Source of the DNA: a virus
Virus record (IMG/VR): IMGVR_UViG_3300005563_000018
Span: 1-40,826 of that record
DNA length: 40,826 nucleotides
Direction: 5' to 3' (one strand)
A model generated the notes under the pieces. The model saw only the letters and a list, made by a program, of their open reading frames with translations. It did no database searches and had not been told where the DNA came from. The position numbers and the translations under genes were made by a program. Numbering within the stretch: the stretch's first letter is position 1; every line of letters begins with the position of its first letter. Below are positions 1-40,826 of the stretch, piece by piece.

Positions 1-80
1 CTGCCAACCTAAGCTATGCCGACCTACGCTATGCCGACCTACGCTATGCCAACCTAAGCTATGCCAACCTACGCTATGCC
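1..80. repeat. Left copy of 80-bp terminal direct repeat
   Basis: Bases 1-80 are identical to bases 40747-40826, so the two ends of the window overlap. The same 80 bases also occur once more at 40642-40721, because the pentapeptide-repeat gene here is built of 15-nt units arranged in a 105-nt higher-order repeat. Removing one copy gives a circle of about 40,746 bp and keeps the reading frame open across the join. The overlap may be an assembly artefact of circular or circularly permuted DNA rather than a physical terminal repeat. Confidence 0.9.
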
Positions 81-572
81 AACCTAAGCTCTGCCAACCT
101 AAGCTCTGCCAACCTAAGCTATGCCAACCTACGCTCTGCCAACCTACGCTCTGCCCTAACGCTTATGGGGTGTGCGCTGCGGGGATGCAAGCTCAAAAAC
201 CTACCGCCGCAGTTCATCAACATCTGCTCCCGCGATATGCTGTTTATCTTCAACCATCTCAAGAAGGAATTGCCGGGGCTCAGGAAAGCTTTAGTCGAAG
301 GCCGGGTCGACGGTTCGCAGTACGAAGGCGAATGCGCCTGCCTTATCGGGACGCTGGCTAATTTAGACGGCGGATTAACCGAAGTCTGCTCAGCCATCCC
401 CTATTACGAGAAGGACGCAGCCAACCCCGGCGAGACCTGGTTCCTGGCTATCTCGGAAGGTGATACGCCCAAGAATAATGAATTCTCCAAACATGCAGTC
501 ATGCTGATAGACACGATTCTCAAACCGAAGAAGGTTAAGAAAACCCCTAAGAGTAATCAGGAGGAGCAATAA
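3..572 (+). CDS. Pentapeptide-repeat protein, C-terminal part (gene crosses the window ends)
   Basis: This is the continuation of the gene starting at 40482. The frame is open from base 3 and reads repeated A(N/D)LxY/S pentapeptides to about base 155. A non-repeat C-terminal domain of about 135 residues follows, containing C, W and EGE/CxC elements, and ends in a lysine-rich tail. Joining through the 80-bp overlap gives a protein of about 278 aa with about 20 pentapeptides. Pentapeptide repeats fold as a right-handed quadrilateral beta-helix, and some family members mimic DNA and protect or inhibit gyrase. Many phage copies have no known role, so a function is not claimed. The stop is two bases before the next start codon, which suggests an operon. 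Confidence 0.85.
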   Translation, partial: ANLSYADLRYADLRYANLSYANLRYANLSSANLSSANLSYANLRSANLRSALTLMGCALRGCKLKNLPPQFINICSRDMLFIFNHLKKELPGLRKALVEGRVDGSQYEGECACLIGTLANLDGGLTEVCSAIPYYEKDAANPGETWFLAISEGDTPKNNEFSKHAVMLIDTILKPKKVKKTPKSNQEEQ

Positions 573-573
573 G

Positions 574-939
574 ATGAGATTTAAAGACGAAGATGGCCGG
601 GAATACGAGTTGATAAAGATAAAACGTGAGATTGTATCTCCAGAAATATCCTACATCGACCACGAAGTTTACGCCCTACATCCAATCATAGAGCCGAAGA
701 AATGGGAGGTAGGCATGATAACTTTTATGGCGTCTAACCCTAATATAGGAATTGACTTAGGCGGCAGCGACTATCCCAAAACTATTTCCGACGACCAAGC
801 CGAGCTGATAAAAGAAGCGGTTGAGGAGTTGATGGATAATATCCTTTCACCCGAACAGATCGCCCATAACTGCGACGCTATGTTTAAAGCCCGTAAGGCA
901 ATGGCAAAAGCAGTCAAGCTCCAGAAGGAGGAATCATGA
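574..939 (+). CDS. Small hypothetical protein, paralogue of the next gene
   Basis: A protein of 121 aa that I do not recognise. It starts two bases after the pentapeptide-repeat gene, with a GGAGG sequence just upstream at the end of that gene. Its first residues (MRFKDEDGREYELI) closely match the start of the next protein (MKFTDVNGKEYEMI), and both then carry a KKWEV/KKQWEV motif, so the two genes are probably an old tandem duplication. The C-terminal half is helical and charged. The stop overlaps the next start by ATGA (936-939). Confidence 0.75.
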   Translation: MRFKDEDGREYELIKIKREIVSPEISYIDHEVYALHPIIEPKKWEVGMITFMASNPNIGIDLGGSDYPKTISDDQAELIKEAVEELMDNILSPEQIAHNCDAMFKARKAMAKAVKLQKEES

Positions 940-1250
940 AGTTTACAGACGTGAACGGCAAAGAATATGAAATGATTGGTGCAGACGGAAGTGGAGTAGT
1001 TAAAATCCGCCCAATCCAAAAGAAGCAGTGGGAGGTAGCAGGGCTTGATACAACAATCGCCCTAGCAGTAGACTCCGCCACCCTAGAACAGATGAAGGCT
1101 ATTAAAGACTGCGTTACTGCTCTAATGGAACATTTAACCAAAGATGCTAATAAATGGCCGTATGGCTCAGAGTTCAATTCAGAGTTTTTAGGCAGAATAG
1201 ACAAAGCCAGAGAGCTTTTAGAGGCAGATAATGGAGAAGATACAAAATGA
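936..1250 (+). CDS. Small hypothetical protein, paralogue of the previous gene
   Basis: A protein of 104 aa of unknown function. It shares the N-terminal F-x-D-x-x-G-x-E-Y-E pattern and the QWEV motif with the upstream gene. The start ATG overlaps the upstream stop, with AAGGAGG ideally placed before it. The stop overlaps the next start in ATGA, so this is a translationally coupled run. No membrane segment or catalytic motif is visible. Confidence 0.75.
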   Translation: MKFTDVNGKEYEMIGADGSGVVKIRPIQKKQWEVAGLDTTIALAVDSATLEQMKAIKDCVTALMEHLTKDANKWPYGSEFNSEFLGRIDKARELLEADNGEDTK

Positions 1251-1618
1251 GTGATTTAAGCGAATTGATTAAACGATTTGAGCGGGATTATGACCAATAC
1301 CTAGCCGAGTGTGATGTATATGATGGAGCCAGCTTTACCAGCCACAGAATAGAATTTGAAGCCAAGTTCAACGCCATCATAGCCGAACAGACAAAGAAAG
1401 CTTTTAGAGATGGTCAATTGGACTGTCAGAAAGCTGGCGACCCCACCAACCATGTTCACTTCAAAGAAGCCGTAGCCGAACAGAATCGGTTAGTTTTAAT
1501 AGACCTCAAAGAAAACCATTCGGGGAATGACGACTACGGCCAGCCTGTTGTAACTGTCCAGGAAATCGACAATGTTCTCCGTGCCCTTAAATTAAATAAT
1601 GGAGGCGGTGATGAGTGA
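1247..1618 (+). CDS. Small hypothetical acidic protein
   Basis: A protein of 123 aa, mainly helical by eye, rich in charged residues and with a glycine-rich C-terminus. It overlaps the previous gene by 4 bases and the next Cys-rich gene by 8 bases. No family is recognised. Its place in a chain of coupled small genes marks it as part of the early/accessory operon. Confidence 0.7.
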   Translation: MSDLSELIKRFERDYDQYLAECDVYDGASFTSHRIEFEAKFNAIIAEQTKKAFRDGQLDCQKAGDPTNHVHFKEAVAEQNRLVLIDLKENHSGNDDYGQPVVTVQEIDNVLRALKLNNGGGDE

Positions 1619-1736
1619 ATTTTGCATAAGCTGTCTTTGCTGTCTAGCACTACCATTGAGCGATTATTGCGAGAACTGCATTAAGATGCCCGGCCACTCA
1701 GAACCCCAAACCTTAGAGGAGAGTGAAGTAAAATGA
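1611..1736 (+). CDS. Cysteine-rich microprotein (41 aa)
   Basis: It starts at ATG 1611 inside the end of the previous gene, preceded by GGAGG, and stops in the ATGA that starts the next gene. The sequence opens MSEFCISCLCCLALPL and continues DYCENC, giving C-x2-C, CC and C-x2-C groups that could bind zinc. It is short, but the good ribosome-binding site and start/stop coupling on both sides support a real gene. The function is unknown. Confidence 0.6.
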   Translation: MSEFCISCLCCLALPLSDYCENCIKMPGHSEPQTLEESEVK

Positions 1737-1846
1737 GCAATTACTACTGCCGATACTACAAACGCTGGACGACTAATAATAACGGCCTGTGCGGAATGTG
1801 TGGCGGCCGTATTTACGCCCCTAATAAGTTGGAGGAGTCAAAATGA
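1733..1846 (+). CDS. Small zinc-ribbon-like protein (37 aa)
   Basis: This 37-residue gene sits in a four-base overlap with both neighbours (ATGA at 1733 and 1843). It contains YYC and a C-x2-C pair (GLCGMCGG), so it could hold one metal ion. GAGGAG lies upstream. The family is unknown; coupling to its neighbours is the main evidence that it is translated. Confidence 0.55.
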   Translation: MSNYYCRYYKRWTTNNNGLCGMCGGRIYAPNKLEESK

Positions 1847-2154
1847 CCTCCAAAGACTCTATGAACTGGATAGAAGATTTAGACTGGCTTGATAAGAATC
1901 TCGGACATTGGATTCACATGTATACGTCTGGCCTGTCGACGGCAAGAATCAAGCAGGAGGCAGGACGCGCCATCAAAGAACACTTTAAAATAGCCGAAGT
2001 TAAGGGGCGCATTGATGAAGTAAAGCGAGCTTTTCCCGATAAGGCTAAGTCTCGTCAGTATTTCCCGGAAGAATGGTGGCCGCTGTTTGATAAATATATT
2101 GAAACACGCACAGCCGAATTAGAATCACAGTTAAAGGAGCTGAGCGATGAGTAA
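1843..2154 (+). CDS. Hypothetical protein, Trp-rich and helical
   Basis: A protein of 103 aa preceded by GGAGGAG. It is tryptophan-rich at the start (NWIEDLDWLDKNLGHWIH), followed by a basic helical stretch and EEWWPLFDKY. No known domain is recognised. It overlaps the next gene by 8 bases, continuing the coupled early operon. Confidence 0.7.
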   Translation: MTSKDSMNWIEDLDWLDKNLGHWIHMYTSGLSTARIKQEAGRAIKEHFKIAEVKGRIDEVKRAFPDKAKSRQYFPEEWWPLFDKYIETRTAELESQLKELSDE

Positions 2155-2635
2155 ATGGTTGTGTGAAAACTGCCATAAAGAGGTTCGGGTGGTAGGTGGC
2201 GATGAGGGAACTAACCATTGGCACTGCGACAGTTGCGGAACAGCTGTAAATGCTTATCAAAGCCCCGCCCCACAGCCTAATAACAAAAAACAAACTAGCG
2301 ATAAGTGGATGGCTGAGCTACACCCAACTGAAAAAATATTAGACCCTGACGGATGGGATAGGCGGAACTTCACGTACAGCTTTTACGAAGAAGAAATTAC
2401 CGAGCAAGAGTTTAACCATCGTTTTATGATGTCAACGATTTCATTCCAATCCTTTAAGGTAGAGCTTAATAACATACCAAGCGGCGGCAACTTTAATCGC
2501 AAAGCCGATGATATCCCAATAGCACAGCCTAATAATAGAAGAAGAGACATGAAAAAGGCTATCGTGACAACCATCTCTCAATATGAGGTTAAGATACTAT
2601 CAGCTAAGGACTGGTCAAGATGCATGAACGGCTAG
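2147..2635 (+). CDS. Zinc-ribbon protein of unknown function
   Basis: A protein of 162 aa. Residues 6-32 form a two-knuckle zinc ribbon: CENC, about 15 residues, then CDSC. The rest is hydrophilic with no recognised domain. AAGGAG precedes the start, which lies inside the end of the upstream gene. A DNA-, RNA- or protein-binding adaptor role is possible but not shown. Confidence 0.7.
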   Translation: MSKWLCENCHKEVRVVGGDEGTNHWHCDSCGTAVNAYQSPAPQPNNKKQTSDKWMAELHPTEKILDPDGWDRRNFTYSFYEEEITEQEFNHRFMMSTISFQSFKVELNNIPSGGNFNRKADDIPIAQPNNRRRDMKKAIVTTISQYEVKILSAKDWSRCMNG

Positions 2636-2678
2636 CCATATATAAAAAGCTCTATGGCATTAAATGAAAGGAAAGAAT

Positions 2679-2762
2679 ATGAAGATACAGATTTCAAGGC
2701 ATCACGGCAAAAGCTTTAGGGTTGACCAGTTGAAGAAACTTCTAAAGCTTAATGCGGCCTAA
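2679..2762 (+). CDS. Microprotein of 27 aa
   Basis: A short frame, MKIQISRHHGKSFRVDQLKK..., preceded by a good ribosome-binding site (AAGGAAAG). It is basic and has no known family. It ends exactly where the structured non-coding region begins, so it could also be a short leader peptide for that RNA. Confidence is limited by length. Confidence 0.4.
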   Translation: MKIQISRHHGKSFRVDQLKKLLKLNAA

Positions 2763-3150
2763 TCAAGCTGGGTGCCAGCTAAAGTGTCTTGGGATGGAGG
2801 AGGAAGCGGAAGCTCCAAGTCCACCGGTGAGCAGCCCAGTAACGAGTGCATCTGCGATAAACGCCCTAGTGTCTAGGCCAGGTGCACTCACCAGTGCTGA
2901 GCTGTTTAGGAGTAAGGAGATACCGGTTCAAGACGAGAGTCGCCGTTGGCCTGAAACAAACAGCTTGGCACCGGGCGCATCGGCACCGTGGTTTTAAAGC
3001 CACATCAGCGGGTGCGTTCAACCTTGAGCCTACGGGTCTTTAAGACCTGCTTCGAGCTGTCAGGTAGGCTCAAGAAGGTGGCGGGGAAACGTAAGCAAGT
3101 ATCTTTTGGTGAAAGCTTGGCGGTAGAGAATCACCGCACCCGCCACACCA
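2763..3150 (+). ncRNA. Large structured RNA region A (about 390 nt)
   Basis: This stretch has no convincing gene but is dense in perfect inverted repeats. AGCTGG/CCAGCT lies at 2766-2780. GAGTGCA/TGCACTC (2844-2850 with 2883-2889) closes over two inner hairpins, GCG/CGC and CCTAG/CTAGG. GCGGGTGCG/CGCACCCGC (3008-3016 with 3135-3143) encloses an 11-bp stem, 3023-3033 with 3064-3074, whose inner hairpin is GGTCT/AGACC (3035-3047). The nested stems and junctions suggest a folded RNA or a very structured leader for the small gene at 3171. I compared it from memory with RNase P, tmRNA and group I/II intron cores and saw no match. No dedicated promoter was seen, so it is probably made within the operon transcript. 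Confidence 0.6.
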
Positions 3151-3170
3151 GATTAATTAAAGGAGGATGT

Positions 3171-3314
3171 ATGAAAATACGAAGATTCAAAAGTGTAAGG
3201 TTCGAGGGCGATTGGGAATACAATTTTATCGGTAAGAAATGGAACCTGCGTATCGGCCGAAGCCAAGTAGCTCTGTGGCACAATAACGAACGCCTCATAG
3301 GATGGACAAGATAA
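3171..3314 (+). CDS. Small basic hypothetical protein (47 aa)
   Basis: The frame is open far upstream through the structured RNA, but the start at 3171 has an ideal AAAGGAGG site and gives a 47-aa protein, MKIRRFKSVRFEGDWEYNF..., rich in Trp and Arg. The function is unknown. The stop overlaps the possible start codons of the next gene. Confidence 0.65.
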   Translation: MKIRRFKSVRFEGDWEYNFIGKKWNLRIGRSQVALWHNNERLIGWTR

Positions 3315-3505
3315 TGGAACCGCAGGGATTCACCGCCAACCCACTTCATATAATGGATGACGAGGAGCTGATTAGCAGATTTAAACTGGTTGACCTTGAA
3401 TCGCCAGAATTCAAAGAATATCGTCAAGAGCTTCTGTATCGGCTTAGAAAAGCTAATCTCGACAACTGGACACCACCAGCCCGCTTAGCCCCTAAATCTA
3501 ATTAA
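3302..3505 (+). CDS. Small hypothetical protein
   Basis: A protein of 67 aa from ATG 3302, or 63 aa from ATG 3314, which overlaps the stop of the previous gene and may be the true start. The central part is acidic and helical (DDEELISRFKLVDLESPEFK). No family is recognised. Confidence 0.6.
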   Translation: MDKIMEPQGFTANPLHIMDDEELISRFKLVDLESPEFKEYRQELLYRLRKANLDNWTPPARLAPKSN

Positions 3506-3517
3506 GAAAGAGAAGAT

Positions 3518-3586
3518 ATGCAAATATGCCCAGTATGCGGAAAACTATTTGGAAATGATGGAACAAGACCGCATCCGAATCACTAA
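3518..3586 (+). CDS. Microprotein with CxxC and two His (22 aa)
   Basis: The frame starts at ATG 3518 after AAAGAGAAG. The 22 residues contain C-P-V-C and H-P-N-H, the minimal ligand set of a small zinc finger. No other evidence supports it beyond position, spacing and composition. Confidence 0.4.
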   Translation: MQICPVCGKLFGNDGTRPHPNH

Positions 3587-3610
3587 GAAATAAGCCCATA
3601 GGAAGGATAG

Positions 3611-3718
3611 ATGATGGAATACCCACAAATTGTAAAAGTATATTGTTCTTGGCATAAAGTTTGGCTGAACCCAGGCGAAAGTTGTAAGTGGTGTATAGGA
3701 ATAACTACTCTATGCTGA
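3611..3718 (+). CDS. Small Cys/His protein (35 aa)
   Basis: It starts at ATG 3611 (or 3614) after GGAAGGA. It contains C-S-W-H, then C-K-W-C, and a final C, a plausible zinc knuckle. The stop overlaps a further short frame. The function is unknown. Confidence 0.45.
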   Translation: MMEYPQIVKVYCSWHKVWLNPGESCKWCIGITTLC

Positions 3719-3789
3719 ATAAGCCCATCGGTTGGCCGGTAGTTTCTGCTTGGAGCTTGCTTGCGGAAGTCGGCCATCCAATGTGCTGA
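3712..3789 (+). CDS. Possible microprotein (25 aa)
   Basis: A short frame, MLNKPIGWPVVSAW..., starting inside the end of the previous one. No ribosome-binding site is visible, and only the overlap supports it. It may not be translated. Confidence 0.25.
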   Translation: MLNKPIGWPVVSAWSLLAEVGHPMC

Positions 3790-3815
3790 TCCAAAGAAAG
3801 GAGTATATTAAAACC

Positions 3816-3941
3816 ATGAACCCGCTTCAACAACCAATCATACATAAATCACCACATGAAGCCCTGCTCTTCTTAAAAGCGATAAACAGCGGCAAGATTA
3901 AGATTCAATCTCCTCCAGCAGCGCCGGACACTCCTTCATAA
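3816..3941 (+). CDS. Small hypothetical protein (42 aa)
   Basis: ATG 3816 has AAAGGAG about 13 bases upstream. The 42-aa product is proline-rich at the end and unrecognised. Its last 44 bases overlap the convergent gene on the other strand (3898-4125), so at least one of the two may be wrong. Confidence 0.4.
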   Translation: MNPLQQPIIHKSPHEALLFLKAINSGKIKIQSPPAAPDTPS

Positions 3942-4125
3942 TCCTCTCCAATAACCGGTCTACCCTCTTAGGTCCGTGTTCATGGAGCTCGCCGAATACT
4001 ATTGGTTCGTCGCAAAGGAAGCATCTCATGAGTCCATTATAAACCAACGGGCAATAACATATAAAGCAATAATCTTCTTGATTTTTCAAGTTCTGTCTGT
4101 TAGCATAAGCATTAGTAATACTCAA
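3898..4125 (-). CDS. Small zinc-ribbon protein on the opposite strand
   Basis: A 75-aa frame starting at a TTG codon and carrying C-F-I-C, Y-C and C-F-L-C groups, followed by a helical acidic tail (RVDRLLERIMKECPALLEEIE). Apart from the integrase, it is the only leftward gene I would support. GAGG directly precedes the TTG, which is poor spacing; an inner ATG giving a product of about 43 aa would lose the first cysteine pair. The Cys pattern is the main evidence. Confidence 0.45.
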   Translation of the reverse strand: MSITNAYANRQNLKNQEDYCFICYCPLVYNGLMRCFLCDEPIVFGELHEHGPKRVDRLLERIMKECPALLEEIES

Positions 4126-4249
4126 CCTCTCTTAGAAGGCTCGTCTTAATCACAGCAAGCGCGAACCTCGTTCTTATACCTTGAAGTAAAGGTATTACTT
4201 AGAAACGCCTCTAAAAAGGGCTTTCTAAGGGCGGTGGAGTTTTAAATAA
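4126..4249. other. Divergent intergenic region with a hairpin
   Basis: This gap separates the leftward gene from the rightward run starting at 4250. It contains a 7-bp hairpin, ATACCTT/AAGGTAT (4176-4182 with 4189-4195, six-base loop), without a following T run. It is therefore more likely an operator or leader structure than a terminator. No clear -10/-35 pair was found. Confidence 0.35.
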
Positions 4250-4438
4250 ATGGGAAACATATCTCGCAGACCTAAGAAATACCGGACGTATCTATTAGAG
4301 TCGGCCCAACACAACCAATCCATCATTGATAAATACGGTATGCCGCCCAACGCCAAACCGCCTGAGCTGCCAGAAGATGTCATAGAGCGCGTTATAACCA
4401 AGATGACCCCGAAACTTTGGAACAGGAGCTTAAAGTGA
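4250..4438 (+). CDS. Small basic hypothetical protein
   Basis: A protein of 62 aa, basic at the start (MGNISRRPKKYRTYLLES) with a proline-rich middle. GGTGGAG precedes the start. The stop overlaps a GTG start of the next gene. No family is recognised. Confidence 0.6.
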   Translation: MGNISRRPKKYRTYLLESAQHNQSIIDKYGMPPNAKPPELPEDVIERVITKMTPKLWNRSLK

Positions 4439-4590
4439 AATATTCTAAAAAGGTCTTATTAGCCAAAAAGATGCTCACTCGCAGAGAGTTACGCAGTGGA
4501 ACACCAATCTTCCAGTCGGCGGCCTGGGAAGCCCGCAAACAGGCCATAAGACTGAGAGTTCTATCGCGCGAAGAAAAGAGCCGAGCATGA
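4435..4590 (+). CDS. Small very basic protein (51 aa)
   Basis: It begins with GTG 4435 in a GTGA overlap, with AGGAG five bases upstream. The product is rich in Lys and Arg (KYSKKVLLAKKMLTRREL) and could bind nucleic acid. It ends in the ATGA that starts the next frame. Confidence 0.5.
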   Translation: MKYSKKVLLAKKMLTRRELRSGTPIFQSAAWEARKQAIRLRVLSREEKSRA

Positions 4591-4760
4591 TCCAAATACT
4601 TGCTGAAATTAAAAAAGCTTCAATGCGTAAGAGCGCTTCCGGCGACAGCGTCTATCAGCTCATCTTAGAGTGCGAGGACGACCAAATAATGGACTTAGGC
4701 AAGCTCCTGGCACAAACATTGGTAGTAGTAACGATTACTCAGGAGGGCGAAGATGAATGA
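4587..4760 (+). CDS. Small hypothetical protein (57 aa)
   Basis: Coupled by ATGA to the upstream gene. It is a mixed alpha/beta sequence with a hydrophobic strand (LLAQTLVVVTIT) and an acidic middle. The function is unknown. The end overlaps the next gene by 8 bases, and AGGAGG inside this gene serves as the next ribosome-binding site. Confidence 0.55.
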   Translation: MIQILAEIKKASMRKSASGDSVYQLILECEDDQIMDLGKLLAQTLVVVTITQEGEDE

Positions 4761-4872
4761 AGAGGTTAGGCGGGCTCTGTTACGAGCCATTAATTGTCGG
4801 GTGCCAGCTAAAAAGATTATCCAGTGGATTGACGAGTATTACGAAATGCATAAGGAAGATGATGGACTTTAG
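4753..4872 (+). CDS. Small hypothetical protein (39 aa)
   Basis: It starts at ATG 4753 after AGGAGGGCGAAG. The product, MNEEVRRALLRAINCRVPAKK..., looks like a compact amphipathic helical protein. A longer frame at 4757 on another phase covers the same bases but lacks this ideal ribosome-binding site. Confidence 0.55.
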   Translation: MNEEVRRALLRAINCRVPAKKIIQWIDEYYEMHKEDDGL

Positions 4873-5155
4873 CTCACTTTATACAGAGAAATCCTACGCC
4901 CTGGATATTACAGGCCACAAGGCCAAAGGCCGCACAATCGAAGAAAAGGCCGATGATCTAGATAAATATATCAACCAGGAGGTCAAAGCCACCCAGTCAG
5001 TCGTAGTCAGAGCCTACCCCGACAAGCTGAAGATGACCGTCAAACAATACCGCACCCTTGCAAAACAAGAATCAATGCTGCACCAGGAGTGGGAAGGCCA
5101 AGAGTATTATCTTTACCGAACTAAATATAACATCATGGAGATTGAAATTGTCTAA
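4862..5155 (+). CDS. Hypothetical protein (about 97 aa)
   Basis: Two ATG codons in a row (4859 and 4862) follow AAGGA; the second has the better spacing. The protein is hydrophilic, with a long charged helix containing KADDLDKYINQEVKATQ and a Tyr-rich end. It is directly upstream of the terminase genes, but no similarity to known packaging factors is recognised. Confidence 0.6.
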   Translation: MDFSSLYTEKSYALDITGHKAKGRTIEEKADDLDKYINQEVKATQSVVVRAYPDKLKMTVKQYRTLAKQESMLHQEWEGQEYYLYRTKYNIMEIEIV

Positions 5156-5249
5156 ACAATTCATTCAAATCCAGGTCAAGGAAAGCCAAACAATCAGAAT
5201 TATCTATCCCAACAACTATTTAATTCGTATAGGCGCAAAAAATGGCTAA
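5148..5249 (+). CDS. Small protein with TTG start (33 aa)
   Basis: TTG 5148 is preceded by GGAG at seven bases' spacing, inside the end of the previous gene. The stop overlaps the start of the terminase small subunit by 8 bases. The beta-rich product, SKQFIQIQVKESQTIRIIYP..., is unrecognised. It probably couples translation into the terminase gene, which has no strong site of its own. Confidence 0.5.
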   Translation: MSKQFIQIQVKESQTIRIIYPNNYLIRIGAKNG

Positions 5250-5712
5250 ACCGAAAGGGAGACCAACAATATACACAGAGGAGTTAGCTGCTAAGATTTG
5301 TTCTGAAATATCATCTGGTAAATCTTTAGTTAAAGTCCTCAAACAAGAGGGGATGCCAGGCATGACCCAGGTTTATGTTTGGTTAGCAAAGTATGAAGAT
5401 TTTGCGAAGAACTACGCGCGCGCATGTGATGAGCGAGTCGAGACATTGGTAGAAAAAGGCTTTGACATTGTAGATGATGGCACAAACGACTATGTAGAAG
5501 ATAACTACGATAAAGGTAAAACGCCAGGTTATCAGTTAAATGGAGAGAATATCCAGCGCTCCAAACTGAGAGCAGATTATATCAAGTGGTACGTATCTCG
5601 GATGAAGCCCAAGAAATATGGGGACAAAATAGATATGACTACGAATGGGAAAGATTTACCAACTCCAATATTGAGGCTGGAGGATGTTAACAAAGACCAA
5701 GCCTCACTTTAA
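5242..5712 (+). CDS. terS: Terminase small subunit (Sf6-like)
   Basis: A protein of 156 aa that recognises phage DNA at the start of packaging and feeds it to the large subunit. Residues 1-60 match the family opening GRPTxYTxELAxKIC followed by a helix-turn-helix (GKSLVKVLKQEGMPGMTQVYVWLAKY). The C-terminal part has RSKLRADYIKWYVSRMKPKKYGDK, typical of Sf6/P22-group small terminases. It overlaps the small upstream gene and, by its last 29 bases, the start of the large subunit. Confidence 0.88.
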   Translation: MAKPKGRPTIYTEELAAKICSEISSGKSLVKVLKQEGMPGMTQVYVWLAKYEDFAKNYARACDERVETLVEKGFDIVDDGTNDYVEDNYDKGKTPGYQLNGENIQRSKLRADYIKWYVSRMKPKKYGDKIDMTTNGKDLPTPILRLEDVNKDQASL

Positions 5713-6971
5713 TACCGGCAGAAGCCCCTGGAATAAAGGTAAAAAGGGCGTTCAAATCGAGGTTAGCCATTTTTGTTGAGACAACGGCGACCAAAAGGAT
5801 TAAGGAGCTGCACAAGCGCGTCCGTCTTGTAGCTGGGGGAACAAGTGCCTCTAAGACCATATCAATCCTGCTTTATCTTATCGCCCGCGCCCAGACAGAC
5901 AGACGCCCTACCCTGACTAGCGTAGTCAGCGAATCCTATCCACACCTAAAACGAGGAGCAATCAGGGACTTTTTAAACATCATGCAGACCCACAGGTATT
6001 TCAACGACGGCAGATGGAATAAAACGGATGCTACCTATACCTTTGAAACCGGCAGCCGGATTGAGTTTTTCTCTGCTGACCAACCAAGCAAAGTCCGAGG
6101 CCCTCGCCGCGATAGATTATTCGCCAATGAGGTTAACAATATGCCCAAAGAAGCCTGGGAACAGCTACTTATCCGTACCCGTGAGTTAGCCTTCGCTGAC
6201 TGGAACCCCACCAGTGACTTTTATATGTATGAGGATTATGGACTGGAAGATGAATCCACAGCATCAACCACACACCCTGACACAGAATTTATCATCTTAA
6301 CTTATAAAGACAACGAAAGCCTAGAAGAGGCGATTGTTAGGGAGATTGAAAGCCGCCGCTTAAATAAAAGCTGGTGGCGGGTTTACGGCGAGGGCCGACG
6401 CGGTGAAGTCGAGGGTAAGATTTATCGGGGCTGGCAGATTATTGATGACGTACCGCACGAAGCCAGGATAGTCAGCCGAGGCCTGGACTTCGGTTATGCA
6501 CACGATCCAGCGGTCTTGGTCGATGTTTACTACTATAACGGCGGTTATATCTGCGATGAGCAATTCTATCGGACCGGCATGAAGAATAACGATATCGCTA
6601 ATTACATAAACAACTTGCCAGAACCCCAAACACTAGTCACAGCCGACGCTGCCGAGCCAAAGAGTATTGATGAGCTTAGGATGCACGGCGTAGGGGTAAT
6701 TGAATCAATCAAAGGTCAGGGCTCACGACACAGGCGGATTGACTACGTCCAGCAACAGAGGATCAGCCTGACTAAATCTAGCACCAACCTTATCAAGAGT
6801 TACCGCAACTATATGTGGAAAACCGACAAGGACGGAAAAATCCTAAACGAACCCGACCACTTCTGGTCTGACGGCATGGACGCGCTTGGTTACGGGATTG
6901 AGAGCCAGCGCCCCAAGATTCAGAAACCCCAAAAGAAATCCGGTAACCTAACCAGCTTATGGCACAACTAA
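5684..6971 (+). CDS. terL: Terminase large subunit, frameshifted near the N-terminus
   Basis: ATPase-nuclease that packages DNA into the prohead. ATG 5684, with GAGG seven bases upstream, opens a 31-codon frame, MLTKTKPHFNTGRSPWNKG..., that runs into TGA at 5777 just after a run of five T (5770-5774). Skipping one T moves into the frame reading VETTATKRI, Walker A VAGGTSASKT (5829-5858), an acidic Walker-B-like DRLFANEV, and the RNase-H-like nuclease with LDFGYAHDP, TADAAEPKS and DHFWSDGMDALGYG. The joined product is about 428 aa, the usual family length. The second frame alone has no ATG, GTG or TTG before Walker A. This may be a homopolymer error, a programmed +1 shift, or an unusual ATT start at 5769. 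Confidence 0.88.
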
Positions 6972-6980
6972 AGGAGAATC

Positions 6981-7283
6981 ATGAAACCGAAGAACGGCGT
7001 CCATAAAACCACCCAACTACTTGATGATTTAGGCTCTACTGTAGCGGTTGAGCGCACGTACCACACTGACGGTATCTTGTCCCGGCCGATTAGACATTAC
7101 TACGAAATCAATTATAAAGTCTCCTCGCCGACCGAAGAACATGCTGCTTATCTGAGGTTCTCTGACGACATCCACGCCGATAAGTCTAAGTTAGACCCAG
7201 CCTGGCGGATTGAACACAGCAAAAAGGGCGATGAGCGCGGTTATTACATCTGCGTGGCTTCATATACGGTGTTGGAATACTAA
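6981..7283 (+). CDS. Hypothetical protein downstream of terminase
   Basis: A protein of 100 aa, preceded by AAGGAG. It looks like a mixed alpha/beta single domain (VAVERTYHTDGILSRPIRHYYEINYKV) with no recognised motif. Its place between terminase and portal suggests a packaging or head accessory role, by position only. Confidence 0.65.
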   Translation: MKPKNGVHKTTQLLDDLGSTVAVERTYHTDGILSRPIRHYYEINYKVSSPTEEHAAYLRFSDDIHADKSKLDPAWRIEHSKKGDERGYYICVASYTVLEY

Positions 7284-7385
7284 ATGAGTGAAGAAGAGAT
7301 ATTGGCCGGCGCACTAGACGATATCATTGCAAGTATTACATCATCGGATAATCTCATAAAAGCCCTCAGAGAGTTTATAATATAA
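7284..7385 (+). CDS. Small hypothetical protein (33 aa)
   Basis: ATG 7284 immediately follows the stop of the previous gene. The product, MSEEEILAGALDDIIASITSS..., looks like one acidic amphipathic helix. There is no strong ribosome-binding site; translation by re-initiation is likely. Confidence 0.45.
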   Translation: MSEEEILAGALDDIIASITSSDNLIKALREFII

Positions 7386-7530
7386 GGGAGCAACCCGGAT
7401 TGCCGGGGCTACTGATTCTGCGTTTCTCCTGGTACCGGGTTTTGCGCAGTTGACGTGGCTTCTCGTAACCCGCTTTAGTTCCCTGAGGTCGCAAGACTGA
7501 AGCAGACTGAGGCGGGTTGCGTCATTTAAG
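7386..7530 (+). ncRNA. Structured RNA region B before the portal gene
   Basis: An intergenic stretch with two long stems. AACCCGG/CCGGGTT pairs 7392-7398 with 7435-7441. GTAACCCGC/GCGGGTTGC (7465-7473 with 7512-7520, one G-U) contains a GTC-GCAA-GAC hairpin with a GNRA tetraloop at 7488-7497. No gene fits. It could be a folded leader, a terminator complex at the end of the terminase transcript, or a packaging site. No T run follows the second stem. Confidence 0.5.
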
Positions 7531-7531
7531 G

Positions 7532-7560
7532 GTTATTTTCTCTAAAAAGCTGTTATAATT
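7532..7560 (+). promoter_or_regulatory. Extended -10 promoter inside a perfect palindrome
   Basis: TGTTATAAT (7551-7559) is an extended -10 element. The surrounding 14 bases, GTTATAATTATAAC (7552-7565), are a perfect inverted repeat, so a dimeric regulator could bind over the -10. The -35 region is weak. The start of transcription would be near 7566, giving a leader of about 60 nt before the portal start. Confidence 0.55.
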
Positions 7561-7587
7561 ATAACCAAAGCATAAGCCACCCAACTA

Positions 7588-7622
7588 AGTACGGAACTTT
7601 TGCCAGAAAGACCGTACTTTTT
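7588..7622 (+). terminator. Terminator-like hairpin just before the portal start
   Basis: AGTACGG/CCGTACT (7588-7594 with 7612-7618) is followed by five T and lies only a few bases before the TTG start of the portal gene. It has a partner of the same design at 25718-25760, including a 22-nt segment identical at 18 positions and a compensatory T-A to C-G change in the stem. It therefore looks like a conserved RNA element, perhaps an attenuator, rather than a simple end of transcript. Confidence 0.6.
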
Positions 7623-7624
7623 CA

Positions 7625-9904
7625 TTGGCATTCTCTTATTTAACACCGCAAAACATTTATCGGCACTACGAAAGTGCCAAACAATACACGCTTGAGCTCA
7701 CCCAGCCCTTCTGGGAGTTTGAGCGGATTGCTAGGAACCGCCCGCATGACGGTATCGACCCGGCATATCCTAAGACCACTGACGGTACGGCCGCCTCAAT
7801 CGTCCAAAAGACCCCAAAGCGGGTAGTCCAGCAACTGCCGACCGGCAAGATCAAGAGCGACCAGGGCAACGAGTGGCTCGACATAGTCGCCCAGTTTATC
7901 TTTACCAATAAAATCCTTCCTTACGCCAATGAGGACTATGGGCTGTTTGAGAAATCCCACCTGATGATCGAGGGCGGCCTAACTTACGGCTTCTCAGCTT
8001 CCTACACACCGTTTTTAAACCATGACGGGTACTTTTGTCCCGATATGACCATCCCCTACTGGGGAGATATTTTTATTCAAAAAGGCAAGAAGAGCGGTTA
8101 TTCCTGCTCTTATGTATTTCTTAGAAGTTGGTGGCAAAAAGCTGATTTAGAGGCTCTAATTGATTCCGAAACCAAACTGTCTAAGGATAAGGATTATGAG
8201 TCAACCTGGGACCTAGACGCCCTTAAAGACGTGCTTAAGGCCGAATCAGCCAAAGACCCCCAAGCCACCACGCCGCATGAGCGAGAGCGCTCGGCCGAAA
8301 CGACTGGGATTGAGCTGGTAACAGGCTTCCAAAAAGGCGTTAAATCCAAGTTCTACACCTTCAATGTCGCTACGCGCAAGATTGTGCGAACCAAGATAAA
8401 TAAAGACCCTAGAGGCAAGTTACCGATTGATTGGCTTTATGGCGATATAGACGGGGCCAACCCTCTTGGACGGGGGATTATCGAGCTTATCGGTGGCCTG
8501 CAGAACCTGATTGACTCTCAGCAGCAGATGTTTGAGTTCAACCGGGCGTTAGCACTGGCTCCTCCCGTAATTAAATATGGCAATATCGGTGACTTCTCAT
8601 ATTCACCTAATGCAGTTATAGAGGCTACCAACCCCGCCACGGATAAGGTCGAGCCACTGGTCATCGATACGACCGCGATCGCTAACTACCCGCAACTTTA
8701 TCAGCTTCACCAATCACAGATGTTTAATCTGGTAGCCCCCCAAAGTACTCAAATCGCCGCGGGAGAAGGAGCTATTACCCAAAGCAAAACCTCGGCCGGG
8801 GTCAACCAGCAAAACGCGGCCCTTTCCGTAGATGATAACGCTATTCGCAAGCGCTTTGAGTCCTGGTTCAGGAACTGGGCGGAAACCGCTGTCAACTTGT
8901 ATTTCGGCGAACGTACCGGCAAGGAAGAACTACAGCTGGATAAGGAAACTGCCCAGCGGCTCCGTGAACTGCCTGATTTTGACCAATCCCTGCTTTCCCC
9001 AGACAACAAGATACTAATTGATTACGACAGCGCCACGCCAGTCCTAAACTTCCACGTTGACCCCAACACTACCTCAGTAGCCGATAAGGCTCAGCAGGTC
9101 CAAGACGCCGTCCAGATACTCGATATCGTCATGAAATACCCAATGCTAAACGCCAGCTTCGGCGGTCCGATTGACGTTGATGTTCTGGCCCGAAGATTAG
9201 TTGTTAACTCCGGCATTGACGATCCGGAACAGGTTGCGCCCGAACCTACTGAAGCCCAGAAGAAATCCAAAGAACTGCAAAAACAACAGGTCAATCCGTT
9301 CTCACCAATGTTTGACAAACCATCTATTAGGATCGACTACGGAGACGTTGAAGATCCTCAGAGCCGGGCCAAATTACTTGAGTTGGCTGGCGCACCTCCT
9401 GCCGCTCCGTTGGCCCCAATGTCACCGCGCGTAGCCGAAAGCGCGGCTAAGGGCGTGGCAGCGATCGAACCCGAAGAAGCCGGCCAATCATCCCAACCAA
9501 CCGAAGCCCCGATTGATCTGGGCGATATCTACAAGGGTACAACCGACCCAATGGTTAAGGCCGAAATCGAAGGTATGGCCGGACTCCATCCCCGCCCAGC
9601 TCATGTCGCCGGTGAAGTTGTATCAAATACAACTGAACACGCGGCCAACGTCCTGAACAACTTAGGCCAAGCCAACCAGGTGCTTAATCCTCCGCAACCA
9701 CCGGCCCCAGAACCAGTTGAGGGCCAGCCAGCCCCTCCCCCGGCACCCCCAGCTCCACCGCGGCACAATCCCATAGATGAAAAGATGCGCGAAGTCTTAA
9801 AACGACTTGGCTTGTCTGATAACGCCATTGAACAAGCGATTGCCCAGCTGGATTCCGGCGCGTCACCGCAGCAAGTTCTACAAGGACTAGGAGTTAACCA
9901 ATGA
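7625..9904 (+). CDS. Portal protein
   Basis: A protein of 759 aa. Portal dodecamers form the DNA entry and exit ring of the head. The order (terminase, then this gene, then scaffold and capsid), the length, the family-like core (ELIGGLQNLIDSQQQMFEFNRALALAPP), and the long helical and Pro/Ala-rich C-terminal tail all fit a podovirus-type portal. The only available start is TTG 7625, with no Shine-Dalgarno sequence and a terminator-like hairpin directly upstream. Expression may depend on that leader. The end overlaps the next gene by ATGA. Confidence 0.85.
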   Translation: MAFSYLTPQNIYRHYESAKQYTLELTQPFWEFERIARNRPHDGIDPAYPKTTDGTAASIVQKTPKRVVQQLPTGKIKSDQGNEWLDIVAQFIFTNKILPYANEDYGLFEKSHLMIEGGLTYGFSASYTPFLNHDGYFCPDMTIPYWGDIFIQKGKKSGYSCSYVFLRSWWQKADLEALIDSETKLSKDKDYESTWDLDALKDVLKAESAKDPQATTPHERERSAETTGIELVTGFQKGVKSKFYTFNVATRKIVRTKINKDPRGKLPIDWLYGDIDGANPLGRGIIELIGGLQNLIDSQQQMFEFNRALALAPPVIKYGNIGDFSYSPNAVIEATNPATDKVEPLVIDTTAIANYPQLYQLHQSQMFNLVAPQSTQIAAGEGAITQSKTSAGVNQQNAALSVDDNAIRKRFESWFRNWAETAVNLYFGERTGKEELQLDKETAQRLRELPDFDQSLLSPDNKILIDYDSATPVLNFHVDPNTTSVADKAQQVQDAVQILDIVMKYPMLNASFGGPIDVDVLARRLVVNSGIDDPEQVAPEPTEAQKKSKELQKQQVNPFSPMFDKPSIRIDYGDVEDPQSRAKLLELAGAPPAAPLAPMSPRVAESAAKGVAAIEPEEAGQSSQPTEAPIDLGDIYKGTTDPMVKAEIEGMAGLHPRPAHVAGEVVSNTTEHAANVLNNLGQANQVLNPPQPPAPEPVEGQPAPPPAPPAPPRHNPIDEKMREVLKRLGLSDNAIEQAIAQLDSGASPQQVLQGLGVNQ

Positions 9905-10206
9905 ATGACAACATTTATCCGCTAAGCGGCCAGCCCTTTGCCCTGCGGCCGCCCCAAAAACAGATAGAAGAGCGCAAAGAAGAGATCGCCAAGACCCTAG
10001 ACCAGCTTCCGCTAATTAAAGAGGTTATTAGTCGGCTTGACACCAAATTAGCCGCCACCGACTCAGTCAAAAAAGCCCTGGAAGTATCCGATAAGTATCA
10101 AATCAGCCGGGAAAATGCCCTGATTGTGCTGGATATCGTCAACCAACAGCTAGCTACGGAGAGGAGTTTTCTTCAGACCAAAGTTGAACAAGTCTCCCAG
10201 AGATAG
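9901..10206 (+). CDS. Hypothetical head-region protein
   Basis: A protein of 101 aa, coupled to the portal gene by ATGA. The sequence is charged and helical, probably coiled-coil in residues 20-100 (IEERKEEIAKTLDQLPLIKEVISRLDTKL). It is likely an accessory head morphogenesis protein by position only. Confidence 0.65.
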   Translation: MNDNIYPLSGQPFALRPPQKQIEERKEEIAKTLDQLPLIKEVISRLDTKLAATDSVKKALEVSDKYQISRENALIVLDIVNQQLATERSFLQTKVEQVSQR

Positions 10207-10304
10207 GTTGCTTGCTGGGCATCCAAAATAGGTGCCTGGCAAGGAGTCCAGCTCACAGATTCCCGCCCCTCCAGCGCATGGAAGTAACTAATTAAGGAGA
10301 CGCT
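10207..10304 (+). other. Intergenic leader with hairpin before the scaffold gene
   Basis: A short gap containing a 10-bp stem with two G-U pairs (10212-10221 with 10233-10242). No T run and no promoter are visible. The scaffold gene has its own strong ribosome-binding site (AAGGAG). This may be an mRNA processing or stability element. Confidence 0.35.
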
Positions 10305-11222
10305 ATGGCTAAAGTAGCCGACGCTGTAAAAGAGGACGAACAGGTCGCCCCCGCTGAATCAGCACCAGTGAACACAAAAGTAAATGAACCTGTTGATGGC
10401 GATAATTCGCAAGTATCTGAGGATAAGGACATCATGGAAGCCACGCTCGACGAGCTGGAAGAAGATGCTCCTGAAACAGAAGGCGAAGCCGAGGAAGAAG
10501 CACCAGCCGAAACCGAAGCCGCCGTAGAAACGACTCAGCCGCAAGGTGAAACAAAACCCCAAGAACCTACACAAACAGAGGAAAAACTAGCCCCTAAAAG
10601 CGAAAATCGGTTCCAGATTCTTGCTAACAAGAATAAAGACCTTGAGCAAAAGCTATCCGATCCGTCCTTTTTGCAACAGCAACTGGAACGCTTAAAACTG
10701 CAGGAATCTCAGCTCGCATCTGAACAGGAGCTATTAAACGAAGTTAATCCCGAAACCGGCGAGTATTACACCCCGCAAGAGGTGGAACGGCTCGCCTTCG
10801 CCCAGTCACGGGAACAAAGAGCCCAAGTTGTCGCTCTGGAACGCTACCAACTCGAAGTTCAACAGAACCAAGAGCTAATAGCTAACGAAGCCACCAAAGC
10901 TATCGAGGACTTCGCTATCTTCAACGACAAAAGCCCAGAGTTCAAACCCGAACTCGCTGCCCAGCTCAATGACTTGATAGATAAAAGCCTTATCCGCGAA
11001 GAAGGAACTGGGACAATCATCGGGGCACACCTTTCACCCTACCAATTAGCAAAAACCATCGCTGACGCTACTCAAGTGAACGCCGCCAAAATGCAAGCCG
11101 AAGCCCAAAAAGCAAATGCAAAGATGCTGGCAAACGCTGACGTCCCGGCTGGCGCAAGCAACGCCTCTAAAGCGAAAGTCGACCCAGATTTGGCCGCTTT
11201 CGATGAAGAGGCGGGACTGTAG
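10305..11222 (+). CDS. Capsid scaffolding protein
   Basis: A protein of 305 aa. It is very acidic and Glu/Ala/Pro-rich in residues 1-100, then forms a long coiled coil (about 105-200) with many Gln, and ends with a basic/acidic tail near the capsid gene. Composition, length and position just upstream of the major capsid gene are the usual signature of a phage scaffold that guides prohead assembly and is lost afterwards. There is no direct sequence motif. Confidence 0.78.
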   Translation: MAKVADAVKEDEQVAPAESAPVNTKVNEPVDGDNSQVSEDKDIMEATLDELEEDAPETEGEAEEEAPAETEAAVETTQPQGETKPQEPTQTEEKLAPKSENRFQILANKNKDLEQKLSDPSFLQQQLERLKLQESQLASEQELLNEVNPETGEYYTPQEVERLAFAQSREQRAQVVALERYQLEVQQNQELIANEATKAIEDFAIFNDKSPEFKPELAAQLNDLIDKSLIREEGTGTIIGAHLSPYQLAKTIADATQVNAAKMQAEAQKANAKMLANADVPAGASNASKAKVDPDLAAFDEEAGL

Positions 11223-11251
11223 CTTCAGTCTAACGAAAGGAAGATACAAAC

Positions 11252-12088
11252 ATGGCTGTTAACTTAGCCTCAAAGTTTGCAAAAAAGACTTCTGATCTGA
11301 TGGTGTTGTCCGCAAAGACCAGTGGCATAGTCAACCAGAACTGGGATTGGGACGGTGTAAACGCGATTAACGTGTACACCCTGTCTGATCCTACAATCAA
11401 CGACTACGTCGCTAACGGTGCAAACCGCTACGGCAACCCCTCAGAAGTCCAAGACACCAAACAAACCTTCACCCTGTCGCGTGACCGATCTTTCTCAGTC
11501 ACTATCGACAACCTAAACCTTCAGGACACCATGATGGTCCGCCAGCCCGGTAAATACCTGGCCCAGGTCATCAAAAACAAAATGGTCCCTGAAATCGACA
11601 CCTACCGCATAGGTGTTTTGTTCGCCGCCGGCGCTACTAACGGCTCTCGCGACGACATCGTAGCCGATGCTGCTACAACTTCAAGCAACGCTTGGAGCAA
11701 CTTCACGGCTATCAACGCCGACATATCCGACCACGAAGCTCCTGAGAGCGGTCGCGTCGCTTTGATGACCGCCCAGTACTACAACTTCCTGCTTCTTTCA
11801 GGCTTCGTCCTGGCTTCCAACGCTGGTCAAAGCAAGAACGAGAGCGGCGATTTGGGTACTGTTGACGGCGTAAAAGTCGTAGTAGTCCCTTCTGGCCGTA
11901 TGCCCAGCAACAACGACCTGATAATCACTCACCCGAGTGTCCTGGTCGCCCCCGAGAAACTTCGTGACTATACCATTCACAAGAATCCTCCTGGCATCAA
12001 CGGTTACCAGATCGACTACCGACATCGCTATGACGCTTTTGTGGACACCAACCGCTTGAACGCGACTGGCTTCCACATGACCGCTTAG
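11252..12088 (+). CDS. Major capsid protein (HK97-like fold expected)
   Basis: A protein of 278 aa following the scaffold, with a strong ribosome-binding site (GAAAGGAAG). The sequence has the features of phage coat proteins of the P22/N4 gp56 type: an early Phe/Trp-rich arm, RDRSFSVTIDNLN, long central helix, KVVVVPSGRMP, and a C-terminal VAPEKLRDYTIHKNPPGING strand region. Position between scaffold and small head genes supports the call. The fold is expected from family knowledge, not seen directly. Confidence 0.85.
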   Translation: MAVNLASKFAKKTSDLMVLSAKTSGIVNQNWDWDGVNAINVYTLSDPTINDYVANGANRYGNPSEVQDTKQTFTLSRDRSFSVTIDNLNLQDTMMVRQPGKYLAQVIKNKMVPEIDTYRIGVLFAAGATNGSRDDIVADAATTSSNAWSNFTAINADISDHEAPESGRVALMTAQYYNFLLLSGFVLASNAGQSKNESGDLGTVDGVKVVVVPSGRMPSNNDLIITHPSVLVAPEKLRDYTIHKNPPGINGYQIDYRHRYDAFVDTNRLNATGFHMTA

Positions 12089-12118
12089 TTCTGAACTAAC
12101 AAATTTTAAGGAGTAATA

Positions 12119-12328
12119 ATGGCAAATCTAACTTGGCAAGAAAAGCTTGAAAAGGGTTTACCCCTAAACGAGCTGGAACGAGTCAAAGAGGCCGCTGAAC
12201 GTATCACACTGCGCCGCATCCGCGATGCAGAAGAAGACGCTAAGCGTGCCGCCGAGCGTGCTGGCGCATCCGTCAATTCGCTTGAACCAAAAGAAACATC
12301 GCCAAAAGACTCAAAGAAAGGTAACTAG
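12119..12328 (+). CDS. Small helical protein after the capsid gene
   Basis: A protein of 69 aa, highly charged (ERVKEAAERITLRRIRDAEEDAKRAAERAG), most likely one long helix. AAGGAG precedes the start. It may be a head accessory protein; no family is assigned. Confidence 0.65.
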   Translation: MANLTWQEKLEKGLPLNELERVKEAAERITLRRIRDAEEDAKRAAERAGASVNSLEPKETSPKDSKKGN

Positions 12329-12616
12329 TTGGAAGGAAACATAACACGCCAACGTAGATACGCCCTCAAGAAAAGGGCCGAAGTGCTAGAAGCACTCGGA
12401 AATCAATGCGTTGTTTGTGGGATAACCGACCCCCGTGTTCTGCAAATAGATCACGTTAATGGCGGAGGTACCCAAGAACATCGAAAGATTAAATCAAGAA
12501 CCATCTTTTTAAGAAAAGTTCTCGATGACCAAGAAGGACTCTACCAACTGTTATGCGCAAATTGTAATTGGATCAAAAGATTTGAGAACAATGAAAACCC
12601 GACCAGGAAACTTTAA
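12329..12616 (+). CDS. HNH endonuclease
   Basis: A protein of 95 aa with the full HNH core: C-V-V-C-G, then LQIDHVNGGG with the DH pair, then LLCANCNWIKR supplying the second Cys pair and the final Asn. It starts with TTG 12329, immediately after the previous stop, with no better start. Small HNH proteins of this kind often act as free-standing homing endonucleases and are inserted between structural genes, as here between capsid and minor head genes. A packaging role for the nuclease is less likely because such genes usually lie beside terminase. Confidence 0.82.
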   Translation: MEGNITRQRRYALKKRAEVLEALGNQCVVCGITDPRVLQIDHVNGGGTQEHRKIKSRTIFLRKVLDDQEGLYQLLCANCNWIKRFENNENPTRKL

Positions 12617-12633
12617 AGAAAGGTAAACAACAT

Positions 12634-12999
12634 ATGGCTAATGCAGATGTTAACCTCAGTGGCTTCGGCTACAACCAGGTTACCGCAGTAACCGGCAACA
12701 AAACGCTGGCCGCAACTGACTGTGGAGTTGTCCAAAACGTGACTGCTACCTGTACTGTAACCCTTCCTGCCACCGCTGTCGGCGATGTACACATCGTCCG
12801 CGTCGGTGCAGAAGGCATCACCGTAACTGTAGCTCCTAACGCCGTAGACAACATTCGCGGCAACGGCTTTACCGCTGCTGACAACAAAGCCGCTATCGCT
12901 ACCTCCCTGCCCGCCGGCTCATTCATCAAGCTCGTCGCTGATGGTGCTGCTGGCTGGACGGTTGACAGCGTCCGCGGAGTTTGGACTCGCCAAGCTTAA
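12634..12999 (+). CDS. Probable head decoration or fibre-like structural protein
   Basis: A protein of 121 aa, Ala/Thr/Val-rich, beta-strand type (VTAVTGNKTLAATDCGVVQNVTATCTVTLP). AAAGAAAGG lies upstream. Composition and place just after the capsid gene suggest a surface protein of the head. No specific family is assigned. Confidence 0.6.
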   Translation: MANADVNLSGFGYNQVTAVTGNKTLAATDCGVVQNVTATCTVTLPATAVGDVHIVRVGAEGITVTVAPNAVDNIRGNGFTAADNKAAIATSLPAGSFIKLVADGAAGWTVDSVRGVWTRQA

Positions 13000-13009
13000 C
13001 AACTAATTA

Positions 13010-13068
13010 GGGGTGGTTTAATCCACGATTAGCTTAATCGTTGAGGCTAACGGAATAAAAACCGCCCC
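13010..13068 (+). promoter_or_regulatory. Long stem-loop in the capsid operon
   Basis: GGGGTGGTTT (13010-13019) pairs with AAACCGCCCC (13059-13068), 10 bp with one G-U. The loop contains a second perfect stem, CGATTA/TAATCG (13026-13040). It sits between two structural genes and is not followed by T residues. It is most likely an mRNA stability or partial termination element that sets the ratio of capsid to tail products. Confidence 0.5.
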
Positions 13069-13083
13069 CTCCAAGGAAATCAA

Positions 13084-13350
13084 ATGACAAGAGTATATAC
13101 ACCACAAAACATCACAACGGCCACCACTACCACCGTTAAGAGCGGTGCCGGGATACTCGGAAAAATCGTGGTCAACGCTACGGCTGCCGGCTCTATCACG
13201 GTCTATGACAGCCTGACCGCTTCGGGAACCAAGATCGCCACCATGAAAGCATCTATCGGAGAGGGTTCTTACTCATTCGATGCCGCTTTCGCCACTGGGC
13301 TAACTGTCGTAACAGCCGCCGCTTCGGACATAACTGTCTGCTACAACTAG
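13084..13350 (+). CDS. Small structural protein, beta-rich
   Basis: A protein of 88 aa, Thr/Ala/Gly-rich (TTATTTTVKSGAGILGKIVVNATAAGSITVYD). AAGGAAATCAA precedes the start. The pattern resembles small beta-sandwich head or tail proteins of phages, but no particular one can be named. Confidence 0.6.
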   Translation: MTRVYTPQNITTATTTTVKSGAGILGKIVVNATAAGSITVYDSLTASGTKIATMKASIGEGSYSFDAAFATGLTVVTAAASDITVCYN

Positions 13351-13360
13351 GAGTCATTTA

Positions 13361-13546
13361 ATGGCATACATTGAACCTCCTATCAAGATAAAGCCCTCTC
13401 ATAGAGGCAAGTTTACCGCTTGGGCTAAAGCCCACGGTTTTTCAAGCGTCCAAGCCGCCGCTTCGGCAGTTTTAGCTAACAAATCGGCTTATTCGCCAGA
13501 AGTGGTCAAGATGGCTAATTTCGCTAGAAACTTCGGAGGCAAGTAA
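13361..13546 (+). CDS. Small conserved-type phage structural protein
   Basis: A protein of 61 aa opening MAYIEPPIKIKPSHRGKFTAWA and ending VVKMANFARNFGGK. The IKPSHRG...(K)ANFARNFG pattern is familiar from short proteins in phage structural operons, though their exact role is not known to me. It has a GGAG ribosome-binding site, and its stop overlaps the next start by one base. Confidence 0.65.
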   Translation: MAYIEPPIKIKPSHRGKFTAWAKAHGFSSVQAAASAVLANKSAYSPEVVKMANFARNFGGK

Positions 13547-13896
13547 TGGCACTAAAGATCAAAGATTTAGTCAGAGGCACCACCCGTGCTATCAACCTGA
13601 CATTCACAGCCGAGGACGGCACTCCGCACGATCTGACCGGCGGGACCGTGTTCTTCGTAGCCACATCTGACGCTAATCCCTCCAGTGACAGTGATGCGGC
13701 CATCGATATAACGCCTGTTACGAGCCATACGGCCCCAACACTAGGACAGACAAGGATTGTTCTGAGCGCGGCACAAACGCGAATCGCCCCAGGAACCTAT
13801 AATTTCGGCGCACAAGCTGTCTTGGCTGATGGGACGGTAATCGAACAGACCGGTAAGTTCAAAGTTCTGGCAGATTACGCGGTAAGCACCAGTTAA
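13546..13896 (+). CDS. BppU-like/Ig-like structural protein
   Basis: A protein of 116 aa. Its pattern (RGTTRAINLTFTAEDGTPHDLTGGTVFFVATSD...GTYNFGAQAVLADGTVIEQTGKF) matches the immunoglobulin-like N-terminal domain found in baseplate upper proteins and similar phage structural proteins. It overlaps the upstream stop by one base. Confidence 0.6.
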   Translation: MALKIKDLVRGTTRAINLTFTAEDGTPHDLTGGTVFFVATSDANPSSDSDAAIDITPVTSHTAPTLGQTRIVLSAAQTRIAPGTYNFGAQAVLADGTVIEQTGKFKVLADYAVSTS

Positions 13897-13904
13897 GGAG
13901 GAAT

Positions 13905-14093
13905 ATGGAAACAATCAAAATCGAAGGCAAGCACTATGAAGTCACCGGATACGCCGAGGACGGCTTGCCAATCATCAAGGGAGAAGCCGTATCGACCCAG
14001 GACGGGTTCGATGAGGTCGGCAACCCTAAAGTAAGTGTAAATATAACAGTTCCCTCGGTTCCAATCGGGGTAACACCAGGAAAGATAGAATAA
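13905..14093 (+). CDS. Small hypothetical structural-operon protein
   Basis: A protein of 62 aa opening METIKIEGKHYEVTGY, preceded by AAGGAGG. Beta-rich with a Val/Pro-rich end. The family is unknown. Confidence 0.55.
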   Translation: METIKIEGKHYEVTGYAEDGLPIIKGEAVSTQDGFDEVGNPKVSVNITVPSVPIGVTPGKIE

Positions 14094-14094
14094 T

Positions 14095-14547
14095 ATGGCA
14101 GTAGTAACTAAAATTTATCCCAACTACCTCAACGATATGCTGACGGCAACGGCGGGGTGGACAACCCAGACGGTCAACTGCGCCCTTTTCAGCGCATCGA
14201 CCTTCACTACCACCGACACCGCTTACACGACCAGCGGTACAGAGGTAGCTAACGCCAACGGCTACACGACCGGTGGTTTAGCGGTAGGCACAAGGACTCT
14301 AAGCACGGCAACCACGACTATCCAGCTCGCCAAGATAACCGGCGCGGCCGGCGGCGGTTCGGCTGGCACGACCACTTGGACAGCTACCGGAGCTGGTTTC
14401 TCAGCCGTAGCCGCCAAGCTCTACGTTGTCGCAGGACACCCAATCGCCCACATCGATTTCGGCGGAACTCAGACTGCATCAGGTGGCGGTACTTTCGTAA
14501 TCACATGGGACGCAACCAACGGCGTATTTAACTTAGCCTCAAGTTAG
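14095..14547 (+). CDS. Phage structural protein, beta-rich
   Basis: A protein of 150 aa with the pattern YLNDMLTATAGWTTQTVNCALFSASTFT...NGYTTGGLAVGTRTLS...HPIAHIDFGGTQTASGGTFVITWDA. This arrangement is common in small phage virion proteins of unknown exact position. It immediately follows the previous gene. A minor head or tail component is likely. Confidence 0.65.
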   Translation: MAVVTKIYPNYLNDMLTATAGWTTQTVNCALFSASTFTTTDTAYTTSGTEVANANGYTTGGLAVGTRTLSTATTTIQLAKITGAAGGGSAGTTTWTATGAGFSAVAAKLYVVAGHPIAHIDFGGTQTASGGGTFVITWDATNGVFNLASS

Positions 14548-14564
14548 TCTAGGAGGGGGACGAT

Positions 14565-15587
14565 GTGTTCGACTCATCCTACTATGACAAGATATGGGGC
14601 ACAGTTCACCGGCACGACTATTGTAAGACGCTAGCCGATAACCTGATTGCTAAATATAATCCACGATCCGTGCTTGATATCGGCACGGGTTGTGGCTATT
14701 TAGTCAAAATCTTAAGAGATAAAGGGGTAAAAGCTTATGGGTTGGAGATATCAGAGTATGCAGTTGCTAATTCGCACGGAAATATCTTGGTTGGAGATGT
14801 CCGTGACCTACCATTTTCCGATAAATCCTTTGACGTTGTCTGCTCGCAGGGGCTATGGGAATATATACCCGAATCAGATATAGCCAAAGCCTGGAGCGAA
14901 TGCTTAAGGGTAGGCAAAAACCAGGAACATAATATTGATACTACTAACGACCAGTCAGACTGGAGTAAGGAGTTTGTGACTCATAAACCGGCTGAATGGT
15001 GGGCGGAAAAGCTGAGACAGCCCAAAGTCCTAGTTGCTTGTCCGAACCACATCGTCAAAGAGTATTCATTCCAGCGATGGATAGATAACGTCAAGAACTT
15101 AACCTTCCCGAACTACGACATCCTGGTAGTAGATAACTCTCCTAACGGCGAGCTGATTGAGAAATACGGCGACCAAGTGCCGATAATCAAACTGCCGACT
15201 GAGGGAATAGAGCACCTATCGGTAACACGCATGAACCGCTCAATGGAGTTGATTAGACAGAAGTTCTTAGAGGGCGGTTATGCACACTGGATGGACATTG
15301 AATCGGATGTCATCCCCGAATCAAGCGTTATAGAGAAGCTCATGAAGCTTAAAGTTGACTGGGCTTCTCACGCCTATCCCGCGAGAGGAACAACAGACGG
15401 TTCTGTCCAGCAGGGTATCGGCTGTTCTTTATTATCCCGACATTTGCTGGAGAACTTTGACTGGAAGGACGCCGAAGATAACACCACACCTGACGGCTGG
15501 CTGTGGGAACGAGTTAGGCCGAGAGTTTATGAATTTCCTACCCATGAGATGTACGGCATCATTAAAATGGAGCATCTAGCGAGTTAA
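14565..15587 (+). CDS. Methyltransferase-glycosyltransferase fusion
   Basis: A protein of 340 aa from GTG 14565 with a strong AGGAGGGGG site. Residues 1-130 form a class I SAM-dependent methyltransferase: VLDIGTGCGYL (SAM-binding loop), GLEISEYAV, then DLPFSDKSFDVVCSQGLWEY. Residues 147-340 resemble a family-2-like glycosyltransferase (PKVLVACPNHIVKEYSFQRW, NYDILVVDNSPNGE, and a DIESDV acidic motif that could bind metal-nucleotide sugar). It lies between virion genes, so it could modify the fibre, another virion protein or a host surface glycan. The true acceptor is unknown. Confidence 0.72.
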   Translation: MFDSSYYDKIWGTVHRHDYCKTLADNLIAKYNPRSVLDIGTGCGYLVKILRDKGVKAYGLEISEYAVANSHGNILVGDVRDLPFSDKSFDVVCSQGLWEYIPESDIAKAWSECLRVGKNQEHNIDTTNDQSDWSKEFVTHKPAEWWAEKLRQPKVLVACPNHIVKEYSFQRWIDNVKNLTFPNYDILVVDNSPNGELIEKYGDQVPIIKLPTEGIEHLSVTRMNRSMELIRQKFLEGGYAHWMDIESDVIPESSVIEKLMKLKVDWASHAYPARGTTDGSVQQGIGCSLLSRHLLENFDWKDAEDNTTPDGWLWERVRPRVYEFPTHEMYGIIKMEHLAS

Positions 15588-15588
15588 T

Positions 15589-18500
15589 ATGCCTACTATT
15601 CGACAAGAAATAAATATTCTCACACATAAACTTACGGGAAGTACCGTTGATTCTAGCGAAATAGTCCAGCTTGATACCGCCCAGTATGTCAACCCGACTT
15701 ACTATTTTGAGGTAGTAGCCCAAAATGTTTTGGGCGGCGAGACAATCGCTCTAAGGAGAAAGGGAACTACAACCGACGACGTGACCATTACTCCCTCGAC
15801 AGTCTCCTCTTATACTCGGTTTAGGTCATCATCTTTTACGCCGCCAGCGGGTCAAACAGAATATATTATCCATGCGGTACAGGTTGGGAGCGGGGTGGAT
15901 GTTAAGTCTGCAAAAATCATTATAATAGACAACCCCACCACCCTAACCTCTTCCGAAACCCAAATAGAAATCGGCATGATCAAGACGGGGCTGACCTCTA
16001 CCGCCGCCACCAAAGTAGTACCGGATTCTACCTTAACTAAATACTGGAAATATACGGCCGCTAACTGGGACGGCACAACTACATTCTATGCTGAAGTAAC
16101 TTACTTAATGGCTTCCAGTAAATCCGGTGGCACGTTTGTATTACAAGAAGATAATGGTTCATTCGCTAGCTGGACGGATAAGGTAACCATCGTCAGTGCC
16201 GGAGTCGCTACGGCGGCTACCAGAGTCCGTTCGGCTTCATTCACTCCGACAGATGGCAGGAATTATAGGATTGCCTATTTTGTAGCTTCAAGTAAGTCGG
16301 CCGCCTCTATCTTTAACGCTAAGGTTATTGTAGACCAAATCTATACAGATATAGATAGTTATTCAGAAGCTAATTCGAGCAATGCTCGTCAGGATTATTC
16401 TGGACTATCTAATGGTCAATCATTCACTGGTAATGGGTCTGCGATAGTTGCAGCTATTGTACAGCTCAAAAAGGGCGGTTCTCCTGCGGGTAATATGTTT
16501 GCGAAAATATATGCTCATTCTGGTGTATATGGGACTTCTAGCGTACCGACTGGGGCTGCTCTTGCTACTTCAGACGCTTTTGATGTTTCTACCCTAACAA
16601 CTTCCTTTATTATGCAGCCATTCATTTTTAGTGGTGCAAATCAAATTACTCCGACTAATGGTACGAATTATGTATTGACTCTCGAAACCTCTGGTGGCGA
16701 TGCGAGTAATGCCGCCCAATGGGGTTCTGATACTAATTCACCCACCGCTTCTGGGAATCGTTCATTTAATACTGGCTCCGGTTGGACGGCAGCGGCTACG
16801 GAAGATATGATATTCCATATAGTATCGGCCTTCCCCGCCCTCCTAGAACCCCAATACCTACTACTTAATACAGCCGATAGTAATGCTACGGGGGTGCAAG
16901 GTTATCAGACCCTTTGGGATTCAACCGAGTGGTCTGGCGTTACAAACACTTATAAACACGCAATAGATTCAGATAATGCATCTAATTCGGCTAAATTAAG
17001 AGATATAACTGGCTCGGCTGATGTTACCAGCTCGACTGTCACGGGTGCTAACCAGCAGATAAGTTCTGCGCTTACGATGCCGACAACCGGCGATGAAATA
17101 GATACTTGGATTCTAAACACTACCGGCGTGGTGGGAGCAAGCAGGATATTAGTCCAAAGTACGGTCAGTAGTTCTACGAGCGCATCAATAACCCAAGTCG
17201 CCGCCACTATCACTGCCTCTGGCGGGACGCAGAGTGTCTCGGCAATCTCAACATCTAGCGTCTCAATTACCCAAGTGGCGGCTACTGTTACTGCGACCGG
17301 TGGAATTCAGACAGCTAAATCTAACGCCTCCCTCGCGCAATCAGCGGCCAATGTCACGGCTTCGGGCGGCACACAAACTGCTGTTGGAACAGTACTAAAT
17401 CTATCCTTCAAACAATCTACTACTGGTGGAAGTACGACCGGATCGCCGGCCGTATCCAGTGCTTTTGGTTCGCCAGTCACTGCCGGGAACCTGATTGTTG
17501 TGACGACAGCGGATAATTCAGGCACGACAACCGGGGTGACTGCCGTATCCGATACCGGCGGCAATACCTATAGCCAGATTCTTGATACTCACGGCACTAA
17601 CGGTTTCCAAATGTGGTATGCGGTTATAACGACAGGTGGTTCGTCATTTACAGTCTCGGTCACTTGGAGCACAGGGTTCACTTCACAAGTGCAGTTCGTG
17701 GCTCAGGAGTTTCAGGGGTTCACCGGAACGCCAGCCCTAGACAAATCTGCCTTCAGCCCCTCTACCGGGGGTACGACCAGCCAGAATCCAACATCAGGGG
17801 CTACTGCAACGACAACTCATCCCCAAGAGATTGTAGTCGGAGGAGTGCAGCACTCCGGTACCGCTTCTGCTTTCTCTCTCGGCAGCGGCTATACGAATCT
17901 GGGGACAGTAAATGCCACGGGGGTGGCAGTTGCCCAGGAATCTATGGGCGTAGCAACTACCGGAGCGCAGACGGCTACCTTTTCGATAGCCGCCTCCAGT
18001 GAGTGGGTCGCCGGCGTCGCGACATTTTATGACAATACCTCCAGTGCATCGGCGAATATCACGCAACTAGCGGCAACGGTCATAGCTACTGGGGGCGTCC
18101 CGTCGGTCGCGGCCCAGATCAGCGCGAATGTCTCTCAATCGGGGGGAACCATCTCGGCTGCCGGTGGTATCCAAACGATTACTACTGTTAGGATAGTATC
18201 TATAGCTCAGTCGGCCGGGGTTATTACGGCATCTGGCGGCACTCAGAGCATAACTACTACACAATTCGTATCGATTACCCAGCTGGCAGGAACCGTAACG
18301 GCAACCGGGGGCACGCAAGTCGCAAAGACAAATGCGGCCATTTCTCAATCAGCGGCCAGTGTAACAGCCGCAGGTGGCACGCAGTCTATTGCCACAGTTC
18401 AGAATGTATCAATCACACAGCTAGCCGCAACTATCACCGCGGCTGGCGGTGCGCAGAGCGTCGGCAATGTCCAAAGCGTCACGATTGCACAGACGGCGGC

Positions 18501-19065
18501 CAATATCACGGCTACCGGAGGCACTCAGACAGCAGCGAGTGTGCAAAAAGTGGCAACTTCCCAGCTAGCCGCAACTATCACCGCCACCGGTGGCACACAA
18601 ACGATAAATGCCGTAAGGAACGTAGCGATTTCTCATGTGGCGGCAACCGTCACCGCTGCCGGTGGAACTCAGAGCGTTGTTGCCAAACAGCTAGTGAATA
18701 TAGCCCAGATTGCGGCGAATATCACAGCAAGTGGAGGGACACAAGCATTATCTATTGTACTGAGTGCGGCGATCTCTCAGCTCGCCGCCACTATCACTGC
18801 TTTCGGCGGAACTCAGACTGTCTCTGCCGCCGATTTCAGCCTGCCGTTCGATGACCTGACAATCGTTTCCTATACCGACTATCTCATAATTACCAGCTAC
18901 GAAGACACCATCCGGCTAACCTCCCGAGCCGATGATTCCCTTACCATTAAGAGCTTCACCGATTCGCTGATAATCAAGCAAAATGCAGATGATTTGACCG
19001 ACAAATCAACCAGCGATGATTTAACAGTCCACTCTTACGAAGATAACCTCATAATATCTTCTTAA
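15589..19065 (+). CDS. Giant repeat-rich fibre/adhesin-like virion protein
   Basis: A protein of 1158 aa. Residues 1-530 are beta-rich. About 14 divergent repeats of about 24 aa follow, of the form VxIxQxAAxxTAxGGTQ: three at about 17180-17395 and eleven at about 18050-18830. They are interrupted by a beta-sandwich-like domain of about 220 aa. The last 75 residues change to a D-x-L-T/I-x-S repeat (SYTDYLIITSYEDTIRLTS). Size, low-complexity beta repeats and position suggest an extended host-binding fibre or surface adhesin. No catalytic motif and no signal peptide were seen. Confidence 0.72.
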   Translation: MPTIRQEINILTHKLTGSTVDSSEIVQLDTAQYVNPTYYFEVVAQNVLGGETIALRRKGTTTDDVTITPSTVSSYTRFRSSSFTPPAGQTEYIIHAVQVGSGVDVKSAKIIIIDNPTTLTSSETQIEIGMIKTGLTSTAATKVVPDSTLTKYWKYTAANWDGTTTFYAEVTYLMASSKSGGTFVLQEDNGSFASWTDKVTIVSAGVATAATRVRSASFTPTDGRNYRIAYFVASSKSAASIFNAKVIVDQIYTDIDSYSEANSSNARQDYSGLSNGQSFTGNGSAIVAAIVQLKKGGSPAGNMFAKIYAHSGVYGTSSVPTGAALATSDAFDVSTLTTSFIMQPFIFSGANQITPTNGTNYVLTLETSGGDASNAAQWGSDTNSPTASGNRSFNTGSGWTAAATEDMIFHIVSAFPALLEPQYLLLNTADSNATGVQGYQTLWDSTEWSGVTNTYKHAIDSDNASNSAKLRDITGSADVTSSTVTGANQQISSALTMPTTGDEIDTWILNTTGVVGASRILVQSTVSSSTSASITQVAATITASGGTQSVSAISTSSVSITQVAATVTATGGIQTAKSNASLAQSAANVTASGGTQTAVGTVLNLSFKQSTTGGSTTGSPAVSSAFGSPVTAGNLIVVTTADNSGTTTGVTAVSDTGGNTYSQILDTHGTNGFQMWYAVITTGGSSFTVSVTWSTGFTSQVQFVAQEFQGFTGTPALDKSAFSPSTGGTTSQNPTSGATATTTHPQEIVVGGVQHSGTASAFSLGSGYTNLGTVNATGVAVAQESMGVATTGAQTATFSIAASSEWVAGVATFYDNTSSASANITQLAATVIATGGVPSVAAQISANVSQSGGTISAAGGIQTITTVRIVSIAQSAGVITASGGTQSITTTQFVSITQLAGTVTATGGTQVAKTNAAISQSAASVTAAGGTQSIATVQNVSITQLAATITAAGGAQSVGNVQSVTIAQTAANITATGGTQTAASVQKVATSQLAATITATGGTQTINAVRNVAISHVAATVTAAGGTQSVVAKQLVNIAQIAANITASGGTQALSIVLSAAISQLAATITAFGGTQTVSAADFSLPFDDLTIVSYTDYLIITSYEDTIRLTSRADDSLTIKSFTDSLIIKQNADDLTDKSTSDDLTVHSYEDNLIISS
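17180..18830 (+). repeat. Tandem 24-residue repeats within the giant fibre gene
   Basis: Coding repeats of about 72 nt, encoding xxISQLAATITAxGGTQ-type units in two blocks around a non-repeat domain. The DNA copies have diverged while the protein pattern is kept, so the array is old and under selection for the fold rather than a recent expansion. Confidence 0.7.
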
Positions 19066-19077
19066 CAGTGGTATAAT
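19049..19077 (+). promoter_or_regulatory. Extended -10 promoter P1 before the CAP gene
   Basis: TGGTATAAT, with TATAAT at 19072-19077, follows the stop of the fibre gene; the -35 is weak. Any transcript would run through a segment with hairpin TGACC/GGTCA, a direct repeat AATAAGTAAG (19126-19135 and 19152-19161), and an inverted TTACTT copy near 19171, before reaching the second promoter. Confidence 0.45.
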
Positions 19078-19125
19078 ATAGTCAAGCACAGGCGATGACC
19101 GATAAGGGGTCAAGCTGAAAACCAA

Positions 19126-19178
19126 AATAAGTAAGGAGTGCCAGGTACGCGAATAAGTAAGCGGCCGAACATTACTTA
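19126..19178. repeat. Operator-like repeats upstream of the CAP gene promoter
   Basis: Two copies of AATAAGTAAG 26 bp apart, with an inverted TTACTT forming a short hairpin with the second copy. The location just upstream of a strong promoter suggests regulator binding sites. No regulator is identified. Confidence 0.4.
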
Positions 19179-19188
19179 CCTTTAAAAC

Positions 19189-19217
19189 TTGAGATTCAGA
19201 TATAAAAGTGGTATAAT
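19189..19217 (+). promoter_or_regulatory. Strong promoter P2 giving a leaderless CAP transcript
   Basis: TTGAGA (19189-19194), a 17-base spacer, and TATAAT (19212-19217) with the TGG extension. The GTG start codon begins at 19224, where transcription itself should begin, so the mRNA is predicted to be leaderless. There is no Shine-Dalgarno sequence. Confidence 0.75.
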
Positions 19218-19223
19218 CACCTC

Positions 19224-19862
19224 GTGAAAAGGATAATTGTCCTTATTGTGGTGGTGATTTTAGCCCTGTCAGGCGGTGTACTGGCTTTAAGACATACCAA
19301 TACGTCTAAACCTACCGAAAACACCTCCCAAACGGCTCAAAATGCCCACACACCGCTAACAGCAGATGATATCTTCAGCCTAGTCAACCAGCAACGGGTA
19401 AATAGCGGCCTTCAACCCTATATCGCAGCAGCAGAACTGGCAAAATCCTCTTTGGATAAGTGCCTGGATATGGTCAAGGGCAACTATTACGCCCACATCA
19501 ACCCGACAACGGGAATGCAGGGTTACGAGTACATCAAACAAGAGCTACCATCAGCCAAGGACCTGAGTGAGAATATCGAAAAGATTGCCTCAGACGATCC
19601 TCAGCTGATAGTTGATAGATGGATGGCAAGCCCGGAACATAAAGCCGCAATTCTAAGTACCGATTTCACGGTAAGCGGCCTATCAATCTGCCGTGACCCT
19701 AACGATATTTACCAACAAAACTTCATCGTTGAGCACTTCGCTAGCCTACAGTCCCAAACCACTTATGTCGCGCCCCAATCTATCGGAACCTTGTGTCAAG
19801 ATGGTTGGATAAGTTCTTCTACTGGCAGCGGAAGCTGCTCTTGGCACGGCGGCGAATTATAA
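19224..19862 (+). CDS. Secreted or membrane-anchored CAP-domain protein
   Basis: A protein of 212 aa with an N-terminal hydrophobic segment (KRIIVLIVVVILALSGGVLAL) and a Thr/Asn-rich linker. A CAP/SCP domain follows (LVNQQRVNSGLQPY, YYAHINPTTG, LSENIE, WMASPEHKAAIL), ending in a Cys-containing tail (LCQDGWISSSTGSGSCSWHGGE) like the DUF3761-type C-terminal motif. Bacterial CAP proteins act outside the cell, often on surface or envelope functions. It has its own strong promoter and leaderless start in the middle of virion genes, so it may be a lysogenic-conversion (moron) gene expressed from the prophage. Confidence 0.78.
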   Translation: MKRIIVLIVVVILALSGGVLALRHTNTSKPTENTSQTAQNAHTPLTADDIFSLVNQQRVNSGLQPYIAAAELAKSSLDKCLDMVKGNYYAHINPTTGMQGYEYIKQELPSAKDLSENIEKIASDDPQLIVDRWMASPEHKAAILSTDFTVSGLSICRDPNDIYQQNFIVEHFASLQSQTTYVAPQSIGTLCQDGWISSSTGSGSCSWHGGEL

Positions 19863-19889
19863 TCTGAGTCTCCTCATCAGGAGACACCA

Positions 19890-20909
19890 ATGGATTTACA
19901 AGGCTCTTCGAGTCTTTTGCAGGGCGGCACTACTATCGCTCCCGTTACCACCAGCCCTCAAATCTCAACCTATCAAACTCAACCAGCCACCAATGTATTA
20001 AATTACAGCGGCTCAACCCCCACGTATCCCGTATATAATGCGACTACTTACGACACCACAGCGACAGCACCAGCACAGCCGACCTATTACTACGACTCGG
20101 CCGGTAACGCTTACACCGATCAAGCTTCAGCTACCCAAGCTGACCAGAATTTAGCAGCCATACAGCTCGCCCAAGCAGCCCTAAATCGCATCCCCAATCA
20201 GCTAGCTATCGCTGACCAGAACATCGGAACCCAGTATGATCAGAGCAAACAGAGCCTAGATACAGACGCGGCCAACGCCCTCAGCTCTTTCAATACCAGC
20301 TCTACCCAAAACCAGCAGGACTACCGGACGGGACAGAACACCGTCAATTCCCAAGCTTCCCAGGATAACCAAAGCTTACTCCGAATCCTCGCCGGGCTTG
20401 GTGCCGGCGGCGGTTCGGAAGCTAAGTACTTAATCCCCAGTCTAGTCGGTAATGTCGCCAGCAAAGGCTTAAGCGCCGCTGCCCAGACCTTCGGCCAGAA
20501 CGCTCAAGGGCTGAACACCGCCTACGGTAACTTCCAAAACCAAGACAAGACCGAGCGAGCTAACTTAGAGAACTGGCTAAGCTCTCAAAACAATTCCGCC
20601 CAGTCTACGGCCGACCAGAACAAGATTAGTCTGCTCCAAACTATCGCCGGACTGCAGACTAATCTCTCGGCCGCCTCTCCCTACCTTTCTCAGATAAATG
20701 ACTTGTCTTCAGCGGTTGATAATCTGGCTAAGATCAATCCGCAATACGCGGGCAGCCTACCACAATACGTTGCTCCATCACTTTCGACCTTTGTTCCCCA
20801 GGGCAACCAGCCTATCGCTATCGCCCAGCAAGCCACCCAGCCTGGTACACCTTCCTATCTGAGCTTGCTATCTGGACTTAAAGACAAAACCAGCCCATTA
20901 ACAGCTTAA
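19890..20909 (+). CDS. Probable internal virion protein
   Basis: A protein of 339 aa, Gln/Asn/Ser/Ala-rich. Residues 1-85 are low-complexity, and the remainder is mainly helical with coiled-coil tendency and a glycine patch (RILAGLGAGGGSEA). AGGAGA precedes the start. The position directly before the giant polyvalent protein, and the composition, resemble ejected internal proteins of podoviruses. There is no specific domain. Confidence 0.6.
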   Translation: MDLQGSSSLLQGGTTIAPVTTSPQISTYQTQPATNVLNYSGSTPTYPVYNATTYDTTATAPAQPTYYYDSAGNAYTDQASATQADQNLAAIQLAQAALNRIPNQLAIADQNIGTQYDQSKQSLDTDAANALSSFNTSSTQNQQDYRTGQNTVNSQASQDNQSLLRILAGLGAGGGSEAKYLIPSLVGNVASKGLSAAAQTFGQNAQGLNTAYGNFQNQDKTERANLENWLSSQNNSAQSTADQNKISLLQTIAGLQTNLSAASPYLSQINDLSSAVDNLAKINPQYAGSLPQYVAPSLSTFVPQGNQPIAIAQQATQPGTPSYLSLLSGLKDKTSPLTA

Positions 20910-20919
20910 GGAATCTACT

Positions 20920-23900
20920 TTGGCCACTTTGCTCAAAGTCAATAACGACTACAACCTACCTAATATAGGTATAAGCAGCGGACAAGCTCCGCCGCCAGCG
21001 CCGCTAATCAACATCCAAAACGCCCAAGGGGCATATGTTCCGCAGACTTACGTTCCGCCGCCAGCACCGACTCCCCAGACACCGACTTGGGGAGTTACTC
21101 CGATACGCCCTTCACCTCTACAGAGTGTGCTTAGGGTGTTAAGCGGCTTAGCCAGCCCGGCTACGGCCGCTGGTAAATTAGCCGGTAATGATGCCAGTTT
21201 GATCGCCGCTAGATTGACCGGTAACCAAAAAGCTAGGCAAAATGCCAGATTGGCCGGGCAAAACAACCTTAATAAGCTGGTCGATACCACCAGACAGTTC
21301 ACTACCCGCCCGGCGGTTGAGTTAATCAGCTCGGTCATACCCAAGCAAAAGACTTTCACGCCCAACGGCGGGGTAGAAAAAGCTCTATTAGGCTCAACCC
21401 CGATCCAAAATATCGAGAAGAAAGTCGCCAATAACTACGCTACCCATCCAAACCTAAGCCCAGCCGCCAGAGTCGCCCTAGCTGCTGGAGAAGGACTTGG
21501 TAGTTTAGCTCAGGATGTGCCGATTGTCGGCGGTGAAGCCAAGCTGGCTGGAAAAGCCCTTAAGGCAGTCAAAGTCCCAGAAGCAGTCAACGCTATTAAT
21601 GCTATTCCTAAGAACGAAATAGGCGCAGTCGGCAAAAACGTAAACCCCGAAGCATCGCCAAGACCCAGAGAACAGATAATCTCAGACATCCAAGCCAATA
21701 TAAAAGCCGCCAAAGCCGCTACCGGCCACGAACCCGGTGAGTTCAGAAGCATCAAAGGCTCCAAAACCGGAGCCAAGAGCAATATGACCGCATCGATGAA
21801 ACCTTATTGGCAGAAACATGAGCAATTAAGAGAAGAGTTGAACCAGTCTAAGCCTAATGTACCGGATGAAAATTTAGCTAAGCGTTATCAAGAGATGGGG
21901 CAACAAATAGCTAATGATAATCGTAACGCACTCTTTGAGGTTGCTCAAAAAAAAGGTTTTAAGGCTGAGTTTACCCCTACAAATACTTATCGATACACCT
22001 TGACCAGCCCAGAGGGTAAAACTATTAGAGCCGAATCCTTAAGCGATGCTTATAGGCTTATAGGCACCAATCATTTAAAAGAATTTGAGGATTCATATAA
22101 AGTCACCCAACCCACACCTATACCGGAAGTACCGAAGGCATTACAGTCGTATATTATAGGACATACGGACATTCCGCCGGAAATTAAAACTAACATAGCT
22201 AGCGGAAACGATATTGTTACCTTATATCACGCTACTAATAACCCAGAGGCTATCCTTAAAAGTGGCAAACTCCAGCCGGAAGGTGCGAGACTGTCTATAG
22301 AAGATAGAAAGTTTAGCGAAAACCCCGACCATATTTTTCTGACACCTAACCCAGAAAGAGCGAAAGAATTTGGAGATAAATTGGTTCAGGTTAAACTGCG
22401 CTCCGGTGACCCAAATCTCACTAATATTGATTCCCTTGATTATAAATACAGAGGTGAATTACCTGTAAAACCAGTCACCCAGCCCACACAAGGGGCTAAA
22501 CAAACTTCCTCATATTTGCCCGCGCCTCAGACTGCGGCAAAGGAGGCGAAGGCAGCGAGCGGTCCTGTTGCTGAAACCGCCGTTTCCGCCGCCAAGCCAA
22601 AATTGGAATCCAAAGCACCAACAAAACCAGCGGCACCACCCCAAAAATCAGTAGTAGCCACACCCAAATCGTTACTATCTCCATTGTCTAAGACTACCAC
22701 ACCACTTACTAATGAGGAAATCAAGATTGGACATGCCCTTGGCCTGGATAAGCGACAAATGGCGGCGGCTAAGAGCCAAAACGCCCTTGATAAAGCCTTT
22801 CAAACCTCAATGGCCGATATCCGGGCTGGCAAAAACCCCAAAGTCTCACCAGATGACCTGGCCTCCATGAGCGGCCCGGAACAGATGAGGGTATCTAACT
22901 ACCTAAATTCTCTGACCGCACCGAAACGCGAGTTACCAAAGTCCCCCAATGGCGTAGCCGAGCTACCCAAGCGCCAGCCCGTCCCAACCGCTAAGTACTT
23001 ATTCTCGACTAAAGTTAACGCTATCCGCTCAATTGGCGGCAAAGACGCTAACGACTTGGCTGATAGGATCGTAAATACCGATAGGGAAGCCCGCGACTTA
23101 CGGGCTAATTGGATGAACCAGTCTAAAACGGTTATGAGCCTAAGCAAGAAAGAGTTTGAAGAGGCCGTAGACGTTAAAGAAGGCAAGCTACCGGCCTCCG
23201 CCGTAGGCAGTCGGGTCAACAAGGCTGTAGCCGAGATGAGCAAAGTCTTTCCCGACGTCCACTCTCAGGGCTTTGGCGAAGGCTTAATAATTGGTGATCG
23301 GGGAGCGACCTATTTCCCCCATTCCTATCCGAACCTAAACAAGCTCAAAGGCTCCAAGTTAGATAACGACCTGCAGTACCTAATGGACACCGAACAAGTT
23401 GACCACCGCACCGCTACGGAATTGTTCAACCAGATGGCGAAAGAGGGTAAATACCCTAACCGCTTTGGTAACTTCGCCAATGCCCGGCTGACTGAAATGC
23501 CCGGCTACTATAAAGACAAGCAAGCCTATACCTCCTACCTCCAATCGGCCGCCCAGAACATAGCCGAAGCTCGCCATTTTGGCACCGACAATGAAATAGC
23601 TAATAAGCTAATCGACAACATCAGGATTAACGGTGGCGATAACGAAGCCGCTCAGAAGGCTCTGGAGAATTACCTGCGCGAAGCCGACAGAGGCCGCTTG
23701 TCTAAACCGCTACAAGCCGTTCGCGGCACTTACGGCGCGTTAACCCTGGGTAAAGCGGCAATCTCCCACGCCGGCCAGACCTCCAATACCGCAGTTGAAG
23801 CTGGAATAGCCCGGACACTTAAGGGCTGGGGTGAATATATAAGCCAAAACAAAGAGGGCAGGTCATTTATTGACAAAACCGGCGTTACTAACCCACAAGA

Positions 23901-25677
23901 GCTTCACAGCTACCGCGAACAGCTAACGTCATTTAAGGGAATCAAGGGCAAGTTAACCGCACCTGGTCTAAATAAGATTATGAAGATTAACCGCTCGGTA
24001 ACCGCACTAGCTGGCCGGGCTTATGGTAACCATCTGGCCGAAACCGGCAACGTAGCTAAGTTGCGTGAACTCGGTGTTACTGGCGATATTGGTGAGAAAC
24101 TCACCGAAAGCCAGCAGATCGAAGCGGCCAGGGGCTTAGTCGACCATACTATGTTCAGTGGCTCGCGCTCTACCACGCCAATCCTGGCCGAAACCGCTGC
24201 CGGTAAGACAATCGGCCAGTTTAGGACTGCCTATGCTTATAAACAGACCGGCTTTATCTATAACCAAGTAGTTAAAGAAGCCCGGAAGGGCAATCTTGCG
24301 CCCCTGGCTCGCTATCTAACTGTTTCAGCCGCTATTGGTGCGGGGACAGTAGCCATAAAAAACAAGATTTCTGGTCGAAAAGAAGGTCCTGGCGGCATCG
24401 CTATGGACGCCGCAGCCGCTTTGGGTGGCTTACCCGGTGAGGCCGCCTCCGAATTGATCCGCTACGGTATTGGACACCATAACCTTACCGGCGCGGTTGC
24501 TGGTGAGCTTGCTCCCCTGGCCGGAGAAGGCTTAAATACGCTTGAAGCAATCGACAAAGGCGGAAAATCAGCCGAGCGTTATGCACTTAAGAAAATCCCC
24601 TACGTTGGTAACCGGGTGGCTCAAAAGGTTACCCCGCCAGCCCCGGCACCGACCAAAACCCAGGTCGCTCAAGGCGCTAAACAGCCGCAAAAGGGAATTT
24701 ACCAAGTCAAAGCTAAGGATGGCTCGACTAAATACGCCACGCTCCAGGGCAAGAACCTCAAGACCTTCTCAACCCTAAAAGACGCCCAGGCCGCCCAGGC
24801 TAAGAATGAATTTAAGTACTCCAGTAATAAGGTAACTAATATTAACGGACAAGTTTACCATAAATCCTCATCCGGCACCGTGGTCAAAGGCACTCCGCCG
24901 GCTCCCTCAACCAGCTCCAGCAACCTAAAAACGGTTTATGACCCTAAATCCAACACTTGGACCCGCACCAATGTCCAGACCGGACGGACGGTAAAGATTG
25001 CCTCCGATGGGTCACAGACTGTCTTAGATGAAGGACTGGGTAGGATAACCAACGCCAGGAGCGATTTTGTGTCCAATATAACCGCCACCGCCCAAAAATA
25101 CGGCGTAGAACCGCGCTCTGCTCTGGCTGTCGCGGCTATGGAAGGCTTATCCGGGGCGGTCGGAGATAATGGCACCTCCTTCGGGCCATTTCAATTACAT
25201 ATCGGCGGTGCGCTTCCTGCCGGTAAAGACCAGGCTTGGGCCGAATCCCCTGCCGGCATAGACTACGCCATACAGCAGATCGCCAAAGTCGCCAAAGGCA
25301 AGACCGGGGCTGATGCGATTAACGCTATAGTCTCCTCATTCGAGCGCCCGGCCAATCCCCAGAACGAAATCGCCGGGGCGCTGAGTGTCTACAACGGCCG
25401 GAACGTCAGCTTGAATAGTTCAAGTGCCAGAACTTATAAGCTCAGTGGCTCCAAGTCCTCCGGCTCATCCAGCTCAAGTGGCGTTAAAGCCGCCAAAGCT
25501 ACTCTCTCAGCGGTTATCAAAGCCCAGAAATCGGCTTCCGCTGCCATCAAACCGCCTAAAGCCCCGGCCGCGCCGAAGCTCAAGACCTCGTTCAAATCAC
25601 CCGGCCTTAAGAAACAATCAGGCGCAGTCAGCGGATTCTCACAGGGCAGCCGAATATCAGTTAAAAAGAACGCCTAA
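20920..25677 (+). CDS. Giant injected/polyvalent virion protein with ART-like and transglycosylase domains
   Basis: A protein of 1585 aa from TTG 20920, with AAGGA eight bases upstream. It has an N-terminal Pro-rich and helical region. Around residues 400-510 lies a segment (VTLYHATNNPEAILKSGKLQP, HIFLTPNPERAKEFG, KLVQVKL) with the H, F/Y and strand layout of ADP-ribosyltransferase-like folds. A long helical polyvalent-type middle contains YFPHSYPN near residue 800. Residues of about 1380-1500 form a lytic-transglycosylase-like domain (ALAVAAMEGLSGAVGDNGTSFGPFQLH) in which Glu precedes the GPFQ strand. This fits a protein that enters with DNA, opens the wall and acts in the cell. Domain assignments are from motifs only. 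Confidence 0.72.
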   Translation: MATLLKVNNDYNLPNIGISSGQAPPPAPLINIQNAQGAYVPQTYVPPPAPTPQTPTWGVTPIRPSPLQSVLRVLSGLASPATAAGKLAGNDASLIAARLTGNQKARQNARLAGQNNLNKLVDTTRQFTTRPAVELISSVIPKQKTFTPNGGVEKALLGSTPIQNIEKKVANNYATHPNLSPAARVALAAGEGLGSLAQDVPIVGGEAKLAGKALKAVKVPEAVNAINAIPKNEIGAVGKNVNPEASPRPREQIISDIQANIKAAKAATGHEPGEFRSIKGSKTGAKSNMTASMKPYWQKHEQLREELNQSKPNVPDENLAKRYQEMGQQIANDNRNALFEVAQKKGFKAEFTPTNTYRYTLTSPEGKTIRAESLSDAYRLIGTNHLKEFEDSYKVTQPTPIPEVPKALQSYIIGHTDIPPEIKTNIASGNDIVTLYHATNNPEAILKSGKLQPEGARLSIEDRKFSENPDHIFLTPNPERAKEFGDKLVQVKLRSGDPNLTNIDSLDYKYRGELPVKPVTQPTQGAKQTSSYLPAPQTAAKEAKAASGPVAETAVSAAKPKLESKAPTKPAAPPQKSVVATPKSLLSPLSKTTTPLTNEEIKIGHALGLDKRQMAAAKSQNALDKAFQTSMADIRAGKNPKVSPDDLASMSGPEQMRVSNYLNSLTAPKRELPKSPNGVAELPKRQPVPTAKYLFSTKVNAIRSIGGKDANDLADRIVNTDREARDLRANWMNQSKTVMSLSKKEFEEAVDVKEGKLPASAVGSRVNKAVAEMSKVFPDVHSQGFGEGLIIGDRGATYFPHSYPNLNKLKGSKLDNDLQYLMDTEQVDHRTATELFNQMAKEGKYPNRFGNFANARLTEMPGYYKDKQAYTSYLQSAAQNIAEARHFGTDNEIANKLIDNIRINGGDNEAAQKALENYLREADRGRLSKPLQAVRGTYGALTLGKAAISHAGQTSNTAVEAGIARTLKGWGEYISQNKEGRSFIDKTGVTNPQELHSYREQLTSFKGIKGKLTAPGLNKIMKINRSVTALAGRAYGNHLAETGNVAKLRELGVTGDIGEKLTESQQIEAARGLVDHTMFSGSRSTTPILAETAAGKTIGQFRTAYAYKQTGFIYNQVVKEARKGNLAPLARYLTVSAAIGAGTVAIKNKISGRKEGPGGIAMDAAAALGGLPGEAASELIRYGIGHHNLTGAVAGELAPLAGEGLNTLEAIDKGGKSAERYALKKIPYVGNRVAQKVTPPAPAPTKTQVAQGAKQPQKGIYQVKAKDGSTKYATLQGKNLKTFSTLKDAQAAQAKNEFKYSSNKVTNINGQVYHKSSSGTVVKGTPPAPSTSSSNLKTVYDPKSNTWTRTNVQTGRTVKIASDGSQTVLDEGLGRITNARSDFVSNITATAQKYGVEPRSALAVAAMEGLSGAVGDNGTSFGPFQLHIGGALPAGKDQAWAESPAGIDYAIQQIAKVAKGKTGADAINAIVSSFERPANPQNEIAGALSVYNGRNVSLNSSSARTYKLSGSKSSGSSSSSGVKAAKATLSAVIKAQKSASAAIKPPKAPAAPKLKTSFKSPGLKKQSGAVSGFSQGSRISVKKNA

Positions 25678-25688
25678 TCTGGTATAAT
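25661..25688 (+). promoter_or_regulatory. Extended -10 promoter before the connector gene
   Basis: TGGTATAAT (TATAAT at 25683-25688) immediately follows the stop of the giant virion gene; TTAAAA at 25661 is a poor -35. As at 7551, transcription would start just ahead of a conserved hairpin leader and a TTG-start gene. Confidence 0.5.
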
Positions 25689-25717
25689 AATAGGTAACAC
25701 GCGGCCACCTATATAAG

Positions 25718-25760
25718 CACGGAACCGTGAGCATTTAACAAGCTCAGATTCCGTGTTTTT
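25718..25760 (+). terminator. Terminator-like hairpin just before the connector gene
   Basis: CACGGAA/TTCCGTG (25718-25724 with 25749-25755) plus an inner TGAGC/GCTCA stem, followed by five T. The 22 bases at 25704-25725 match 7576-7597 at 18 positions, covering the 5' side of both hairpins. The element stands between its own promoter and the gene it precedes, so simple termination would block expression. An attenuation or anti-termination switch is possible. Confidence 0.65.
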
Positions 25761-25775
25761 GTTAGGCTCTCAACC

Positions 25776-26432
25776 TTGACCGCAGCAGAATACGTCGCCA
25801 ATATGTTGCTCACCGCAACTGGCGAGAACTCCACAGCCGTTTCGGGAGACGATGACTGGACCAAAGCCCTCTCCATCGGCAACTTATTAATCGACCAGTG
25901 GGCTAAGGAAACCGACTGGGTATCTTTATATTCGATAGTTCCAATCGGTACTGTCACCGCTACCGACTCCTTTGATTTAGACGATTCTATCCGAGAAATC
26001 TCTAGCCAAGATGGTGACTATATCCGTATTAATCACACCGATGGCACTAATTACACCGATTACACTCTAGTTCACCCTAATCGCTTGAAGTTTTATGCTA
26101 CCGGTCCCTATGTGGCCCAAATAGGTGACCAGCTGGTCTTCAATAAGGCTTTCGTATCAACCGACCAACAATTCGGCGGGACGATAAATGTACCCTCCTA
26201 TCTTTATGCAGACCATCTTGTAAATGACACAGATGATGTTCCGGTGGACGATCCTAACTGGCTGGTGATGGCCGGTGCTGCCGAGTGGGCCAGGACTGAT
26301 CTGACGCTTGCTCAAAACTACCCACTCTTATTACAAAAGGCCAACGATCTGATGGATGGTATGAAGAAGGCCAACTCTCCCCAACTAATGACTATCCCGA
26401 AAGACCCAGTTGCCAGAGGAATGGAGTGGTAA
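25776..26432 (+). CDS. Head-tail connector/adaptor protein
   Basis: A protein of 218 aa from TTG 25776. Early helices (VANMLLTATGENSTAVSGDDDWTKALSIGNLLIDQW) are followed by a beta domain and a C-terminal helix. This is the layout of head-completion adaptor proteins (gp4/tail-tube-A-like) that bind the portal. The following gene looks like a podovirus tail nozzle. The start has no strong ribosome-binding site. Confidence 0.6.
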   Translation: MTAAEYVANMLLTATGENSTAVSGDDDWTKALSIGNLLIDQWAKETDWVSLYSIVPIGTVTATDSFDLDDSIREISSQDGDYIRINHTDGTNYTDYTLVHPNRLKFYATGPYVAQIGDQLVFNKAFVSTDQQFGGTINVPSYLYADHLVNDTDDVPVDDPNWLVMAGAAEWARTDLTLAQNYPLLLQKANDLMDGMKKANSPQLMTIPKDPVARGMEW

Positions 26433-28772
26433 ATGCTACCAATCCCCAGAGCTGTAAAACCTCCTAAAATCTCTACCAAACCGGCTAATAACTGGATGGC
26501 CGGTGTCGTCTCGTTACTTGATGACGGCCGCACCCCGATTACCGGATTAACCCAAGCCTCCAACTGTATCCTCCAGCAAGACGGCGTTATCCGGCCCCGA
26601 CCCTCACTCCAGACTTTCGGCCCCACTCCTGCGGGGACGATTCTCGGTGAGTATTTTGAATACCGCTCAGTCTCCGGGCTGACGACGACTAACCACTTGA
26701 TAACTATGCAGAAAGTCCTGCAAAACGAGGTCCAGACCTTAACGATTACCGGCACCCCGACTGGCGGGACGTTCAAACTGACCTTTGGCGGCCAGCAGAC
26801 CGGCACTATCGCCTATAATGCAACAGCTTCTACCGTCCAGACTGCTTTAAGAGCTTTAAGCACCATTGGCTCAACCGGGGTGACTTGCACCGGCGGCCCG
26901 CTACCGGGTTCAGCTGTAGCCATTACTTTTACCGGGACGCTTGCTGGCACCGACGTAGCCCTTTTGACTTCGGCCGATACCCTTACTGGTGGCTCCTCCC
27001 CAGCCTCACACTTAGCCGAGACTAAAAAAGGCGGTTATGTCGGGCATATCCACTACGCCCTACCGGAGGATTCGTCTTGGACGGAGATTACCGCTCAGGA
27101 TTACTCCAATTCGGCCAACGCCCACTTCGTCCAGCACGACCAAAAAGTCTTAATAATGAACGGTTCGGAGACTCTTTCCTACTTCGACATCAACACTCAG
27201 ACAATCACTTCGTTTAATGCTTTATCCAACGCCACCGCCCCTACAGCTACGCCAACTGGACTGACAGGATCAAACTTCACTGTGTCTTATGCGGTTACCG
27301 CTAACTCAACAGTTGGCGAAACCTCTGGTGTGGCAGTTGACCAAGCGGTTTTAACTGATAGGGACTTATGGGACCCGGCAACACAAAAAATCGTCTTAAA
27401 CTGGACTCCGGTTACTGGTGCGGTGTCACAGAATATCTATGCCTCGATCACGGCTGACGGGTCGGGCAACCGGGTCTGGGGTCTTCTGGCATCAGGTTTA
27501 GGAGCAAGCGTCTCAACCTTCACTGATCTTGGCGGGGCGACAGGCGGGATTGGTCCGATCAACACTTTCAGAAGCTTGCCTACTCAGAACTCCACCGCCG
27601 GACCGACTGCGACAAGGGGTGAAGTCATCAATGGTCAGCTATTCCTGACCGGTGACGTGAACAACCCTTATTACATCTGGCATGACGGCGGCTCGGGCTT
27701 TGAGCTTGATTTCACGGTTGCTAATGGCGGCGGTTTCATGGTCTTAGGCTCCGGCTCCCGCGAAATACCAGTCAAAATCTGGAACTTCCGTAGCGGTCCC
27801 GGTGTCCCGCAAATCAAGGCCTTAACTAAGGGATTAAACGGTTCGGGTAAACGCTACACCATCTCCTCAACCACTATTACCTACGGCGGCCAGACGGCGC
27901 TAATCTGGACACCGCAGGAAGATTATGGCTTCTCAGGCACGGATTCACCTGATGCGCTGATAGTTTACGGAAACTCCACCTATTACCCCTCAAGGGATGG
28001 TTTCAGAGTGGTCGGCACCAAGCCTCAACTGCAGAACCTACTGGATAACGATACCTTCTCCCAGACCATCTTGCCCGACCTTGCAATGTTAAACAACGAA
28101 GCGATGGACGGAGCGGTGGGAGTGGCCTTTGAGGAAAGACTTTATTTCGCTCTGCCAGTTGGTGAATCCTTTAACAACGAAATCTGGGTGAATGACCTGG
28201 CTCGCAAGGGAGCCTGGATGAAGCCCTGGAGCATTACGTCCACTTGGCTATGCGTAATTGCCGATAACGACGGTTACTCGCACCTAGTAGTCGTCAATGG
28301 CTCCAGCGTTTATGAGCTATCTTATTCGTCCTTTACGGCCGATAACGGTGTATCTTTCCCGACTTCCGGTTCAACCGGCCTTAATTTCTTCTCCGAGGAC
28401 AAGCAGGAGTGGGGCCGGCTAATCAAGATAGTGGTTACTATCCTTCGGCCACAGGGACACATGGATTTCACGGTTGAGGGTTATACGAATAAACAGGAAA
28501 TAGAAACCCTTGGTACGGCTTCACTGATTGCCGGTTCATCGGCTTCCGGCTTCGGCTGGGGCGAGGCCGGCTGGAGTGATTTCGGCTGGTCGGATTTCGA
28601 TTATACCACCTCCGTTACCGCTTTGGTTTCAAAGGACGTGGCTATCAAGATCAACCGCGACTGCAAGTACTGGAGCCTGAGCTGGTCATCTTCTCAGGCC
28701 AATACGGATTATTCAATCTCGGAACTGACCCCGCAATTTATCAATATCGGCATAAAGAACTTAAAGAACTAG
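26433..28772 (+). CDS. Tail tubular/nozzle protein (T7 gp12-like)
   Basis: A protein of 779 aa, starting right after the previous stop. Its pattern is a long beta-propeller-like series (NNWMAGVVSLLDDGRTPITGLTQASNCILQQDGVIRPRPSL...NEIWVNDLARKGAWMKPWSI...SVYELSYSS). Residues of about 105-200 carry an Ig-like insert familiar from phage proteins (GGTFKLTFGGQQTGTIAYNATASTVQ). Length, the RPRPSL opening and context fit a podovirus tail nozzle, which supports podovirus morphology. Confidence 0.72.
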   Translation: MLPIPRAVKPPKISTKPANNWMAGVVSLLDDGRTPITGLTQASNCILQQDGVIRPRPSLQTFGPTPAGTILGEYFEYRSVSGLTTTNHLITMQKVLQNEVQTLTITGTPTGGTFKLTFGGQQTGTIAYNATASTVQTALRALSTIGSTGVTCTGGPLPGSAVAITFTGTLAGTDVALLTSADTLTGGSSPASHLAETKKGGYVGHIHYALPEDSSWTEITAQDYSNSANAHFVQHDQKVLIMNGSETLSYFDINTQTITSFNALSNATAPTATPTGLTGSNFTVSYAVTANSTVGETSGVAVDQAVLTDRDLWDPATQKIVLNWTPVTGAVSQNIYASITADGSGNRVWGLLASGLGASVSTFTDLGGATGGIGPINTFRSLPTQNSTAGPTATRGEVINGQLFLTGDVNNPYYIWHDGGSGFELDFTVANGGGFMVLGSGSREIPVKIWNFRSGPGVPQIKALTKGLNGSGKRYTISSTTITYGGQTALIWTPQEDYGFSGTDSPDALIVYGNSTYYPSRDGFRVVGTKPQLQNLLDNDTFSQTILPDLAMLNNEAMDGAVGVAFEERLYFALPVGESFNNEIWVNDLARKGAWMKPWSITSTWLCVIADNDGYSHLVVVNGSSVYELSYSSFTADNGVSFPTSGSTGLNFFSEDKQEWGRLIKIVVTILRPQGHMDFTVEGYTNKQEIETLGTASLIAGSSASGFGWGEAGWSDFGWSDFDYTTSVTALVSKDVAIKINRDCKYWSLSWSSSQANTDYSISELTPQFINIGIKNLKN

Positions 28773-28781
28773 GAGACAAAC

Positions 28782-29849
28782 ATGGCATCTATCAACGATC
28801 TCGTTACAGAAGCAAGAAAAACAACCAACCCAACCTTAACTACGGTAGCTTCAACCCGCGCGGTTTCCGGCTCCAGCCTGACCTGCACCGACCTATCCGG
28901 CTGGCCGACCAACACGGCCGTCCACTTCATTACCTATAAGAAAACCGCCACTGGGGCGATTGACAAGACTACCCAATGTGACTGGAAAGGCATTGTCTCT
29001 GGCAGCACTATCGGCACCCTGACCTTAAAGAGCGGAACTGACGCTGGAAACGCCATCGGTGACTTCGTAGAGATGGGACCGACTGCCGCCTACGCCCAAG
29101 ACATGGCCGCCGCTATCGAAGCTGAACACTCCACCCTGGGAGTCCATGATGCCACCAAAGTTGCCATGCTGGCCGGCGCACAGACTTTCACCGGCCAAAA
29201 GACCTTCACCTCACCGAAAGTGATAACTGATATCTCCGACACCAACGGCAATGAGATATTCAAAGTTACCCCTACGGCTTCTGCAGTCAACGAAGTGACA
29301 GTCGCCAACGCCGCCACCGGCAACAACCCGACATTTACCGCCTCTGGGGGCGACTCTAACGTAGGCATCACCTTCGCCACTAAAGGAACCGGCAAGCTCC
29401 AGGGCGTGGTTGAGAACCTAAAGAACCCCTATAAGTTCTATGTTTATCGAAACGCCGCCTATACCCCGACCGGTACAAACCCTATCCAGTTTGATACTAA
29501 AGCTTTCGACACTAGCTCCAATGTCGATGTTGTAACTAATAAAGGAAGATTTACTGCCCCAATCGCAGGTTTCTACTTTTTCAGCTCTTTTATCTCAATA
29601 AGCGCAACGCTAAGCGGTGCTACTGGTTTTGGAATTTCACTAATGAAAAACGGCTCTCAGATACTTGGTGGTCAGCTCGGTGTCGAAACCTACACCGGTA
29701 ACGGTAACTATGGTAGAACGGTGTCTGGTTTACTGCAGCTTTCAGCGGGAGACTATGTCGAGGTCTTTGACCCCTACGCCGCCGGCAAGGCCCTATCTGT
29801 CGGCGCGATTAACTGTTACTTCCAAGGCTTTTTAGTGAGCGCTACATAA
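28782..29849 (+). CDS. Tail fibre with C1q-like head
   Basis: A protein of 355 aa. The N-terminal domain (SINDLVTEARKTTNPTLTTVAS...SSLTCTDLSGWPTNTAVHF) resembles podovirus fibre N-termini that attach to the tail. A repeat-containing shaft (ALAGAQTFTGQKTFTSPKV-like) follows. The last 130 residues show the C1q/TNF-like jelly-roll pattern (FYVYRNAAYTPTGTNPIQFDTKAFD...GRFTAPIAGFYFFSSFISI...GDYVEVF). The C-terminal head probably binds the host surface. Confidence 0.75.
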   Translation: MASINDLVTEARKTTNPTLTTVASTRAVSGSSLTCTDLSGWPTNTAVHFITYKKTATGAIDKTTQCDWKGIVSGSTIGTLTLKSGTDAGNAIGDFVEMGPTAAYAQDMAAAIEAEHSTLGVHDATKVAMLAGAQTFTGQKTFTSPKVITDISDTNGNEIFKVTPTASAVNEVTVANAATGNNPTFTASGGDSNVGITFATKGTGKLQGVVENLKNPYKFYVYRNAAYTPTGTNPIQFDTKAFDTSSNVDVVTNKGRFTAPIAGFYFFSSFISISATLSGATGFGISLMKNGSQILGGQLGVETYTGNGNYGRTVSGLLQLSAGDYVEVFDPYAAGKALSVGAINCYFQGFLVSAT

Positions 29850-29855
29850 GGATAA

Positions 29856-30080
29856 ATGATGGTAGATTACTCAACTTTAGGACCAGCTGGAGCAGCCGTA
29901 ATAATCGTCTTTTTGTTCCTGAAATTCTTACGTGATGAGTCGGCTAAGCGTGATAGGCGCGAGGAGCAGTTCGTGAAGACCATTGAGGCCAATACTAAGG
30001 TCGGAAAACAAACCTATGACCTATTAAAGAATCTAAACGGCGAGCTCAAAAAAGCTGCCCAGAAGAAATTGGAGAGTTAG
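29856..30080 (+). CDS. Holin-like or spanin-like small membrane protein
   Basis: A protein of 74 aa (73 from the second ATG at 29859, which has better spacing from AAGGA). One transmembrane helix near residues 8-25 (PAGAAVIIVFLFLKFL) is followed by a charged coiled coil. It lies directly before the endolysin gene. Either a one-helix holin (BhlA/UviB-like) or a lysis accessory protein. Confidence 0.65.
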   Translation: MMVDYSTLGPAGAAVIIVFLFLKFLRDESAKRDRREEQFVKTIEANTKVGKQTYDLLKNLNGELKKAAQKKLES

Positions 30081-30794
30081 ATGAAATACGACGACTTTAT
30101 AGCTAAGTGGCTAGGCAAGGCGATCGACTGGGACGGAATGTATGGACCCCAGTGCGTCGATGAAATTGCCCAATACTGCGTAGACAACGGTAAACCCGTG
30201 GCTTATGCCAACGCCTGTGACTGGGCCAATAACCCGGCGCTGCAGGGTGCTTTCACTTGGACGGCTAACGACCCCAATGATTTTAACCAGGTTCCTAAAC
30301 GAGGCGACATTATTGTTTGGTCATCAGCCTTACCGGGTTCCGGCGGAGCTGGTCATATAGCCATCTTCGACATGATAGTCAAACCAGGAGTTTTCCAGAG
30401 CCTAGACCAGAACTGGGGCGGCCAATACGTCCACTTTATTCCCAATCATACCTGGGACTATGTGCTCGGTTGGTGGCATGCGATTCCACCTCCACCAAAC
30501 CCCGAGCAAATACCATCGCCTCCGCCGCCGCCTCCGGCACCGTCGCCGATTCCAGCACCCGACCCGCACCCAGACCCAGCTCCGGCCAACCCGCCGGCTG
30601 ATCCCGAACCAACCCCCGGTACCCCTCCAGCTCAGCCAACACCCGAACCAACTACCGAATCCACACCAGAGCCCACTCCCGCCCCTCGGCCGACACCCGA
30701 ATCTGCCCAACCGCTGCCAATGTCGCTTGTCGAGAAAATAATCTGGGCCGTCCTAGCCGCAATAATCGGACTGCTCGCTTGGTTCTTTAAATAA
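30081..30794 (+). CDS. CHAP endolysin with Pro-rich linker and C-terminal membrane anchor
   Basis: A protein of 237 aa. Residues 1-135 form a CHAP amidase/peptidase domain with the expected Cys25 (GPQCVDE), His92 (GAGHIAIF) and Asn111 (DQNW). Residues 136-212 are almost all Pro, Pro-Glu and Pro-Thr repeats. Residues 213-237 form a hydrophobic helix, MSLVEKIIWAVLAAIIGLLAWFFK. It cuts peptidoglycan cross-links or stems at lysis. A C-terminal helix is unusual for an endolysin and suggests that the enzyme is held at the membrane until the holin acts, or works from the outside. Confidence 0.85.
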   Translation: MKYDDFIAKWLGKAIDWDGMYGPQCVDEIAQYCVDNGKPVAYANACDWANNPALQGAFTWTANDPNDFNQVPKRGDIIVWSSALPGSGGAGHIAIFDMIVKPGVFQSLDQNWGGQYVHFIPNHTWDYVLGWWHAIPPPPNPEQIPSPPPPPPAPSPIPAPDPHPDPAPANPPADPEPTPGTPPAQPTPEPTTESTPEPTPAPRPTPESAQPLPMSLVEKIIWAVLAAIIGLLAWFFK

Positions 30795-30888
30795 GAAAGG
30801 AGACAGCGCTTACCCCAATAAGCCGCTTTGAAAGACATCGTAAGTTTCAATCTCTATTACGAAGACATAACAAGAAAGGATAACCAAA

Positions 30889-31113
30889 ATGGAAAGATTA
30901 AAAACCCTAGCCAAACAAGCTGAAGCCGCCCTATTTACGTTCTTGGACGCACAGATACCCGTAGTCCACACCGCCTGGCAGGTAGCTTTGAGTGCGTTAA
31001 TCGTGTCGCTGTTTGCTGCTAGAAGCTCAGCCGATGTCAAAGCCGCCCTAATCACCGCTGGAGCCGTCTTCTGGGCCGCTCTAAAAGCCGCCTACTTAAA
31101 ACAGCGGAGCTAG
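30889..31113 (+). CDS. Small membrane protein, probable holin
   Basis: A protein of 74 aa with two hydrophobic helices (about 24-44, TAWQVALSALIVSLFAA, and about 50-67, ALITAGAVFWAALKAAYL) and a charged N-terminus. AGAAAGGA precedes the start. Adjacent to the endolysin, so a holin is the best guess. Confidence 0.65.
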   Translation: MERLKTLAKQAEAALFTFLDAQIPVVHTAWQVALSALIVSLFAARSSADVKAALITAGAVFWAALKAAYLKQRS

Positions 31114-31115
31114 CA

Positions 31116-31361
31116 ATGGAACGACGGATGATACCTTGTCCGTCCAATAACGAGGCGTGTAAATATGCGCCGGACTGTTTCTTGTCCGAACATCACCTTT
31201 ACCCACGCCGGACGGCCGATACTCCTCTAAAACGGAGGTACGGCAATCTGGCGATGAATAAGGTAATCGCTTGCAGGAACATCCACGATACTCTTGATAC
31301 TTTCCCAGAACCGACCTATCCGCCCAATCAAGAAATGAGAAATGCCGTCTATGGAAAATGA
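31116..31361 (+). CDS. Small Cys/His protein, HNH-like zinc motif
   Basis: A protein of 81 aa: C-x6-C-x5-C, then EHHLYPRR, LKRRYGNLAMNKVIACRNIHD. The HHLY...N-K-V-x-x-C-R-x-x-H series is like that of very short HNH-type proteins common in phages and actinobacterial genomes. No nuclease activity can be claimed. It lies after the lysis genes. Confidence 0.6.
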   Translation: MERRMIPCPSNNEACKYAPDCFLSEHHLYPRRTADTPLKRRYGNLAMNKVIACRNIHDTLDTFPEPTYPPNQEMRNAVYGK

Positions 31362-31746
31362 ACGCAAAGTCTTCGAGTGCCGGGTCGCTGGGCATGATCT
31401 GACGCTTCGGCTCGGCAACTGCGCCGTAGTTCTGTTCAGAACCAACCAGGAGGTGGATTACCTGGCGATTGATCTGGAAAACGAAGATGAACAGACCTTA
31501 AGGGTGTTTAACAACCCTTCGTTCGTCCGCTGGATGGCCGGTTACCGCCTTACCAAGACCGGAGATAACTACGACCGCCCCCAAGTGCTTAATTTTGAAG
31601 GCTCACCAGATTCATTTCGCGAGTTAACCGGCTGGAACCCGCCAGTCATTGAGAAGGAGGAGCCTAACGAGGCTGAAATGGAGATGTTTTTAGATGTTAA
31701 TACCGGCAACTTAGACGCCGAATGGCAGGGGATGGGCGAGACATGA
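31342..31746 (+). CDS. Hypothetical protein
   Basis: A protein of 134 aa (131 from ATG 31351), overlapping the upstream gene by 20 bases. The first part is beta-rich (VFECRVAGHDLTLRLGNCAVVLFR), followed by an acidic C-terminus. The function is unknown. Confidence 0.6.
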   Translation: MPSMENERKVFECRVAGHDLTLRLGNCAVVLFRTNQEVDYLAIDLENEDEQTLRVFNNPSFVRWMAGYRLTKTGDNYDRPQVLNFEGSPDSFRELTGWNPPVIEKEEPNEAEMEMFLDVNTGNLDAEWQGMGET

Positions 31747-32039
31747 GCCAAGAGCTGATTCCTTATACCGAAACTAGGCGCGACCAGCTGGAACAAGAGC
31801 TGGCGGCTATGGCTAACAAGCGGGAGTTAAACCACCGGACAAACAACGGAATCACGGTTATCGCCTACTGGCTGATGGCTGAGAACGTCACCACCATCTG
31901 GGTACACGATGAGCGCGTCAACGCCGCCTGTGAGTTCGAAGTACCCCACGACCAGGTGATGGAGTATTTTGACCATCCATTTTCTAATAAAAACGCCAAC
32001 ATAAAACCTTATCAACAGAGTGAAAATTATGAAGGATAA
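31743..32039 (+). CDS. Hypothetical protein (98 aa)
   Basis: ATG 31743 overlaps the upstream stop (ATGA); a start 21 bases earlier in the same frame is less likely. An N-terminal coiled coil (TRRDQLEQELAAMANKREL) is followed by an alpha/beta part ending in EFEVPHDQVMEYFDHPF. No known family. Confidence 0.6.
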   Translation: MSQELIPYTETRRDQLEQELAAMANKRELNHRTNNGITVIAYWLMAENVTTIWVHDERVNAACEFEVPHDQVMEYFDHPFSNKNANIKPYQQSENYEG

Positions 32040-32042
32040 CTT

Positions 32043-33413
32043 ATGTACGAGATGGCCTGGAAGGACAGTTTGCGGGATCGTTGGATACTCGCTAACCGAC
32101 CACCCTCCGAAATCCGTTTCATTTACTGTGACGTGGCTTACTGGGGTGAATACGCTCTCAGCTGGGAATCAATCCGCCAGTACCGTAAATCTAAGCGAGA
32201 AAGCATAAGGTTACTTGTGGGAACCGAACTGACCCCTGAATACGGCAACCCGGAGAATGAGCGGGAGCGGGTTAAGAAACAACGCCAGCGGGTAGCTCCA
32301 AAGACCGGCGGGGCAGCCCTTAAGCTGATGGCTTTCTCCGTACCGGAAGAGCATCTGAAGTACCACGAAGCCCTCCAAGAGGCTCTTAAAGAGCACGGTT
32401 CGGTAGATAAGGCTCGTTTCTCCGAGTACCAGATGGGCTATAAGGACGCCGACGGCGAAGCCCAAGCCCTTGATTTAAAATCTCACCGCTTCGAGGTCAA
32501 ATTCGACCATGAACCGCTGTGGGCACCGATTGCCCCGGTCGAGCTGAAACGGCCTCTGCTCAGAAAACCGGAAAAAGCCAAGAACCCCTCGGAATTTTCT
32601 ACCACCATAGTCTGTTCCGACCTTCAGATTCCTTTTGCCGATGAACAAGCCTTATCAGTTTTTTACCAGATTGTGGCTGAGCTGAAACCTGATAATATCG
32701 TCCAGCTTGGAGACGCTCTGGATTTAACCGCCTACTCCCGGTTCATGGATTCGGAGATATACGCCAACGCTACCCAGGACGCCCTGTTCCAGGGACTAGA
32801 GTTTTTCCGAAACCTTAGGAAACTGGCACCTAGCTCCAGAATCACTTACTTAGAAGGCAACCATGAGGTCCGGTTGCCCAAACACATCCTGATGAACCAT
32901 AAGACCAACTTCAACCTCCGGCCAGCTGACGAGCCTGACGGCGACCCTCTATTGAGCGTACCGAGGATGCTCGGCCTAAAGAGCGTTGATGTCGAGTACG
33001 TCTCCGGCTATCCCAATAATAGGTATTGGATAAACGACAAGCTCCAGATAATCCACGGCGCTACCACTGGCAAAAGCGAGAGTAAGCGGGTCAACTTCCA
33101 AGAAAAGATTTCTACCATTTTCGGCCACACCCACCGCCTGGGACACGATAAACAGACGATTAACACTAGGGACAACGGCGAATACCGGGTCACCCAGAAC
33201 GCCGGCACCCTGTCGCGAATTGACACTCATGTACCTAGTACTAAGACCGGCTACGACCTATCGGGCACTCCGGTCGGCGGCCACCATGAGAACTGGCAGC
33301 AGGGCTTCTGTATCGTCACCCACAACGAAAACCAATTCTTCATAGAAGAAGTCAGTATTGATACCTTCAATGGCTACCGAGCCTTATTCAGGGGGCGCTT
33401 ATACGAGGCTTAA
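32043..33413 (+). CDS. Calcineurin-like metallophosphoesterase
   Basis: A protein of 456 aa. Residues 1-185 are basic and helical, including a possible DNA-binding section. Residues 187-456 carry the metallophosphoesterase signatures in order: SDLQIP (D-x-Q variant of D-x-H), GDALD, GNHE, IHGAT and GHTHR. The Gln in the first motif replaces the usual His, which may affect metal choice. In phages such enzymes cut cyclic or terminal phosphates of nucleic acid or act as phosphatases; the substrate here is unknown. Confidence 0.82.
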   Translation: MYEMAWKDSLRDRWILANRPPSEIRFIYCDVAYWGEYALSWESIRQYRKSKRESIRLLVGTELTPEYGNPENERERVKKQRQRVAPKTGGAALKLMAFSVPEEHLKYHEALQEALKEHGSVDKARFSEYQMGYKDADGEAQALDLKSHRFEVKFDHEPLWAPIAPVELKRPLLRKPEKAKNPSEFSTTIVCSDLQIPFADEQALSVFYQIVAELKPDNIVQLGDALDLTAYSRFMDSEIYANATQDALFQGLEFFRNLRKLAPSSRITYLEGNHEVRLPKHILMNHKTNFNLRPADEPDGDPLLSVPRMLGLKSVDVEYVSGYPNNRYWINDKLQIIHGATTGKSESKRVNFQEKISTIFGHTHRLGHDKQTINTRDNGEYRVTQNAGTLSRIDTHVPSTKTGYDLSGTPVGGHHENWQQGFCIVTHNENQFFIEEVSIDTFNGYRALFRGRLYEA

Positions 33414-33552
33414 CTATCTGCAAGCAGGGCTGATCCAAAAACCCAAAACTCCCACAATTTAGACATCTCTCCCTCACCTCACCCCCAAATGGCTCTCTCA
33501 ACCCTTTCTCTTTCATCAGCCCTGCTTCTAGGTAATTAGGAGCGGATAAATT
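33414..33552 (+). repeat. 13-bp inverted repeat around an 80-nt G-poor loop
   Basis: AAGCAGGGCTGAT (33422-33434) and ATCAGCCCTGCTT (33515-33527) are exact reverse complements. The 80 bases between are C/T/A-rich with only three or so G and no internal pairing. The element fills the gap between two genes and ends just before AGGAGC, the ribosome-binding site of the next gene. The long unstructured loop makes a terminator unlikely. It could be an origin-like site, a small RNA, or a translation control element. Confidence 0.6.
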
Positions 33553-34287
33553 ATGGAGAAATATAACGTAAAGAGGTGTGAGATGTGTATCTGTAACAAC
33601 TGTGAGCGACTGGAGGATATGGGCGTGGAGTGTTTAACGAACGCCATGCTCCAGTCCCCCGAAGGCCGCAAGCTGGAAAAACAGCACCGCTGGGGTGATT
33701 GGCGCTGGGACGATACCAAGCGGTTTGAGCAGCACTTAGGACCGGACGTAAATAACTTCTGGCACGGGCCTTATCAGGCCAAAGAAGTCGCTATTCCCTT
33801 TATTGAACACCAAAACGCCTACGGGGTCAGGAAAATCGATGAGGCTGACGCCAGATTGTTGGTCGCGCTTAATTGTTTACATGACATCCAAGAAGCCCAC
33901 ACCGGGGACATTCCGCTGCCAGATCGAACTGCCGAGGGTAATGCCCATGAGCTGAGATTGCAGCGAGAGATTATCGCCCGGATCTTAGGCGTTACCCCAC
34001 ATGACCCCTTCATAGAACGCTTACAAGAAGTCCAAAGTGGGGTTAATTTCTTATCCCGTGCCTTTAAAGCTATTGAGTACTGCGGTTACTTTAATACTGC
34101 GCTTAGGGCTTGGGCGCTGAAAGACCATGAAGGTCTGGAGCCGGAAGAGCGGGAAAAGTGTTTTGCCCTCGGCCAGGCCGTCTTAACAATAAACACGCCG
34201 AAAATGGCACGGATGGTCGAGTTCCCCTTCGTCCAAGACCTGCTACTTAAGAACCAGGCGGCGATCGAGGCGGCCCATGGACTATGA
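33553..34287 (+). CDS. HD-domain nucleotide phosphohydrolase (YfbR-like) with Cys-rich N-terminus
   Basis: A protein of 244 aa. Residues 1-30 have C-x2-C-x-C-x2-C-type cysteines (KRCEMCICNNCERL). The rest fits the HD fold: H71 in a H-GPYQAKEVA pattern, then LHDIQEAHTGDIPLPD (His110-Asp111), close to the LHD-x-x-EA-x-TGDIP signature of YfbR-type 5'-deoxynucleotidases. It probably trims nucleotides to control dNTP pools or base composition, or removes signal nucleotides. The HD signature is strong; the exact substrate is not. Confidence 0.78.
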   Translation: MEKYNVKRCEMCICNNCERLEDMGVECLTNAMLQSPEGRKLEKQHRWGDWRWDDTKRFEQHLGPDVNNFWHGPYQAKEVAIPFIEHQNAYGVRKIDEADARLLVALNCLHDIQEAHTGDIPLPDRTAEGNAHELRLQREIIARILGVTPHDPFIERLQEVQSGVNFLSRAFKAIEYCGYFNTALRAWALKDHEGLEPEEREKCFALGQAVLTINTPKMARMVEFPFVQDLLLKNQAAIEAAHGL

Positions 34288-34408
34288 ACCACCAGTCATA
34301 ATCGCCTGGCAATGCCCGGCTTGTTATACGCTGTTCGCCGAGCATGGCGAGTGCGGCTTCTGCTCAAGCCGGCTTCGGCCGCTGGTTGAACAGATCCCGG
34401 AAATCTAA
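34277..34408 (+). CDS. Small zinc-ribbon protein (43 aa)
   Basis: ATG 34277 lies within the end of the HD gene. The product has C-P-A-C and C-G-F-C pairs separated by 13 residues, a clear minimal zinc ribbon. It is probably a small accessory protein of unknown role, and is the last rightward gene before the lysogeny region. Confidence 0.6.
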   Translation: MDYEPPVIIAWQCPACYTLFAEHGECGFCSSRLRPLVEQIPEI

Positions 34409-34702
34409 CCCCTTCGTCCTATCGTACATAGACCACCCTCTTTAGCCTCCGATTAGCGTCCATCCAATACTTAGGTTTCATAACCTATCCCCCTTACGAA
34501 GAAAAGGCCGGTATCATAGTGTCTCACAGTCAATCACTACGATTTTACCCGGCCTTCCTCCCAAACTTAAGGCTCTCAACCTTAGGTTATCTATCTTAAT
34601 CTACTCAGATGAGCCTATCTGTTAAAATTATTACAATTTTAAATAGAGATTTTTCACTCTGATAGACTAATAACTAGAGGGACGCTCATCCCTCTCTCTT
34701 CT
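34409..34702. other. Intergenic region with several hairpins between convergent operons
   Basis: Contains no gene. Clear stems are AAGGCCGG/CCGGCCTT (34504-34511 with 34549-34556), TTAAAATT/AATTTTAA (34622-34629 with 34635-34642) and AGAGGGA/TCCCTCT near 34675-34694. The first, read leftward, ends in TTTTC and can act as a second terminator for integrase transcripts. The remaining sequence is AT-rich, with no clear open frame. Confidence 0.5.
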
Positions 34703-34738
34703 AAAAAGGCCGTCTATACACTACGGGGCGGCCTTTTT
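34703..34738. terminator. Bidirectional terminator between late operon and integrase
   Basis: AAAAAGGCCG (34703-34712) and CGGCCTTTTT (34729-34738) form a perfect 10-bp stem with A5 on one side and T5 on the other, so it works in both directions. It overlaps the last two bases of the integrase stop codon and separates rightward gene transcription from the leftward integrase gene. Confidence 0.85.
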
Positions 34739-35609
34739 ATATGCTGTGGTGGCGTTCGTAAACCGCCCTTAAATCCTCATCCACCACCTGGGTATACATC
34801 TGGGTGGTCTGCAGGGATGAATGGCCTAAAAGAGCCTGGACGTAGCGCATATTGGCATTGTTTCTTAGTAGGTCGGTAGCGAAAGAGTGGCGCAGTGAGT
34901 GGGGATGGACCGGCTTATTTAAACCGGCCTTTTTCCAGCCGGCGTTCATCATTTTTTGGACTCCGTCCGGCCGGATGCGGGAACGGGTCTGGTTGGCTAA
35001 AAACAGCGCCGGGTTATCATCTCGCCTAAAACTGAGATATTGTCGCAATAACTCCTCAGTTCGTAAGTCAATGAAGCACAGCCTGACCTTGCCACCCTTA
35101 CCGACTACGGTGAAAGTCCGCTCATAAATCGAATTGCGGTTCAGCGAACACAATTCTCCAATTCTAATACCTGAGGCATATAACATGGAGATTACGCACA
35201 TATTCCTGATCCGGTTGGCGTCCGGATAACCTCTTTGCTTCTTACCGACAGCCTTAATCAGCTTGTCGACCTCTTCCGGGGTAATGAAAGTCGGGATGGT
35301 GTTGATGCGCGGCGGCAACGGGATAGATTCAGGGTCAAGACAGACCATTCCCTGGCGGCGCAAGTAGGCTAAGACCACCCTGAGCTTATTCAGATAACCC
35401 CTGATAGTGTTCTGGGACAGGCCTTTCTTCTCCAAACACTGTTTCCAGTCCCTAACCTGGATAAAGGAAAGCTCCTCAATAGCAATATCGCCCAAAAACA
35501 AGACTAGTGAGTTGAGAGCTACGAAGTGATGCTCTTCGGTTTTAGAGGATTGGTTTCTAAAAGCAATAACATCAATAGCGTAAGCTCTAAAGGCTTCGCT
35601 TAAGCGCAT
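34737..35609 (-). CDS. int: Tyrosine site-specific recombinase (integrase)
   Basis: A protein of 290 aa. Residues 1-100 form an N-terminal SAM-like core-binding domain. The catalytic domain has R149 (SGIRIGEL), K174 (GKGGKVR), H237-x-x-R240 (HPHSLRHSFAT), H263 (LLGHSS) and Y272 (QMYTQV), the complete set. It closely resembles XerC/D-size recombinases. It is leftward, with the attP core about 860 bp upstream, and has its own promoter. It should integrate the phage at a tRNA-Gly(GCC) gene. Confidence 0.92.
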   Translation of the reverse strand: MRLSEAFRAYAIDVIAFRNQSSKTEEHHFVALNSLVLFLGDIAIEELSFIQVRDWKQCLEKKGLSQNTIRGYLNKLRVVLAYLRRQGMVCLDPESIPLPPRINTIPTFITPEEVDKLIKAVGKKQRGYPDANRIRNMCVISMLYASGIRIGELCSLNRNSIYERTFTVVGKGGKVRLCFIDLRTEELLRQYLSFRRDDNPALFLANQTRSRIRPDGVQKMMNAGWKKAGLNKPVHPHSLRHSFATDLLRNNANMRYVQALLGHSSLQTTQMYTQVVDEDLRAVYERHHSI

Positions 35610-35628
35610 ACTATCCCCTGATTAGTTG

Positions 35629-35713
35629 AGGTAGCAGACTTCTATTGAGAATTTTTGAAGCCGTGATCCACCACCAGAAGGGATCATATAAGACTTAGCT
35701 TACGTTGCTACCT
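35629..35713 (-). promoter_or_regulatory. Integrase mRNA leader with stems
   Basis: AGGTAGCA (35629-35636) and TGCTACCT (35706-35713) pair perfectly (8 bp), and TGATCC/GGATCA form an inner hairpin. The leftward transcript from the promoter at 35716-35744 starts near 35709, so it includes most of this structure before the integrase start. It could control translation or serve as an integrase-binding site. Confidence 0.4.
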
Positions 35714-35715
35714 AA

Positions 35716-35744
35716 ATTAAAATACTTATTGCCCGTGTTGTCTA
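35716..35744 (-). promoter_or_regulatory. Leftward promoter for the integrase gene
   Basis: Read on the minus strand: TAGACA (-35, 35744-35739), a 17-base spacer, and TTTAAT (-10, 35721-35716). The spacer contains the motif ATTGCCCGTGT (35728-35738, plus-strand reading), which also lies over the -35 and spacer of the rightward attP promoter at 36375-36403. A shared regulator is plausible. Confidence 0.55.
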
Positions 35745-35849
35745 TTGTTATTTTTCCATAAAAAAAGCTCCCCGCTAGACTCACCCCCACGGAATTTTGG
35801 TTATGGCTTATAAATAGTAAAGTGAGCGGTCTTTTCCTAAGGCACTGCC

Positions 35850-36250
35850 AACATGCAGAGGAACTTGTCGTCATTAATCACCGAAAAAGGAGTTTGTAGT
35901 CTTATTAAAAAACAGCTACTAAGAAGTATCTTATTGTATTATTTCGATACTCTCCCAACGGATACCCTAACGAGGAACCCTTTATCTTTTTCTTACCCTT
36001 CCTTAGTATCACTTCTAGCCCTCATATACGGAGCGTGGCGGGCAACTACTAGAGGTGTTGCCAGTTCCTTCCGTATAAGAAGTGAATCTTAAGTTTTCAG
36101 TTAATTGTTATGTGTATGAGAGAGGAAGCCGCTATTTAGAGAGTGGTTACTCCGGGTCGCTATTAAAATGCCCTACGCCACCGCATACTTCCTCACAACT
36201 ACACACAACTATCGGCTATTAACTTTAGCCGCTATTTATAAGTTTTTAAG
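35850..36250. other. Non-coding structured lysogeny region
   Basis: No gene is supported. A nested stem-loop at 36010-36084 has three helices: CACTTC/GAAGTG, TATACGG/CCGTATA and GGCAAC/GTTGCC. GAGGAAG/CTTCCTC (36122-36128 with 36188-36194) and CGGCTA/TAGCCG (36213-36231) follow. Four copies of GCTATTWA lie at 36131, 36159, 36215 and 36231. Possible roles are integrase or excisionase arm sites, or a regulatory RNA. Confidence 0.45.
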
Positions 36251-36283
36251 ATAGAGAAATGCAAAATGGGCCTTCCTCTTCGG

Positions 36284-36307
36284 GAAAGCCCCAGCATTTA
36301 GCGTTGT
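36284..36307. repeat. Left copy of 24-bp repeat flanking the attP core
   Basis: 24 bases reading GAAAGC-xx-CAGCATTTAGCG-TTGT match 36562-36585 at 22 positions. Together they bracket the promoter, tRNA-derived core and terminator. Such paired repeats around a core are typical of integrase arm-type sites. This is an inference. Confidence 0.5.
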
Positions 36308-36374
36308 AAGCCCAATTATACACAGGCGTAACAGATTAAGCAATAGTTTTGACAAAAAAGTAAGCAGAAAGGTC

Positions 36375-36403
36375 TTGTATTGCCCGTGTAGTTATGCTAG
36401 TAT
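36375..36403 (+). promoter_or_regulatory. Rightward promoter reading into the attP core
   Basis: TTGTAT (36375-36380), a 17-base spacer, then TAGTAT (36398-36403) with a TGC extended -10. The start is near 36410. The motif ATTGCCCGTGT (36379-36389) overlaps the -35 end and spacer. The transcript would carry an AACTTATC/GATAAGTT stem-loop (36421-36449), then the tRNA half, then end at the terminator 36529-36557. Confidence 0.6.
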
Positions 36404-36467
36404 TGATTTAGTTCATTCACAACTTATCAGCGCTCACAGATGATAAGTTATCTCTTTGAACGGTGCG

Positions 36468-36515
36468 TCCTTGCCAAGGAAGAGGTCGAGAGTTAGAGTC
36501 TCTTAACCCGCACCA
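36468..36515 (+). other. attP: attP core: 3' half of tRNA-Gly(GCC)
   Basis: These 48 bases match nucleotides 29-76 of a tRNA position by position. They give the anticodon loop TTGCCAA (36471-36477), 3' anticodon stem GGAAG, five-base variable loop AGGTC, T stem GAGAG/CTCTT around loop TTAGAGT, acceptor strand AACCCGC, discriminator A and CCA. The 5' half is absent. With a tyrosine recombinase nearby, this is the expected form of an attachment site that restores the tRNA after insertion. The T loop has A where C56 is nearly invariant. Confidence 0.85.
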
Positions 36516-36528
36516 TTTATAAGAAGGT

Positions 36529-36557
36529 AACCGTCTGTGGTAAACAGGCGGTTTTTT
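36529..36557 (+). terminator. Rho-independent terminator after the attP core
   Basis: AACCGTCTGT (36529-36538) pairs with ACAGGCGGTT (36544-36553), 10 bp with one G-U, loop GGTAA, followed by a run of six T. In the integrated state it would end transcription of the rebuilt tRNA gene; in the free phage it ends the short RNA from the promoter at 36375. Confidence 0.85.
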
Positions 36558-36561
36558 AATG

Positions 36562-36585
36562 GAAAGCAACAGCATTTAGCGTTGT
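36562..36585. repeat. Right copy of 24-bp repeat flanking the attP core
   Basis: Matches 36284-36307 at 22 of 24 bases. This copy also forms part of a hairpin, GGAAAGCAACA with TGTTGTTTTCC (36561-36593), with the repeat core in the loop. It is a probable arm-type site or transcript element. Confidence 0.5.
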
Positions 36586-36686
36586 TGTTTTCCCCGGAGG
36601 AACCGGCTTTCGAATCCCAGCATTGTTGCGGGATCAGCGACAGGTTTCACCTATAGCAGATAGAGTTCTGCCGAAGTGTTACAGAG

Positions 36687-37232
36687 ATGGCACTCTTTAA
36701 AATGCCGAATTTAAACAAGGAGATTGGCCTTATCAAGCAATTGGTAAGACTAGCTTTGCTAGTGCTGCTCACAGTAGTACTAAGCGGAGTGACTCCGGCG
36801 CACATTAAGAACTTTCCGCCCCAGCACAAGGTCAAAGCTTTGTCGGCGGAAAAAGTGCCAACTGAGAAACCAGAGCAACCGCAAGCGGTTGTGGCGACTC
36901 AGGCGGAGACGGTAGCTGCTCCCGTAGCAGCGCCGGCACCAGTGACCGACCCGCATGAATACGCGGCCTCGGTACTCGACCCCGTTCAGTACGGCTGCTT
37001 AGTTAGCCTGTGGAACGGCGAGTCGGGATGGCGGGTAGGTGCCTATAACCCTTCGGGGGCTTATGGCATACCCCAAAGCTTGCCAGCTTCAAAGATGGCG
37101 GCTTTCGGCTCAGATTACCTGACCAACCCGATCACCCAGGTCAAGTGGGGCTTGGATTACATAGCTCGCAGTTATGGGACCCCTTGCAATGCTTACAATA
37201 CCTGGCTGTCGAGATACCCACACTGGTATTAA
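36687..37232 (+). CDS. Membrane-anchored lysozyme/transglycosylase-like protein
   Basis: A protein of 181 aa. A hydrophobic N-terminal segment (about 16-36, IKQLVRLALLVLLTVVLSGV) is followed by a Pro/Ala/Glu linker to about residue 90. A lysozyme-like domain (LVSLWNGESGWRVGAYNPSGAYGIPQSLP, then QVKWGLDYIARSYGTPCNAY) has catalytic Glu112 and the GIPQ/WGLxYI signature of actinobacterial-type transglycosylases. Being outside the lysis cassette and next to attP, it may be expressed from the prophage or used for DNA entry. The upstream terminator leaves its promoter unclear. Confidence 0.8.
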   Translation: MALFKMPNLNKEIGLIKQLVRLALLVLLTVVLSGVTPAHIKNFPPQHKVKALSAEKVPTEKPEQPQAVVATQAETVAAPVAAPAPVTDPHEYAASVLDPVQYGCLVSLWNGESGWRVGAYNPSGAYGIPQSLPASKMAAFGSDYLTNPITQVKWGLDYIARSYGTPCNAYNTWLSRYPHWY

Positions 37233-37590
37233 ACCGTAGGGCGTAGTAGTGAGGGAAAAAGAGCCGTTCAAGTTGAGTGATACACCGCTCAGCGATGAGG
37301 AAAGTAAGCGTAGCTCTCGGCGACATCTAAGTGTATCGGATAATCGCCCCCTCTCTCATACGCCCTACCTCAAACATCCGGGCAGACTTCGGACTCTATG
37401 TAAATTGCGGGATTGTCCGAAGCCCACCTGGGCCGGTTGAGGCCCGCACCTTTGTTATGGCGGCAAGCCCCTCTTCATTCATTAGGGTCCATACACTTGC
37501 CGCCCCAGAATTGGTTTTTAAGTTTTAAAAGCCAGCCCTGGGGGTGAATGCCACATTGATGGCCAGCGCTACAAAGCCGGTAGCCCCCAG
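37233..37590 (+). ncRNA. Large structured RNA region C (about 360 nt)
   Basis: At least six perfect or near-perfect helices are present. GTAGGGCGTA/TACGCCCTAC (37236-37245 with 37359-37368, 10 bp) encloses GAGGG/CCCTC and GATACAC/GTGTATC (37279-37285 with 37331-37337). Further stems are CTTCGGA/TCCGAAG (37387-37393 with 37416-37422), GGGCC/GGCCC (37430-37445), GGCGGCAAG/CTTGCCGCC (37459-37467 with 37496-37504) and CTGGGGG/CCCCCAG (37538-37544 with 37584-37590). The region ends just before the ribosome-binding site of the next gene. It is too structured to be ordinary spacer. I could not match it by eye to RNase P, tmRNA, GOLLD/ROOL or intron cores. Confidence 0.65.
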
Positions 37591-37613
37591 CCAATAAGTA
37601 ATAGGAGAGAAAA

Positions 37614-37778
37614 ATGAGCGTGAGCACAGAGGATTTTATTGAAAAAGCGGTCCGAGAAACCGAAATCGCGACGATCAGCTACGTTATTAAGCTGCTGGAT
37701 AAGTACCCGGCCGAGATGGTCAAGAACAGCCTTAGGGATTACGTCCGCGAACTGCGGGAAGGTTTGAGCCATGACTAA
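37614..37778 (+). CDS. Small helical protein (54 aa)
   Basis: ATG 37614 is preceded by AGGAGAG. The product, MSVSTEDFIEKAVRETEIATI..., is acidic/basic and helical. It overlaps the next gene by 8 bases, so it is translationally coupled to the recombination-type gene. It may be a partner of that protein; this is by position only. Confidence 0.6.
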   Translation: MSVSTEDFIEKAVRETEIATISYVIKLLDKYPAEMVKNSLRDYVRELREGLSHD

Positions 37779-38574
37779 GACAGATACCAAAGCTATTACC
37801 AAACCCAAGAAACAAGCCCTGGTATTAGAGGGTGATCCCGATGCCCAGCTGGACTACGCCCAAAAAGCCGCCAAGGCTTTGATGAAGCGCGTCAGCTCCA
37901 AACCAAAGCAAGTAATCATCGGTGGCAAGACTTACCTAGAATTCGGCGACTGGCAGACCCTAGCGAGGTTCTTTGGAGCCACCGTAGGTGTGGAATGGAC
38001 CAAGCCGATTGAGCGCAATGGCAAGCTAGAAGGCTACGAAGCCCGTGCCATTGTCTACCAGCATGGAGAAACCATCTCGGCAGCAGAGGCTTCTTGCATG
38101 AAGGCCGAGAATAACTGGAAAAGCCGAGACGAGTTCGCTGTTAAGAGTATGGCTCAGACAAGAGCTTCGGCTAAGGCGCTACGAAACGCTTTCGGCTGGG
38201 TGGCCGAGCTAGCAGGATACTCAAGTACTCCGGCTGAGGAAATGGACGGTGTCACCCCAATTAAGAATGAAACCAAACCCCGCTACGCCACCATGAAACA
38301 AGTGGAACTGATGGTTAATAAAGTCAAGTGGGGGCTTAAGGAATTCGACAAGGAAGAAGTCTTAGGCTGGCTGGATTCCGTACTAGGAAAAGACTTATCC
38401 GAAGTCAAGATGGACGAAGTCGATGAGTGTCTTATCAAGATTGATAAAGCCCTGCGTGAAGAGAAGATTGAATCCAAGCTGACCAAGACGGAGCCAGAAC
38501 AAGAAGATGTAGTAGTTGAGTTAACCGAAAAGCAGATGAAGGACGGTATCAACATGGATGACATCCCGTACTAG
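37771..38574 (+). CDS. Putative phage recombination/ssDNA-annealing protein
   Basis: A protein of 267 aa. The centre reads GDWQTLARFFGATVGVEWTKPIERNGKLEGYEARAIV, GETISAAEASCMKAENNWKSRDEFAVKSMAQTRASAKALRNAFGWVAELAGYSSTPAEEM. This pattern is seen in phage proteins associated with DNA recombination and single-strand annealing. The tail (RYATMKQVELMVNKVKWG) is a common C-terminal element of such proteins. Specific membership (RecT, ERF or another family) cannot be decided by eye. Confidence 0.5.
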   Translation: MTKTDTKAITKPKKQALVLEGDPDAQLDYAQKAAKALMKRVSSKPKQVIIGGKTYLEFGDWQTLARFFGATVGVEWTKPIERNGKLEGYEARAIVYQHGETISAAEASCMKAENNWKSRDEFAVKSMAQTRASAKALRNAFGWVAELAGYSSTPAEEMDGVTPIKNETKPRYATMKQVELMVNKVKWGLKEFDKEEVLGWLDSVLGKDLSEVKMDEVDECLIKIDKALREEKIESKLTKTEPEQEDVVVELTEKQMKDGINMDDIPY

Positions 38575-38596
38575 CAATTAAAAGGAGGGTAATTAA

Positions 38597-38854
38597 ATGA
38601 TCTATTTAGCTGAATCACAGCTAGCTAAGCTAAGACAAACAGGTGAAAAAGCCAAACCGAGCCTCTCGGCCATTCTGACTAACCTTTACCAGCTAATCGA
38701 GGACGCCAGTTTCATCCTGGTCCCGCTGTTCACTTACTTAACGGTAGTCGGCCGGATCAGCACCGCCCACTTAAACACAGGTACACGCTACGCCGTGACC
38801 CTGGGCTGCGTGGCGCTGGGTCTTAAGTTCTTAAGGTATCTATCAACTAAATAG
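38597..38854 (+). CDS. Small membrane protein
   Basis: A protein of 85 aa with two hydrophobic segments (about 38-53, ASFILVPLFTYLTVVG, and about 65-80, YAVTLGCVALGLKFL). It has a strong AAAGGAGGG site. It is far from the lysis genes, so a role in superinfection exclusion or membrane association is as likely as holin activity. Confidence 0.6.
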   Translation: MIYLAESQLAKLRQTGEKAKPSLSAILTNLYQLIEDASFILVPLFTYLTVVGRISTAHLNTGTRYAVTLGCVALGLKFLRYLSTK

Positions 38855-38862
38855 GAGGGTAT

Positions 38863-39099
38863 ATGTGGGGTTTATCAACTAAATTGCCGGCCAAACAGCG
38901 GGTTCTTAGGGAGATCAAGAACAGGCCCGGTATCACCGCCAGGGAACTATCCGAGCGGGTGACGCACAAGTTCAATTCGCGGATTTCGGAACTGAGGGCT
39001 GATGGCTACAACATCGAAGCCCGCCGCGACCGCCGCCGAGCGGGAATGGTTTACGGTTATTTTCTAGTCAACGAGAAGGAGTACGGAGATGAGGGATAA
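38863..39099 (+). CDS. Winged helix-turn-helix protein (HTH_39-like)
   Basis: A protein of 78 aa. The pattern KQRVLREIKNRPGITARELSERVTHKFNSRISELRADGYNIEARRDRR..VYGYFL is that of short winged-helix proteins in phage replication regions (HTH_39 type). GGAGGG precedes the start. It is the only clear DNA-binding regulator candidate apart from the zinc ribbons. Confidence 0.75.
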   Translation: MWGLSTKLPAKQRVLREIKNRPGITARELSERVTHKFNSRISELRADGYNIEARRDRRRAGMVYGYFLVNEKEYGDEG

Positions 39100-39280
39100 A
39101 AGGCCGCTTTACTACTTCGCCAAAATCGGCAACAAAATGATAGCTAAGCTGGAAATGATGGTTGAAGAAGATAAAGAGTTTGTTTCCGAGCTGCTGGAGC
39201 CGGTAGACGAGATACTTGGCGAGCCGAACCGGGAAGAACGAGATGAGTGGATAAGAATCCTAACCAAGGCGAAAAAATAA
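39089..39280 (+). CDS. Small acidic protein
   Basis: A protein of 63 aa, overlapping the end of the HTH gene by 11 bases. Acidic and helical (LEMMVEEDKEFVSELLEPVDEILGE). No known family. Confidence 0.55.
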   Translation: MRDKRPLYYFAKIGNKMIAKLEMMVEEDKEFVSELLEPVDEILGEPNREERDEWIRILTKAKK

Positions 39281-39765
39281 TGCACATGAAGCAATGGGAA
39301 CTGCCCGCCGCCGGACAACTGACTTGCCCCGAATGCCAAGGGACTCGCTTTAGGGTTGGTCGCGGCAAAGTCGAGTGTACCAATTGCGGCTGGAGCTACA
39401 AGACATCCGTCGGCAATAAATACGGAGCAAAGACAGCCCTTGGAGCCGATGGAAAGAAACGGCATTCAAAGTTCGAATCAACGGTTGCCGATGAGCTACT
39501 GTTTCGCAAGCGTGCCGGTGACATCAAGGACTACGATAGCCAGTACAAGATCGAGGCCTGGGCTTATCGGTCTGACGGCGTAAAGGCTTTCAAGGTCCAG
39601 CACAAGGTAGACTTCCGGCTTCACTTAAACGACGGCAGCTACGAGTTATTAGAGGCCAAGGGTGTCGAAACCGATGACTATAAATGGCGGCGTAAGTTTC
39701 TTGAGCATATCTGGTTACCGGAACACCCAGATCATACCTATTCAGTAATTAAACAGGGGAGATGA
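39280..39765 (+). CDS. DUF1064-type endonuclease with N-terminal zinc ribbon
   Basis: A protein of 161 aa from ATG 39280, which overlaps the upstream stop; a GTG 33 bases earlier is less likely. Residues 11-40 form a zinc ribbon (CPEC...CTNC). The rest follows the DUF1064 family: NKYGAK, KFEST-ADELLFRKRAGDIKDYDSQYKIE, KVDFRLHLNDGSYELLEAKGVETDDYKWRRKFLE. Glu, Asp and the E-A-K strand give a PD-(D/E)XK-type active site. It is likely a phage recombination endonuclease, perhaps cutting branched DNA. Confidence 0.78.
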   Translation: MHMKQWELPAAGQLTCPECQGTRFRVGRGKVECTNCGWSYKTSVGNKYGAKTALGADGKKRHSKFESTVADELLFRKRAGDIKDYDSQYKIEAWAYRSDGVKAFKVQHKVDFRLHLNDGSYELLEAKGVETDDYKWRRKFLEHIWLPEHPDHTYSVIKQGR

Positions 39766-39766
39766 A

Positions 39767-39937
39767 ATGAGCAAAAATAAACCAAAGGGTCTTGCCGCCC
39801 TTAAGATCACTAACCCGCAGCGGTTCGCGGAGATCGTCAGTAAAGGCGGTAAATCATCAGTCAACAGTTTCGATAAGAACCGGGAGCTTGCCAGCCGGGC
39901 CGGTGCCATCAGCGCCGAGCGGAGGCGCAAGAAATGA
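39767..39937 (+). CDS. Small KGG-motif-like basic protein (56 aa)
   Basis: It starts at ATG 39767 after a GGGGA site. The sequence contains EIVSKGGKSS and ELASRAGAISAERRRKK, like the KGG repeats of small stress-type proteins. Highly basic, so it probably binds nucleic acid or acidic partners. Coupled to its neighbours by overlaps. Confidence 0.55.
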   Translation: MSKNKPKGLAALKITNPQRFAEIVSKGGKSSVNSFDKNRELASRAGAISAERRRKK

Positions 39938-40137
39938 AAGGCCGGACACTATTCGTACCAAGCAACATCTGGCCGAATGACGAGGTTGCCCGCTGGGCAA
40001 AATACGCCAACCCCCAGAACGAGCGCGTTATGAACCGGGCCAAGGATTCAGTCTGGTTAGATAACTCGATCCCGCTGGAAAAGCGCAAGCAGCCTAAGTC
40101 CAAGCCCCGCAAAAACTATAACTGGGAGGCACTATGA
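39934..40137 (+). CDS. Hypothetical protein (67 aa)
   Basis: Coupled by an ATGA-type overlap to both neighbours. Basic, with Trp residues (SNIWPNDEVARWAKYANPQNERVMNRAKDS). The function is unknown. Confidence 0.55.
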   Translation: MKGRTLFVPSNIWPNDEVARWAKYANPQNERVMNRAKDSVWLDNSIPLEKRKQPKSKPRKNYNWEAL

Positions 40138-40340
40138 GCAGGAAGAGTGAAATTGTGGAACTCAAGGGAAGGATTAAAAAACTAGAAGCCCAGGCTAAGT
40201 ATCTAAACGCCCCCTACGCCATCTGGAATGAAATAGAGGAATGTTGGATGTTCTTCCCGGTGCCGCCGTTAAAGAAGAAAAAGATAGGGACTGTATTTTA
40301 TGGTGACGGTTACACGCTGCTTGAGGAGAAAGCGATATGA
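40134..40340 (+). CDS. Hypothetical protein (68 aa)
   Basis: Starts in the ATGA overlap with the previous gene. An N-terminal coiled coil (RKSEIVELKGRIKKLEAQAKYL) is followed by an aromatic-rich part (APYAIWNEIEECWMFFPVPP). Unknown family. Confidence 0.55.
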   Translation: MSRKSEIVELKGRIKKLEAQAKYLNAPYAIWNEIEECWMFFPVPPLKKKKIGTVFYGDGYTLLEEKAI

Positions 40341-40489
40341 CCAATTACGAATCATTCCCCATCCAATCAGAATTCCGTGATGACCTACTTACTAAATTAA
40401 ACGAACTAGCCCAAAAAGGCGGTAAAGCCGCGCTGGAAGGGGTAGAAGTCGAAGTCGAGCTAATTAACGAAGGAGAAGATTGTGAGTAA
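40337..40489 (+). CDS. Small acidic protein (50 aa)
   Basis: ATG 40337 overlaps the upstream stop; the end overlaps the start of the pentapeptide-repeat gene by 8 bases. The product is acidic (EGVEVEVELINEGEDCE). Its C-terminal codons include GGAG, the ribosome-binding site of the next gene. Confidence 0.5.
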   Translation: MTNYESFPIQSEFRDDLLTKLNELAQKGGKAALEGVEVEVELINEGEDCE

Positions 40490-40826
40490 AAAAGTGAAAA
40501 TCCAGATAACTAGCTGGTTAAACGGTTCGGTACTGTTCGAATATGAATCCGTAGACAATACGATAGCCAAAACTCTGGAGAAGGCGGTTAGTAAAGATGC
40601 CGACCTACGCTATGCCAACCTAAGCTATGCCAACCTAAGCTCTGCCAACCTAAGCTATGCCGACCTACGCTATGCCGACCTACGCTATGCCAACCTAAGC
40701 TATGCCAACCTACGCTATGCCGACCTACGCTATGCCAACCTAAGCTCTGCCAACCTAAGCTATGCCGACCTACGCTATGCCGACCTACGCTATGCCAACC
40801 TAAGCTATGCCAACCTACGCTATGCC
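40482..40826 (+). CDS. Pentapeptide-repeat protein, N-terminal part (gene crosses the window ends)
   Basis: It starts at GTG 40482 with GGAG eight bases upstream. Residues 1-39 form the small N-terminal domain (KVKIQITSWLNGSVLFEYES, DNTIAKTLEKAV) that often precedes pentapeptide arrays in phages. Residues 40-115 are 15 pentapeptides of DLRYA, NLSYA, NLSSA and NLRYA types. The frame is open at the window end and continues at base 81 after the overlap is removed. Confidence 0.85.
   Translation, partial: MSKKVKIQITSWLNGSVLFEYESVDNTIAKTLEKAVSKDADLRYANLSYANLSSANLSYADLRYADLRYANLSYANLRYADLRYANLSSANLSYADLRYADLRYANLSYANLRYA
40642..40826 (+). repeat. 105-nt higher-order tandem repeat in the pentapeptide array
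   Basis: Bases 40642-40721 recur at 40747-40826, 105 nt (seven pentapeptides) apart, and again at 1-80. Assemblers fail in such arrays, so the true copy number of the 105-nt unit, and hence the protein length, is uncertain. The right end of the window falls inside this array. Confidence 0.8.

Follow-up and report, generated by a model that had tools for sequence, protein, structure and literature searches.

A candidate structured noncoding RNA in a gene-free gap of an uncultivated soil phage

Gene-free gap and its genomic setting

The analyzed window is the whole IMG/VR record (40,826 bp) of an uncultivated soil phage. According to a simple gene caller, all genes from about 36.7 kb through the record ends to about 7.3 kb are oriented in the same direction. 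In this gene run, a gene-free gap of 408 nt is located at 2763-3170, as a 27-aa ORF stops at 2762 and the next ORF begins with an ATG at 3171 (Table 1). Its structured core comprises 388 nt (2763-3150). The original prediction had described a gap of 390 nt, which is real but slightly larger. For the 27-aa ORF, no family match was found in Pfam or PHROGs. Another gap of the same gene run (3942-4249), the third and about 300 nt in length, is moderately structured (z -2.9).

The genome encodes a terminase, a tyrosine integrase (34.7-35.6 kb) and a CHAP-domain protein, and no tRNA genes were found in the window by ARAGORN. A 15-nt repeat coding for a pentapeptide-repeat protein spans both record ends (1-160 and 40597-40826), and the number of its repeats may be misassembled. 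Since this repeat occurs at both ends and the junction is also covered by a second contig from the same phage, a circular or circularly permuted genome is probable. The designation of the region as an early operon finds no support from a regulator or from expression. The argument that a compact phage does not keep 390 unused bases proved weak, because related phages contain several gaps of 300-1300 nt without called genes, whose structure on average slightly exceeds that of coding sequence.

By the available tests, the gap itself is noncoding, and everything points the same way: codon score, codon-position GC and family searches agree. All ORFs inside it score between -0.22 and -0.47 bits/codon, like off-frame readings (mean -0.30, vs. 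-0.04 for annotated short genes), although the codon score alone is a weak test because it gives values near zero for the short genes of this phage. The GC content by codon position of the longest gap ORF is 0.60/0.59/0.50, vs. 0.55/0.43/0.56 in long genes, and none of the gap ORFs has a convincing match in Pfam or PHROGs. An unrecognized small protein gene, e.g., the ORF 2752-2997 (81 aa) or 2794-2997 (67 aa), is thus very improbable, even though the frame stays open for 67 to 81 codons.

Predicted folding of the gap

The coding-direction strand of 2763-3150 folds with -162.5 kcal/mol compared to -135.4 ± 5.3 kcal/mol in dinucleotide shuffles (z -5.09), and none of the 400 shuffles was as stable. 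For the opposite strand, likewise with 400 shuffles, the z-score is only -2.77. Three perfect helices of at least 11 bp are present, a number reached in 4 of the 400 shuffles (mean 0.39). Among 135 sampled 388-nt windows of the genome, the element has the lowest energy and ranks second by z; the coding-region window 24063-24450 is equally extreme in z. A slightly longer stretch gives a z-score of -3.9 (100 shuffles), and in 200-nt windows the gap is less exceptional (best z -2.9, rank 23 of 407). Although thermodynamic folding by itself is weak proof of an RNA element, the folding statistics together with the strand bias and the absent coding signal support the original prediction of a large structured RNA region, and 2763-3150 is likely to be a structured noncoding RNA.

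The strand asymmetry also bears on a function of the region as DNA, i.e., as a replication origin or as a packaging or attachment site with palindromes. The stretch is GC-rich and palindromic, and the small terminase gene follows about 2.1 kb downstream, which would fit such a site. However, its folding depends strongly on the strand, repeated iteron-like words are absent, the GC-skew turns near 36 kb and 7 kb, away from the element, and the integrase is encoded at 34.7-35.6 kb, which makes this explanation quite improbable.

For the 5′ half of the element, two nearly equal folds are predicted, which are about 1-2 kcal/mol apart. The first is built on a long-range helix (2771-2780/2962-2972; MFE -162.5, ensemble -167.1 kcal/mol) and the second on a local 14-bp helix (2894-2907/2958-2971; -160.3, ensemble -166.2 kcal/mol), and each helix excludes the other. 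In the second fold, six local stem domains (A-F, Table 1) cover the whole gap with linkers of 0-5 nt. In the first fold, the region of domain A instead provides the 5′ strand of the long-range helix. Taken singly, domains B to F reach z-scores of -3.4 to -3.8, values which are inflated because the domain boundaries derive from the fold.

Table 1. Features of the gap and its flanking ORFs in the window.
Feature	Position	Strand	Description
27-aa ORF	2679-2762	+	adjoins gap upstream; stop 2760-2762; MKIQISRHHGKSFRVDQLKKLLKLNAA
Structured noncoding RNA region (likely), whole element	2763-3150	+	z -5.09 (+), -2.77 (-); noncoding frames
Domain A (predicted)	2767-2840	+	GCTGGGTGC.. / ..GCA.CCCAGT; alone z -1.1, not above chance
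Domain B (predicted)	2844-2889	+	11-bp helix GAGTGCATCTG/CAGGTGCACTC, 2844-2854/2879-2889; p 0.98; alone z -3.8
Domain C (predicted)	2891-2974	+	14-bp helix GTGCTGAGCTGTTT/AAACAGCTTGGCAC, 2894-2907/2958-2971; longest perfect helix
Domain D (predicted)	2975-3017	+	GCGCATC/GGTGCGT, inner hairpin 2988-2993/2998-3003; alone z -3.4
Domain E (predicted)	3023-3074	+	11-bp arm CTTGAGCCTAC/GTAGGCTCAAG, two inner hairpins; p 0.99; z -3.75
Domain F (predicted)	3078-3146	+	8-bp helix GTGGCGGG/CCCGCCAC (3078-3085/3139-3146) closing two hairpins; p 0.98; z -3.5
47-aa ORF	3171-3314	+	adjoins gap downstream; Shine-Dalgarno AAAGGAGG just beyond last domain

Several stems had been proposed from the letters before. 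The junction helix GAGTGCA/TGCACTC (2844-2850/2883-2889) is present, but belongs to the longer 11-bp helix of domain B, which encloses one or two small hairpins. The two hairpins proposed inside it (2854-2864 and 2865-2877) are 1.5 kcal/mol worse than an alternative pairing and about equally plausible. The proposed 11-bp arm was recovered as 3023-3033/3064-3074 in domain E. The helix GCGGGTGCG/CGCACCCGC (3008-3016/3135-3143), which was to close a larger domain containing this arm, has nine perfect pairs, but its enforcement raises the energy by 11.1 kcal/mol because the arms 2973-3019 and 3078-3146 are broken, so that it is unlikely to dominate.

No H-type pseudoknots above shuffles were found in 2763-3150. 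The two competing 5′ folds and the lack of an outstanding pseudoknot do not point to one defined tertiary fold. Furthermore, no cloverleaf, tRNA-like or tmRNA domain was detected in the element by ARAGORN or Rfam. The end of domain F, an 8-bp stem followed by ACCA, was considered as a tRNA-like structure; it found no support from either program, and as a CCA after one of six stems is by chance not rare, this candidate was set aside.

Homologue search and structured gaps elsewhere

The Infernal/Rfam search, which had been suggested with the original prediction, returned no relevant family for the element or for its relatives, neither at the gathering score nor at E ≤ 10. This bears on a self-splicing intron or a self-cleaving ribozyme, for which size and complexity would be within range and which could explain the tiny flanking ORFs by a split gene. 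No group I, group II or ribozyme family was found at E ≤ 10 except for a 12-bit match to Twister-P5 on the other strand, far below its cut-off of 37.6 bits, and this reading is very unlikely.

Searches by blastn against cultured phages and plasmids yielded chance matches or nothing. Relatives were retrieved by searches guided by the terminase, the 162-aa protein encoded upstream, the 37771 protein and an L008 gene; of these relatives, only the contig L002 contains the RNA, and none of the others found retains the flanking genes. The terminase search gave 40 contigs; L002 and L003 represent the same phage, and the remaining contigs show no more than 67% identity. Over 15,387 bp, L002 and the window differ at only two positions (3050 and 3053), both C/T, 3 nt apart and inside domain E. 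One retains its pair as U-G and the other lies in a loop; both agree with the fold, albeit in a single near-identical copy. Four exact 17-mers from different parts of the RNA found only the same phage among viral contigs, and other matches had no extended similarity. Likewise, no homologue was found with single-sequence covariance models of both halves in 32 sources, nor with the model of the 5′ half in 17 whole records. One extra significant hit of these models was rejected, as it is the reverse strand of the RNA itself, which is expected because the element consists of stems. Overall, 2763-3150 is a credible candidate for a new noncoding RNA without detectable relatives.

In the same phage, the region 37233-37613 (z -4.5) also fills the whole gap between two same-direction genes, but its strands fold about equally well, whereas 2763-3150 has a strong strand bias. 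A fold shared with this region (37233-37590 in the original prediction) was tested for and not detected by covariance models: with filters off, the best same-strand scores were 1.5 and 1.1 bits. In 37233-37613, the loop AUACAC (37280-37285) might pair with the complementary GUGUAU (37331-37336) of a second predicted loop as a kissing interaction, and an H-type pseudoknot candidate lies at 37387-37448 (p ~0.02 vs. shuffles).

Two further stretches of this genome are strongly structured. The first one (36418-36556; 200-nt z -4.7) is located upstream of the transglycosylase gene and ends in a hairpin resembling an intrinsic terminator (AACCGTCTGT/ACAGGCGGTT), followed by a T run; it looks like a small RNA or a leader. 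The second one (34401-34740) adjoins the integrase gene; no other 200-nt fold of the genome is as extreme (z -7.0). This stretch shows a weak Thr_leader match under the cut-off and is possibly a terminator pair or an attachment site.

The related contig L008 agrees with the window in gene order, from the transglycosylase on the upstream side to the small terminase on the downstream side. Directly after the transglycosylase, where the window has 37233-37613, L008 contains a structured gap of 160 nt (z -6.6). A second gap of 345 nt (5334-5678) has z-scores of -4.78 on the coding-direction strand and -1.99 on the other. Like 2763-3150, it precedes the small terminase, is flanked by a small ORF (31 aa) and a small gene, and shows the same strand bias. 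However, both structured gaps lack sequence similarity to the RNAs of the window, and the models of 2763-3150 gave nothing above ~4 bits against 5334-5678. Across twelve related loci, noncoding gaps have a mean z-score of -1.0 compared to -0.4 for coding windows (p = 0.03). This suggests, without proving it, a tendency of the phage group to keep structured noncoding stretches in fixed positions.

Long gaps also occur in other relatives. The closest distinct relative, L004, has 1364 nt without a called gene (5553-6916) with several structured stretches (z ~-4), one of which (~6607-6780) seems to have a closing helix of 9 bp and precedes a terminator-like hairpin. L045, a 40-kb contig from the Arthrobacter cavernae PO-11 assembly with a terminase 63% identical, has a gap that spans about 840 nt (3600-4440; z -5.1). 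With a GC content of 52.5%, L045 may be a phage of Arthrobacter cavernae or of a co-cultured organism. Among 295 genomes sampled from the family to which Arthrobacter cavernae belongs, 2 contained terminase relatives, which is not enough to assign the host.

The structure might also be incidental in decayed or neutral GC-rich filler, in line with the missing homologue, the noncoding gaps of relatives that are just slightly more structured than genes, and the one coding window that is equally extreme by z. Against this stand the z-score of -5.09, the three long helices and the strand bias, as well as the stems that tile the gap almost completely, and this reading is considered rather unlikely.

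Regulatory signals, function and comparison with known RNAs

In a simple scan, no terminator was found within the element and no promoter-like site on the + strand between 2537 and 3389. The Shine-Dalgarno sequence of the 47-aa ORF is not part of any domain and stays 34-84% unpaired, whereas the AUG pairs locally. A riboswitch or attenuator is not favored, since neither a fold-controlled terminator nor a sequestered ribosome site was detected.

The main rival, second after an RNA acting in its own right, is a cis-acting mRNA element whose stems set processing or decay between the neighboring genes, polymerase readthrough or translation of the 47-aa ORF, the latter perhaps tuned via the two competing 5′ folds. 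An example of readthrough is the put RNA of phage HK022, which lets RNA polymerase read on. It is a structured antitermination RNA within the phage transcript, as is predicted here, but far shorter, and differs in that no terminator was found in or near 2763-3150. The position among same-direction genes without an own terminator and the near-equal alternative folds of the 5′ half are consistent with a cis-acting role. The lack of a terminator or sequestered ribosome site counts against it, and with about 390 nt the region is long for a role in decay or antitermination. This role is possible but the less probable of the two.

Tentatively preferred, though with a probability somewhat short of one half, is a noncoding RNA within a rightward polycistronic phage transcript, which most likely acts as RNA itself rather than as a switch for the neighboring genes. 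We infer its transcription, processing, partner and function alike. The element would be transcribed as part of the operon, fold into five or six successive stem domains spanning the whole gap and either be excised from the transcript, probably by processing, or remain in it. The compact stem array may then bind a host or phage protein or a nuclease and serve as a scaffold, decoy or regulator; such an action in trans is our proposal. An RNA acting in its own right is favored because of the folding statistics (z -5.09, 0 of 400 shuffles), the clear strand bias, the lowest energy among the sampled 388-nt windows, the noncoding frames, the domains tiling the gap with short linkers, the downstream ribosome site outside these domains, and the L008 gap with the same strand bias at an analogous place. 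The missing terminator and + strand promoter favor an RNA embedded in the transcript. The absent homologue, the silence of Rfam and the one coding window of similar z count against the RNA reading.

A broader and rather speculative proposal, which we consider improbable, is that an uncultivated temperate phage lineage carries large structured RNAs at fixed genome places, which diverge so rapidly between phages that they become unrecognizable in both sequence and fold, with 2763-3150 as one of them, belonging to an undescribed class and acting in trans on the host. If such an RNA recurs at the same place in a relative with its sequence fully replaced, this would suggest that phages maintain structured RNAs which are invisible to family-based searches. 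If it is real and transcribed, the element adds an unclassified RNA of about 390 nt to the small group of large phage noncoding RNAs.

GOLLD and ROOL are large structured RNAs of phages and prophages which form homo-oligomeric cages and whose function is unknown; ROOL env-120 comprises 659 nt and GOLLD often over 800 nt (PMC12286853). Like them, the element is phage-encoded, large and, by prediction, highly structured. It differs in its smaller size of about 390 nt, in having no Rfam match at the gathering score or at E ≤ 10 and no pseudoknot above chance, and in the lack of tRNA genes in the window. GOLLD and ROOL are the nearest known kind. By the available tests the element does not belong to it and is most suitably listed as an unclassified candidate among structured phage RNAs.

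Follow-up and report, generated by a model that had tools for sequence, protein, structure and literature searches.

A clamp-shaped RNA with a conserved internal loop recurs in several phage genomes

Introduction

Does the stretch of roughly 360 nucleotides that follows the lysozyme-like gene of a temperate tailed phage form one large noncoding RNA, or is the structured unit smaller? The DNA analysed here, called the window, is the 40,826-nucleotide IMG/VR record IMGVR_UViG_3300005563_000018, in which a terminase, a major head protein, an endolysin and a tyrosine integrase are recognizable. An earlier note, made by reading the sequence, proposed that positions 37233-37590 hold an undescribed phage RNA of the large ornate kind. 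Known RNAs of this kind include GOLLD, ROOL and OLE, whose roles are unknown and which carry kissing loops; GOLLD and ROOL come from phages or prophages (PMC12286853). Our analyses indicate that the observation is sound and that the unit was mis-sized. The coordinates of all major features are collected in Table 1.

A compact structured unit downstream of the lysozyme-like gene

Two helices singled out by the earlier note, one of 10 base pairs (37236-37245/37359-37368) and one of 9 base pairs (37459-37467/37496-37504), are both present and perfect. The note had seen no credible gene here, and positions 37233-37610 indeed have stop codons in each of the six frames and lack a convincing gene. 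Folded as a whole, positions 37200-37620 yield z-scores of -4.49 on the plus strand and -2.89 on the minus strand, better than 100 of 100 dinucleotide-shuffled sequences on both. The significant unit, however, is not a single RNA of about 360 nucleotides but its first 133 nucleotides (37236-37368, plus strand; z -5.7), here called copy A. For the first 135 nucleotides of the region, the centroid and minimum free energy structures are identical (z -5.72, plus strand). The assertion that stem density lies far above that of ordinary intergenic DNA holds for this 5ʹ domain but fails for the remaining 227 nucleotides, whose structure is marginal (8 of 200 shuffles of 37374-37600 fold equally well on the plus strand). 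When scored in 120-nucleotide segments, the best value in the reported region is approximately -2.7, compared with -4.9 to -6.1 at positions 36421-36660, and the region is not outstanding relative to the remainder of the phage.

Covariance-model searches against Rfam, a check that the earlier note had suggested, produced no match in the window at the gathering score of any Rfam 15 family, including ornate RNAs and riboswitches, and yielded only sub-threshold chance matches with E-values up to 10. The structured RNA in this region of the phage thus matches no Rfam family, in agreement with the original reading by eye. A string resembling part of RNase P (GAGGAAAGU, 37297-37305) is a coincidence, as no further part of RNase P and no Rfam match accompany it.

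Copy A is built around a symmetric internal loop of five nucleotides on each side (GUAGU/UCUCA). Its interior includes two hairpin loops, L2 and L3, which belong to an 8-nucleotide complementarity (37278-37285/37331-37338) and are predicted to form a kissing loop. This match is no more than suggestive, given our estimate that two loops of this size would match so by Watson-Crick pairing alone in about one case in a thousand. An interaction of the L2/L3 type was not recognized in copies other than A.

No homologue was found for the remainder of the reported region (37374-37600). A model in which the full 360 nucleotides operate as a single RNA with a 3ʹ switch, based on the alternative pairings of CUGGGGG, was dropped because it had neither significance nor homologues.

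Table 1. Positions of RNA features and neighbouring genes, numbered along the window unless another locus is named
Feature	Position	Strand	Description
Tyrosine integrase	34737-35609	-	Downstream of copy B, same direction; Pfam Phage_integrase E 6e-35
Copy B	36107-36209	-	Integrase direction; covariance-model match and fold
Copy B outer helix	36209-36200/36116-36107	-	
Copy B internal loop	36199-36195/36121-36117	-	GUUGU/UCUCA
Copy B inner helix	36194-36187/36129-36122	-	
Lysozyme-like gene	36687-37232	+	SLT transglycosylase domain and a hydrophobic segment at the N terminus; immediately upstream of copy A
Copy A	37236-37368	+	Clamp-shaped RNA, 4 nt past stop codon of lysozyme-like gene; z -5.72
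Copy A outer helix, 5ʹ arm	37236-37245	+	GUAGGGCGUA; partner 37359-37368
Copy A internal loop, 5ʹ side	37246-37250	+	GUAGU; invariant or near-invariant in all copies
Copy A inner helix, 5ʹ arm	37251-37255	+	GAGGG; partner 37349-37353
Copy A variable interior	37256-37348	+	Two hairpin arms, 37260-37317 and 37319-37348
Copy A loop L2	37280-37285	+	AUACAC; complementary throughout to GUGUAU in L3
Copy A loop L3	37331-37336	+	GUGUAU, within L3; partner of L2
Copy A inner helix, 3ʹ arm	37349-37353	+	CCCUC
Copy A internal loop, 3ʹ side	37354-37358	+	UCUCA; conserved
Copy A outer helix, 3ʹ arm	37359-37368	+	UACGCCCUAC
Remainder of reported region	37374-37600	+	Marginally structured; z -2.10
Hairpins in remainder	37387-37394/37415-37422; 37459-37467/37496-37504; 37511-37521/37525-37535	+	
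Alternative pairing in remainder	37538-37544	+	CUGGGGG; can pair with CCCCAG 37503-37508 or CCCCCAG 37584-37590
Small ORF	37614-37778	+	First ORF downstream of copy A; opens block of same-strand small genes
Alleles in G037	L159 1-1500; L160 16426-17970		Within one contig

A second copy in the same phage and further copies in others

A covariance model built on copy A alone was used to search the same phage and matched positions 36210-36106 (E 9e-4). This second representative, copy B, resides approximately 1.1 kb from copy A on the opposite strand, outside the region described in the earlier note. Without any mismatch, each half of the motif is found just twice in the 40.8-kb window, in copy A and in copy B. 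Between A and B, all ten pairs of the outer helix are kept through three double changes and one single change, the inner helix carries one further double change, and the internal loops are identical except for the central A or U.

Pattern and descriptor scans revealed further copies in three IMG/VR phages, designated L137, L150 (two copies, L150a and L150b) and L153. The pattern scans specified the loop together with the first inner pairs and the two or three outer pairs adjacent to it, and left the spacing free. In L137, L150a and L153, the remaining seven or eight outer pairs, which the pattern did not constrain, all form, and this pairing is therefore independent of how the copies were found. 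L153 was the sole true copy recovered by a differently shaped pattern scan, whose other matches were rejected because their outer arms are unpaired over the required length. The same defect eliminated the pattern matches L135/L136, L138, L139-L149, L151, L152, L154 and L155, and a descriptor match, L105, was taken as chance. Copy L150b, with the inner helix GCUAG/CUAGC, was spotted in the sequence once the loop was known and was then confirmed with the descriptor. A looser variant with the loop GCUGU/UCACA, L134, was found with a descriptor that requires pairing; it resides in a phage-like contig (40 kb, 52.5% G+C) that is filed in an Arthrobacter cavernae assembly. A noncoding stretch of about 1 kb at L134 3600-4545, which precedes a WhiB gene, contains additional large imperfect palindromes.

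The contig of the L150 phage (G037) also carries, at L160 15264-15408 on the plus strand, a structure with the loop GUCGU/ACACA, a 13-bp outer helix and an 8-bp inner helix. It follows immediately after a lysozyme gene and is antisense to that gene and its neighbours. This RNA is possibly an eighth, looser member of the family, and it is kept apart from the seven copies analysed below.

The carriers are not close relatives in gene content. The window phage and the L150 phage have integrases of approximately 50% identity and some other proteins in common, the other carriers have only scattered proteins in common, and not one protein family occurs in every carrier. The L137, L150 and L153 loci yield no Rfam match at E-values of 1 or below. 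Blastn searches with the reported region returned no homologue among 50,697 phage records or 32 relatives with the same terminase, and searches with copy B or with the regions from other carriers returned nothing or stray short matches. Relatives of the lysozyme-like protein are mostly tape-measure proteins whose loci have no such RNA, two relatives of the 37771 protein (L072 and L073) are likewise without the element, and integrase peptide patterns retrieved no relatives in IMG/VR. The exact pattern has no match in 396 Actinomycetota genomes, a result that carries little weight because the host may belong to another clade. A covariance search across genomes missed even the L137 copy, and so its empty results were not counted.

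Conserved architecture and covariation

The copies share a clamp architecture that consists of an outer helix of 9-11 base pairs, an internal loop with GUWGU on the 5ʹ side and UCUCA on the 3ʹ side, an inner helix of 5-10 base pairs and a variable interior. The internal loop is the best-conserved part of the element and adjoins GUA/UAC of the outer helix. Conservation lies beside the loop, whereas the outermost aligned pair can be GC, UA, AU or CG. Total clamp length ranges from 103 to 196 nucleotides, of which only about 40, in the two arms, are conserved. The description of this RNA as large and ornate is therefore not supported: GOLLD, ROOL and OLE each exhibit hundreds of nucleotides of extensively conserved structure, whereas only the two arms are conserved here.

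Covariation was evaluated in a 40-column alignment of the arms from the seven copies, which are few in number and include two (A and B) from one genome. In this alignment, 99.0% of helix cells pair, and nine of the 15 pairs change on both sides (five of ten in the outer helix and four of five in the inner helix), with 22 cells carrying double changes. The covariation score is 0.676, compared with 0.203 in shuffled alignments, and none of 500 shuffles reaches any of the five measures used. If the partner strand is slid by one to three columns, pairing falls to 31-60%. Because the alignment contains five G·U pairs and no A·C mismatches, the strand that folds is fixed. The searches that yielded copies B, L150b and L134 already took pairing into account, which should be considered when these values are read.

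The specificity of the motif was assessed with a strict descriptor (outer helix of at least nine pairs, inner helix of at least five) that was scanned over 565 kb of carriers and relatives. It produced six matches, compared with none in ten dinucleotide shuffles, and 60 random loop sequences substituted into the descriptor gave no matches on the real DNA. The earlier note had proposed a search for homologues in phages and a covariation analysis; homologues exist and the covariation is strong. We consider it very highly probable that the element is real and represents a previously unlisted RNA family of phages.

The interiors, in contrast with the clamp, span 53-148 nucleotides without common sequence. 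Their folding z-score is -2.1 in copy A and near zero in most others, where folding does not exceed chance. Two alleles of one integrase leader in the L150 phage have flanks that are 98-100% identical, yet the RNA interiors have been replaced. Because the interiors differ and are mostly unstructured, the conserved entity is the clamp with its loop rather than a large fold. The first of these alleles (L159) contains further long stems, for example at 282-406 and 408-527.

Position relative to genes and promoters

All seven copies are in the sense orientation relative to neighbouring genes and are located in leaders or between genes. In the window, copy A is situated after the lysozyme-like gene (Pfam SLT, E 1.8e-4; phrog_12661 transglycosylase, E 1e-33) and before a block of small genes, whose first ORF has no match in Pfam or PHROG searches, and copy B is oriented towards the integrase. 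The nearest downstream ORFs begin about 245 nucleotides from A and about 230 nucleotides from B. Promoters in the window, at about 36325-36405, were read by eye and fall below the threshold of the promoter scan.

The arrangement is more compact in L137, where a TTGACA-17-TAATAT promoter ends at 7785, the element occupies 7812-7923 and the start codon lies at 7937. This copy begins about 20 nucleotides after the expected transcription start and ends 13 nucleotides before the start codon. In L153, the element follows a 66-aa ORF and ends 4 nucleotides before the start codon of another ORF on the same strand; it is preceded by promoter-like sites with 11 of 12 and 10 of 12 matches. L150 carries divergent promoter-like sites, TTGACA-17-TATACT on the minus strand and TTGAAC-17-TATTAT on the plus strand, and both strict copies reside in the leader towards the integrase, which is about 1 kb away. 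Distances from the promoter and to the next gene vary widely among copies, the downstream genes are unrelated to each other, and terminator scans found no strong terminator just downstream of the copies.

Possible functions of the element

The placement in leaders and between genes favours a cis-acting mRNA element over a free-standing ornate RNA, and the element probably acts in cis on the phage mRNA. The internal loop would then serve as a docking site for a factor encoded by the host, given that the carriers do not all share any one protein family. A short loop that is kept across phages with almost no proteins in common points to a conserved host target.

The most likely specific role, which we favour tentatively and by analogy, is antitermination in the manner of put. 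Phage HK022 carries two putRNAs that resemble each other, downstream of PL and of PR; they act on RNA polymerase without help from a phage protein, and one copy may lie hundreds of nucleotides from its promoter (PMC9378689). By a similar mechanism, the nascent clamp would bind elongating RNA polymerase or its cofactors, and the bound polymerase would be carried through pauses or terminators in early and integrase operons. The likeness to putL and putR may extend to the occurrence of two similar RNA elements per phage on divergent early operons: copies A and B lie on the plus and minus strands, respectively, with window promoters recognized by eye, whereas both L150 copies are on one side. HK022 put, which binds the β' zinc-binding domain of RNA polymerase and suppresses termination, is about 70 nucleotides long and comprises two adjacent stem-loops with a triplex, whereas the element described here is a clamp of 103-196 nucleotides with a single closing stem, a conserved 5x5 loop and a variable interior. 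The parallel may therefore illustrate how the element works, not membership in put.

Few RNA elements are known that direct transcription or processing independently of phage proteins, and HK022 put is the worked-out case. It is conceivable, if rather doubtful, that the clamps are a new class of such elements, by which diverse temperate phages control elongation of early and integrase transcripts through a fixed loop that a conserved component of the host (the ribosome, RNA polymerase or a Nus factor) recognizes, with the interior left free. The descriptor GUWGU/UCUCA between two helices offers a tool for searching more phages, and the loop presents a compact target for mutation.

A processing or stability stem fits the anatomy of the element nearly as well as the put-like role, although we judge it unlikely overall. 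RNase III or a different nuclease of the host would cleave at the 15-20 paired bases, the internal loop would limit or place the cut, and the interior would be either irrelevant or a released RNA. The RNase III stems of phage T7 early RNA, lambda sib and the rRNA precursor are long and interrupted, lie in leaders or at gene borders and occur several times per genome. The clamps resemble them in each respect, with a stem of about two helical turns that is broken by a loop, more than one copy in a genome, positions at leaders and gene borders, a non-conserved interior and no need of a phage protein. However, the internal loop is the best-conserved part of the clamp, and RNase III sites are not known to be marked by a single internal loop that is strictly conserved between distant phages.

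Control of the next gene by a riboswitch, another ligand-sensing leader or a translational leader would account for the L137 and L153 copies, which end within 4-13 nucleotides of a start codon, and for the two-arm junction with a predicted kissing loop in the interior of copy A. This explanation is improbable, given the long distances to the next ORFs in the window (about 245 and 230 nucleotides) and to the L150 integrase (about 1 kb), the unrelated downstream genes, and interiors that offer no conserved pocket.

The wholly different interiors, which differ even between the two near-identically flanked alleles, could instead be viewed as the changing payload of a trans-acting small RNA (a regulator, decoy or counter-defence RNA) that is cut from the leader and protected by the clamp as its closing stem. 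We regard this as quite improbable, because the interiors mostly lack structure beyond chance, the elements are not followed by any dedicated terminator that the scans could find, and a sense position within operons requires no free RNA.

An imperfect palindrome could also function at the DNA level, as a folded single strand used in recombination or replication. Integron attC sites have such a plan, in which two boxes pair, a spacer stays unpaired and the terminal part varies; copies A and B are both no more than about 1 kb away from the integrase and an attP-like tRNA half, and the wobble asymmetry fails to separate RNA from single-stranded DNA. The constant outer boxes of attC sites are RYYYAAC and GTTRRRY, whereas the outermost letters of the clamp vary freely and no integron is present. 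Moreover, the L137 copy fills a 5ʹ untranslated region, the L153 copy separates two same-strand ORFs, and seven of seven copies are sense to transcription, which a DNA site would not need. A DNA-level role is thus highly improbable.

Finally, chance palindromes picked out by the searches are scarcely credible: the copies are few, L150b was recognized after the loop was known and the L134 descriptor requires pairing, but for three copies the search pattern placed no constraint on most of the outer helix, two copies occur together in one genome, both descriptor controls gave zero, and the covariation shuffles contradict this explanation.

Other features near the putative attachment site

Window positions 36462-36516 (TGCGTCCTTGCCAAGGA...CCCGCACCA) resemble, by eye, the 3ʹ half of the gene for tRNA-Gly(GCC); ARAGORN found no tRNA. 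The tRNA-like half is probably the attP core. Its best match in the Arthrobacter assembly is 82% over 34 nucleotides, and therefore Arthrobacter is probably not the host. Two 25-nucleotide direct repeats that are 92% identical (36283-36307 and 36561-36585) flank the site and are possible integrase arm sites. The adjoining stretch 36421-36660 is the most structured nearby on the plus strand, and a good terminator-like hairpin lies at 36529-36553; a promoter read by eye near 36377-36405 could possibly give rise to a short terminated RNA from this stretch. Beside the integrase, the noncoding positions 34441-34740 have strong predicted structure on either strand (z to -6.4). Another contig, G001, which encodes identical proteins, joins window positions 40826 and 1 through about 425 extra bases, and the phage genome is therefore circular or circularly permuted.
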